Source: a virus
IMG/VR virus record: IMGVR_UViG_3300038463_000304
Coordinates: 1-35,676 of that record
DNA length: 35,676 nt
Reading direction: 5' to 3' (one strand)
This document shows, one piece after another, positions 1 to 35,676 of this stretch (positions are counted from its first letter, which is position 1; each line of letters begins with the position of its first letter). A model generated the notes under the pieces. That model made no database searches. It saw only the letters and a list, made by a program, of their open reading frames with translations, and was not told the origin of the DNA. A program made the position numbers and the translations under genes.

Positions 1-194
1 AATATACATATCCATTGAGAAATGATACGTTGTAGATCGAGCCAGGACTTCCGGTGATGACAGTCGTACTGGTCTGCGTAGGAGCGGCCAGATTTGTCAA
101 ATTGACGACCACGAAATGCGCGCCAGAATTATATCCCACAAAGGCATATTGTACGCCACTAACAACTCCAACTGTGCAATTGTAGGCTCCTCCA
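1..194. repeat. Terminal direct overlap, left copy
   Basis: These bases recur at 35483-35676 with two differences (A/C at 127 against 35609, A/G at 146 against 35628). One difference changes Ser to Ala in the fibre frame and the other is silent. Joining the copies keeps one frame open through the join. This fits a circular or circularly permuted genome assembled from slightly different variants better than a true fixed terminal repeat. Confidence 0.9.
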
Positions 195-565
195 CCAGCA
201 GCCACGAATGTTCCAGTGATTGTAGGACGAGTCTGGTCGCTTATATCCCAGATAGTCAAAGTGGGAGACCCTAGGAATCCTACCCCGATGGCATATGTCT
301 TGCCTGTTACGATAGACGTGAAGATGGTCGTACTTTCATATTTGATTGTACCAGGAGAACCAGAAGGAACGGGGCCCTGAGTAACTAAAGAAAAATTCGG
401 ATTGATATTCTTGGATTGGTCAACGTAAGTAAATGACCCTCCTGCACTGAGAAAATCTCCGGCAAGATTGCTATTTGCTGGAGGCGCCGGAACTAGACCG
501 CTGGTGCCTCCGCTTCCACTATCCCCCACGAAAATCTGAAGATTTAGGGTATTTGTTGTTGTCAT
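1..565 (-). CDS. Propeller-type tail fibre, N-terminal part (runs off the window, continues at 35676)
   Basis: This is an open frame from ATG at 565 that reaches base 1 without a stop. It begins MTTTNTLNLQIF, then a Ser/Gly-rich linker (SGSGGTSG), then beta-rich repeats (LTIWDISDQTRPTITG, FVVVNLTNLAAPTQTS) of the LVIVD or seven-bladed-propeller type. When the window is circularised the frame joins 34314-35482 exactly, giving 578 codons including the stop. The likely role is a virion-attached fibre or receptor-binding protein. It lies directly after the 166-residue protein at 572-1072, and only a weak purine stretch (GCGAG) precedes the start. The fibre role is inferred from the tip domain at its C-terminus and from its neighbours. 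Confidence 0.8.
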   Translation of the reverse strand, partial: MTTTNTLNLQIFVGDSGSGGTSGLVPAPPANSNLAGDFLSAGGSFTYVDQSKNINPNFSLVTQGPVPSGSPGTIKYESTTIFTSIVTGKTYAIGVGFLGSPTLTIWDISDQTRPTITGTFVAAGGGAYNCTVGVVSGVQYAFVGYNSGAHFVVVNLTNLAAPTQTSTTVITGSPGSIYNVSFLNGYVY

Positions 566-571
566 GACTCG

Positions 572-1072
572 CTACACTATGGTTAAATTGCCTATAGAAC
601 TTGTAACAGTAAAATCTGTATTAGCAGCCGAGCAGAAAAAGAATAATGTGTCGTACTGGCGTGCTGAACTTATGGAACCACCTGTCCCCGAAGTAGTGCT
701 TAAATCACCAAAATGAATCGTCTGTCCAGCATTTTGTGCGATGGTAAATCCACCTGCTCCAAAAGCCGAAACGGCGAAAGAGGTACCAAACGCCGCTGTC
801 GATGGGAGAGTAAGTGTAACAAGACTACCACTGTTAGCATTATAATAGGTATTAATAGCCATTCCAGTAGATGCAGGGGCTTCAACCCATGTCGCTCCCC
901 CACTACTGGAAACGCTTACATCTGTACTACCATTGCCTGGATTATCAGTAACAGTAAAATTCGCACCAACAAAATTCAGAATTGCTTCTTGAGGAAGTGC
1001 TGACCCGTTGTGCTCTATAGTTATATATCCCACGCTTCCCCCGCTTGCAGTAATAATATTTATATATGCCAT
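572..1072 (-). CDS. Fibre-tip module protein, 166 aa
   Basis: Residues about 60-166 match the C-terminal module found in the seven tandem genes at 30-34 kb: a TLPSTAAFGTSF segment, then GGFTIAQNAGQTIHFG, then SGTGGSIS, ending with the SSIGNLTIV signature. The N-terminal 60 residues (MAYINIITASGGSVGYITIE) differ from the array proteins. An AGGA ribosome site precedes the ATG. It lies between small virion-like genes and the propeller fibre, so a distal tail or fibre accessory role is likely. The exact function is unknown; the paralogy is visible directly in the sequence. Confidence 0.75.
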   Translation of the reverse strand: MAYINIITASGGSVGYITIEHNGSALPQEAILNFVGANFTVTDNPGNGSTDVSVSSSGGATWVEAPASTGMAINTYYNANSGSLVTLTLPSTAAFGTSFAVSAFGAGGFTIAQNAGQTIHFGDLSTTSGTGGSISSARQYDTLFFFCSAANTDFTVTSSIGNLTIV

Positions 1073-1079
1073 AATGTTC

Positions 1080-1415
1080 CTATACTGCTTGAGCTGTTAC
1101 GTTTAATGACATCGATCCACCACCCCCTGAAATTGTGCATCTCAAAAGATCTCCATAAACTACAAGTTCTAGAGTCGATTGACCATCCGAGGTAAAGGAA
1201 GCGATAGTACCATTGAGAGTGTCGATAGGAATCCAATAACTACTATCTAGAGGAGTAGCAGTTTGAAATGTAACTGTTGCTCCATCCCATGTGCCCCAAT
1301 ATTTTAAACAAGCCCTTTTCATTGGAAAAATGAAAGACATACCTGTAGAAGACCCATTAGTTGTCTGAGCCTGAAAAAAAATAATTTCAGTAGTGGATGG
1401 GACTTGGTTGGTCAT
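1080..1415 (-). CDS. Hypothetical virion-associated protein, 111 aa
   Basis: I do not recognise this family. The protein is beta-rich, with a WGTWDGATVTFQTATP segment and a Ser/Gly-rich C-terminus (SGGGGSMSLNVTAQ). A good ribosome site (AGAGG) sits about 6 bases before the ATG. It lies in the leftward structural unit between the 127-residue protein and the fibre-tip protein with very short gaps, so a tail or fibre accessory role is inferred from context only. Confidence 0.6.
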   Translation of the reverse strand: MTNQVPSTTEIIFFQAQTTNGSSTGMSFIFPMKRACLKYWGTWDGATVTFQTATPLDSSYWIPIDTLNGTIASFTSDGQSTLELVVYGDLLRCTISGGGGSMSLNVTAQAV

Positions 1416-1428
1416 ATTAGCCTCTACC

Positions 1429-1812
1429 TTAACTGTATACTACATAACTCACTGATGAAGTGTCAGCGCCACTTGCAGAGTGTATAACAAAACCAGTACC
1501 TGGGGTGATTACGTAACCTAATGCATTTGGTGTTGCATTTGCTTCAGATAAAAGAACCACACTTCCTGCAGTGATAGTAGCTAAAGGCACAGTTGCGGCT
1601 CCTGCTGCTAGAGTAATGGTGCCAACTGCAAGAACAGTAGCCCCACCAGATACAAATGCAGATAATTCCGCAAGTGTTGCTTCTCTTGGCACCCAGTAGT
1701 TATTTGTAGCTGTAAATGTAGTATATTGATTAACAACGATCGTGTTTGCCGCAGTTAATGCTAAAGCTGGCGCGGCTTCTGCAATAACTAGACCGGTAGA
1801 TTTCATTCCCAT
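1429..1812 (-). CDS. Hypothetical virion-associated protein, 127 aa
   Basis: This Ala/Val/Thr-rich, beta-prone protein has few charged residues, as is common in phage decoration and fibre proteins. The start is well supported: AAGGAG lies about 8 bases upstream of the ATG and a candidate promoter lies in the 73-base gap before it. The central segment (LAVGTITLAAGAATVPLATI) suggests a beta-sandwich. No specific family is recognised. Its position between the ejection proteins and the fibre genes suggests a structural role. Confidence 0.6.
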   Translation of the reverse strand: MGMKSTGLVIAEAAPALALTAANTIVVNQYTTFTATNNYWVPREATLAELSAFVSGGATVLAVGTITLAAGAATVPLATITAGSVVLLSEANATPNALGYVITPGTGFVIHSASGADTSSVSYVVYS

Positions 1813-1824
1813 GATAAACTCCTT

Positions 1825-1853
1825 ATAGGATATAATTTATAAAATTAATTGTA
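1825..1853 (-). promoter_or_regulatory. Candidate sigma70-like promoter for the fibre genes
   Basis: On the minus strand TTGTTA is followed after 17 bases by TATATC, inside the AT-rich gap between the 633-residue ejection protein and the 127-residue gene. The -10 match is moderate. The gap is one of the few in an otherwise packed unit, which supports a secondary start here. Confidence 0.35.
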
Positions 1854-1885
1854 ACAACTTTTTTAATATAATGATAGAAAAAATT

Positions 1886-3787
1886 TTAATCTTGCGAACC
1901 AAACGAATAAGAACCTTGTTCCTCTTCCCTCTCGGCTCTAGTCGATTTCTTAAATGGCTTTGTCGCCAAAGTATCACTTTCTCCACGTGTTTCTGTATTA
2001 GCTACCGGATTTATTATATTTTGAGCTCCTTGTTGTGATTTATACCATTCGCGTGCTTGATTTAATTTGTCTTCATTTTTGTCTTTTGTTTCATTTTCTG
2101 TCTGTTTATTTTGAGCAGCCAATTTAGTCATAATGGGGAGATAATGTTTGACGACTTTATCAAACTGATCTTTAGTTTTTACCTTTGAGGCTGCATAAAG
2201 CGCATCTATCACTTTGGGATTTGCAAATAATTCTCCAGTTATAGCCAATGTTCCTACAACTTGTGCTGTTTCCAAAGGAGCCTTCCAAGCACCTATAAGC
2301 GTAGCCAGTGCTGCAGCATTATTCGATGTATTAGAAAAATTGCCATATTTACCAGTATCTTTAACATGCACCAAAGCTTTTGCTACATTCATCAATTTGT
2401 TAGAATGTTCTTTGTCCAAACCGGAAAGTGCAATTTTTTGAGCTTCTGGACGCCATTTATTAAAATTATTAGCCCAAACAAATGGACTGAATTCGCCATC
2501 TTTTCTACCCAGTTCATGGATCAAGGTATCAGAAAATTGCTTTTTTTCTGCCTTATTTAATCTCTTGGTCAAAACATCACCTTGCCGAGTTTCCCCTCTA
2601 GCCAAGCTGTTTTTAATTTCGTTAAATGTAGCTATGTCAGAGGTTTTGTTTTTACTAATAGCCTCGTTAGTAATCTTACGATTACCTTCACTAAAGTTAT
2701 GCCAAAATTTATTAGCTTTTTTAATGTCTTTGAGAGCGCTTGGATCTCTCGATAAAACAAAATCATCTATATCCTGAGCAATGGCTCCATACGCTCTTTT
2801 TAAGGCTTTTTGTTCTTTATCTCCCAGTTCCCCGACATCAATCAGTTTACCAATTGGCGATTTATATACTTCTGCAACATCACTAAAAGGCAAAGATCCT
2901 TCATAATTTGATGCCGCTTCTACCAATTCCGTCAATTCCTGTCCAGCTTGTGTCTTCGCTAATTTCGCTTGTGCTTCAGGAGTGATTGCTTGCAGTTCTT
3001 TGCGGATAGTTTCAATAGTGTTTGTTAGAGGCAGAAACTCTGTACGATCAATATTTTTCCAAGCTTTATCGGATAGCTTATTAAATATACTACTGGCTTT
3101 TTCATTATATTTTTTTGCGCCTGATGTCGTTAACTTGCCTGTCTGATTGAGATCTATTGGTTCCAAACCTTCGAAAAATGAATTCAGCTTTTTTCCTCTT
3201 TGTTCTGCTCTTGGGTTTATTCCACTGAAAACAGCACTTTGGGCATGCTTGATTAATCCTCTATCAGCTACATCAGCTAAAGTGGGTTGGAGGCCAGCTG
3301 CTTTGAAAGCCTCAGCTTTCTTAGGATTCAATTTAATCAATGAATTTATCAACTTTCCAGATAACTTTGCAGGAGCCGTTGCTAAACTTGCAGGATTGCC
3401 AACCAAAAGACTCCCCAGCAACCCTCCCGTATTACGCCCTTCCAATTCATTTTGAGTTTGAGGTTCACCAAATACTTTATTAGTCAGTTGAGTCGCAAAT
3501 TGGTTTCCATAATATGGAATAGAGGGCGTTTTAGCTAATTCTTCTGGCACACCAAAAGCTTGAGCGCCTTTTTCTGCACCATAGAGACCTAAATTCAACA
3601 GACCAATCGCCGTGTCAGGAATAGCAGAAATGGCTCCCCCCGGAAGGGCTTTTACGGCCTCTCTTACGCTGAATTCCTTATTCGATTCCAGACTTTTTTT
3701 GTGATTCCCTTCATATTCAGCGATCGCACGGTTCTTTTGCTGTTGTTTATACCATTGTCTGGCTTTCTCTAGATTTTGATCTTTCAT
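1886..3787 (-). CDS. Large internal virion / DNA ejection protein, 633 aa
   Basis: This is the third and largest of three consecutive genes (344, 397 and 633 residues) in the place where P22-like phages carry the ejection proteins gp7, gp20 and gp16. It is lysine- and alanine-rich and mostly helical. It has an amphipathic or hydrophobic stretch near residues 45-80 (AISAIPDTAIGLLNLGLYGA) and another near 490-525. The motif A-R-x-W-Y-K-x-Q-Q occurs close to the N-terminus (about residues 9-17) and again near residue 575. It probably leaves the virion with the DNA and helps cross the envelope. Family membership is inferred from context and composition, not from a catalytic motif. Confidence 0.6.
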   Translation of the reverse strand: MKDQNLEKARQWYKQQQKNRAIAEYEGNHKKSLESNKEFSVREAVKALPGGAISAIPDTAIGLLNLGLYGAEKGAQAFGVPEELAKTPSIPYYGNQFATQLTNKVFGEPQTQNELEGRNTGGLLGSLLVGNPASLATAPAKLSGKLINSLIKLNPKKAEAFKAAGLQPTLADVADRGLIKHAQSAVFSGINPRAEQRGKKLNSFFEGLEPIDLNQTGKLTTSGAKKYNEKASSIFNKLSDKAWKNIDRTEFLPLTNTIETIRKELQAITPEAQAKLAKTQAGQELTELVEAASNYEGSLPFSDVAEVYKSPIGKLIDVGELGDKEQKALKRAYGAIAQDIDDFVLSRDPSALKDIKKANKFWHNFSEGNRKITNEAISKNKTSDIATFNEIKNSLARGETRQGDVLTKRLNKAEKKQFSDTLIHELGRKDGEFSPFVWANNFNKWRPEAQKIALSGLDKEHSNKLMNVAKALVHVKDTGKYGNFSNTSNNAAALATLIGAWKAPLETAQVVGTLAITGELFANPKVIDALYAASKVKTKDQFDKVVKHYLPIMTKLAAQNKQTENETKDKNEDKLNQAREWYKSQQGAQNIINPVANTETRGESDTLATKPFKKSTRAEREEEQGSYSFGSQD

Positions 3788-3788
3788 T

Positions 3789-4982
3789 TCATCTACCTTC
3801 TAGTTGCTCCAGAGTATAATTGCCGAAAGGTGTTTCTAGCGTCTCGGTGACTGGCTTGGCCGCATTTATGATGGCGTCAAATTCATTGTCTGGTCTGAAT
3901 ATTACATCTTGCCACAGAGTTTGATTCTGATAATTCACGGTACTATCATCATTTATTAAAGGAAAGGCATTCGCATATTGCGACCATCTGGTACGGAATT
4001 GCTTACCGTTTCCACCTGCCCCGATGAATTCTTGAGCTGCCTTGTTATATTGGATCACTGCCCGATTGGTCAAAGCATCTATCTGCTGTACTATCGCTCC
4101 ATTACCTTCCTCGGTGTTGGTCTTCGCAGGCTTAGTCAATTCAATACGTGCCATATCATTATCAGATTGAGTGCCTTTCAAGGTTGTTGAAAGATCTATG
4201 ACAACTTGACTCACAATGGCATCAAAAGCTTCCGCAGCCTTAGCGCCTTTTGTACTGAAGGCTTGACCGAGAGTTTTAACTTCCCCAGCAAAAGGACCTT
4301 GATAAAATTTATCGAGAAGTTTATTGGCTATGTCGAGTTTGTTTAGTAATTTACTACCCTCAACTGCAGCTTGTGAAGTTTCGTCTAGAAATTTCTTATC
4401 AACTTTTTTATCTTCGGCTTTTTCTTTCAAATCTTCTTCAAATGCTAGCTTTTGACCAATTGGAGTATTACCAAATGGATTTTGCGGAGCTTGATTCCCT
4501 CCGGCCATTTGCTGACTGAAATTACCTTGGCCTTGTTGTTGTGGAGTGTTACCTTGAGCTAACTTGTTTTGAAATCGAACCAATTCTCCAGTCACGGGAT
4601 TAAATTTATCTTCTACTTTGGTATCATTCAGATCCTGAATTTGCTTCAAGAGTGTCAAGGCTTCCTTTGGAGGGACGCCAGCAGCTCCCAAAGCTTTGAG
4701 CGCATCATTAGGTTTTGTTATATCAATCTGATTCAGAAGTTGAGGAAGCGCTTTAGCTAATTGTTGAGAACGTAAAGCCTCATTCTTTTTCATCTCGTGA
4801 GCTTCTTGCTGACGTTGACCTTCTTGTTGTTGCCGCATGAAAAGAGCCTGATCCATCAAACGTTGGCCACCTTGAGGATTAAACGCACTGATACCCCCCA
4901 GATAATTCTGATTCTGGTGCAATTTGTCTATAAAATTACCTCCCTGAGCTAGTCCATTCGTAATATCTTGAATAAATTTCAT
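3789..4982 (-). CDS. Internal virion / DNA ejection protein, 397 aa
   Basis: This is the second of three consecutive ejection-type genes, one base from the next. The first 130 residues are helical and Gln-rich (RQQQEGQRQQEAHEMKKNEA). A low-complexity Gln/Asn/Gly linker (residues about 140-175) follows, then a helical second half. The composition resembles P22 gp20/gp16-like injection proteins, which are poorly conserved. No enzymatic motif is visible. The role is inferred from gene order. Confidence 0.55.
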   Translation of the reverse strand: MKFIQDITNGLAQGGNFIDKLHQNQNYLGGISAFNPQGGQRLMDQALFMRQQQEGQRQQEAHEMKKNEALRSQQLAKALPQLLNQIDITKPNDALKALGAAGVPPKEALTLLKQIQDLNDTKVEDKFNPVTGELVRFQNKLAQGNTPQQQGQGNFSQQMAGGNQAPQNPFGNTPIGQKLAFEEDLKEKAEDKKVDKKFLDETSQAAVEGSKLLNKLDIANKLLDKFYQGPFAGEVKTLGQAFSTKGAKAAEAFDAIVSQVVIDLSTTLKGTQSDNDMARIELTKPAKTNTEEGNGAIVQQIDALTNRAVIQYNKAAQEFIGAGGNGKQFRTRWSQYANAFPLINDDSTVNYQNQTLWQDVIFRPDNEFDAIINAAKPVTETLETPFGNYTLEQLEGR

Positions 4983-4996
4983 GGTCGCCTCATTGG

Positions 4997-6031
4997 TTAA
5001 AAATATCTTTGTCCACTTTGTGTCATCCCAGCAACTCCCTGATTGCCCCCAGTGTAAGGTTGGGCATGAGCATTAAATCCGCCTCCACCTCCGAATCCAC
5101 CAAACCCTTGAGCCACTTGACCAAAACCACCGAGGGCTTGTCCAGCTGCTCCTATTCTAGCCCATAAATTAGGTTTACCTGCTGTGGGATTAGTCACAGT
5201 TCCACTCGATGAGGAATCGCTTATGGTAGAGCCAGGAAATGCACTTAGACCTTGAGCGAAGTTCTGATTCATCGCGCCAGGAGTAGTCTGTTGTAAATAT
5301 GGCTGCAAAACATTTAATAAACTTTGATTTTGTTCCTGTAGGGCTCCCCCAGCATTCAGCATATCTTGTAACGTCATTCTTCTTAGATTTTGAGCACCTG
5401 CAAATGCGCCCGCTCTAGCATTCAATCTAGCTTTGGAAGCTATATCTTCTAATCCAGCCAATTGAGTGCCGAAAGCGGAATTACTGAAAGCATTTAGACC
5501 ACCAGTTCGCAACAGTTGATTGGAGCGCATACCATTTAAAGCTTGCTGTCTCTGATCTTCTAAATTTGCTAACTCAGGTTCTAAAACATTTTTATTGTAT
5601 AAATTTTGGTAACCTGGCAATTCGTTTTGAAGTCCAGATAACCCGCCACCAAAAGCTTGGATAGCTTGTTGCTGGTAAGGATTAAATGGCTCTACAGCTC
5701 CAAGAGGGCTAACTCCAGTACCATTGCCGAAAACTCCTCCAGTGGAATTTGAATAATTCTGCAATTCTTGTAACGCCTGAGAACCAAATGGGCCACCCTG
5801 AGCTTGTCCTAATGGTGGGGCAGAATATCTCGTATGGAATTGCTGTTGAATACTTGGCAAATATTGATTTAAATATGCATTTTGAACTTCAGGAGGTAAT
5901 GTGTTAAACCCAGACTCCTGATGACTGGCGCTAGAACTAGATTGACCTCCAGGTGATCCTCCCTTATTTCTTCCGAAAAGACTGCCCCCAATAGCGGCGG
6001 CGCCTGCTACAAAAGGTAATGCTGCTGCCAT
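4997..6031 (-). CDS. Internal virion / DNA ejection protein, 344 aa
   Basis: This is the first of three ejection-type genes. The frame stays open upstream to 6067, but ATG at 6031 is preferred: GGGAG lies 8 bases upstream and the start follows the GNAT stop codon (6033) by one base. The N-terminus (MAAALPFVAGAAAIGGSLFG) is a short hydrophobic segment followed by basic residues (RNKGG), as seen in P22 gp7-like and other podoviral injection proteins. The middle is rich in Gln, Asn and Leu. The C-terminus is Gly-rich (GFGGFGGGGGF). The function is inferred from position and composition. Confidence 0.55.
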   Translation of the reverse strand: MAAALPFVAGAAAIGGSLFGRNKGGSPGGQSSSSASHQESGFNTLPPEVQNAYLNQYLPSIQQQFHTRYSAPPLGQAQGGPFGSQALQELQNYSNSTGGVFGNGTGVSPLGAVEPFNPYQQQAIQAFGGGLSGLQNELPGYQNLYNKNVLEPELANLEDQRQQALNGMRSNQLLRTGGLNAFSNSAFGTQLAGLEDIASKARLNARAGAFAGAQNLRRMTLQDMLNAGGALQEQNQSLLNVLQPYLQQTTPGAMNQNFAQGLSAFPGSTISDSSSSGTVTNPTAGKPNLWARIGAAGQALGGFGQVAQGFGGFGGGGGFNAHAQPYTGGNQGVAGMTQSGQRYF

Positions 6032-6032
6032 G

Positions 6033-6491
6033 TTATTTTCTCCCAAATATGAAATTTGCTCCAGCATAACTGAAGCCTTTAATACTCAAATATTTATCTT
6101 TCAAATGCGCATCGGTGCCAGTCATATGCCCCATAATCAATAACAAATTATTGTCTTCGGAAAACTCTTTAACCGCATCAATCAGTTTGTCTGAAATACC
6201 AGTCCCTCTATAGTCCTTGTCTGTCATAAAAAGCTCATTAAATAAAACTGGTTCAGTTACATTCCACGGCACATTGCCAATTCTAAGGCCGAGCGCTCCT
6301 ATTATCTTATCTCCATATTCTCCAACCAAAAATAAGTGATTGGCTATTAAATCTGCCAGCCAGACCCCCGTTTGTGCACAAACTCCTGGAAAGCCCTGAA
6401 CTCGCACCTCTTCAAACCATTGTACACTCAAATTCAAAATCGCGCTATGATCAAATGCTGTCGCTTTTCTTATATTTACTTTTTCGTTCAA
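6033..6491 (-). CDS. GNAT-family N-acetyltransferase, 152 aa
   Basis: The GNAT fold is recognisable. It starts with a beta strand and helix (NIRKATAFDHSAILNLS) and has the acetyl-CoA pyrophosphate-binding loop DYRGTGISDKLID at residues about 93-105, matching the R/Q-x-x-G-x-G/A pattern of motif A. A typical length for the family is about 150 residues. It should transfer an acetyl group from acetyl-CoA to an amine, but the substrate cannot be read from sequence. It sits inside the virion gene block, overlapping the gene before it by 4 bases and 1 base from the ejection gene after it. It could modify a virion protein, a host protein or a host defence component. Confidence 0.8.
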   Translation of the reverse strand: MNEKVNIRKATAFDHSAILNLSVQWFEEVRVQGFPGVCAQTGVWLADLIANHLFLVGEYGDKIIGALGLRIGNVPWNVTEPVLFNELFMTDKDYRGTGISDKLIDAVKEFSEDNNLLLIMGHMTGTDAHLKDKYLSIKGFSYAGANFIFGRK

Positions 6492-6769
6492 AATGTGCTC
6501 ATACTTATTCTAACCCAATTTGCTACCCCAGCAACTGGAATTAATACATATTCATAGGGGTATACTCTTATAACATCATATAATTTATCCACTCCCACAG
6601 TAATATCAGTGCTGTTGGCGGGTGCAGTTGTCCTATCCGTTCTCAGTGTACCCAACGTATAAGAATTTAAAAAATTGGAGCTATTAGAAAATTGCTGCTC
6701 TAATCTCTTGACTCTTTCCTCTAATACTGATGTTCCAGTAATCGGTATCTGATTTAAACTTTTACTCAT
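6488..6769 (-). CDS. Hypothetical small virion-block protein, 93 aa
   Basis: The protein starts with a short coiled-coil-prone segment (SVLEERVKRLEQQFSN, residues about 14-29) followed by a beta-rich C-terminal half. The gene overlaps the GNAT start by four bases (ATGA) and follows the hub gene by two bases. This suggests translational coupling in the tail module. A small trimeric tail-tip or linker protein is possible but unproven. Confidence 0.6.
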   Translation of the reverse strand: MSKSLNQIPITGTSVLEERVKRLEQQFSNSSNFLNSYTLGTLRTDRTTAPANSTDITVGVDKLYDVIRVYPYEYVLIPVAGVANWVRISMSTF

Positions 6770-6771
6770 TA

Positions 6772-9486
6772 TTACCTCGGAGTAGAAGGTTTAATTTCCT
6801 CAAACATTCTGCCCAATAAATAGTTACCGTTAACGACATTGCTGGTAAATATATATTGCCTAACTCTTCCTATACTCATGGGATCGACTTTAACAGTAGT
6901 TGGCGTCATTGTAAATGTTTGGCTATGAGTGTGAGAGCTCTGAGCATACTCTTTCACGTTCACCTGAAGCGTCATATTTTCTTGCATTATGATATCGGGA
7001 TAAAAGCTATAGATCAGCTGGGTATTATCACCTTCCTGAATTAAGGTATAATTGGTCTGGGCAAAGGAATTCATGGGCGCAAATTGACTGTTCCAAGGGT
7101 CAGTGAAATAGTTGAAACTATCATTGTAATCGTTGAGTCCACTGTTGTGCTGGAATAATCTGCCATCAGTAGTCGTGAAGAAGATCGCAGAAGTTCCTCC
7201 TCCATCTATAACCGTGCTTGTACTGTACGCATTTGAAACCGGCACATTGACCTCTATATATCCTCCGTAAATATATCTCACGCTGGTAGTGCCATTAATC
7301 TCAGCAGCTGTAAATCCATCAACAGCAGTAGCGTTCTCTATAGTTATCACCTGATTCACCTGCAATGCATTCCCAGTGTAGTTCAAGGCTAATATCTGAG
7401 TTCCCACAGTTACGGCAGCCCCTCCACCAGTGCCCGCACTCGTAGCAGGAACTATTGCTGAGAATGTGAAACCTGTAGCGCCAGCCTCTGGACTTCCATA
7501 CTCACCAAAGCCGAAAATTCCTCCTCCAAACCCCTCTATTCCTTCAGTGAACCCTGTGATGGTCTGCATGCCATTCAAATCTCCCGCCGGTATTCCATTG
7601 GTATTTGTGGCTCCAGAAATTAATACGCTATCACCTACCTGTAAATATATTGCGTCAGTATTGACGGAGACAGATACAACATTGGAACCATTGAGCGTAG
7701 AAAATGGATTATTGACCAGATTGTAAAAAAATGTACTTATGCCGTTTGGAATTGGCACAATCGTTGTAGCAAGACTTTGCACCAAAAATGGAAATTCATT
7801 TATGTTGACAGGTTCTTCAGAGGCGGTTCTAGGGTTAGTTCCTATCGTCCAGTGACCTTCCTTGTAATTATAGTCCACATAACTGTTTGGTTCTATGTCC
7901 TGTCCTTGGCAGTAATAAAAACGAACTGTAGACCATTCTACATCTACATGGACGAAAGATTTAGCATACTGAGACCAATTTAGATTATCAAAAACGTATC
8001 TTTTTACGGTATTATTGGGCAAAACGCTAACGGTATATCCATCGAATCCATAAAAATCTCCTTGCCCCATCCAAAATACGGCATCCTCAACGACCCCCCG
8101 TGCTTTCGGAGCCAAAATGCCATCTGTAGAAAATAGTTTACGGGGCAACCAAATATCGGGGAGTCCCACAAATTCCATCGTATAAACGGCAGAACTCGTA
8201 AATAACATGTCATAATTGCGCGATTTGGCCTGAGAAAGGAAAACATTTGCCTGTTGAAATACTTGAATATTGGCAAGATTGTTAGCTCCTGGCGTCCAAA
8301 CAGTGTAATCTCCGGCTCCAGATCCCCAAAATAGATTCAAGGCTCCAGCCGCTCCGAGAGTGCAAACAATATTATTGGATACGTAGACCCATTTCACTGC
8401 ATTTGGCGCTCCAGATATCAAAATAGGAGCAACGGTTACATCATTTGCCCATTCGAATAAATTGGCTATGCTAGGATCATCATCAGGAGTGTCACCGGGA
8501 GTCAGAACTACATTGGTACCGAAAGTGTCCATCGACCAGATCCTAGGAAACATGGTAGTGATTCCAGCGCTGTTGGCCGCCCCAAATATCAGGGCACCAA
8601 ACTCGCCCGCGCCGAATCCCACGCCATCCGTCTGTCCAGGACTTCCAGCAGCTATCTGAGACTGAATAGTCGTACTCGATCCTCCTCCCGCAGTTACCTT
8701 ACTTGTGGCGACTATTCCAGTGGAAATGGTGAAATTATTTCTATCTACCACATTGCTTATGTTGTACTCTTTATTGATGTCGGCAGCCAGAACTCCGTCC
8801 ACATCTGTAGCTAACTGGAATTTAATCCTGTCGTAGTCCAGGAGATTATTATTGTTGTAATTCACGTATAAATATGAGGACGCCCAGTTCAGATTCACAG
8901 TAACCGATCCTGTAGAAGTAGCAGCGACCGCAACATCGAATTGCACCTGGCTATTATTGAGCTCCTCTACTGGAAAAGTATTGTTGAAATTCATAGCAGG
9001 GATCCCATTGATGGGGTTAGTGACGCCAGAAATAGTTATCAAATCACCGCTTTGAAAATATTGTGTCATATCCATCGTAATGGTTTGGCTCTTTGCCACC
9101 GTGGAAATAGTAACATTTACCCCAGTATTGTACTCAGTGCTGAATGCATTGGGAATATTCGTAGTAGAAGTGAGTAGAGGGGTTATATTATAAAAATCAT
9201 CTTCCCCTTGCAAAGGAGCATAAGCGTATAATCTGGTGGATGTACCTATTAATGTTATCGGATTATTATTCTGATCTCGATAAGAAAATATATTTCGGGC
9301 GGTTCCTTTTATTTGTTGACCATTAGCCGGCCAAATTCTCTGCCATCCTAATAACTTGCGTAATTTACCACCTTGAAATCTTATTTTATCAGCATTAGTC
9401 CAGAAAATAGTATCCAGGGGCGTCGAATCACTTGATGGATTGACACCTGGCACTATTTCTAATTGGATTTTCTTGCCAAGTAACAT
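6772..9486 (-). CDS. Large tail hub / nozzle-like structural protein (P22 gp10-like), 904 aa
   Basis: The N-terminus (NADKIRFQGGKLRKLLGWQR) and the segment KGTARNIFSYRDQNNN with TLIGTSTRLYAY have the pattern of podoviral stabilisation or tail-hub proteins. The C-terminus (IGRVRQYIFTSNVV with GNYLLGRMFEEIKP) is also typical of that group. The central part (residues 305-550) resembles a propeller-like tail nozzle. Four short beta modules carrying a G-I/V/F-x-A-x-x-x-N signature recur near residues 147-180, 219-245, 617-645 and 710-735, and there are two Gly/Phe-rich loops near 290-302 and 652-669. It probably closes the connector and forms the tail hub. It is larger than P22 gp10, apparently because of the inserted modules. 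Confidence 0.65.
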   Translation of the reverse strand: MLLGKKIQLEIVPGVNPSSDSTPLDTIFWTNADKIRFQGGKLRKLLGWQRIWPANGQQIKGTARNIFSYRDQNNNPITLIGTSTRLYAYAPLQGEDDFYNITPLLTSTTNIPNAFSTEYNTGVNVTISTVAKSQTITMDMTQYFQSGDLITISGVTNPINGIPAMNFNNTFPVEELNNSQVQFDVAVAATSTGSVTVNLNWASSYLYVNYNNNNLLDYDRIKFQLATDVDGVLAADINKEYNISNVVDRNNFTISTGIVATSKVTAGGGSSTTIQSQIAAGSPGQTDGVGFGAGEFGALIFGAANSAGITTMFPRIWSMDTFGTNVVLTPGDTPDDDPSIANLFEWANDVTVAPILISGAPNAVKWVYVSNNIVCTLGAAGALNLFWGSGAGDYTVWTPGANNLANIQVFQQANVFLSQAKSRNYDMLFTSSAVYTMEFVGLPDIWLPRKLFSTDGILAPKARGVVEDAVFWMGQGDFYGFDGYTVSVLPNNTVKRYVFDNLNWSQYAKSFVHVDVEWSTVRFYYCQGQDIEPNSYVDYNYKEGHWTIGTNPRTASEEPVNINEFPFLVQSLATTIVPIPNGISTFFYNLVNNPFSTLNGSNVVSVSVNTDAIYLQVGDSVLISGATNTNGIPAGDLNGMQTITGFTEGIEGFGGGIFGFGEYGSPEAGATGFTFSAIVPATSAGTGGGAAVTVGTQILALNYTGNALQVNQVITIENATAVDGFTAAEINGTTSVRYIYGGYIEVNVPVSNAYSTSTVIDGGGTSAIFFTTTDGRLFQHNSGLNDYNDSFNYFTDPWNSQFAPMNSFAQTNYTLIQEGDNTQLIYSFYPDIIMQENMTLQVNVKEYAQSSHTHSQTFTMTPTTVKVDPMSIGRVRQYIFTSNVVNGNYLLGRMFEEIKPSTPR

Positions 9487-9492
9487 TCAATT

Positions 9493-10467
9493 TTAGCTAA
9501 TAAATTCAGTTATTATTATACAGCCACTAGCTCCGTTACCACCATTCGCAACGGCTGACCCGTTAGATGAAATACCACCACCACCGCCGCCGCCGGTTCC
9601 AGCCTGACCATTATTACCATTCACAACTGTAGATGAACTAGGTATACAAGCAACCCATGGGGCTCCTCCATTGCCATAAATGCCACTGCCACCACTGCCA
9701 CTTATATAAGTAGGGCCTGTACCTCCGTAACCAGCTGCCCCGAATCCCCCATTAAGATTAAGGAGATTTCCACCTGTCGAACTACCGGGAGCAGGCGCAG
9801 CAAAAACAGTGCCCGCAACCATTGATACTCCCCCAGCTCCACCTGTAGCCGTGATAAGAGCACCAAATGAACTATTACCTCCATTGGCTCCTGCTATCGG
9901 TGAACTAGTTCCGCCTGCGCCCCCAGCTCCTACTGTGACTGTCACTCCACCGAGGACAGAGGCAGCAGCCAAAAGTGATTTGCCATAGCCTCCTCCTGCT
10001 CCCCCTTGACTCCAGTAATTTATAGGTGTTCCAGTTATTGTTGCTGCACCGCCGCCACCACCACCTTGAACTTCAACAGTTAGATAGACTAAGTTAGCAG
10101 AAGGAGTATATGTAAATGTTCCCGCAGTTTTAAAAGTAACTGGATTTAAAACCAATGATAATGAAGTTACAGGGGCAAAAGTATGAGTGGTAGGATTTAT
10201 AGTCCCTACTAGAACCCAACTTGTGCCGTCATAAATATTTAGTGGCCAAGTAGAACCAGTGGTGTTAACCCACCATTGACCTGATGTAGGGGAAGCAGTA
10301 GTGCCAAGAACCGGAGTCGAAGTCCCAGCAAAATTTGCTGTAAGGCTAGTTAAAAAAGCGTCTAAATTCGTGCTATTAGTATTAAGCATGCCGCCCCAAA
10401 GATTGGCGTCAGTACTGCTCAAAACCGCAGGTTCAATCAATGAAAAGTTGGGGGTTGTTGTAGCCAT
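9493..10467 (-). CDS. Tail fibre protein with glycine-rich tip domain, 324 aa
   Basis: The first 50 residues (NFSLIEPAVLSSTDANLWGG followed by a TNLDAF motif) match the virion-anchoring start of many tail fibre proteins. From residue about 108 the pattern TFKTAGTFTYTPSANLVYLT leads into a long Gly-rich domain with runs such as GGGGGGAATI and GAGGAGGTSS. This is typical of Gly-rich adhesin domains at fibre tips, which bind surface sugars or outer-membrane proteins. The ribosome site AAGGAG precedes ATG. It lies between the hub and adaptor genes, far from the other fibre genes. Confidence 0.7.
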   Translation of the reverse strand: MATTTPNFSLIEPAVLSSTDANLWGGMLNTNSTNLDAFLTSLTANFAGTSTPVLGTTASPTSGQWWVNTTGSTWPLNIYDGTSWVLVGTINPTTHTFAPVTSLSLVLNPVTFKTAGTFTYTPSANLVYLTVEVQGGGGGGAATITGTPINYWSQGGAGGGYGKSLLAAASVLGGVTVTVGAGGAGGTSSPIAGANGGNSSFGALITATGGAGGVSMVAGTVFAAPAPGSSTGGNLLNLNGGFGAAGYGGTGPTYISGSGGSGIYGNGGAPWVACIPSSSTVVNGNNGQAGTGGGGGGGISSNGSAVANGGNGASGCIIITEFIS

Positions 10468-10477
10468 TTATAACTCC

Positions 10478-11179
10478 TTAATAACTTAAATAGGGAGTAG
10501 TATCTCTTTGTGAGTTACGAATCCTTAATTGTGATAATGCATATTGTGCTTGTGCTCTGTCACTAGCTGATAATTCTGGGCTTTGAAGAGAATCTCTGTA
10601 GAAAATACTTCTAGCTGTATATCTTGTAACGTCTTGTGTGAAATCCCCTAGCCATAACGATGTAAGGTTATACTGATCTGCAGTCCATGGCTGTTGCACA
10701 TAGGGATCTGAAGGTGCAGGAATCGTCACGTAATCATCGGGATAATATCCATCTCTATAATAATAATCTATTGCCAGATTGTACTGTCCTGGGGGAGTAG
10801 GCCACAAGTGAATGTTATTACCGTACAAAGCCCAATTAGCAGGTACTCCTGGAGTAAATTGCTGCCATCTAAAAGTTTGTAATTCCCAATATGTGACTTC
10901 TTTGAAGCCTGAAGCGGGTGTATACAATAGATTTCGACTTTGTGAATCTAGCAAAATTAGATTCAAAACTGATATAAAATCACTAGGTAATGGAATTACG
11001 AACTGATCAGTTCCAACTGGTAAGATATCAAACTTAGAGTTGATAAATAATTGTTCCGTTTCCAATTCTTTGACAGCAGCAACTAAAGCATTCTGCACTT
11101 CAATAACAAAAATCGTATTGCCTAATCTATTAGTTTCCATCAAGATTTGGTCGCGCATTTGACCATAAGTTGCTGCCAT
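10478..11179 (-). CDS. Head-tail adaptor / head completion protein, 233 aa
   Basis: The helical N-terminus (YGQMRDQILMETNRL and VQNALVAAVKELE), the following IPLPSDFISVLNLILL segment, the aromatic-rich centre (WELQTFRWQQF, HLWPTPPGQYNLAIDYYYR) and a helical C-terminus fit the adaptor proteins that bind below the portal in podoviruses (P22 gp4 or SU10-type). It lies two genes downstream of the capsid gene, as expected. The exact family assignment is tentative. Confidence 0.65.
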   Translation of the reverse strand: MAATYGQMRDQILMETNRLGNTIFVIEVQNALVAAVKELETEQLFINSKFDILPVGTDQFVIPLPSDFISVLNLILLDSQSRNLLYTPASGFKEVTYWELQTFRWQQFTPGVPANWALYGNNIHLWPTPPGQYNLAIDYYYRDGYYPDDYVTIPAPSDPYVQQPWTADQYNLTSLWLGDFTQDVTRYTARSIFYRDSLQSPELSASDRAQAQYALSQLRIRNSQRDTTPYLSY

Positions 11180-11194
11180 TCAAGTTACTCCGTC

Positions 11195-11749
11195 TTATGG
11201 ATTTCCGACGCAGTAATAAGTAAAGTACATCCAAACTGTACCGGTAGCTGCAGCAGTCGCTGGAGCAGTAGTAACAGTAAGAACTAAATCCAAGAATCCA
11301 CCTGGTTCATTTGTAGGACTATTTTCATCATTATAATATTCATAGCCTGCACCTTTAGTTTGAACCACATAACTCTGAGCATTAGGTGGATAAGGAGGAG
11401 TTACAGTAGCAAAAGCAGGAGGGACATTGCTGAAACTTACAACAATAGCACCAGCTACATTAGTTCCCATAACACCGCCAGTAATCCAACGAGCAGCTGC
11501 ATTAGCATCATTAGCAGTACTGTCACCTAACTCAAATCTACCCAGTGGAGTAGCATTAGAATCAAGTTGACTGCAACGAACTACTGCATCAAGCCCGATA
11601 ATGCCAGAAGGAGTGACGGCATCAGGAAATGTAATAGTGTCTCCTAATCCGAGACCCGCAGTCAATTCAAAATAATAACCCAGTACATAAGTACGCCCTG
11701 GAGACCAAGGAGTTTGATTTTGTAAAGGGGTAGCAACATAATTTACCAT
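11195..11749 (-). CDS. Putative head decoration / minor capsid protein, 184 aa
   Basis: This beta-rich protein is rich in Thr, Ala and Pro. It follows the major capsid gene with a gap of about 14 bases. Its size, lack of charge clusters and immediate position after the capsid gene fit a decoration or minor head protein. I do not recognise a named family, so the role rests on gene order. Confidence 0.5.
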   Translation of the reverse strand: MVNYVATPLQNQTPWSPGRTYVLGYYFELTAGLGLGDTITFPDAVTPSGIIGLDAVVRCSQLDSNATPLGRFELGDSTANDANAAARWITGGVMGTNVAGAIVVSFSNVPPAFATVTPPYPPNAQSYVVQTKGAGYEYYNDENSPTNEPGGFLDLVLTVTTAPATAAATGTVWMYFTYYCVGNP

Positions 11750-11763
11750 TTGTTATCCTCCTA

Positions 11764-12894
11764 TTAATAAGCTGCAGTTTGAGCTACATAACCAGGAACA
11801 ACAATAACGCCATGATCAGTGCCATTAAAGGTAACTTTCTTAGTTCCCCATAGTGCATTAATCGCTACACGTCTTGTGTTGCCGATATCAATAACGTCTT
11901 CGCGGATCATGAATCCTGGTACGATTTCCTTGCCATCATCATAACCACGTCCTAAAGCGAATGCTGCAGCATCTCTACCACAGAATACCGACCTACGAAC
12001 ATTTGGTAAAACGACACCGGTTCCATCGTTAGCAGTTAAGCCATTAGGAATCTTGTCAGTTTTCATGATTAAAGTTTGGGAATAAACCATCGAACGACCG
12101 AAGCCACCATCACCATCGCCACCTGCAATTGCGTTACCGAAAATATCACGGAACTGAATTGGAGCAGATGTATCTTGGATTAGTTGTTGCCATTGGAAAG
12201 TATGAACATACCAATGATACTTAATTTCTCCAGTTTCTGAAAGAGGACGAATGTAGTAAGGATCTGCAATTTCAGCCATAGACTCTAATTGATCCACTAA
12301 AGATAACTTTAATGTAGCAGTTGGATCTGACTGTGTTGTTGTATCACTTGTATTTGAACCGATGTAAAGAACGCGATTAGCACTTGGAGGTACTGGTTGA
12401 TTCATACCTTGGAGTGTTAATCTGCTTGCGCCTGTAAAGGTTGTACCTTGATAAGTAAAGCTTACTGGATTGAATCCGGCTAATTGATATAGTACGGAAA
12501 CAATACCACGTTGAGCTAACCAATCCATAGATACTTTATATGTATCTTCTGGTAAATCATAGACAACTCTTTGTTGAGAGATTGTCATGACATTTGGAAT
12601 TTGGATAGGATAACGAAGTTGATTTATTAATAAATCGTCAGTGAAATAAATCAATGGATATTCGTTACCATCAGCAATTTGATTACCGATTAGACCCGCA
12701 CCTGTTTGTTTTTGTAAGAAGGAAATTCTGACACGATCGCCAGCGTTTTCTTGTGTATCTTCATGCTTACGAACAATACCTGCTTCCATCATTGCTGCAA
12801 GCATACCTGTATCAGTTACGAAATCGCGGTAAATCCGCATGCTCCATAACTTAACGGTTTGTGGACTGTTCGAAGCGAAAATGGTATTTGCCAT
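11764..12894 (-). CDS. Major capsid protein, N4-gp56 type, 376 aa
   Basis: The sequence has the pattern of the N4-gp56/DUF4043 capsid family (HK97 fold). It opens with SPQTVKLWSMRIYRDFV, then AGDRVRISFLQKQTGAGLIG, NEYPLIYFTDDLLINQLRYP, a helical segment with YDLPEDTYKVSMDWLAQ, and near the C-terminus RRSVFCGRDAAAFALGRGYD. The frame is open to 12918, but ATG at 12894 is preferred because a perfect GGAGG lies 7 bases upstream. The gene has its own candidate promoter and a leader of about 200 bases, which would allow extra expression of the most abundant virion protein. It is unusually separated from the scaffold gene by the lysis genes. Confidence 0.85.
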   Translation of the reverse strand: MANTIFASNSPQTVKLWSMRIYRDFVTDTGMLAAMMEAGIVRKHEDTQENAGDRVRISFLQKQTGAGLIGNQIADGNEYPLIYFTDDLLINQLRYPIQIPNVMTISQQRVVYDLPEDTYKVSMDWLAQRGIVSVLYQLAGFNPVSFTYQGTTFTGASRLTLQGMNQPVPPSANRVLYIGSNTSDTTTQSDPTATLKLSLVDQLESMAEIADPYYIRPLSETGEIKYHWYVHTFQWQQLIQDTSAPIQFRDIFGNAIAGGDGDGGFGRSMVYSQTLIMKTDKIPNGLTANDGTGVVLPNVRRSVFCGRDAAAFALGRGYDDGKEIVPGFMIREDVIDIGNTRRVAINALWGTKKVTFNGTDHGVIVVPGYVAQTAAY

Positions 12895-13101
12895 TAAAGC
12901 CTCCATAAATAATTTCAAAAAGCAGATTACTCTGCGCCTTGATTCTTTTTATTTACGAAGCACTTTAACGTCTTACTGGACGACGCTATTTAACGTGTTG
13001 CAACACGAGCAGTTTAAAGAGTATTACAATTGCTTAGCTCTGTCCGTTTTACGTGTTCAGACTCACGTTCGGCTATAACGTTGCTCGAGAGAATCTTTTT
13101 T
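12895..13101 (-). promoter_or_regulatory. Structured leader of the capsid gene
   Basis: This stretch of about 200 bases holds no convincing gene. It has several inverted repeats: CGTGTTG/CAACACG (12994-13007, no loop), CGTC/GACG (12969-12982) and ACGTG/CACGT (13051-13068). The word TTTAACGT appears twice. The region ends with the strong GGAGG site of the capsid gene. It may stabilise the capsid mRNA or hold operators. No known riboswitch class was recognised. Confidence 0.45.
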
Positions 13102-13130
13102 AGTTTACAGAAACTTAAGAAATTATGCAA
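13102..13130 (-). promoter_or_regulatory. Candidate capsid-gene promoter
   Basis: On the minus strand TTGCAT is followed after 17 bases by TAAACT, with TG just before the -10. A transcript would start near 13095 and read the capsid leader. The paired DnaA boxes lie about 65 bases upstream of that start, a spacing at which activators often bind. Confidence 0.5.
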
Positions 13131-13149
13131 GGAATATGTTATACAGAAC

Positions 13150-13171
13150 TTATCCACAAAATTGTGGATAA
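13150..13171. promoter_or_regulatory. Palindromic pair of consensus DnaA boxes
   Basis: TTATCCACA at 13150-13158 faces its reverse complement TGTGGATAA at 13163-13171 across 4 bases; the dyad extends to 10-base arms. Both copies are perfect matches to the strong E. coli DnaA box. The site sits between the end of the 76-residue gene and the capsid promoter. It may bind host DnaA for origin, titration or transcription control, or may be an operator for another protein. No T-run follows it, so it is not a good terminator. Confidence 0.6.
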
Positions 13172-13402
13172 CTAGGAAGGTTTAATTCCCCAAGAGTATA
13201 AAGTTTTTAGAACCATATCATATTCTTGCTTTTTGAATTCTAGAAATTCATTTATCAAAGTTTGTTTCCCAAAGCGTTCTTTACAAAGGATTTCTGATGT
13301 TTCCAGAAAAGCTATCCTCTGCGCACGTTCGGGATTCATTTGACCCTCATGTTGAAGAATTCCTATTCTTTCATCAAATAGATATTGATATTGTTCTTTC
13401 AT
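13172..13402 (-). CDS. Hypothetical protein downstream of lysozyme, 76 aa
   Basis: This is a helical, charged protein (DERIGILQHEGQMNPERAQR) with no membrane segment and no recognised family. The gene overlaps the lysozyme stop by 4 bases (ATGA), so it is probably translated with the lysis genes. Its stop codon touches the DnaA-box dyad. A regulatory or lysis-accessory role cannot be decided from sequence. Confidence 0.55.
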   Translation of the reverse strand: MKEQYQYLFDERIGILQHEGQMNPERAQRIAFLETSEILCKERFGKQTLINEFLEFKKQEYDMVLKTLYSWGIKPS

Positions 13403-13830
13403 GATAAAAATAACTCTGCTTCTGTTTCTCTACGTTTAATCAATCCTGGGAGTTTAGTCGCTCCAGCGTAGACCCACCTTTTGAATTGATTAGCAGCCCC
13501 TCTATAATCTCCACGATTCAACTTTGCTTTTAAGGTACTAGCTTGAAGAACTCCCGCTCCTAAATTATAAACAAAATCTATCAGGGCTGTAAACTCATTA
13601 TCATCTAATTGGACTTTGATTAATCTTTCCACTGCAGCGCCAGCAATTTGTAAATCGGTTTGCAATAATTCCAAGGCTTGTTCTTCACTTATATGCATGA
13701 AGTTCTCATCGGGTTTAATTAAATGTCCATATCCTATGGTAGGTAAACCTGTAGCATCCCCATATCGAACTAATCTAAGTCCTTCGAAGCCCTTTACTAA
13801 ATTAATTGTCTGTAATGTTATAGGTCGCAT
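13399..13830 (-). CDS. Endolysin, T4-type lysozyme (GH24), 143 aa
   Basis: The catalytic triad pattern of T4 lysozyme is present with the same spacing: Glu16 in KGFEGLRL, Asp25 in YGDATG and Thr31 in LPTIGYGH. The C-terminal lobe has FVYNLGAGV and KRRETEAELF. The enzyme hydrolyses the beta-1,4 bond between N-acetylmuramic acid and N-acetylglucosamine in peptidoglycan. No signal peptide or signal-arrest segment is visible, so release should depend on the holin gene immediately upstream, whose end it abuts. Confidence 0.93.
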   Translation of the reverse strand: MRPITLQTINLVKGFEGLRLVRYGDATGLPTIGYGHLIKPDENFMHISEEQALELLQTDLQIAGAAVERLIKVQLDDNEFTALIDFVYNLGAGVLQASTLKAKLNRGDYRGAANQFKRWVYAGATKLPGLIKRRETEAELFLS

Positions 13831-14217
13831 CTAGAGCCTTGAAGTCACAGTGTCGCCAAAATAGAAGGACATAATACATCCTAAGATTGCGTAATCGTGA
13901 TCATTCATGACAGCTGCCTCGGGATAAAAGCAGCTAGCAATCATTTTTGCTGTGAAAATTATGGCTATGATAGGTCTTACACAGGCATTAAATCCATCAA
14001 CCCATGGAATAGATGTCTTCATAGAAGAATACATAGATTGTATTTCTGAAGCTTTAGCATTCATTCCAATTTCTTGCAGTTGAGCAGTGAGATTGAGCTT
14101 AGCTAACTCCATCTGCATGCTCATTATCGCCAATTCCTGTTTATTATCGGAGAGCCCTTCCAAGAACTTGAAAAGGTGTGGCAAAAAACCGATAATTGTT
14201 CCTATAATAGCAAACAT
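13831..14217 (-). CDS. Holin, 3-TM type, 128 aa
   Basis: It has a hydrophobic N-terminal segment (MFAIIGTIIGFLPHLFKFLE), a helical middle, then two hydrophobic segments (VRPIIAIIFTAKMIASCF and YAILGCIMSFYFGDT). The R-P-I-I-A and F-Y-F-G-D motifs are typical of 3-TM phage/GTA holins. It should form inner-membrane lesions that release the lysozyme. The gene touches the lysozyme gene and its ATG overlaps the stop of the small membrane protein before it. Confidence 0.75.
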   Translation of the reverse strand: MFAIIGTIIGFLPHLFKFLEGLSDNKQELAIMSMQMELAKLNLTAQLQEIGMNAKASEIQSMYSSMKTSIPWVDGFNACVRPIIAIIFTAKMIASCFYPEAAVMNDHDYAILGCIMSFYFGDTVTSRL

Positions 14218-14394
14218 TTACAGCTTAGATTTAATATTCTGCAAGGTAGTTTCAAGTTTAACTTCTAGGTCAGTTATCCGTGTTTTTAAAGCAGCAATCT
14301 CTCTCATGAAGAAAAAGCCTACAGCCCCACAACCTATGAAAGCTAAAACAGTTAAAACAATATATAAAAAAAGCTTAGCCACGTCATGTTCCAT
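14218..14394 (-). CDS. Small membrane protein, spanin- or antiholin-like, 58 aa
   Basis: ATG at 14394 opens a 58-residue frame beginning MEHDVAKLFLYIVLTVLAF. It has one membrane helix (residues about 7-30) followed by a coiled-coil tail (REIAALKTRITDLEVKLETT). This architecture fits an inner-membrane spanin or a holin regulator. A weak AAGGGA site precedes it and its TAA overlaps the holin ATG region (TAAATG), a strong sign of coupling. No outer-membrane lipoprotein partner was found nearby, so a complete two-component spanin is not shown. Confidence 0.65.
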   Translation of the reverse strand: MEHDVAKLFLYIVLTVLAFIGCGAVGFFFMREIAALKTRITDLEVKLETTLQNIKSKL

Positions 14395-14419
14395 TTTTAG
14401 ATTCCCTTTTCATTAAAAG

Positions 14420-14968
14420 TTATAATTCTCTAGCGCTGGTAAATTCTTTACTATGTCTTAGATATCTATCGGCAAATTTAACAGCTAAATCTTCACCTTC
14501 AGCTACTGCAACATCTACTCCATCGTTCAAAACTTTCGCCGCTGTTTCTATTGCTGCATTAGCTACAACTTGAGATTCTAAACCAGATGTTCCCATGTTG
14601 CCGAGTGATATGGACACCGCTACTTCAGCTCCTACTTTAGCTAAATCAACTATAGTATGTCCAGCAGCTTCAACTTTATCCGCTTCTGCAGTTATATCTT
14701 TATGATCTGTTGGTTCCTTTTTGCCAGTGTCGGCAATATGGTCAAGTCCTGTGGTAGCTGCTGCTTCCAAACCAACAATGCCAACTTCTGTCGCTATATT
14801 GGCTTTGGCCGCTTCCGGTGCGGGTAACATTATATCCTCTGCAACGATGGCAGCTATTTCAATTGTACCGCATAATGCTGGCAAATAAGTTTGACAAAGA
14901 GTAATAAAGCGCTGCCACAAAGTAGGCTTAGTGTGAGGCAAACGTTTTATCTCTCTTTCTCTAGCCAT
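14420..14968 (-). CDS. Hypothetical protein between scaffold and lysis genes, 182 aa
   Basis: It has a basic N-terminus (MAREREIKRLPHTKPTLWQR), then a hydrophobic stretch (TYLPALCGTIEIAAIVAE) and a long Ala/Val-rich region with repeated acidic residues (ITAEADKVEAAGHTIVDLAK). No family is recognised. The start overlaps the scaffold stop by 8 bases. It might be a head-assembly accessory or a membrane protein of the lysis group. Confidence 0.5.
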   Translation of the reverse strand: MAREREIKRLPHTKPTLWQRFITLCQTYLPALCGTIEIAAIVAEDIMLPAPEAAKANIATEVGIVGLEAAATTGLDHIADTGKKEPTDHKDITAEADKVEAAGHTIVDLAKVGAEVAVSISLGNMGTSGLESQVVANAAIETAAKVLNDGVDVAVAEGEDLAVKFADRYLRHSKEFTSAREL

Positions 14969-15989
14969 TACCTTGTAATTTCCTCAAAGCTCGTTGGAAT
15001 TCCTCTACATTAGTACCACGCCCAAATTTACCAGCGAGTTTTTGTTTGAATCCTTCCATAGTATTATATGAAGCGTGTTCAGGAGCGATCGAAGTACTGA
15101 CTCCAGGCACTTCATCTAAAATAGAATGAGATTTTGCCATATTCTGGCTGACTTTGTCCAAATTAGGTGAATTATTGGCAACTTTCTTTGCGTTATTAGG
15201 TTTATATCCATAATTTTGCGCCATTTTATATGCCATTTCGGCTACATTTCCACCTTTATTGTATGTTTCCCAGGCCAAAGGTTGCAGTTGATTTAGTGCG
15301 AATTGCTGCGCTTGATCATCTGCATAACCCATGTATTTAGCTTTGTTAGCTTCAATATTAAGTAAATAACTATATGCATCATTAAAATCAGGATTTGATT
15401 GCGAAAATTGCGAAGCTTGTGCATTAACCGTACTCTCGAATCGTTGTCGTTGTTCGGTTTCATTGGTATGTACTGACTGCTTGTTGAGCTTTTCTTCAAG
15501 GGCATGTATTTTTCTCATATATAATTTGTGAGCATCAGAATCAACAGGATCAATATCTGTCTCTTGCTCAGTTTTTTCATTGCTATTTTGCAAAGATGCT
15601 AAAGCTTGATTGTAAAGATTCAATTCGGTCTCAGTTTTAATACGTTTCTCACGTTCCTGACGTAATTCTTCTTCTATAGCTTTTCTAGCTTCTATTTCTT
15701 TGTTTAATCTTTTTCTAGGAATTGTTTTCTCATCGAGCTGGGTGCTATCGTCTTCATCCTGGGTGCTTTGCTGGGTGCTATTTTCAGTTTCATCAAGATG
15801 TGGCTCTTCTACCACTTCTTTGTGAATAGGTTCTTCAATAACTTCTTTATTTACTTGATCCAATTGTTTATAGAATTCTTCTTGACGTTCTTTGGATCTA
15901 TCACGTCTATTTTTCATCGGAATCTGCTCAGTGGTTGATTCCAGATTAATTTGAGGAGGGTTAGGGTTATTTAATTGCATGTCATTCAT
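14961..15989 (-). CDS. Capsid scaffolding protein, 342 aa
   Basis: This is a highly charged protein with a disordered acidic N-terminus (THE run near residues 48-90 is rich in Glu, Asp and Gln) and long coiled-coil segments (residues about 93-140 and 155-185; KEIEARKAIEEELRQEREKR). The C-terminal end is basic (REFQRALRKLQ-like pattern near residues 328-340). It lies directly after the portal gene, where P22-like phages encode the internal scaffold that guides procapsid assembly. Sequence conservation of scaffolds is low, so the call rests on composition and position. Confidence 0.65.
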   Translation of the reverse strand: MNDMQLNNPNPPQINLESTTEQIPMKNRRDRSKERQEEFYKQLDQVNKEVIEEPIHKEVVEEPHLDETENSTQQSTQDEDDSTQLDEKTIPRKRLNKEIEARKAIEEELRQEREKRIKTETELNLYNQALASLQNSNEKTEQETDIDPVDSDAHKLYMRKIHALEEKLNKQSVHTNETEQRQRFESTVNAQASQFSQSNPDFNDAYSYLLNIEANKAKYMGYADDQAQQFALNQLQPLAWETYNKGGNVAEMAYKMAQNYGYKPNNAKKVANNSPNLDKVSQNMAKSHSILDEVPGVSTSIAPEHASYNTMEGFKQKLAGKFGRGTNVEEFQRALRKLQGNG

Positions 15990-18040
15990 GAAGCAGACCT
16001 TCTATTTTCTTTGTAATTACGGATTTCGTTAATACCTTTTAAGGCAGTGACTTGATCCTTTTCACCTTGAGATTCTTTCTTAAACATTTCAACTTGTACA
16101 GATTGATCAGCATATTTGAGCTCATGTTGCTTAAGCATAGCTTCTATCTGTGTTTTTAAAGCCTCAGCATCTTGTTTTTTGGCTGAAGCTTCTTTGTACA
16201 TACTTTCTGCTTCAATCAATCTTTGTTGCACAGGATCTGGCTGTTGTGGCTCGGGAGGTTGCATTAATTGTTTAATCGTTTCAAGCTCATCACCTTTGAA
16301 CGGGGCATATTCCATAACTATAGGAGTGATGTCAACGGGATTTGGTTTGTTCAACATAATAGATGATAACTGCAGTAATTTCTCGAACGTTGCTTGCCTT
16401 TCATCTGGCGTCATTGGTACATCGTCAATGACTATATCATATTCTATCTGTTCGTTATCACGGATATATTGGACGAATTGTTCATTAGAAGCATTAGTAA
16501 TATGGCCAATAAGTTTAGATTCGCAATTATCAAGTAGGATTCTAAATGCGTCATAAAATAATTGCCCTGATTGTTTAGTGAATAGTCTGATTGAATCGAA
16601 ATAAGGAGCTAGAACCATAAGTCCCTGCCGAACCAACTGCGCGTTCAATTGAGCAGTCATCAGCTTACTATCAGCTTGACCCATAAAGTCTCCAGTAACA
16701 CCAACAACTTGCATAATCATCTGATCTGCATATTGAATCATGTCTAACAGTCCTTGGGGGATAGGAGGTGTAGGCTTCGGCATAATCTTACCAGCTGCCA
16801 GAGCTCCTGGGCTAACTACAGTGAGCATATTAGCTTTGAGCAATGTGTCTCTAAAACCTTCCATGTTAGGTACTGCATCAACTTCTAGGATGAACCCACC
16901 TTTAGGAATATTACGCAAGAAACCTTCATAATCAGAAACAGTTTGATTAAGCAAACGTTGAGCTTCTTTCATGGAGCGCATAATTCCATAATAGCACTGA
17001 CGTATTTCATCATATTTGCCAGTCATAACTTGGATACTAAATCCATTTTGAGAGAAATTTTCGCTTTTAGAAATAACTCTATTGCCGACTAAGTCCGCTC
17101 TGAAGTATCTGTATTTCTTTGATTTGGTTGATTTGACTTTCTCAAACCCCAAGCTTTTAAATAAGTCTTTGACTGTAGAAAATTCGTCCAGAGGAACAGC
17201 GAAAATCTTATCTGTGTAGACATTGAATTTATACTTCTCTTGAAGAACTTCAGCTGCCATGACAATAGCTTGAGTATCTGGGTCATCTGGATCTCCTTCG
17301 TAACCTTGTAAAGGGTTTTCAACGCGATAGAAATATTCTAATTCTCTCCATTGATAATGGTAGATAACACCGAGAGATTTCACTATCATTATAGTGTCAA
17401 AGAAGTCTAGGAACCTCGCATCAACGGCAGAACCAAAGTCAGCAGAAGCATTATCTCTTTCATCTGCAGTCATCCCCTTTAGATACTGATGTAGTTTGTT
17501 TCTATCGATGATTTTGGCACGACATATCCAATCAGCACCCGCAAAGTTCTTGTCGCGTGTAGTTACATCCCATAGCATGAAATATGGGAATACTCGTTCT
17601 TGCTTGTCTTTGCCATTAGGATTTTCGGTATATTCTATTTTGTGCTCTAGGAAACCCATGCCACAAATAAGCATATCAGATACGGCAAGACTCTTCATCA
17701 TTCCATAGTCGCCAGTTTGCTCTAGCCATTTTATGCCATCATTAACTAAGTCAGAAACTCCCTGCTCCATTTGTTCGGGCACTCTAGGGATAAATTTAGC
17801 TGTACTACGATTTTGAATCTCGAAGCCAGTAATAGCATCCACTACAGGTTGCACACGATTCATGGTGCGAATAGGTTGATTATTGGCTATCTGTCTGCTA
17901 GATTCTTCTTCAAGCCATTGGCTACCTTCGTATAATCCATAATTATCGCGAATTTCATTAGATCTCCACCACGCTGTAACTAATAGATTTTCTTGTATGC
18001 CATCGTGAGCACGCTTTAGGATTTCTTCATCACTAAGCAT
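15986..18040 (-). CDS. Portal protein (P22 gp1-like), 684 aa
   Basis: The N-terminal part has the hallmark pattern of P22-type portals: helical start, NYGLYEGSQWLEEE, then TMNRVQPVVDAITGFEIQNR. It continues with FPYFMLWDVTTRDKNFAGAD and a long crown/stem region with MKEAQRLLNQTVSDYEGFLR. The length is close to P22 portal (about 725 residues). Twelve copies should form the DNA channel of the head vertex and bind the terminase. The C-terminal 80 residues form a Gln/Lys-rich helix consistent with a barrel. It precedes the scaffold with a 4-base overlap. Confidence 0.88.
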   Translation of the reverse strand: MLSDEEILKRAHDGIQENLLVTAWWRSNEIRDNYGLYEGSQWLEEESSRQIANNQPIRTMNRVQPVVDAITGFEIQNRSTAKFIPRVPEQMEQGVSDLVNDGIKWLEQTGDYGMMKSLAVSDMLICGMGFLEHKIEYTENPNGKDKQERVFPYFMLWDVTTRDKNFAGADWICRAKIIDRNKLHQYLKGMTADERDNASADFGSAVDARFLDFFDTIMIVKSLGVIYHYQWRELEYFYRVENPLQGYEGDPDDPDTQAIVMAAEVLQEKYKFNVYTDKIFAVPLDEFSTVKDLFKSLGFEKVKSTKSKKYRYFRADLVGNRVISKSENFSQNGFSIQVMTGKYDEIRQCYYGIMRSMKEAQRLLNQTVSDYEGFLRNIPKGGFILEVDAVPNMEGFRDTLLKANMLTVVSPGALAAGKIMPKPTPPIPQGLLDMIQYADQMIMQVVGVTGDFMGQADSKLMTAQLNAQLVRQGLMVLAPYFDSIRLFTKQSGQLFYDAFRILLDNCESKLIGHITNASNEQFVQYIRDNEQIEYDIVIDDVPMTPDERQATFEKLLQLSSIMLNKPNPVDITPIVMEYAPFKGDELETIKQLMQPPEPQQPDPVQQRLIEAESMYKEASAKKQDAEALKTQIEAMLKQHELKYADQSVQVEMFKKESQGEKDQVTALKGINEIRNYKENRRSAS

Positions 18041-18080
18041 TAGATGCTACCTATCCATATTAAAATTAAAGAATATAATT

Positions 18081-18108
18081 ATTGTACCTGAGATTAATAA
18101 ATTTGCAA
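18081..18108 (-). promoter_or_regulatory. Candidate promoter upstream of the portal gene
   Basis: In the 83-base gap between the terminase and portal genes, the minus strand has TTGCAA followed after 16 bases by TACAAT. The gap is AT-rich and the spacing is acceptable, so an additional late start upstream of portal is plausible. Confidence 0.45.
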
Positions 18109-18123
18109 CAGTTCCGTATCATT

Positions 18124-19623
18124 CTATCTTCTTGGCGATGCTGAGTCAGGGAAACCTGCGGCAAACTTATAATAATCAAATGTACCTTCCCCGGGCCAAA
18201 TCAAAGTGTGATCAAGTATCCGGGAAAGGGCGTCAATGCAGTCATCATGACGGCCTACAGGGAAGGATAAATACTCTTCATTAATAAATTCATCAATCAG
18301 GTCGATTACCACTCCGCTATAATCTGTTTTGTATAAAGTCTCAGGTAAGTAAATCCGATTGTCTGCAAAATAAGGGATCAGTCTTCTTATACGATCTTCT
18401 TTAGACATTTTACCGCCAACCTCAGTAATAGTAAAACGATAATTATTATAATTCATCGCTTCATTCATTGCGTCGATATCGACCTGCAAGCCATACTTCT
18501 CATACAAGACTGCCTTTGGTTTGTATTTAGCATGCAATTTGAATAGTGTTTCTTGTCGCTCTCTTAGATTCAGTTTATCCCGAATTAGATCTAAGAGATA
18601 AATGTTTTCATCGGCTCCTAAACCTATAACGCAAATGGCAGTATAGTCCGATGTTTCCTTCTTACTGTTGGCTGGATCGACAGTAATATAAGTATTGAAG
18701 CTGTTGGCTTGTAATTTACCTTTATAGTGCTTAAGCCACTCTAATCGGAATTCCCCACCACCTTCTGGACTTGGTTCCTGCATAAATTGGGCACTAAAAT
18801 TATAACTACCTGCTATACGTTTTTCTCTCTCTATGGCATCTTTATCCATAAAGGTGGGGGACAAAACATCACCTTCCTTGGCCTCGTGATAGAAGCTTCC
18901 TATTTTGAATACAGTATCATGTTTGAACTCTACTGGAATTTTCAGCATCTCCCATCCGCCTTGTTCCATCAAATAACCAGTGGGATCGTTATTGTGTAAC
19001 CTTTGCATGATAAGTGCCATAACACCATTATGCTTATCATTAAGTCTATTATGAGCAGTTTGGCCGATAAAATTATTTGCTTCCTCACGAACCACCCTTG
19101 AGTTAGATTCTTTCGCGCTAATAAGATCGTCCATAAGGATAAAGTTACCACCTTCGCCAGTAATAGTACCACCAACACCGACAGCATATCTGCATCCTCC
19201 TTCAGTTGTTTTAAACTTATTCTTTGTATTCTGATCAGCAGCAAGAATTGTCCGAGGGAACAAGGCTCTATACCAATCAGATTCTATCACGTTGCGACAA
19301 TTGACGCTATGAGTCATGGCTAGTTCTTTAGAATAGCTAGCGCATAATATTTGTTCACCAGGATTGTGCCCCAAAAGCCAAGCTGGCCAAGCAACAGAAA
19401 CAGTAATAGACTTAAGAAAACGAGGAGGTATGTTGATGATGAGACGTTTGATTTCTCCCCCTTGGCACGCCATAAGATACTCAGCGATGCAGTCAATGTG
19501 CCAATTATGCTTATATATAGAATGCGGAGATATAATGCTAAAAACACGTCTAATGAACTCAGAAAAGTCATTTCTATACTTGGCATTTATTCCCAGTATT
19601 TCTTCAGTCGTTAGCTGTCTCAT
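18124..19623 (-). CDS. terL: Terminase large subunit, 499 aa
   Basis: The ATPase domain has a deviant Walker A (IINIPPRFLKS, residues about 62-72) and a Walker B (NFILMDDLIS, residues 160-169). The C-terminal RNase-H-like nuclease domain has Asp316 in ITVDPANS, Glu375 in LYEKYG and Asp460/461 in GRHDDCIDAL. It pumps DNA into the procapsid through the portal and cuts the concatemer. The start codon overlaps the small-subunit gene by 20 bases. The cutting mode (headful or cos) cannot be read directly, but the circularly joined contig fits headful packaging. Confidence 0.93.
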   Translation of the reverse strand: MRQLTTEEILGINAKYRNDFSEFIRRVFSIISPHSIYKHNWHIDCIAEYLMACQGGEIKRLIINIPPRFLKSITVSVAWPAWLLGHNPGEQILCASYSKELAMTHSVNCRNVIESDWYRALFPRTILAADQNTKNKFKTTEGGCRYAVGVGGTITGEGGNFILMDDLISAKESNSRVVREEANNFIGQTAHNRLNDKHNGVMALIMQRLHNNDPTGYLMEQGGWEMLKIPVEFKHDTVFKIGSFYHEAKEGDVLSPTFMDKDAIEREKRIAGSYNFSAQFMQEPSPEGGGEFRLEWLKHYKGKLQANSFNTYITVDPANSKKETSDYTAICVIGLGADENIYLLDLIRDKLNLRERQETLFKLHAKYKPKAVLYEKYGLQVDIDAMNEAMNYNNYRFTITEVGGKMSKEDRIRRLIPYFADNRIYLPETLYKTDYSGVVIDLIDEFINEEYLSFPVGRHDDCIDALSRILDHTLIWPGEGTFDYYKFAAGFPDSASPRR

Positions 19624-20053
19624 GGTTCGCTAAGGATTGTTTATATTTTTCCACACCTTGAGCTTCTAGTCTTTCGACGAGATCCACATCTATTTGGTTA
19701 GTGCGATAATCGACTTCAGCCATAGTAGTGTTAACATTTTCTACTCTCTCAATGTAACCACGTTCCTTGCCTTTTGTTTTGAGAAAAAACAGTAATGCTG
19801 TATCACGATCGCGAACTTTAGTTGCCCTGTAGAACAGTTCCTGTTCTGCTCTATCTAGAACGAGCTCTTTAATCAAATCACATTCTTTCTTGAATTCATT
19901 ATCATGGAGAGTCCAATAACGGATAGTAGCCACGGGAACTCCGATGGCATTGGCTGCACTATGTATATATCCGCCATTTAATTTGAATTCTGCAATGTAT
20001 AATTTTTTTAGTCCTGTAGACTCTTCTTGTGTATACGGGCGTGCCACGATCAA
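19604..20053 (-). CDS. terS: Terminase small subunit (putative), 149 aa
   Basis: A helix-turn-helix-like segment (YIHSAANAIGVPVATIRYWT, residues about 29-48) is followed by helices with ECDLIKELVLDRAEQELFYR and a Thr/Asn-rich C-terminus. This matches phage small terminase proteins: N-terminal DNA-binding domain plus oligomerisation helices. It overlaps the large-subunit start by 20 bases. The protein should recognise the packaging site and regulate the motor. Confidence 0.75.
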   Translation of the reverse strand: MIVARPYTQEESTGLKKLYIAEFKLNGGYIHSAANAIGVPVATIRYWTLHDNEFKKECDLIKELVLDRAEQELFYRATKVRDRDTALLFFLKTKGKERGYIERVENVNTTMAEVDYRTNQIDVDLVERLEAQGVEKYKQSLANHETAND

Positions 20054-20307
20054 TTCTCCCTCAATTTCTGGTTAGCTTCTCTAGCCCATTTCTGTAAAGT
20101 TCGTGGGCTAATATTATAAATTCTTGACAAATCAACTATAGAATATTTTTCCGTTAAAATCAAATCGACCAAATATTCCTTGGATGAATCAACTATGGTT
20201 TTCCAGTCATTGTTGCGTGTTCTTATGCCTTTAATGGCTTGTAAATTTCCAACCCTTGGAAAAAAATAAACAAACTTAGTTGAATAATTTGTGGCGGCAA
20301 AAGTCAT
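20050..20307 (-). CDS. Small helix-turn-helix DNA-binding protein, 85 aa
   Basis: A helix-turn-helix occupies about residues 54-78 (YSIVDLSRIYNISPRTLQKW followed by AREANQK). ATG at 20307 starts just after the methyltransferase stop (TAG at 20310-20312); an in-frame GTG at 20316 is an alternative that adds three residues. Neither has a good ribosome site. It overlaps the small terminase gene by 4 bases. It may be a second terminase-type DNA-binding subunit or a late regulator. Confidence 0.6.
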   Translation of the reverse strand: MTFAATNYSTKFVYFFPRVGNLQAIKGIRTRNNDWKTIVDSSKEYLVDLILTEKYSIVDLSRIYNISPRTLQKWAREANQKLREN

Positions 20308-20309
20308 TT

Positions 20310-21509
20310 CTAACACTTGCTCGCTTTTTTGCCGGTGTGTTTTTCCCAGCGATCAATTATCATTTGACAATATTCAGGTAGAATCTCCATCATCAGGCAA
20401 TTACGTCCTGTCTTTTCTGATGCGATCAGAGTTGTTCCAGACCCTCCGAAAGGATCGTAGATATAATCTCCTTTAGAACTATTATTTATAATTGGCTTCA
20501 ACATACATTCAATAGGCTTCTGGGTTGAATGTCCAAATGTTTCTTCTTTATCGGAATTACCAAAAGAATTATTATTTTTAATTTGCCATGTCGTGGATTG
20601 ATCTCTAGCTCCCTGCCAGTTATGTTTCTGTCCTTTCTTGACTACATAATGACATGGCTCGTGTTGCCAATGATAATCTCCTCTTGACATAGCAAAATGT
20701 TGTTTGACCCAAATAATCTGGTTAATTAGTTCAAAGCCGCAATTTTCTAAATTATTTTGGACGATATTACTATATTTGCCGGCATGCCAAACATATGCGA
20801 CACTGCCAGGAAAAAGAGAATAAGCTTCAGTCCATTCGACTTTATCATCATTAGCAACTTTACCAGTTGCTCGTTCTGCGGATCCTAAATCATGTCCATC
20901 TCTCCATTCGGGTTCATACTGCACGCCGTAAGGAGGATCAGTCACCATAAGATTAGGAATATTACCACTAAGAAGTTTAATTACATCAGACGCTGAAGTA
21001 GAGTCTCCGCACAATAACCTATGATCACCAAGCTCGAACATATCGCCAAGTATAATAGAAGAAGAAGAATTGGATGGGATGGCTTCATTATCTTGCTCGG
21101 TTACTTCTGGTTCAACTTCAGGAAATAAATTTGGATCCATTCCCCAGTCAATAAGATCTTTTATTTCAAAACAGTTAGCCAGAATATCCATATCGAATTC
21201 ACCAAAGATATCAAGGTTGTCTCTAATATTCAAGCGCTTTAATTCTCGTTCTTGTAAGAAGCGATTAGCTTTCAATACTGCTATATTTTGATCTACGGTA
21301 TAACCAGCAGCTAACAAAGCTTTCTTTCTAGCATGACCACCAATTATGGTATTATCAGCATTGACCAATATTCTATTATGATAACCGTCCTCAAGAATAT
21401 GAGCAACAAGTTTCTCGAAGGCTGTTTTGCTGATCTTGCGTGGGTTATGCTCATATTCTTTTAATTCCTTTATGGGAATTACTATTTGTTCCCATGTAAT
21501 ATTAGTCAT
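20310..21509 (-). CDS. DNA adenine/cytosine-N4 methyltransferase with ParB-like N-domain, 399 aa
   Basis: Residues 1-115 have the ParB/sulfiredoxin-like pattern (LKEYEHNPRKIS, then IIGGHARKKALLAAGY). The catalytic part has DPPYGV (residues 191-196, motif IV) and later DPFGGSGTTLIA (residues 351-362, motif I), the motif order of beta-class amino-methyltransferases. The substrate is DNA adenine N6 or cytosine N4, with S-adenosylmethionine as donor. No partner nuclease is visible, so it is likely an orphan enzyme that protects phage DNA or marks it before packaging. It sits directly upstream of the terminase genes. Confidence 0.9.
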   Translation of the reverse strand: MTNITWEQIVIPIKELKEYEHNPRKISKTAFEKLVAHILEDGYHNRILVNADNTIIGGHARKKALLAAGYTVDQNIAVLKANRFLQERELKRLNIRDNLDIFGEFDMDILANCFEIKDLIDWGMDPNLFPEVEPEVTEQDNEAIPSNSSSSIILGDMFELGDHRLLCGDSTSASDVIKLLSGNIPNLMVTDPPYGVQYEPEWRDGHDLGSAERATGKVANDDKVEWTEAYSLFPGSVAYVWHAGKYSNIVQNNLENCGFELINQIIWVKQHFAMSRGDYHWQHEPCHYVVKKGQKHNWQGARDQSTTWQIKNNNSFGNSDKEETFGHSTQKPIECMLKPIINNSSKGDYIYDPFGGSGTTLIASEKTGRNCLMMEILPEYCQMIIDRWEKHTGKKASKC

Positions 21510-21698
21510 CTAAAACTTTTCCTTCCCAATATTTTTCAATCCGTTGATCATTCCTTTAATCCATTTTTTAAATAATTCATGTTTTTGCTGTTCCAATTCC
21601 AATTGCTCTATCCGTTTTTCCAGTTGGGCCAATGCTCTAAAGGCGGAGGTTATGTAAGCCATACTATAAGTTTGTTCTTCATTGATTTGTTCTGGCAT
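21510..21698 (-). CDS. Hypothetical coiled-coil protein, 62 aa
   Basis: The middle (FRALAQLEKRIEQLELEQQK, residues about 20-39) is a strong coiled-coil candidate, followed by a basic C-terminus. AGGA lies about 8 bases before ATG. The stop abuts the methyltransferase start. No family is recognised; it is probably a small early or middle protein. Confidence 0.55.
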   Translation of the reverse strand: MPEQINEEQTYSMAYITSAFRALAQLEKRIEQLELEQQKHELFKKWIKGMINGLKNIGKEKF

Positions 21699-21736
21699 TT
21701 TAAATATCCTTTATTTTATAATCCAATGGTTTGAGT

Positions 21737-21907
21737 TTACCGATCATTTTGAAGATGTTCTTCTATATTTTCCTTTTCCCACTCAGCTATGGAGTCGAAA
21801 ATATTCATCAAAAATATATCATCGTCATCTTTCATAAGAACATCCACATGCACTCTCCCCACATCATAAATGGCTTTAACTATTGCTTTGCATTGCTTAT
21901 CAGTCAT
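21737..21907 (-). CDS. Hypothetical small acidic protein, 56 aa
   Basis: ATG at 21907 is chosen over the longer open frame (to 21946) because GAGG lies about 9 bases upstream and the start overlaps the preceding stop by 8 bases (ATGACTGA). The protein begins MTDKQCKAIVKAIYDVG and then has an acidic segment (DDDDIF). The first nine residues resemble the 44-residue protein at 28719-28853 (MTDEQCKAL). The function is unknown. Confidence 0.55.
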   Translation of the reverse strand: MTDKQCKAIVKAIYDVGRVHVDVLMKDDDDIFLMNIFDSIAEWEKENIEEHLQNDR

Positions 21908-22193
21908 TTTTGTTACCTCTCTTGAACGGTTTACTAACTTGTACAATGAACCGCAACTTATTCAGAAGCGCTTGCTTTTCATCACTATTTATACGACTAA
22001 CAGGCACACTAACCACATACTGATACAAGTCCTCAAGTTCTCTCAAGACACGTACGCGGTACAACATATCAACTTTTATCTTATCAAGCACCGCCTTCGG
22101 TTGATTAATAATATCAACAAGAATCAAATCTTCTTCGTACCCGTACATAAACTTAAATATGTTATCAATATGCTTATCATCAATCTTTGTCAT
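21900..22193 (-). CDS. Hypothetical protein, 97 aa
   Basis: This is a helical, charged protein with no recognised domain (YEEDLILVDIINQPKAVLDK; C-terminal basic KPFKRGNKND). GGAG about 8 bases upstream supports ATG at 22193. It is part of a compact chain of small leftward genes between the divergent promoter region at 22.8 kb and the methyltransferase. Confidence 0.55.
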   Translation of the reverse strand: MTKIDDKHIDNIFKFMYGYEEDLILVDIINQPKAVLDKIKVDMLYRVRVLRELEDLYQYVVSVPVSRINSDEKQALLNKLRFIVQVSKPFKRGNKND

Positions 22194-22206
22194 TTATTTC
22201 TCCGCT

Positions 22207-22470
22207 TTAAATAATCTTCACTAACTCTATCCACATCTGATTCTCAGGATTTAAGTAACATCTTTGTTCAGCACGTTTCACCATTTCGCATTCAACATTT
22301 GTTAGAGCTATGACTCGCCAATCTTCGAATTCAATTGGGGTGAGTAAAAAATTGAGATCATTACTTCTCAAATGTTCTCTCACAATAATTTCGTAATTAT
22401 CTTGATCATATTTGATCACATCCCATCCCATTCGTATCAGCCAATTAGTCAGATATTCTCTATCAGTCAT
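22207..22470 (-). CDS. Hypothetical protein, 87 aa
   Basis: It begins MTDREYLTNWLIRMGWDVI and has mixed alpha/beta character without recognisable motifs. Its ATG overlaps the stop of the preceding 56-residue gene by 8 bases (ATGACTGA), which indicates coupled translation. The role is unknown. Confidence 0.55.
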   Translation of the reverse strand: MTDREYLTNWLIRMGWDVIKYDQDNYEIIVREHLRSNDLNFLLTPIEFEDWRVIALTNVECEMVKRAEQRCYLNPENQMWIELVKII

Positions 22471-22633
22471 CTTTAGTCTTTAATTTCTTTTTATCCCTAA
22501 GAGCCACTAAATCATTATATAATTCCATCAAGGCATCAACAGCTTTTCCATCGATCTTAGCTGGAGTTTCCAAAGGATTATTTTTTGTATAAACTATTTT
22601 ATACTCGTACAACTGTTTTAAAGCTCTAATCAC
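22463..22633 (-). CDS. Hypothetical small protein, 56 aa, GTG start
   Basis: This frame starts with GTG at 22633, inside the last codons of the upstream gene, and ends TGA at 22463. It reads (V)IRALKQLYEYKIVYTKNN, continues with KIDGKAVDALMELYNDLV and ends in a basic KKKLKTKDD tail. It fills exactly the gap between its neighbours and overlaps both, which is why I regard it as real. The ribosome site is weak (AAGAAG). Confidence 0.5.
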   Translation of the reverse strand: MIRALKQLYEYKIVYTKNNPLETPAKIDGKAVDALMELYNDLVALRDKKKLKTKDD

Positions 22634-22817
22634 AATCTTCTTTTTGCTCCCAAATTGTTAACACTTCTTTAATGAGCTCAATGCTATAAAGCTTTAGAGC
22701 ATTTTTATCTTCTGTCAAGACTTGAAAGTATAGGTCATTAAGCTTTTCACTTTTTATAAGAACTTCTTCTAGAATACTTTCTGACATAATTGATTCATAA
22801 TTTAAATATTTTGCCAC
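22626..22817 (-). CDS. Hypothetical small protein, 63 aa
   Basis: This is a helical protein (SEKLNDLYFQVLTEDKNALK) at the head of the leftward small-gene chain. The start is uncertain: GTG at 22817 gives 63 residues and ATG at 22787 gives 53; neither has a Shine-Dalgarno site. The longer form overlaps the -35 element of the divergent rightward promoter. Confidence 0.45.
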   Translation of the reverse strand: MAKYLNYESIMSESILEEVLIKSEKLNDLYFQVLTEDKNALKLYSIELIKEVLTIWEQKEDCD

Positions 22818-22840
22818 ATTCGTTAATAATATGATATAAT
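22811..22840 (+). promoter_or_regulatory. Candidate promoter for the nuclease gene
   Basis: TTGCCA (22811-22816) is followed after 18 bases by a consensus TATAAT (22835-22840), 36 bases before the nuclease ATG. The match is one of the best in the window. It lies in the divergent gap of 59 bases between leftward and rightward genes. Confidence 0.6.
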
Positions 22841-22876
22841 TAAAATATTTAATCCATTTTAACTAAAAGCTGAAAA

Positions 22877-23296
22877 ATGAATCAAGTTCCTAAAGAAGAT
22901 GATAGGTGTGAAAGTTTTGTTCGTCAAATAAAACAGTTGAATTGTTACCGGATGTTCCAAAATGACTTTGAGTTGGTACATAATAGCAACGAATCTCCTC
23001 AAGCGTGGGGGTTAAATTCTTTCCAGTCACGAAATTGGAATATAAAGCAGGCAAGAATGGGTAAGCTCTCGGGATTAGCTGATTATACGGTTTATTACAA
23101 CAAGGCTAGTGAGGATTTTGCGCGGGTGGCATGTATTGAATTCAAAAGAAGCATAGCAGAGATCAAGCAATTTGAAGGTGGTAAGTTTCCCAATCAATTA
23201 GCTTTTCGGGAAAGATGTTTAAAATTGAAGATTCCGTATTTGCTTACCTGTTCTGAAGATGAAGCGGTAGAATTTATGAAGAATTTACTGAAATGA
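22877..23296 (+). CDS. VRR-NUC-type nuclease (PD-(D/E)xK), 139 aa
   Basis: The protein shows the VRR-NUC layout: an N-terminal Glu (residue 12) in a helix, HNSNES (residues 35-40), GLADYT with Asp69, IEFKRS with Glu88 and Lys90, Gln107 in NQLAF, and the C-terminal LKIPYLLTCSEDEAVEFM. These residues form a PD-(D/E)xK metal-dependent nuclease site. Such stand-alone enzymes may resolve junctions or act in recombination-dependent replication. It is transcribed opposite to its neighbours on both sides from its own promoter. Confidence 0.8.
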   Translation: MNQVPKEDDRCESFVRQIKQLNCYRMFQNDFELVHNSNESPQAWGLNSFQSRNWNIKQARMGKLSGLADYTVYYNKASEDFARVACIEFKRSIAEIKQFEGGKFPNQLAFRERCLKLKIPYLLTCSEDEAVEFMKNLLK

Positions 23297-23394
23297 TTTT
23301 AAAGCTCAAAGAGCTGTGGATAACTCTTGAAATGAAATAGTTATGCCAAAAATAATTCTTCGTACTTAAAATCGCTTTAAAGTTCAATTAAGCG
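23297..23394. other. Convergent intergenic region with a DnaA box and small hairpins
   Basis: It contains a short hairpin AGCTC-AAA-GAGCT (about 23303-23315) that on the minus strand is followed by TTTAAAAT, a weak terminator candidate for the replication block. A third consensus DnaA box (TGTGGATAA, 23315-23323) overlaps its edge. No gene is visible. Confidence 0.4.
23315..23323 (-). promoter_or_regulatory. Consensus DnaA box
   Basis: TGTGGATAA is the reverse complement of the strong DnaA box TTATCCACA. It lies about 570 bases from the iterons inside the initiator gene, close to where an origin would be expected. Confidence 0.5.
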
Positions 23395-23586
23395 CTATTC
23401 CTCATCCAAAGTAAAGCATGGGTAAATCATTTCGTATAGTTTCTCCCGATATTTCTGCTCTCCTCTGAATTCGCACAACCATCCTCTACGGTAAGAAGCT
23501 CCTGAGTCTACAACTGCTACGGTAATAGCGTCGGCAATCATTGCTCGAAATAGCACTTTCTCACGAACTGAGGGTTTTTTTTCCAT
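23395..23586 (-). CDS. Hypothetical small protein downstream of the initiator, 63 aa
   Basis: It begins MEKKPSVREKVLFRAMIADA and overlaps the initiator gene by 26 bases. The position is where lambda-like phages encode the helicase loader, but the protein is far too short for lambda P or DnaC and has no Walker motif. No family is recognised. Confidence 0.5.
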   Translation of the reverse strand: MEKKPSVREKVLFRAMIADAITVAVVDSGASYRRGWLCEFRGEQKYREKLYEMIYPCFTLDEE

Positions 23587-24298
23587 TTAAAACTTCAAAA
23601 TTAGGTAAGCCAAGACCAACTTCTTTAGCAGAATCGCAAAGAAACGCCAAGAGTTTATCCTCAATGCGGTTCATACGAAATTGGGAAGGAGCATGAATCG
23701 TGGGCTTTATACCATTCAGCGTCCAATGAACGTCTCCAAAGAGAGAATCATAACCTACTCTGCCGAGCTTCTTTAGCAAGATTTCGATCAGAGGTTTGAT
23801 TAATTCTGGAATTTCTTCTTCACCTTCCGAATTCAAATTTGAAAAACCTTTTTCCGTAAGTTCTTTATCTAAGTTATTATATAAGGTTAGGTTACCTCCG
23901 GGGGTAACCCCTAGTTCCCTCCGGGGGTAACCCTTAGTTACCTCAGAAGGTAATAGTTTTTCTGCAACAGTTACCTCCAGGGGTAACCCTTTTGACTTAT
24001 CTCTAGTTGGTACTATCAATGGTTTTTCCTCATTTTCAGGAAATAAAAAAGTATATTGATTGCGATTTTTCAATCTAACAGTATGAATGTATCCTAAATC
24101 AGCAAATTTTTTTAGACTGTCTGATACATGAGGTTTAGGAATGTCGAGTTCTTTTGATATCGTATTGAGCGATGGCCAACATTGATGGGTATCAAACCCT
24201 ATGTATCCTATGAGAATATTAATGACTCTGAGATCCTGTCCCTTGATTCTTGAATCTTTTGCTACTGCCCTTAGAAAGCTTTGTATTTTGAATATCAT
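23561..24298 (-). CDS. Replication initiator, lambda O-like, 245 aa
   Basis: The N-terminal 90 residues form a winged helix-turn-helix of the HTH_36 type (DTHQCWPSLNTISKELDIP, then PHVSDSLKKFADLGYIHTV). A linker (about 96-165) is followed by a helical C-terminal domain. As in lambda O, the linker-coding DNA contains repeated iterons (residues about 104-137). The protein should bind these iterons and recruit helicase to start replication. GGGGA lies before ATG. Assignment to the lambda O analogue rests on domain order and embedded iterons; a plasmid-type initiator is possible. Confidence 0.75.
   Translation of the reverse strand: MIFKIQSFLRAVAKDSRIKGQDLRVINILIGYIGFDTHQCWPSLNTISKELDIPKPHVSDSLKKFADLGYIHTVRLKNRNQYTFLFPENEEKPLIVPTRDKSKGLPLEVTVAEKLLPSEVTKGYPRRELGVTPGGNLTLYNNLDKELTEKGFSNLNSEGEEEIPELIKPLIEILLKKLGRVGYDSLFGDVHWTLNGIKPTIHAPSQFRMNRIEDKLLAFLCDSAKEVGLGLPNFEVLNGKKTLSS
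23826..23889. other. AT-rich tract beside the iterons, candidate unwinding element
   Basis: This AT-rich stretch flanks the iteron cluster on its left, downstream of the iterons in the direction of the initiator gene. Lambda has the same order: iterons, then the AT-rich segment, both within O. It encodes part of the initiator linker. Confidence 0.45.
23890..23989. repeat. Four iterons inside the initiator gene (putative origin)
   Basis: Four related dyads begin at 23891, 23914, 23937 and 23970 (spacing 23, 23, 33). The best copy reads GGTTACC TCCGGG GGTAACC at 23890-23909; the last is GTTACCTCCAGGGGTAACC (970-988), and copies 2 and 3 are degenerate in one arm. The GC-rich centre contrasts with the AT-rich surroundings. 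They are likely the initiator's binding sites and the phage origin. Confidence 0.75.
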
Positions 24299-24503
24299 TT
24301 AATCCCCATAATTCATTAGAGTAACAATATATTAACCACCTCAGCGATAATTTATTATTAATCGCTGTAAATAACTGTTGACAACTGTACCCTAATGTGA
24401 TATCTATAAGGATACGGTAACGCGGTTATGGTTTGAGTAGTTTTATGTTTAACGCTTCAAAACTACTCTTACTATATTGAAATTCAAGAATTATTTGGCG
24501 GGA
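24299..24503. promoter_or_regulatory. Regulatory region with dyads and opposed promoters
   Basis: No gene is visible. It holds two perfect inverted repeats: CAGCGAT/ATCGCTG (24342-24348 and 24361-24367, 12-base spacer) and GAGTAGTTTT/AAAACTACTC (24435-24444 and 24459-24468, 14-base spacer). GTTGACAAC near 24377-24385 offers a -35 on both strands. Neither dyad is followed by a T-run, so they look like operators or RNA structures rather than terminators. Confidence 0.5.
24378..24406 (+). promoter_or_regulatory. Candidate rightward promoter
   Basis: Consensus TTGACA (24378-24383) is followed after 17 bases by TATCTA (24401-24406) with an extended TGA just before it. A transcript would run antisense to the two small leftward genes and could carry the GAGTAGTTTT hairpin near its 5' end. 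Confidence 0.45.
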
Positions 24504-24740
24504 TTAGCTTTTGAGGAGAGATTTTATTTGAGATCTGTGCTTCATTTCTTTTTCAAGTTTGACTACTAAATTACGCATTTCTTCTAATTCTTTTGCTCGC
24601 ATCTGTACTTCAGCGTCTATTAAGCAAATCAATTTATCAAAAGTAGAGTCGTCCAGCAGGGCAATATTCTCTGGGGTGATTTTATCATAATCAATAGAAT
24701 AAAGTGGTTTAACTTCAGGGACATCGGTTGTTTGTGTCAT
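24504..24740 (-). CDS. Hypothetical coiled-coil protein, 78 aa
   Basis: The second half (DAEVQMRAKELEEMRNLVVK) is a strong coiled coil ending in basic residues. The gene follows the HTH_17 gene by five bases and precedes the regulatory region. It may be a partner of that regulator. No family is recognised. Confidence 0.55.
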   Translation of the reverse strand: MTQTTDVPEVKPLYSIDYDKITPENIALLDDSTFDKLICLIDAEVQMRAKELEEMRNLVVKLEKEMKHRSQIKSLLKS

Positions 24741-24745
24741 AAATG

Positions 24746-24955
24746 TTACCGTTTATAAGAATTTTTTGCGCGAACGAGCCTAACTGAATCATTAATAAAT
24801 TTTATTAAAGTATCCTTAGAATACCTTACTTTTCCTTTATCTTTGATGAAGTCTAGATGTCTCCTATAAAACCGCCATTTACGTAATGTAGCTTCTTTAA
24901 CATGTAAAAATTTGGCTGCCTCTAATGAAGAGAGCCATTCAGTATCTTTTTCCAC
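24746..24955 (-). CDS. HTH_17 / excisionase-type DNA-binding protein, 69 aa
   Basis: The pattern WLSSLEAAKFLHVKEATLRK followed by WRFYRRHLDFIKDKGKVRYS is typical of MerR-like excisionase/HTH_17 proteins: a winged helix whose recognition helix includes ATLRKW. GTG at 24955 has a very good ribosome site (AGGAGGGG). It is driven by a near-consensus leftward promoter. It may regulate the early region; no integrase is present to make it a classical excisionase. Confidence 0.7.
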   Translation of the reverse strand: MEKDTEWLSSLEAAKFLHVKEATLRKWRFYRRHLDFIKDKGKVRYSKDTLIKFINDSVRLVRAKNSYKR

Positions 24956-24979
24956 TTCCCCTCCTATACTTGTTGATTA

Positions 24980-25378
24980 ATGTTGCATTTTATATATGAT
25001 AGTCCCATATGTCAAGTTTGTAACCGAAATAAGGATTTATTAAGTTTGTTTACGTTTCTCGAACAAAATATACAAACCACCCCACTTTGTTTATTCAAGT
25101 CATTAAATGAATTTTTCCACATGAGATCCGATAAAATGGCTCATTGGTCTGTCTATGAAATAGTAGAGATTTCCATGCTTGGCGCACTATCTGTTCATTT
25201 TACTTCTTTGAAGCCTTTAGTGGTATATTCAGCCAAGAAGCCTATATTAATGGCCTCATATGCGAGCTTAGCCTTTGTCACTGATCAACTTATCGATGTC
25301 TTTGAGGGCTATTTTTATGAGGGTTGTACTGATGCAGTCGAAACAATAGGTTCGCAAAATAACCACGATGAACAGTAA
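24980..25378 (+). CDS. Hypothetical protein, up to 132 aa, start uncertain
   Basis: The open frame from ATG at 24980 overlaps the leftward promoter and has no ribosome site. Later ATGs at 25121 (MRSDKMAHWSVYEIVEISML) and 25136 are possible starts. The central part is hydrophobic (ISMLGALSVHF, ILMASYASLAFVTDQL), so a membrane or amphipathic protein is likely. It ends just before the main early promoter. No family is recognised. Confidence 0.45.
   Translation: MLHFIYDSPICQVCNRNKDLLSLFTFLEQNIQTTPLCLFKSLNEFFHMRSDKMAHWSVYEIVEISMLGALSVHFTSLKPLVVYSAKKPILMASYASLAFVTDQLIDVFEGYFYEGCTDAVETIGSQNNHDEQ
24987..25015 (-). promoter_or_regulatory. Leftward promoter for the replication block
   Basis: On the minus strand TTGACA is followed after exactly 17 bases by TAAAAT. 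Transcription would begin near 24980 and read the HTH_17 gene, the 78-residue gene and then the initiator. It is among the strongest promoter matches in the window. Confidence 0.65.
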
Positions 25379-25385
25379 ATAGTTG

Positions 25386-25414
25386 TTGACTTTGTTCCTC
25401 GTTGTTGCTATATT
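25386..25414 (+). promoter_or_regulatory. Main early rightward promoter
   Basis: TTGACT (25386-25391) is followed after 17 bases by TATATT (25409-25414). The transcript would begin near 25421 with a leader of about 78 bases before the first small gene and then cover the coupled early operon. Confidence 0.65.
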
Positions 25415-25498
25415 AGGTTTAAGAGTAACCCTCTGGAAAAGTTTCTAGACTCGACACCATATAAAGGTTGCTCTCAATATCTTATGCGGAGCAGAAAA

Positions 25499-25597
25499 AT
25501 GAACGATGAAATTAGATTTAATATAATTTCCTTCGAAAGACTTTTGAAAATACTGAGGTTACTTGAAAAAGAACTAAGAGCTGCAGGAATAAAGTAA
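25499..25597 (+). CDS. Early microprotein, 32 aa
   Basis: ATG at 25499 with GGAG about 8 bases upstream starts MNDEIRFNIISFERLLKILR, a helical, basic peptide ending KELRAAGIK. Its TAA is followed at once by the ATG of the next gene. It is the first gene after the early promoter and is too short for normal gene-calling limits. The function is unknown. Confidence 0.55.
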   Translation: MNDEIRFNIISFERLLKILRLLEKELRAAGIK

Positions 25598-25936
25598 ATG
25601 ACCTATATAATTTCTAAAATATGGGACTATATACAATATTTTGTCTTCGCCCTTATTTCAGTCATAATCGCTTCGGACCTTGTTCATCCTGCATTAGGTT
25701 TTGTAGTCGGGTTTTTCTTTCTGATTTCCGCACCTCAAGTGTTAATGGATGAAGATTCTAAGGCATTTGAACTGAGTGATAAAGCATGCTCCATTATATG
25801 GTCTATCTTAAGTTACATTGTTATAGGTGGTTTATTATATTATATTTTTTCTGGATTACATTCAGAGTTCCTATATGTGTGGGCGGCATTATATATCCTT
25901 CATAACTTTGAAATAAGATGTAAATGTCATGAATGA
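25598..25936 (+). CDS. Multi-span membrane protein, 112 aa
   Basis: Hydrophobic segments are visible near residues 11-26 (IQYFVFALISVIIASD), 32-45 (ALGFVVGFFFLISA), 65-84 (IIWSILSYIVIGGLLYYIF) and 92-102. The C-terminus is CKCHE. It is probably an inner-membrane protein, possibly in superinfection exclusion or host take-over. It starts right after the stop of the microprotein before it. Confidence 0.6.
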   Translation: MTYIISKIWDYIQYFVFALISVIIASDLVHPALGFVVGFFFLISAPQVLMDEDSKAFELSDKACSIIWSILSYIVIGGLLYYIFSGLHSEFLYVWAALYILHNFEIRCKCHE

Positions 25937-26021
25937 GATCTTTTATTTCGTACTATGGGGTATTTTACTTTTTGGAGTGATTATTCTACATTTTATATTT
26001 TCAATTATAAGGTTAATATGA
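25929..26021 (+). CDS. Single-span membrane microprotein, 30 aa
   Basis: ATG at 25929 overlaps the upstream stop (ATGAATGA) and opens MNEIFYFVLWGILLFGVIIL followed by HFIFSIIRLI, which is one membrane helix. The TGA overlaps the ATG of the next gene (ATGA). Overlap on both sides and the clear membrane helix support a real gene, though it is only 30 residues. Confidence 0.55.
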   Translation: MNEIFYFVLWGILLFGVIILHFIFSIIRLI

Positions 26022-26179
26022 TCGATCAAATAACTAAAGCAAGAATACTCACATTACTCGATATGCAAACTGATCAGATTGAGAATATGGAGCTCATCTT
26101 AAATGATATCAAGGCTACTTTTGCTGTGATAGAACGTAATTTAAAACTTTTATCAGGAGAATCAAATGACACCGAATGA
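26018..26179 (+). CDS. Hypothetical helical protein, 53 aa
   Basis: The frame is open from 25955, but ATG at 26018 is preferred: AAGG lies about 6 bases upstream and the start overlaps the upstream stop as ATGA. The product is a charged helical protein (ILTLLDMQTDQIENMELILN). It overlaps the ankyrin gene by 14 bases. Confidence 0.6.
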   Translation: MIDQITKARILTLLDMQTDQIENMELILNDIKATFAVIERNLKLLSGESNDTE

Positions 26180-26552
26180 AAAATTAATAAATGCAGCTAA
26201 AATTGGTGATCTACCTTCATTTACGGATGCGGTGATTCAAGGGGCTGACATCGATACTTCTGATCTTTCTGGCAAATCTTCTCTTATGTACGCTTGCGAA
26301 AATGGCCACCATGTAATAGCAAGATTATGTATTGAAAGAAATGCGTCACTTTTCGTCACAGATCTAAGAGGACAAACAGCCATGCATTATGCTGAAAGTA
26401 GTCGTGACAGACTCACTATTGAATTGATGAACGGAGCTACAGCTAGGGCAACTGCCAGATTGAGAGTCACACCTCTTCGTATACCTACTCCAGTCCCTTT
26501 TGGCGAAATAGAAACATTATTAACAGATCCAAAGCAAGGAGCTCAGAGATGA
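26166..26552 (+). CDS. Ankyrin-repeat protein, 128 aa
   Basis: Two to three ankyrin repeats are visible: residues 4-35 (KLINAAKIGDLPSFTDAVIQ), 36-68 (GKSSLMYACENGHHVIARLC) and 69-90 (GQTAMHYAESSRDRLTIELM). The consensus G-x-T/S-x-L/M-x-x-A pattern is clear. Ankyrin proteins bind other proteins. AGGAG lies about 7 bases before ATG. The C-terminal 35 residues are Pro/Arg-rich. The target is unknown; an anti-host role is possible. Confidence 0.8.
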   Translation: MTPNEKLINAAKIGDLPSFTDAVIQGADIDTSDLSGKSSLMYACENGHHVIARLCIERNASLFVTDLRGQTAMHYAESSRDRLTIELMNGATARATARLRVTPLRIPTPVPFGEIETLLTDPKQGAQR

Positions 26553-26794
26553 AGTCTAAAAAAAACTGGGATAAAAACTGGACTATCGACTTGAACAACA
26601 ATCAACTTAAGCATACAAACGGAATCATCTTTACATTAGGTATAGAATCATATATTCCCAATGGAATTAATCTCACCGAAGAAGAATGGATGGAATTAAG
26701 AAGACAAGTACTAACACTTTGGAGCAAGAATGCTTACCCAAAGACTACAACGATTTTATCCGAGGAATATAAGGTATTAAATGACAAAAGCTAG
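26549..26794 (+). CDS. Hypothetical protein, 81 aa
   Basis: This is a Trp- and Lys-rich small protein (NWDKNWTIDLNNNQLKHTNG). Its start overlaps the ankyrin stop (ATGA) and its end overlaps the annealing-protein gene by 14 bases. No family is recognised. It is part of the coupled early operon. Confidence 0.6.
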   Translation: MKSKKNWDKNWTIDLNNNQLKHTNGIIFTLGIESYIPNGINLTEEEWMELRRQVLTLWSKNAYPKTTTILSEEYKVLNDKS

Positions 26795-27656
26795 ATATGA
26801 AAAAGTTGACTTGGTTGCCAATCCCTCTTCGACTCAAGTTGGTACTTTAGAGGAAGTTTTGATAAGAGGAGATCTATCTAAATTAACGCAAGAACAGAGA
26901 TTAGAATACGTTAATAGATTATGTGCTAATCACGGCTTAGATCCATTTACTCGACCTTTCGATTATCTTGATTTGGGAGGGAAATTAACTCTTTATATCA
27001 ATAAAGGGGCATGCGATCAGTTAAGAAAAATTCATAATATCAGCATCACCAAAATGGAAAAAATTAAAGAAGATGATATTCTTTACGTTACTGTCTATGC
27101 TCAAGATAAGGAGGGTAGATCAGATTTCGCTACAGGAGCCATTTCTTTATTAAGAACGGAACCCAAATATAAATGGGTAGATGGAGTTCGCCATATAGAT
27201 GAAGACATAGGAACTCCTTTAAAGGGCAATGATCTAATAAATGTTCATCTCAAGGCTGAAACCAAAGCTAAAAGAAGAGTAACTCTTTCTATGGGCGGAC
27301 TAGGATCTCTGTCAGAAGATGATATAGAGCTCATAGAGTCGGACACTTCCAAGCCCTCTACTGAAACTTTGAACAAAGTTCATGAAGAATCTATGAAAGT
27401 AGTTGAAGAAGCTCAGCAAACAAATAAAGAGCTTTACAAAATTGACGACAATTTTTTCAGTTTCAATGAAGTAATTTTTATCATGAAAAATAAAATAAAT
27501 AACATATCAAGTCCTGACGATTTGAGTCAGTATTCTGATTGGATTAAACTCAATAGGGATGGAGTAAAATCTTTCATCGATGACCACAAGAATGAATACA
27601 TGGAATTAAGCGAATTAGCTCAACAGAAACATAATAAATATAAGGTAGCGAAATGA
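26781..27656 (+). CDS. Putative single-strand annealing protein (RecT/Redbeta-like), 291 aa
   Basis: The N-terminal part has the annealing-protein pattern: VNRLCANHGLDPFTRPFDYL (residues 44-63) followed by KLTLYINKGACDQLRK (68-83), then a beta-rich region and basic helices (HLKAETKAKRRVTLSM). The tail from about 200 is helical. In phages such proteins pair complementary strands and usually sit next to a nuclease and a Gp157-family gene, as here. The similarity is at motif level only; another DNA-binding function is possible. Confidence 0.55.
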   Translation: MTKARYEKVDLVANPSSTQVGTLEEVLIRGDLSKLTQEQRLEYVNRLCANHGLDPFTRPFDYLDLGGKLTLYINKGACDQLRKIHNISITKMEKIKEDDILYVTVYAQDKEGRSDFATGAISLLRTEPKYKWVDGVRHIDEDIGTPLKGNDLINVHLKAETKAKRRVTLSMGGLGSLSEDDIELIESDTSKPSTETLNKVHEESMKVVEEAQQTNKELYKIDDNFFSFNEVIFIMKNKINNISSPDDLSQYSDWIKLNRDGVKSFIDDHKNEYMELSELAQQKHNKYKVAK

Positions 27657-27829
27657 ATCTAAATGCTTGGACAGATTTATCTCTATTTTACGGGGGGCTC
27701 ATCATATTAGCAATAGTCTTCACTGGATTCGGTCTGATAGATATCCCTCATTCTGTTTTATGTTGTATGGTGATAAGCCAGACAATACTTATGTCAATCT
27801 TATTATGGAAGTGTCAGATATGGAAGTAA
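27653..27829 (+). CDS. Small membrane protein, 58 aa
   Basis: ATG at 27653 overlaps the stop of the annealing gene as ATGA. It gives MNLNAWTDLSLFYGGLIILA followed by IVFTGFGLIDI and a second hydrophobic segment, ending KCQIWK. Two membrane helices are likely. Its end overlaps the ATG of the next gene (27820). A longer frame from 27667 in another phase covers this DNA but starts with TTG and lacks a ribosome site, so the membrane gene is favoured. Confidence 0.6.
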   Translation: MNLNAWTDLSLFYGGLIILAIVFTGFGLIDIPHSVLCCMVISQTILMSILLWKCQIWK

Positions 27830-28107
27830 AAGAGAAATTAGACACCGAATTAGCGTTGACTTCGATTGAGCATCATGTAGATACTATACGAAATACTAAT
27901 AAACAGTTAACGGCCGTGATGATGGATCTCACAACTGAAGATGGTCTTTCGTATGGCGTAATAAATGGGGACGTACAGCATTTACTGGAATCTATAATGA
28001 CACTATTGGATAAGTTCGAAACAATGGATCTTATGGTTTTCAGGCACGAATTAGATAAATTAGTATTCAGCAGATCGATACCAGAAAAGGAACAGAAAAA
28101 TGATTGA
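27820..28107 (+). CDS. Hypothetical helical protein, 95 aa
   Basis: ATG at 27820 (MEVKEKLDTELALTSIEHHV) has GGAAG about 8 bases upstream; ATG at 27805 and a longer TTG frame are less well supported. The product is helical and acidic with no recognised domain. It overlaps the Gp157-type gene by 8 bases. Its position between annealing protein and Gp157 suggests a role in early DNA metabolism. Confidence 0.55.
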   Translation: MEVKEKLDTELALTSIEHHVDTIRNTNKQLTAVMMDLTTEDGLSYGVINGDVQHLLESIMTLLDKFETMDLMVFRHELDKLVFSRSIPEKEQKND

Positions 28108-28717
28108 ATATATAGACGGCACTAAAGAATTGGAGAAACCTCTTTTACCCAACGGATTTGTTTGCACTTTGGATCAGAACGAGACCAAAGAGACGTTGCC
28201 GACCAAATCCAGTTCATCGACCAAATGGGCTTTGGATAAACTGATTTTTCTTGAAGACCGCTTTAGTGATCATAAATCATTACAGACGAGCGTAGACGAA
28301 CTACTAGAGGGAGCTGCCCCTAGCGAGGTGGCAGAGCTTCTTAATAATTTGATCTATTACATAAATGAGAGTGAATCATTGGAAGAATCTCTCGACGCGC
28401 AAATCAAAGCCCTGACGGAGAGAAGAACAAGATTCAAAAAGGAATCCGAGAACCTCCGCGAAACCATGAAGAAAGTGTTTAATGCCTTCGCACTTACTAA
28501 GTTGACTTGTCCTCTGGGAACTGTATCCAAAGTGACTAAAACAGCTTCCAAATTAGTGATTAAGGACGAAGCCGAACTAATGATGAATCATCCAGAGTTA
28601 TTTGTTAAGCAGGATCCAAAGTTAGATAAAACTGCGCTTACTAACAGGCTTAAAGATGGTGAAGCTATCGAGGGTGCCGCACTAGAGGATTCAGTGACCA
28701 TTGCAATAAGGAAATGA
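28100..28717 (+). CDS. Siphovirus Gp157-family protein, 205 aa
   Basis: The protein follows the Gp157 (PF05565) pattern: a helical coiled coil (SLEESLDAQIKALTERRTRF, residues about 92-112), a KKVFNAFALTKLTCPLGTVS segment, then KLVIKDE and a C-terminal DPKLDKTALTNRLKDGEAIE with a final beta strand. The molecular role is not known, but the family occurs beside annealing proteins in many phages. Confidence 0.75.
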   Translation: MIEYIDGTKELEKPLLPNGFVCTLDQNETKETLPTKSSSSTKWALDKLIFLEDRFSDHKSLQTSVDELLEGAAPSEVAELLNNLIYYINESESLEESLDAQIKALTERRTRFKKESENLRETMKKVFNAFALTKLTCPLGTVSKVTKTASKLVIKDEAELMMNHPELFVKQDPKLDKTALTNRLKDGEAIEGAALEDSVTIAIRK

Positions 28718-28718
28718 A

Positions 28719-28853
28719 ATGACAGATGAACAGTGTAAGGCTCTTATAATAACTATATTCAGTTGTACCGCCATATTGATTCCCCTTCTGACCACTAAGA
28801 TGAGCGAAGAAGAAGTAGAAACTACAGCCATATGTCAAGCACTAGATCAGTGA
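28719..28853 (+). CDS. Small membrane protein, 44 aa
   Basis: ATG at 28719 has AGGA about 8 bases upstream and follows the Gp157 stop by one base. It reads MTDEQCKALIITIFSCTAIL, then IPLLTTKMSEEEVE, so one membrane helix is likely. Its first nine residues resemble the start of the leftward 56-residue protein at 21737-21907, a possible shared signal or duplication. Confidence 0.55.
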   Translation: MTDEQCKALIITIFSCTAILIPLLTTKMSEEEVETTAICQALDQ

Positions 28854-28891
28854 CCAGACCTATGGGCTAGGAAATCAGCCAAATAATTTTC

Positions 28892-28920
28892 TTGACCGAC
28901 TGTCACATTTTTGTTACACT
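28892..28920 (+). promoter_or_regulatory. Promoter of the last early gene
   Basis: TTGACC (28892-28897) is followed after 17 bases by TACACT (28915-28920). The gene 26 bases downstream has a very strong ribosome site (AGGAGG). This isolated promoter suggests separate expression, as in a moron-like gene. Confidence 0.55.
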
Positions 28921-28946
28921 GTAATAAATCCAAGTAGGAGGCAATT

Positions 28947-29231
28947 ATGAGTGTGTTATACAGCGTAGGAAAAGGATTCTTAAGCATTTTTGGGCTTAAA
29001 GTCACTAATCCTGAATCAAATCATGATATTATCAGTCAAGACGTAGGGTCTTTCTTAGGTAAGGTTGTTAAATCAATCCCAGATTTTCTAGTTGCTGGTA
29101 GTGGACATCCCGCCGCTATTATACATGTAGTTAGAGATTGTGTAGATATTACCGAAAGTGTATCAACCATTTATGACCATCTATCAATAATCGGCCATGG
29201 TTATAATCAACTTAATGAAACAGACGAATAA
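28947..29231 (+). CDS. Hypothetical protein with own promoter, 94 aa
   Basis: It begins MSVLYSVGKGFLSIFGLKVT and is partly amphipathic (DVGSFLGKVVKSIPDFLVAG), without a clear membrane span. AGGAGG lies about 6 bases before ATG and a good promoter lies upstream. It is the last rightward gene; its stop is fused to the A-run of the leftward terminator. Independent promoter and strong SD resemble moron genes, possibly acting in immunity or exclusion. The function is unknown. Confidence 0.6.
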   Translation: MSVLYSVGKGFLSIFGLKVTNPESNHDIISQDVGSFLGKVVKSIPDFLVAGSGHPAAIIHVVRDCVDITESVSTIYDHLSIIGHGYNQLNETDE

Positions 29232-29265
29232 AAAAAGCTCCACTATCTAGGGAAATAGTGGAGCT
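29229..29265 (-). terminator. Rho-independent terminator of the late leftward unit
   Basis: An 11-base-pair perfect stem (AGCTCCACTAT at 29236-29246 with ATAGTGGAGCT at 29255-29265, 8-base loop) is followed on the minus strand by a run of seven T. On the plus strand no T-run follows. It therefore stops leftward transcription coming from the fibre genes before it reaches the rightward early operon. Confidence 0.85.
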
Positions 29266-29305
29266 TCAGCGAAAGGACAATAGTACAATGACTAGAATAG
29301 TGTAC

Positions 29306-29503
29306 CTATCTTTTGCCAGGACGTCTATTAATTTTTCCAGCAGTGTGAGCCAAAACAGCTTCTTTTCTGATAGTTGTGTTTTTAGAATGCTCAGCTTTCG
29401 CTAATTTCTTAGCAGGAATCTTTTCACCTTCTTTAACACCCAGTTCACGATGAAGCTTTCCTTTATTTTTACTAAAAGCTTCGGCCATCCATTTTTCGCT
29501 CAT
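29306..29503 (-). CDS. Small basic conserved phage protein, 65 aa
   Basis: This is a Lys-rich protein ([20 protein letters not shown] then [14 protein letters not shown]) with the G-x-L-H-x-x-L-G-V pattern found in small basic proteins of many phages. Such proteins are mostly of unknown function and may bind DNA or the virion. It is the last gene before the terminator and overlaps the upstream gene (ATGA). Confidence 0.6.
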
Positions 29504-29658
29504 TTCTTTTTATCCTTACGACGTTCTTTAGCAAGTTCTGCTTCGCGTTTAACATTAAAAGCAATAGCAACAGCCTGTTTTTCTGGTTTACCAGCTTTAC
29601 GTTCAGTACGGATATTCTCAGACAAAGTTTTCTTGCTGGTTCCTTTCTTCAGGGGCAT
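29500..29658 (-). CDS. Small basic conserved phage protein (MPLKKG type), 52 aa
   Basis: ATG at 29658 with GAGG upstream gives [20 protein letters not shown], then [14 protein letters not shown] and a Lys/Arg-rich end. The MPLKKGxSxKTxSxNI...GKPxKQAVAIA pattern recurs in many unrelated phages, often near structural genes (DUF6496-like). The function is unknown. The stop overlaps the next ATG (ATGA). Confidence 0.75.
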
Positions 29659-29670
29659 GACTAACCTCGA

Positions 29671-29925
29671 TTAATCAGTATCATTCATCTTTTCGGTCAT
29701 AGCAGAAGTTCCACGGCCTCTTACAACGCGCATAGCCTCATCTTGACTCACATCGTGCTGAGCGCTGAAACGGTTCTTTAATGGAACTAAACCAGCTTTT
29801 TCTGGTTCACTATCATAAGAAGGGATGCCCATAGATGCTTCACGACCGAAACAACCTGCCATCCTGGAACCATATTCCTTAGAAGTTACTTCTTCTTTTG
29901 AGTATTTTTTTTCTCTTTTAGCCAT
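29671..29925 (-). CDS. Hypothetical protein, 84 aa
   Basis: This is a charged protein without recognised domain (MAKREKKYSKEEVTSKEYGS; later RVVRGRGTSAMTEKMND). It leads the three-gene set at the end of the late unit and has its own candidate promoter at 29957-29984. It may be a head-associated protein, judging from its two conserved neighbours. Confidence 0.55.
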   Translation of the reverse strand: MAKREKKYSKEEVTSKEYGSRMAGCFGREASMGIPSYDSEPEKAGLVPLKNRFSAQHDVSQDEAMRVVRGRGTSAMTEKMNDTD

Positions 29926-29956
29926 TTTTTTATTCCTTATAAATAAAGTTAATAAC

Positions 29957-29984
29957 AGTATATATTATATCAAATAAATGTAAA
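29957..29984 (-). promoter_or_regulatory. Promoter for the three small genes before the terminator
   Basis: On the minus strand TTTACA is followed after 16 bases by TATACT, in an 85-base gap after the last array gene. A perfect palindrome TTACGCGTAA (29992-30001) lies just upstream and could be an operator. Confidence 0.5.
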
Positions 29985-30010
29985 TCCATTATTACGCGTA
30001 AACTTTCAAT

Positions 30011-30625
30011 TTAATGTATTGATATGGCCCCAATAAAATTAACCACCCCAAATAGAGTATTAGTAGCTAAGCACACAAGGGTCACACCACTACAAGTCGT
30101 CGAGGTGGAAAGTTGTAAATAACCTCCTATCGAGGTAGTTTGAGTATTAAAGGTAATAAATTGACCAGAATTAGTCTCTATCCTTCCATTAGAAATAGTA
30201 GTTGAATTAGCATTAGATGTAATAATAAAAATATCTCCTACACTAGCTGTGGTCGGCAAGAAGAAATAAATAGAAGATAAATTCACATAACCATTATTAG
30301 ATACCATTGTTATGGGCGAAGATGAAACCGTATTCCAAGTAAAAGTTGATCCACCACCCCCACTAGCATTAATAGTGATTGCTCCCGATATGCTTGTAAT
30401 AGTTACATTAGTACCAGCAGTTAAAGTTGTTGCTATAGGGTCTCCTGAAGTAGTACCAATTAGAATTTCTCCAGCAGTTAGAACAATGGGATTAAATGCA
30501 CTAGAACCTTCGGTGATTAGTATACCATGAGCGGTAGCACTAGATGAGTTCAGTCCCGTACCACCCTCTGTAGGAGACAACGGCGTGTTACTATTAGCAT
30601 TAATCGAATTGTTTAATATTGACAT
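30011..30625 (-). CDS. Fibre-tip array protein 7, 204 aa
   Basis: This is the last of seven tandem paralogues. The N-terminal module (NNSINANSNTPLSPTEGGTG, then HGILITEGSSAFNPIVLTAG and LIGTTSGDP) and C-terminal module (LPTTASVGDIF, then NSGQFITFN) are both present, but the C-terminus diverges from the usual GNLTxV ending (VVNFIGAISIH). It shares the S/N-V/I-G-D-x-x segment with the next two genes. Role: probable virion surface or fibre-tip protein; the receptor is unknown. Confidence 0.7.
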   Translation of the reverse strand: MSILNNSINANSNTPLSPTEGGTGLNSSSATAHGILITEGSSAFNPIVLTAGEILIGTTSGDPIATTLTAGTNVTITSISGAITINASGGGGSTFTWNTVSSSPITMVSNNGYVNLSSIYFFLPTTASVGDIFIITSNANSTTISNGRIETNSGQFITFNTQTTSIGGYLQLSTSTTCSGVTLVCLATNTLFGVVNFIGAISIH

Positions 30626-30642
30626 ATAATCTTTCTTTTATA

Positions 30643-31251
30643 TTAATGAGTTGTAACGCTCGTCCCATAAAAACTAATAACCGTAAATGTTGTATTAGCA
30701 ACAACACAAACTAATGTTACTGTCGCCCCTGTTGAACCAGCTAAATATCCACTACTAGTAGTTTGAGTAGCAACGTAAGTAATATGTTGCCCCGAATTAA
30801 CATTAATTTGCCATGCTCCAGAATTATTATTAAAATAATTAGCTGTAACGATTATAGTATCTCCAATATTTGCTGTTGTGGGCAACGTATAAGTAACTAA
30901 ATTACTACTCGAATTTTGAACATATGCATTATTAGCAACTAAAGTTTGAGTTGAACCAGTTACAGAATTCCATGTAAGACTTCCGCCGCCACCGGTGGAA
31001 GCTATAGTAATAGAACCAGAGCCATTAGTTATAGAAATATTTGTACCAGCAGTTAAAGTAGCTGCTAAGGGATCTCCTGAAGTAGTGCCAATTAAAACTT
31101 GGCCTGTGCTCAATGCTATAGAACTAAATGCACTTGATCCTTCAGAAATCAAAACAGCATTAGCTGTAGGGCTGCTAACGCCAAATCCACCTGCATTGAC
31201 AGGCAATGGAGTAGTATTGTTTGCATTGATAGTATTATTCAATTCAGACAT
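30643..31251 (-). CDS. Fibre-tip array protein 6, 202 aa
   Basis: The N-terminal module reads NNTINANNTTPLPVNAGGFG, here with GGFG instead of GGTG, followed by AVLISEGSSAFSSIALSTGQ. The C-terminal module has LPTTANIGDTIIVTANYFNN and NSGQHITYVATQTTSSG. It ends ISFYGTSVTTH. It is closest to its two neighbours, which suggests serial duplication. Confidence 0.7.
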   Translation of the reverse strand: MSELNNTINANNTTPLPVNAGGFGVSSPTANAVLISEGSSAFSSIALSTGQVLIGTTSGDPLAATLTAGTNISITNGSGSITIASTGGGGSLTWNSVTGSTQTLVANNAYVQNSSSNLVTYTLPTTANIGDTIIVTANYFNNNSGAWQINVNSGQHITYVATQTTSSGYLAGSTGATVTLVCVVANTTFTVISFYGTSVTTH

Positions 31252-31263
31252 TAAATTTCCCTA

Positions 31264-31878
31264 TTAAGTTTTCAAAATAGTGCCAGTACCGTATATTACA
31301 GAATATACTGTATCAGCAACTATACAAACGAAAGTGACATCTGAACATGCTTGTCCACTATACAAAGTTCCGGTAGTTACTGTAGAATTTTGCGGCCCAT
31401 TATTAAATACCTGTCCAGAATTTTGTAATATAGTCCAATTCATCGATGAATTAACGAGTTCATTACAATCTACGCTAATAGTATCACCAACATTAGATGT
31501 GGTCGGTAAAGTAAACGTTACAGAATTTCCACCAGTATAATTTATTACATATCCAGTATTATTTGTCATATTGACGGTTGATGTTACAACAGACGTCCAA
31601 GTGAAACTGGACCCACCACCTGAAGAAGCTATTGTAATAGCGCCAGAAGTGGGTGTTATAGTAATATTGGATCCAGCGGTCAAAGTGGCAGGCGAGGGAT
31701 CTCCTGACGTATTACCTATCAGGAGTTGCCCAGCCCCTAGAACAATAGAATTAATGGCACTTGAGCCCTCACCAATCGCAATACCATGAGCGGTAGGATT
31801 GGATACTCCCGAACCGCCTTCTACCGTAGATAACGGCGTAGAACTATTAGCATTTAGGGAATTATTTAATACAGACAT
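31264..31878 (-). CDS. Fibre-tip array protein 5, 204 aa
   Basis: It has the complete N-module (NNSLNANSSTPLSTVEGGSG, GIAIGEGSSAINSIVLGAGQ) and a C-module of the NVGDTISVDCNELV subtype with NSGQVFNNGPQNS instead of the usual G-x-G-G-S-L loop. The variable loops lie at the positions that would face outwards in a beta-rich tip. The neighbouring genes are 9 and 12 bases away. Confidence 0.7.
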   Translation of the reverse strand: MSVLNNSLNANSSTPLSTVEGGSGVSNPTAHGIAIGEGSSAINSIVLGAGQLLIGNTSGDPSPATLTAGSNITITPTSGAITIASSGGGSSFTWTSVVTSTVNMTNNTGYVINYTGGNSVTFTLPTTSNVGDTISVDCNELVNSSMNWTILQNSGQVFNNGPQNSTVTTGTLYSGQACSDVTFVCIVADTVYSVIYGTGTILKT

Positions 31879-31887
31879 TTATACCCA

Positions 31888-32484
31888 TTATGTTACTGTT
31901 AAATTTCCAACGCAATTTCGTACCTGCCAAGTTGTATCTGCAACTATACATAATAATTCTACCATATCGCCTTGTAAAGTGCTAGCTAATGATCCACCAG
32001 TTCCTGTTGTCGAAGTAGTATTGCCCAATATAATATTTTGAGACGCATTCTGAGCAACTACCCAGCCGCCTGCAGTGCTACCTGTACCTACCTCAATGGT
32101 TGTACCATAAGCGGCAGTGGTTGGTAATGTAATAGTTACTACGCCAGCATTACTTGCGGTATAACCATTATTTACAGCAGCTGTTTGAGTAGTTCCTGTG
32201 ACATCATTCCAGGTAAAACTAGTCCCTCCACTTGCATTAATTGTAATTGAACCACTTACACTAGTAATTGTAACGTTAGTTCCAGCGGTTAATGTAGCCC
32301 CCACTGGATCACTAGCCGTTGTCCCTATTAAAACCTGACCCGCAGTTAAAACGATAGGATGAATCGCTGAGGCGCCTTCTCCAATCAATACCCCATGGGC
32401 TGTTGGAGCAGAAACACCAGTGCCGCCATTAGTAGTTGAAAGTGGAGTAGTCGAATTAGCATCTATTGAATTATTTGTTGTCAT
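31888..32484 (-). CDS. Fibre-tip array protein 4, 198 aa
   Basis: It has the N-module (NNSIDANSTTPLSTTNGGTG, then GVLIGEGASAIHPIVLTAGQ) and a C-module of the second subtype (GYTASNAGVVTITLPTTAAY, then GGWVVAQNASQNIILG, TTGTGGSLAS). It ends RNCVGNLTVT. It shares most with the two genes upstream, so a recent duplication block of three genes is likely. Confidence 0.75.
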   Translation of the reverse strand: MTTNNSIDANSTTPLSTTNGGTGVSAPTAHGVLIGEGASAIHPIVLTAGQVLIGTTASDPVGATLTAGTNVTITSVSGSITINASGGTSFTWNDVTGTTQTAAVNNGYTASNAGVVTITLPTTAAYGTTIEVGTGSTAGGWVVAQNASQNIILGNTTSTTGTGGSLASTLQGDMVELLCIVADTTWQVRNCVGNLTVT

Positions 32485-32495
32485 TATTTACCCAT

Positions 32496-33089
32496 TTATA
32501 CTTTTGTTAAATTGCCCATTGAACTTATCACTTGCCATCCTGCTCCACTTTGAAGGCAGACAAGCTTAACTGAGTTACCTTGAGCGGTAGAAGATAACGA
32601 CCCTCCCGTTCCAGTAGTAGTGATTACATTACCATGACGTATCGATTGACCTGACAATTGTGCAATTTTCCATCCTCCTGAGGTAGTTCCTGTAGTTACT
32701 TCTATTGTAATTCCATAAACTGAAGTAGGTAAAGTAAATGTTACTACTCCAGCATTGCTAGCTGTATAAGCACCATAGGCAAGCATAGTGTGTGTAGTAG
32801 CAGTTACATCTAACCAATATAAAGCATTATTGATAGTTATTGAACCAGATGCAGAAGTAACAGATACAGTATTACCGGCGGTTCCACTAGCTGTCAATGC
32901 AACAGCTGCTGGTGTATTAGTAGTTCCCACTAATAATGTACCAGCACCCATAGCTGTTGATGTAAGAAAACCAGAACCAGCTCCTTGTATAACACCATGA
33001 GCCGTTAGAGTAGCTGCGCCTGTTCCGCCTCTTAAGACAGGAAGAGGAGCAGTGGTAGGCCTAATATTAAGAGTATTATTAGTGGCCAT
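32496..33089 (-). CDS. Fibre-tip array protein 3, 197 aa
   Basis: The N-module is the most divergent of the array (NNTLNIRPTTAPLPVLRGGT, then HGVIQGAGSGFLTSTAMGAG), but the C-module (AYTASNAGVVTFTLP, GGWKIAQLSGQSIRHG, TTTGTGGSLSST) is close to genes 2 and 4. This mosaic pattern suggests exchange of modules. It ends VISSMGNLTKV. Confidence 0.75.
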   Translation of the reverse strand: MATNNTLNIRPTTAPLPVLRGGTGAATLTAHGVIQGAGSGFLTSTAMGAGTLLVGTTNTPAAVALTASGTAGNTVSVTSASGSITINNALYWLDVTATTHTMLAYGAYTASNAGVVTFTLPTSVYGITIEVTTGTTSGGWKIAQLSGQSIRHGNVITTTGTGGSLSSTAQGNSVKLVCLQSGAGWQVISSMGNLTKV

Positions 33090-33100
33090 GGTATATTTTC

Positions 33101-33691
33101 TTATACGTAAGTTATATTCCCAACAGCACTAAGAACTTGGAAAGTTGTATTTGCTACTGTACAAAGAAGTTTAACAGAATCTCCCAGTGCCGTAAATTGT
33201 AAAGAACCTCCTGTGCCTGTTGTAGTTGCAACTGAGCCGAATTGAATAGATTGCGATGCATTTTGTGCAATTTTCCATCCTCCTGAAGTAGTTCCTGTAG
33301 CAACTTCCATAATTGTACCATAAGCTGCTGTTGTAGGTAGTGTAAGAGTCACTAAACCAGCATTACTTGCGGTATAAGCTCCGCCAGCAACCATAGTTTG
33401 TGTAGTAGTAGTTACATTCGTCCAAGTGTCAGTAGCAACACTAGCAATAGTGATAGAACCCGAACCACTTGTAATATTTATACCAGTTCCTGCTGTCAAT
33501 GTAGCAGCAGTAGGATCTGCTCCCGTCGTACCGATCAATACTTGGCCAGCGGATAAAACTATTGGATTAAACGCACTTGTACCTTCTGAAATTAGAATGC
33601 CGTGATTAGTCGGGTTACTAAGTCCTGTACCACCATCGAGTACTGATAAAGGTGTAACTGAATTAGCATTTATTGAATTTTGAATTGTCAT
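33101..33691 (-). CDS. Fibre-tip array protein 2, 196 aa
   Basis: It has the N-module (QNSINANSVTPLSVLDGGTG, then HGILISEGTSAFNPIVLSAG) and the C-module (AYTASNAGLVTLTLPTTAAY, GGWKIAQNASQSIQFG, TTTGTGGSLQFT, LLCTVANTTFQVLSAVGN). It is a near-ideal member of the family and a useful reference for the others. Confidence 0.75.
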   Translation of the reverse strand: MTIQNSINANSVTPLSVLDGGTGLSNPTNHGILISEGTSAFNPIVLSAGQVLIGTTGADPTAATLTAGTGINITSGSGSITIASVATDTWTNVTTTTQTMVAGGAYTASNAGLVTLTLPTTAAYGTIMEVATGTTSGGWKIAQNASQSIQFGSVATTTGTGGSLQFTALGDSVKLLCTVANTTFQVLSAVGNITYV

Positions 33692-33704
33692 TATTAATTG
33701 CTCC

Positions 33705-34304
33705 TTATACTACTGTGAAATTACTGACTGAACTTATAACGACCCATGCTATATTGGCCTGAATACAAAGCAATTGTATAGCGCAATTTTGCCCACTAAT
33801 AGAAGTTATGGAACCGCCAGTGCCAACCGTAGTAGTAACATTGCCAAATTCTATATATTGACCCGCTGCCTGCGTAATCTGGAACCCAAGACCACCATCC
33901 GCCACTGCCACTACATCTCCTACTGCCGAAGTGGAAGGTAAAATGAAATCTAGATTAGTTCCTGCACTATTTTGTATATAACCATGCGCCGCTACCATTG
34001 TTACAGGAGCATTTACAGTAACATTATTCCATGTAAATCCACCTCCACCAGTTGAAGCAATAGTAATAGTACCAGCACCAGGAGTTACACTAATCCCCGT
34101 ACCTGCAGTGATAGACGCAGCTACAGGATCAGCTCCAGTCGAACCGACTAATAATTGCCCATTTGTTAATACAATAGGGTTTACTGCACTAGCACCTTCG
34201 CCAACTAAAATACCATGAGCTGTCGGATTGGATAATCCTGTTCCGCCATCGGTGGTTATTAGAGGGGTGGAGGCATTAGCATTAATGGAATTTTGAGTTG
34301 CCAT
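33705..34304 (-). CDS. Fibre-tip array protein 1, 199 aa
   Basis: It has the N-module (QNSINANASTPLITTDGGTG, then HGILVGEGASAVNPIVLTNG) and a C-module of the third subtype (FILPSTSAVGDVVAVADGGL, then FQITQAAGQYIEFGNVTTTV), closer to the tip of the propeller fibre and to the 166-residue protein than to its downstream neighbours. It is the first array gene after the fibre gene, 9 bases away. Confidence 0.75.
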   Translation of the reverse strand: MATQNSINANASTPLITTDGGTGLSNPTAHGILVGEGASAVNPIVLTNGQLLVGSTGADPVAASITAGTGISVTPGAGTITIASTGGGGFTWNNVTVNAPVTMVAAHGYIQNSAGTNLDFILPSTSAVGDVVAVADGGLGFQITQAAGQYIEFGNVTTTVGTGGSITSISGQNCAIQLLCIQANIAWVVISSVSNFTVV

Positions 34305-34313
34305 TTTTACTCC

Positions 34314-35676
34314 TTAAATATACGTTAAATTGCCTATAGAAGACACCACCTGGAAGGTAGTATTAGCTACAGAACAAACCAAATTAATAGTATCACCAGT
34401 ATTAGTAGATGTCAACGAGCCACCTGTGCCAGAAGTAGTTTGAATACTACCAAACTGTATATGCTGTCCAGCATTCTGAGCAATCGAAAACGAGCCTGTT
34501 CCTATCTCTGATGCAGCAAATAATTGCCCCACTGTGGCTGTGGTCGGCAATGTAAAAGTTAAAGCCGAAGCACTATTGGCAAGATATCCTTGATTAGCTA
34601 CTAGAGCTAAAGAAGTAGTTTGAACATTCCATACAAAAGAGCTAGCAGATAAAGCATTAATTTGTGTTTGAATAGAGCTCGTTACTCCATGTACATATGA
34701 TAATTCTGTAGTAGTAGTAACAGATGATATGATCTCATTCGAAGAAGAAGCGACTAAAGCTGTACTTGGAGTTAATGACTGCAAGTAAGCAGTAGAAGAT
34801 AGCATTTCACCGATAATAGCAGTGGCGTTCAGTTGAGTAAATACATCAAAGTACCCATTGTTACTGGCTGGAACTCCATAGTCTGCACAGAAAATATATC
34901 CACCTGATAGGGCTATGCCTCCAAATCCTGAATTAGGGTTTCCGGTGGTAACTTGAGAGATATGAATCGGAGAAGTACGAATCGTTATATCATAAGCATC
35001 TATCGCCCCCCCATAGGTGGCATTGCCGCTTGAAGGAACGTACATGATGTTGCCGCTTCCAACTGCGTAAAATGCCGAACCAAACGCATTCGAGCTATTA
35101 ACCTGACTCAAATTAGTCATGGCAGAAGGAGATGTAATGTCAACTAGATTGATGTTATAGGCACCTGAAGTAGCTGTGGTGACAAATGCAGTATTTCCTG
35201 AAATACTCAAGCCCAGTGCTTCTCCAGCTGCCGTAACTTGCAAGCTCTGTAGCTGAGAAGGAACTGCAGGAGTTCCTGCTCCGCTTAGCGTCCAAGATAT
35301 AATTTGTCTAGTGGTGAAAGGACTAGAAGTAGAGTAATAGGTTGTATAGACATTCGTGCCTATGGCGACCACTCCAAAGGATTTGACAGGCGAACCCTGG
35401 GTGAAGGTCTGAACGGGAACTGTTGGAGATCCTATGCCACCCCCTACGTCCATAACAACCAAACCTGCACTTTGAGTAGCGCAATATACATATCCATTGA
35501 GAAATGATACGTTGTAGATCGAGCCAGGACTTCCGGTGATGACAGTCGTACTGGTCTGCGTAGGAGCGGCCAGATTTGTCAAATTGACGACCACGAAATG
35601 CGCGCCAGCATTATATCCCACAAAGGCGTATTGTACGCCACTAACAACTCCAACTGTGCAATTGTAGGCTCCTCCA
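34314..35676 (-). CDS. Propeller-type tail fibre, C-terminal part (continues at base 194 side of the circle)
   Basis: The frame is open from the window end to the stop at 34314; a GTG at 35621 is only an internal codon. On the circle it continues from the frame starting at 565, giving 577 residues. Beta-propeller-like repeats (VVMDVGGGIGSP, NINLVDITSPSAMTNLSQVN, DAYDITIRTSPIHISQVTTG) precede a short helix (VHGVTSSIQTQINALSASSF) and the fibre-tip C-module (about the last 107 residues, ending SSIGNLTYI). It is a likely receptor-binding or depolymerising fibre; no catalytic residues are obvious. Confidence 0.8.
   Translation of the reverse strand, partial: GGAYNCTVGVVSGVQYAFVGYNAGAHFVVVNLTNLAAPTQTSTTVITGSPGSIYNVSFLNGYVYCATQSAGLVVMDVGGGIGSPTVPVQTFTQGSPVKSFGVVAIGTNVYTTYYSTSSPFTTRQIISWTLSGAGTPAVPSQLQSLQVTAAGEALGLSISGNTAFVTTATSGAYNINLVDITSPSAMTNLSQVNSSNAFGSAFYAVGSGNIMYVPSSGNATYGGAIDAYDITIRTSPIHISQVTTGNPNSGFGGIALSGGYIFCADYGVPASNNGYFDVFTQLNATAIIGEMLSSTAYLQSLTPSTALVASSSNEIISSVTTTTELSYVHGVTSSIQTQINALSASSFVWNVQTTSLALVANQGYLANSASALTFTLPTTATVGQLFAASEIGTGSFSIAQNAGQHIQFGSIQTTSGTGGSLTSTNTGDTINLVCSVANTTFQVVSSIGNLTYI
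35483..35676. repeat. Terminal direct overlap, right copy
   Basis: This is the second copy of bases 1-194, with two mismatches (35609 and 35628). It marks where the circle closes and shows that the sampled population was not uniform at this fibre gene. Confidence 0.9.

Follow-up and report, generated by a model that had tools for sequence, protein, structure and literature searches.

Tandem GTTACC dyads inside a phage initiator gene as a probable replication origin

The window analysed here (the whole 35,676-nucleotide stretch of viral DNA, IMG/VR record IMGVR_UViG_3300038463_000304) carries four GTTACC-N6-GGTAAC dyads, starting at 23891, 23914, 23937 and 23970 and all located within one minus-strand ORF (23561-24298), and these very probably constitute an intragenic iteron origin that is read by the product of the same gene. 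Intragenic iteron origins are a known class, represented by lambda, P22 and phage L, each of which has different repeats inside its initiator gene (PMC8022706); the difference here is that no recognisable P, DnaC or DnaB gene accompanies the array in an apparently near-complete genome. The original prediction had placed a lambda-type origin in a P22/N4-like structural background; in a P22-like background this is no surprise, since the origin of P22 is likewise intragenic, in gene 18 (PMC8022706).

The predicted starts of the four dyads were exact. The repeat had been described as a 19-nt unit and is real, but the 19-mer is one base off symmetry, the symmetric unit being the 18-mer GTTACC-N6-GGTAAC. 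In the sense of the gene, the first iteron is GTTACCTCCAGGGGTAAC (23970-23987) with perfect arms, followed by GTTACCTCAGAAGGTAAT (23937-23954; the third copy by position) with one arm mismatch and a diverged core, GTTCCCTCCGGGGGTAAC (23914-23931) with one arm mismatch, and GTTACCTCCGGGGGTAAC (23891-23908), which also has perfect arms. By increasing coordinate the steps are 23, 23 and 33 bp, and the array (23891-23987) spans gene positions 312-408, i.e. codons 104-136, in the linker-coding part of the gene. When the whole window was searched at up to three mismatches, the 19-mer was confined to the array (chance expectation 0.00), and none of 5,000 synonymous re-codings, made with the window's own codons and the protein kept, reached four dyads when one arm mismatch per dyad was allowed; the maximum was three. 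Selection for amino acids, with VTxxGN as a protein-level repeat, is a barely credible explanation. Dyads of several relatives do encode VTxxGN in frame, but those of the window contradict this reading, as they occupy three reading frames and one alone encodes the peptide, so that the repeated unit is DNA; moreover, the dyads lie ahead of the gene in three viral contigs (L002, L004 and L010).

The AT-rich tract that had been proposed to flank the dyads is present. The segment 23826-23889, a probable DNA-unwinding element lying 3' of the iterons in gene sense, is 75% AT against a window mean of 61%, which places it among the top 2.8% of 64-bp windows. No 60-bp stretch of the gene is less stable than 23830-23889, directly 3' of the dyads, although genome-wide this stretch is not exceptional, about 1% of the genome being equally unstable.

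The array-bearing gene encodes a protein of 245 aa with an N-terminal winged-helix (wHTH) domain, an iteron-bearing linker and a small C-terminal domain. The winged-helix DNA-binding domain (residues 17-83; 24050-24250, minus strand) had been assigned to HTH_36, a match that falls below the Pfam cutoff (E 3.1e-4, 20.9 bits versus 25); PHROGs groups the protein, over the wHTH region only, with O-like initiators (phrog_678, E 1.7e-6). PF04492 (Phage_rep_O) did not match the protein. Searches for homologues in phages, plasmids and viral contigs, and in 369 sampled genomes of one class, gave none, and thus conservation of the iterons in the initiator's own close kin is not demonstrable. The full-length single-sequence structure model had a pLDDT of 38 and was unusable. 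Promoters near the gene were at chance level. The gap upstream of the gene also contains an 18-bp inverted repeat with a 14-bp loop (24427-24476), with no clear function.

A search for the same dyad in other initiators, which the original prediction had suggested, showed that the array recurs in other phage initiator genes. The first scan of the viral collection required two tandem dyads and used the DNA motif alone, without protein information; it returned 11 tandem arrays, most of them inside O-type initiator genes. Phage_rep_O scored above cutoff in 6 of the 11 loci, another array lies inside a phrog_270/678-type initiator (L003) and one in an unassigned ORF (L009), while three are located directly upstream of RepL-like wHTH genes (L002 4850-4888, L010 1440-1478 and L004 4983-5021). 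The GTTACC half-site is therefore common to O-type and RepL-like genes. An alignment of O proteins proved too heterogeneous to search the collection with. A wider scan of viral contigs was evaluated with an HMM built from the N-terminal domains of initiators. At scores of 6 or more, 20 of 21 arrays were inside an initiator or no more than 150 bp away from one, part of the arrays having trained the HMM and some contigs being near-duplicates, compared with 2 of 61 weaker matches. Outside the training set, all ten arrays scoring 9 or more were found with an initiator, some of these again being near-duplicates. No description of GTTACC iterons in phage initiators was found in the open-licence literature. 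The recognition helix of most GTTACC initiators carries H-[VIL], often H-x-x-R, but was rejected as a discriminating code because HK225 (CGGGAA iterons) and HK97 (ATTAGC) share H-V and the window protein has no R.

Between phages the arms of the dyads are fixed and the six central bases vary freely, as expected for protein-DNA half-sites. This argues against an action of the repeats in RNA, as attenuator or terminator hairpins formed by the initiator mRNA or by antisense RNA, which is very improbable. It is true that the coding-strand RNA folds better than shuffled sequences (z -3.87) and that position 23970 has a terminator-like site on the plus strand, but such folding is expected of any DNA palindrome, and the terminator count is near chance (2 versus 1.0).

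The motif was found at four loci in bacterial genomes, so that the GTTACC half-site is not confined to phage origins. One locus lies beside an O-like ORF, two are situated upstream of a SatD-like gene in Proteus, and the fourth is at the end of a contig. In the Proteus chromosomes (L083 3714-3759 and L084 7898-7943) two dyads are 28 bp apart, and those of L083 sit between a fis-like gene and the SatD-like gene. The contig end of a Tannerella MAG (L085 7607-7716) carries five dyads with an exact 23-bp spacing, their context being cut off. The occurrence of tandem GTTACC dyads outside phage initiators, as in Proteus, would fit operators for self-repression or attenuation of the initiator gene, with the origin elsewhere, and so would a product that is a small wHTH protein. 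This explanation is nevertheless unlikely, as the sites are placed 300-400 bp into the coding sequence, where they separate two domains and have the least stable DNA of the gene right behind them, and as the arrays recur in O-type genes, where the same intragenic position is that of the proven origin of lambda (PMC3349717, PMC7466680).

An intragenic iteron origin is in line with control phages. An unsupervised de novo search for the best repeated dyad of each gene, used as a positive control, recovered the TCCCTC iterons of lambda, four 18-bp units that adjoin a 38-bp AT-rich sequence (PMC3349717), as well as the TTTACC repeats of P22 gene 18. The iterons occupy gene positions 350-412 in lambda and 353-437 in P22, about the same place as in the window (312-408). 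HK97, N7 and HK225 were among the phages that gave distinct dyads of their own, usually located at about 340-450 of the gene; three Bacillales O genes and Ehr49 yielded none. Of 15 genes with iterons, 13, including those of lambda, P22 and the window, have their least stable 40 bp right after the iterons on the 3' side.

The neighbourhood of the initiator gene is less usual. A helicase, loader or ATPase gene is annotated beside O in 10 of the 12 annotated control phages, whereas the ORF downstream of the window initiator encodes 63 aa with no family match. No P, DnaC, DnaB or primase gene was found among the non-structural ORFs of the window that were scanned, in agreement with the claimed absence of a P-type loader. 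A 33.9-kb contig (G001), whose TerL is 79% identical, is collinear with the window but for a circular permutation, which makes both records look nearly complete. In the interval bounded by the same neighbouring genes, this contig has no GTTACC dyads, and its initiator slot (L073 15275-16402) is occupied by a gene for a 375-aa RecA-fold AAA_25/DnaB-like ATPase; a 59% relative (G002) has a 518-aa, weakly O-like initiator instead. With these different initiation genes, the replication module has evidently been exchanged, and the swap between collinear sister phages shows a cassette-like exchange of initiation systems. The GC skew has a minimum near 23-25 kb, matched by another at 33-34 kb, and tracks gene orientation, and the count of DnaA boxes is at chance. 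Elsewhere in the window, a ParB-like domain is fused to a DNA methyltransferase (phrog_498; 20310-21509; 73% conserved in G001), and seven paralogous ORFs in tandem, each of some 200 aa (30011-34304), likely variants of tail-fibre or receptor-binding proteins, all match one region of G001.

The C-terminal 86 residues of the initiator (160-245; 23564-23821, minus strand) tentatively and weakly resemble DnaA domain I, through which DnaA contacts DnaB, a likeness that we take as a lead only. DnaA_N is their sole Pfam match (E 0.024; 14.8 bits versus a cutoff of 24.6), and DnaA domain I their sole PDB sequence match (E 1.4). A single-sequence model of this part, of low confidence (pLDDT 49.6), has the order helix-helix-strand-strand-helix-strand that a KH-like fold would show; its best match in VIA-align is DnaA domain I (4tps_D; rmsd 3.0, 75 aligned residues) with a Z of 6.5, in the inconclusive range of the tool. 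Two further entries, 2e0g (Z 5.8) and 2wp0_D (Z 5.3), are listed among unrelated rows of similar Z, and DciA (8a3v_C) ranks lower than DnaA domain I for this low-confidence model. DnaA domain I was placed second of 727 by hhalign, with a probability of 17%, and with an HMM built from 24 DnaA domain I sequences of gammaproteobacteria the domain scored no better than shuffles.

Binding, melting, origin activity and helicase recruitment at 23.9 kb are what we infer from these features. The N-terminal wHTH domain would bind the GTTACC-N6-GGTAAC dyads as dimers, and the dyad-bound initiator might build an O-some-like complex. Next to the dyads, on their 3' side, the AT-rich tract would then open, and the DnaB helicase of the host would be brought to it. 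As no gene for P, DnaC or DnaB is seen in the genome, contact with the helicase may be made by the C-terminal domain itself, with its faint likeness to DnaA domain I. Initiation by one gene, in which the wHTH reads the intragenic GTTACC iterons and the DnaA domain I-like tail recruits host DnaB directly, is thus conceivable, though we consider it somewhat doubtful. If true, the roles of lambda O, P and ori would be condensed into one 738-bp gene, and, provided that the C-terminal domain contacts DnaB, this minimal, self-contained initiator-plus-origin would be a simple model for testing how a helicase is recruited without a loader. Tandem GTTACC-N6-GGTAAC may also serve as a DNA-only handle for locating origins and initiators in uncultivated phages, even when their proteins are beyond the reach of family models.

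The predicted lambda-type origin stands as far as the wHTH, the iterons in the linker, the unstable tract, the recurring arrays and the lambda and P22 controls are concerned, and departs from lambda in the missing partner helicase or loader gene; the origin would therefore work like those of lambda and P22 without being a strict member of their group. As in the lambda ori within O, four dyad iterons lie between the DNA-binding and C-terminal domains, with an AT-rich tract directly 3' (PMC3349717). The window differs from lambda in its half-site (GTTACC with a 6-bp centre versus TCCCTC with 5), in one 33-bp step, in a barely recognisable wHTH and in having no P gene. Compared with DnaA, the C-terminal domain would share the α-α-β-β-α-β order according to its low-confidence model, but is fused behind a phage wHTH with no AAA+ domain, and the similarity is sub-threshold. 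The gene 18 origin of P22 also has four repeats at a matching gene position, with a spacing of 20, 24 and 23 and a half-site, TTTACC, close to GTTACC, and a P22-like portal is common to both phages; unlike the window gene, however, P22 gene 18 adjoins its own DnaB-type helicase (gene 12). Finally, the array-bearing Phage_rep_O initiators (L005-L008, L011, L012 and others), of which those named match this family strongly whereas the window protein does not, have the half-site, the 6-bp centre and the place in the gene that are found in the window.
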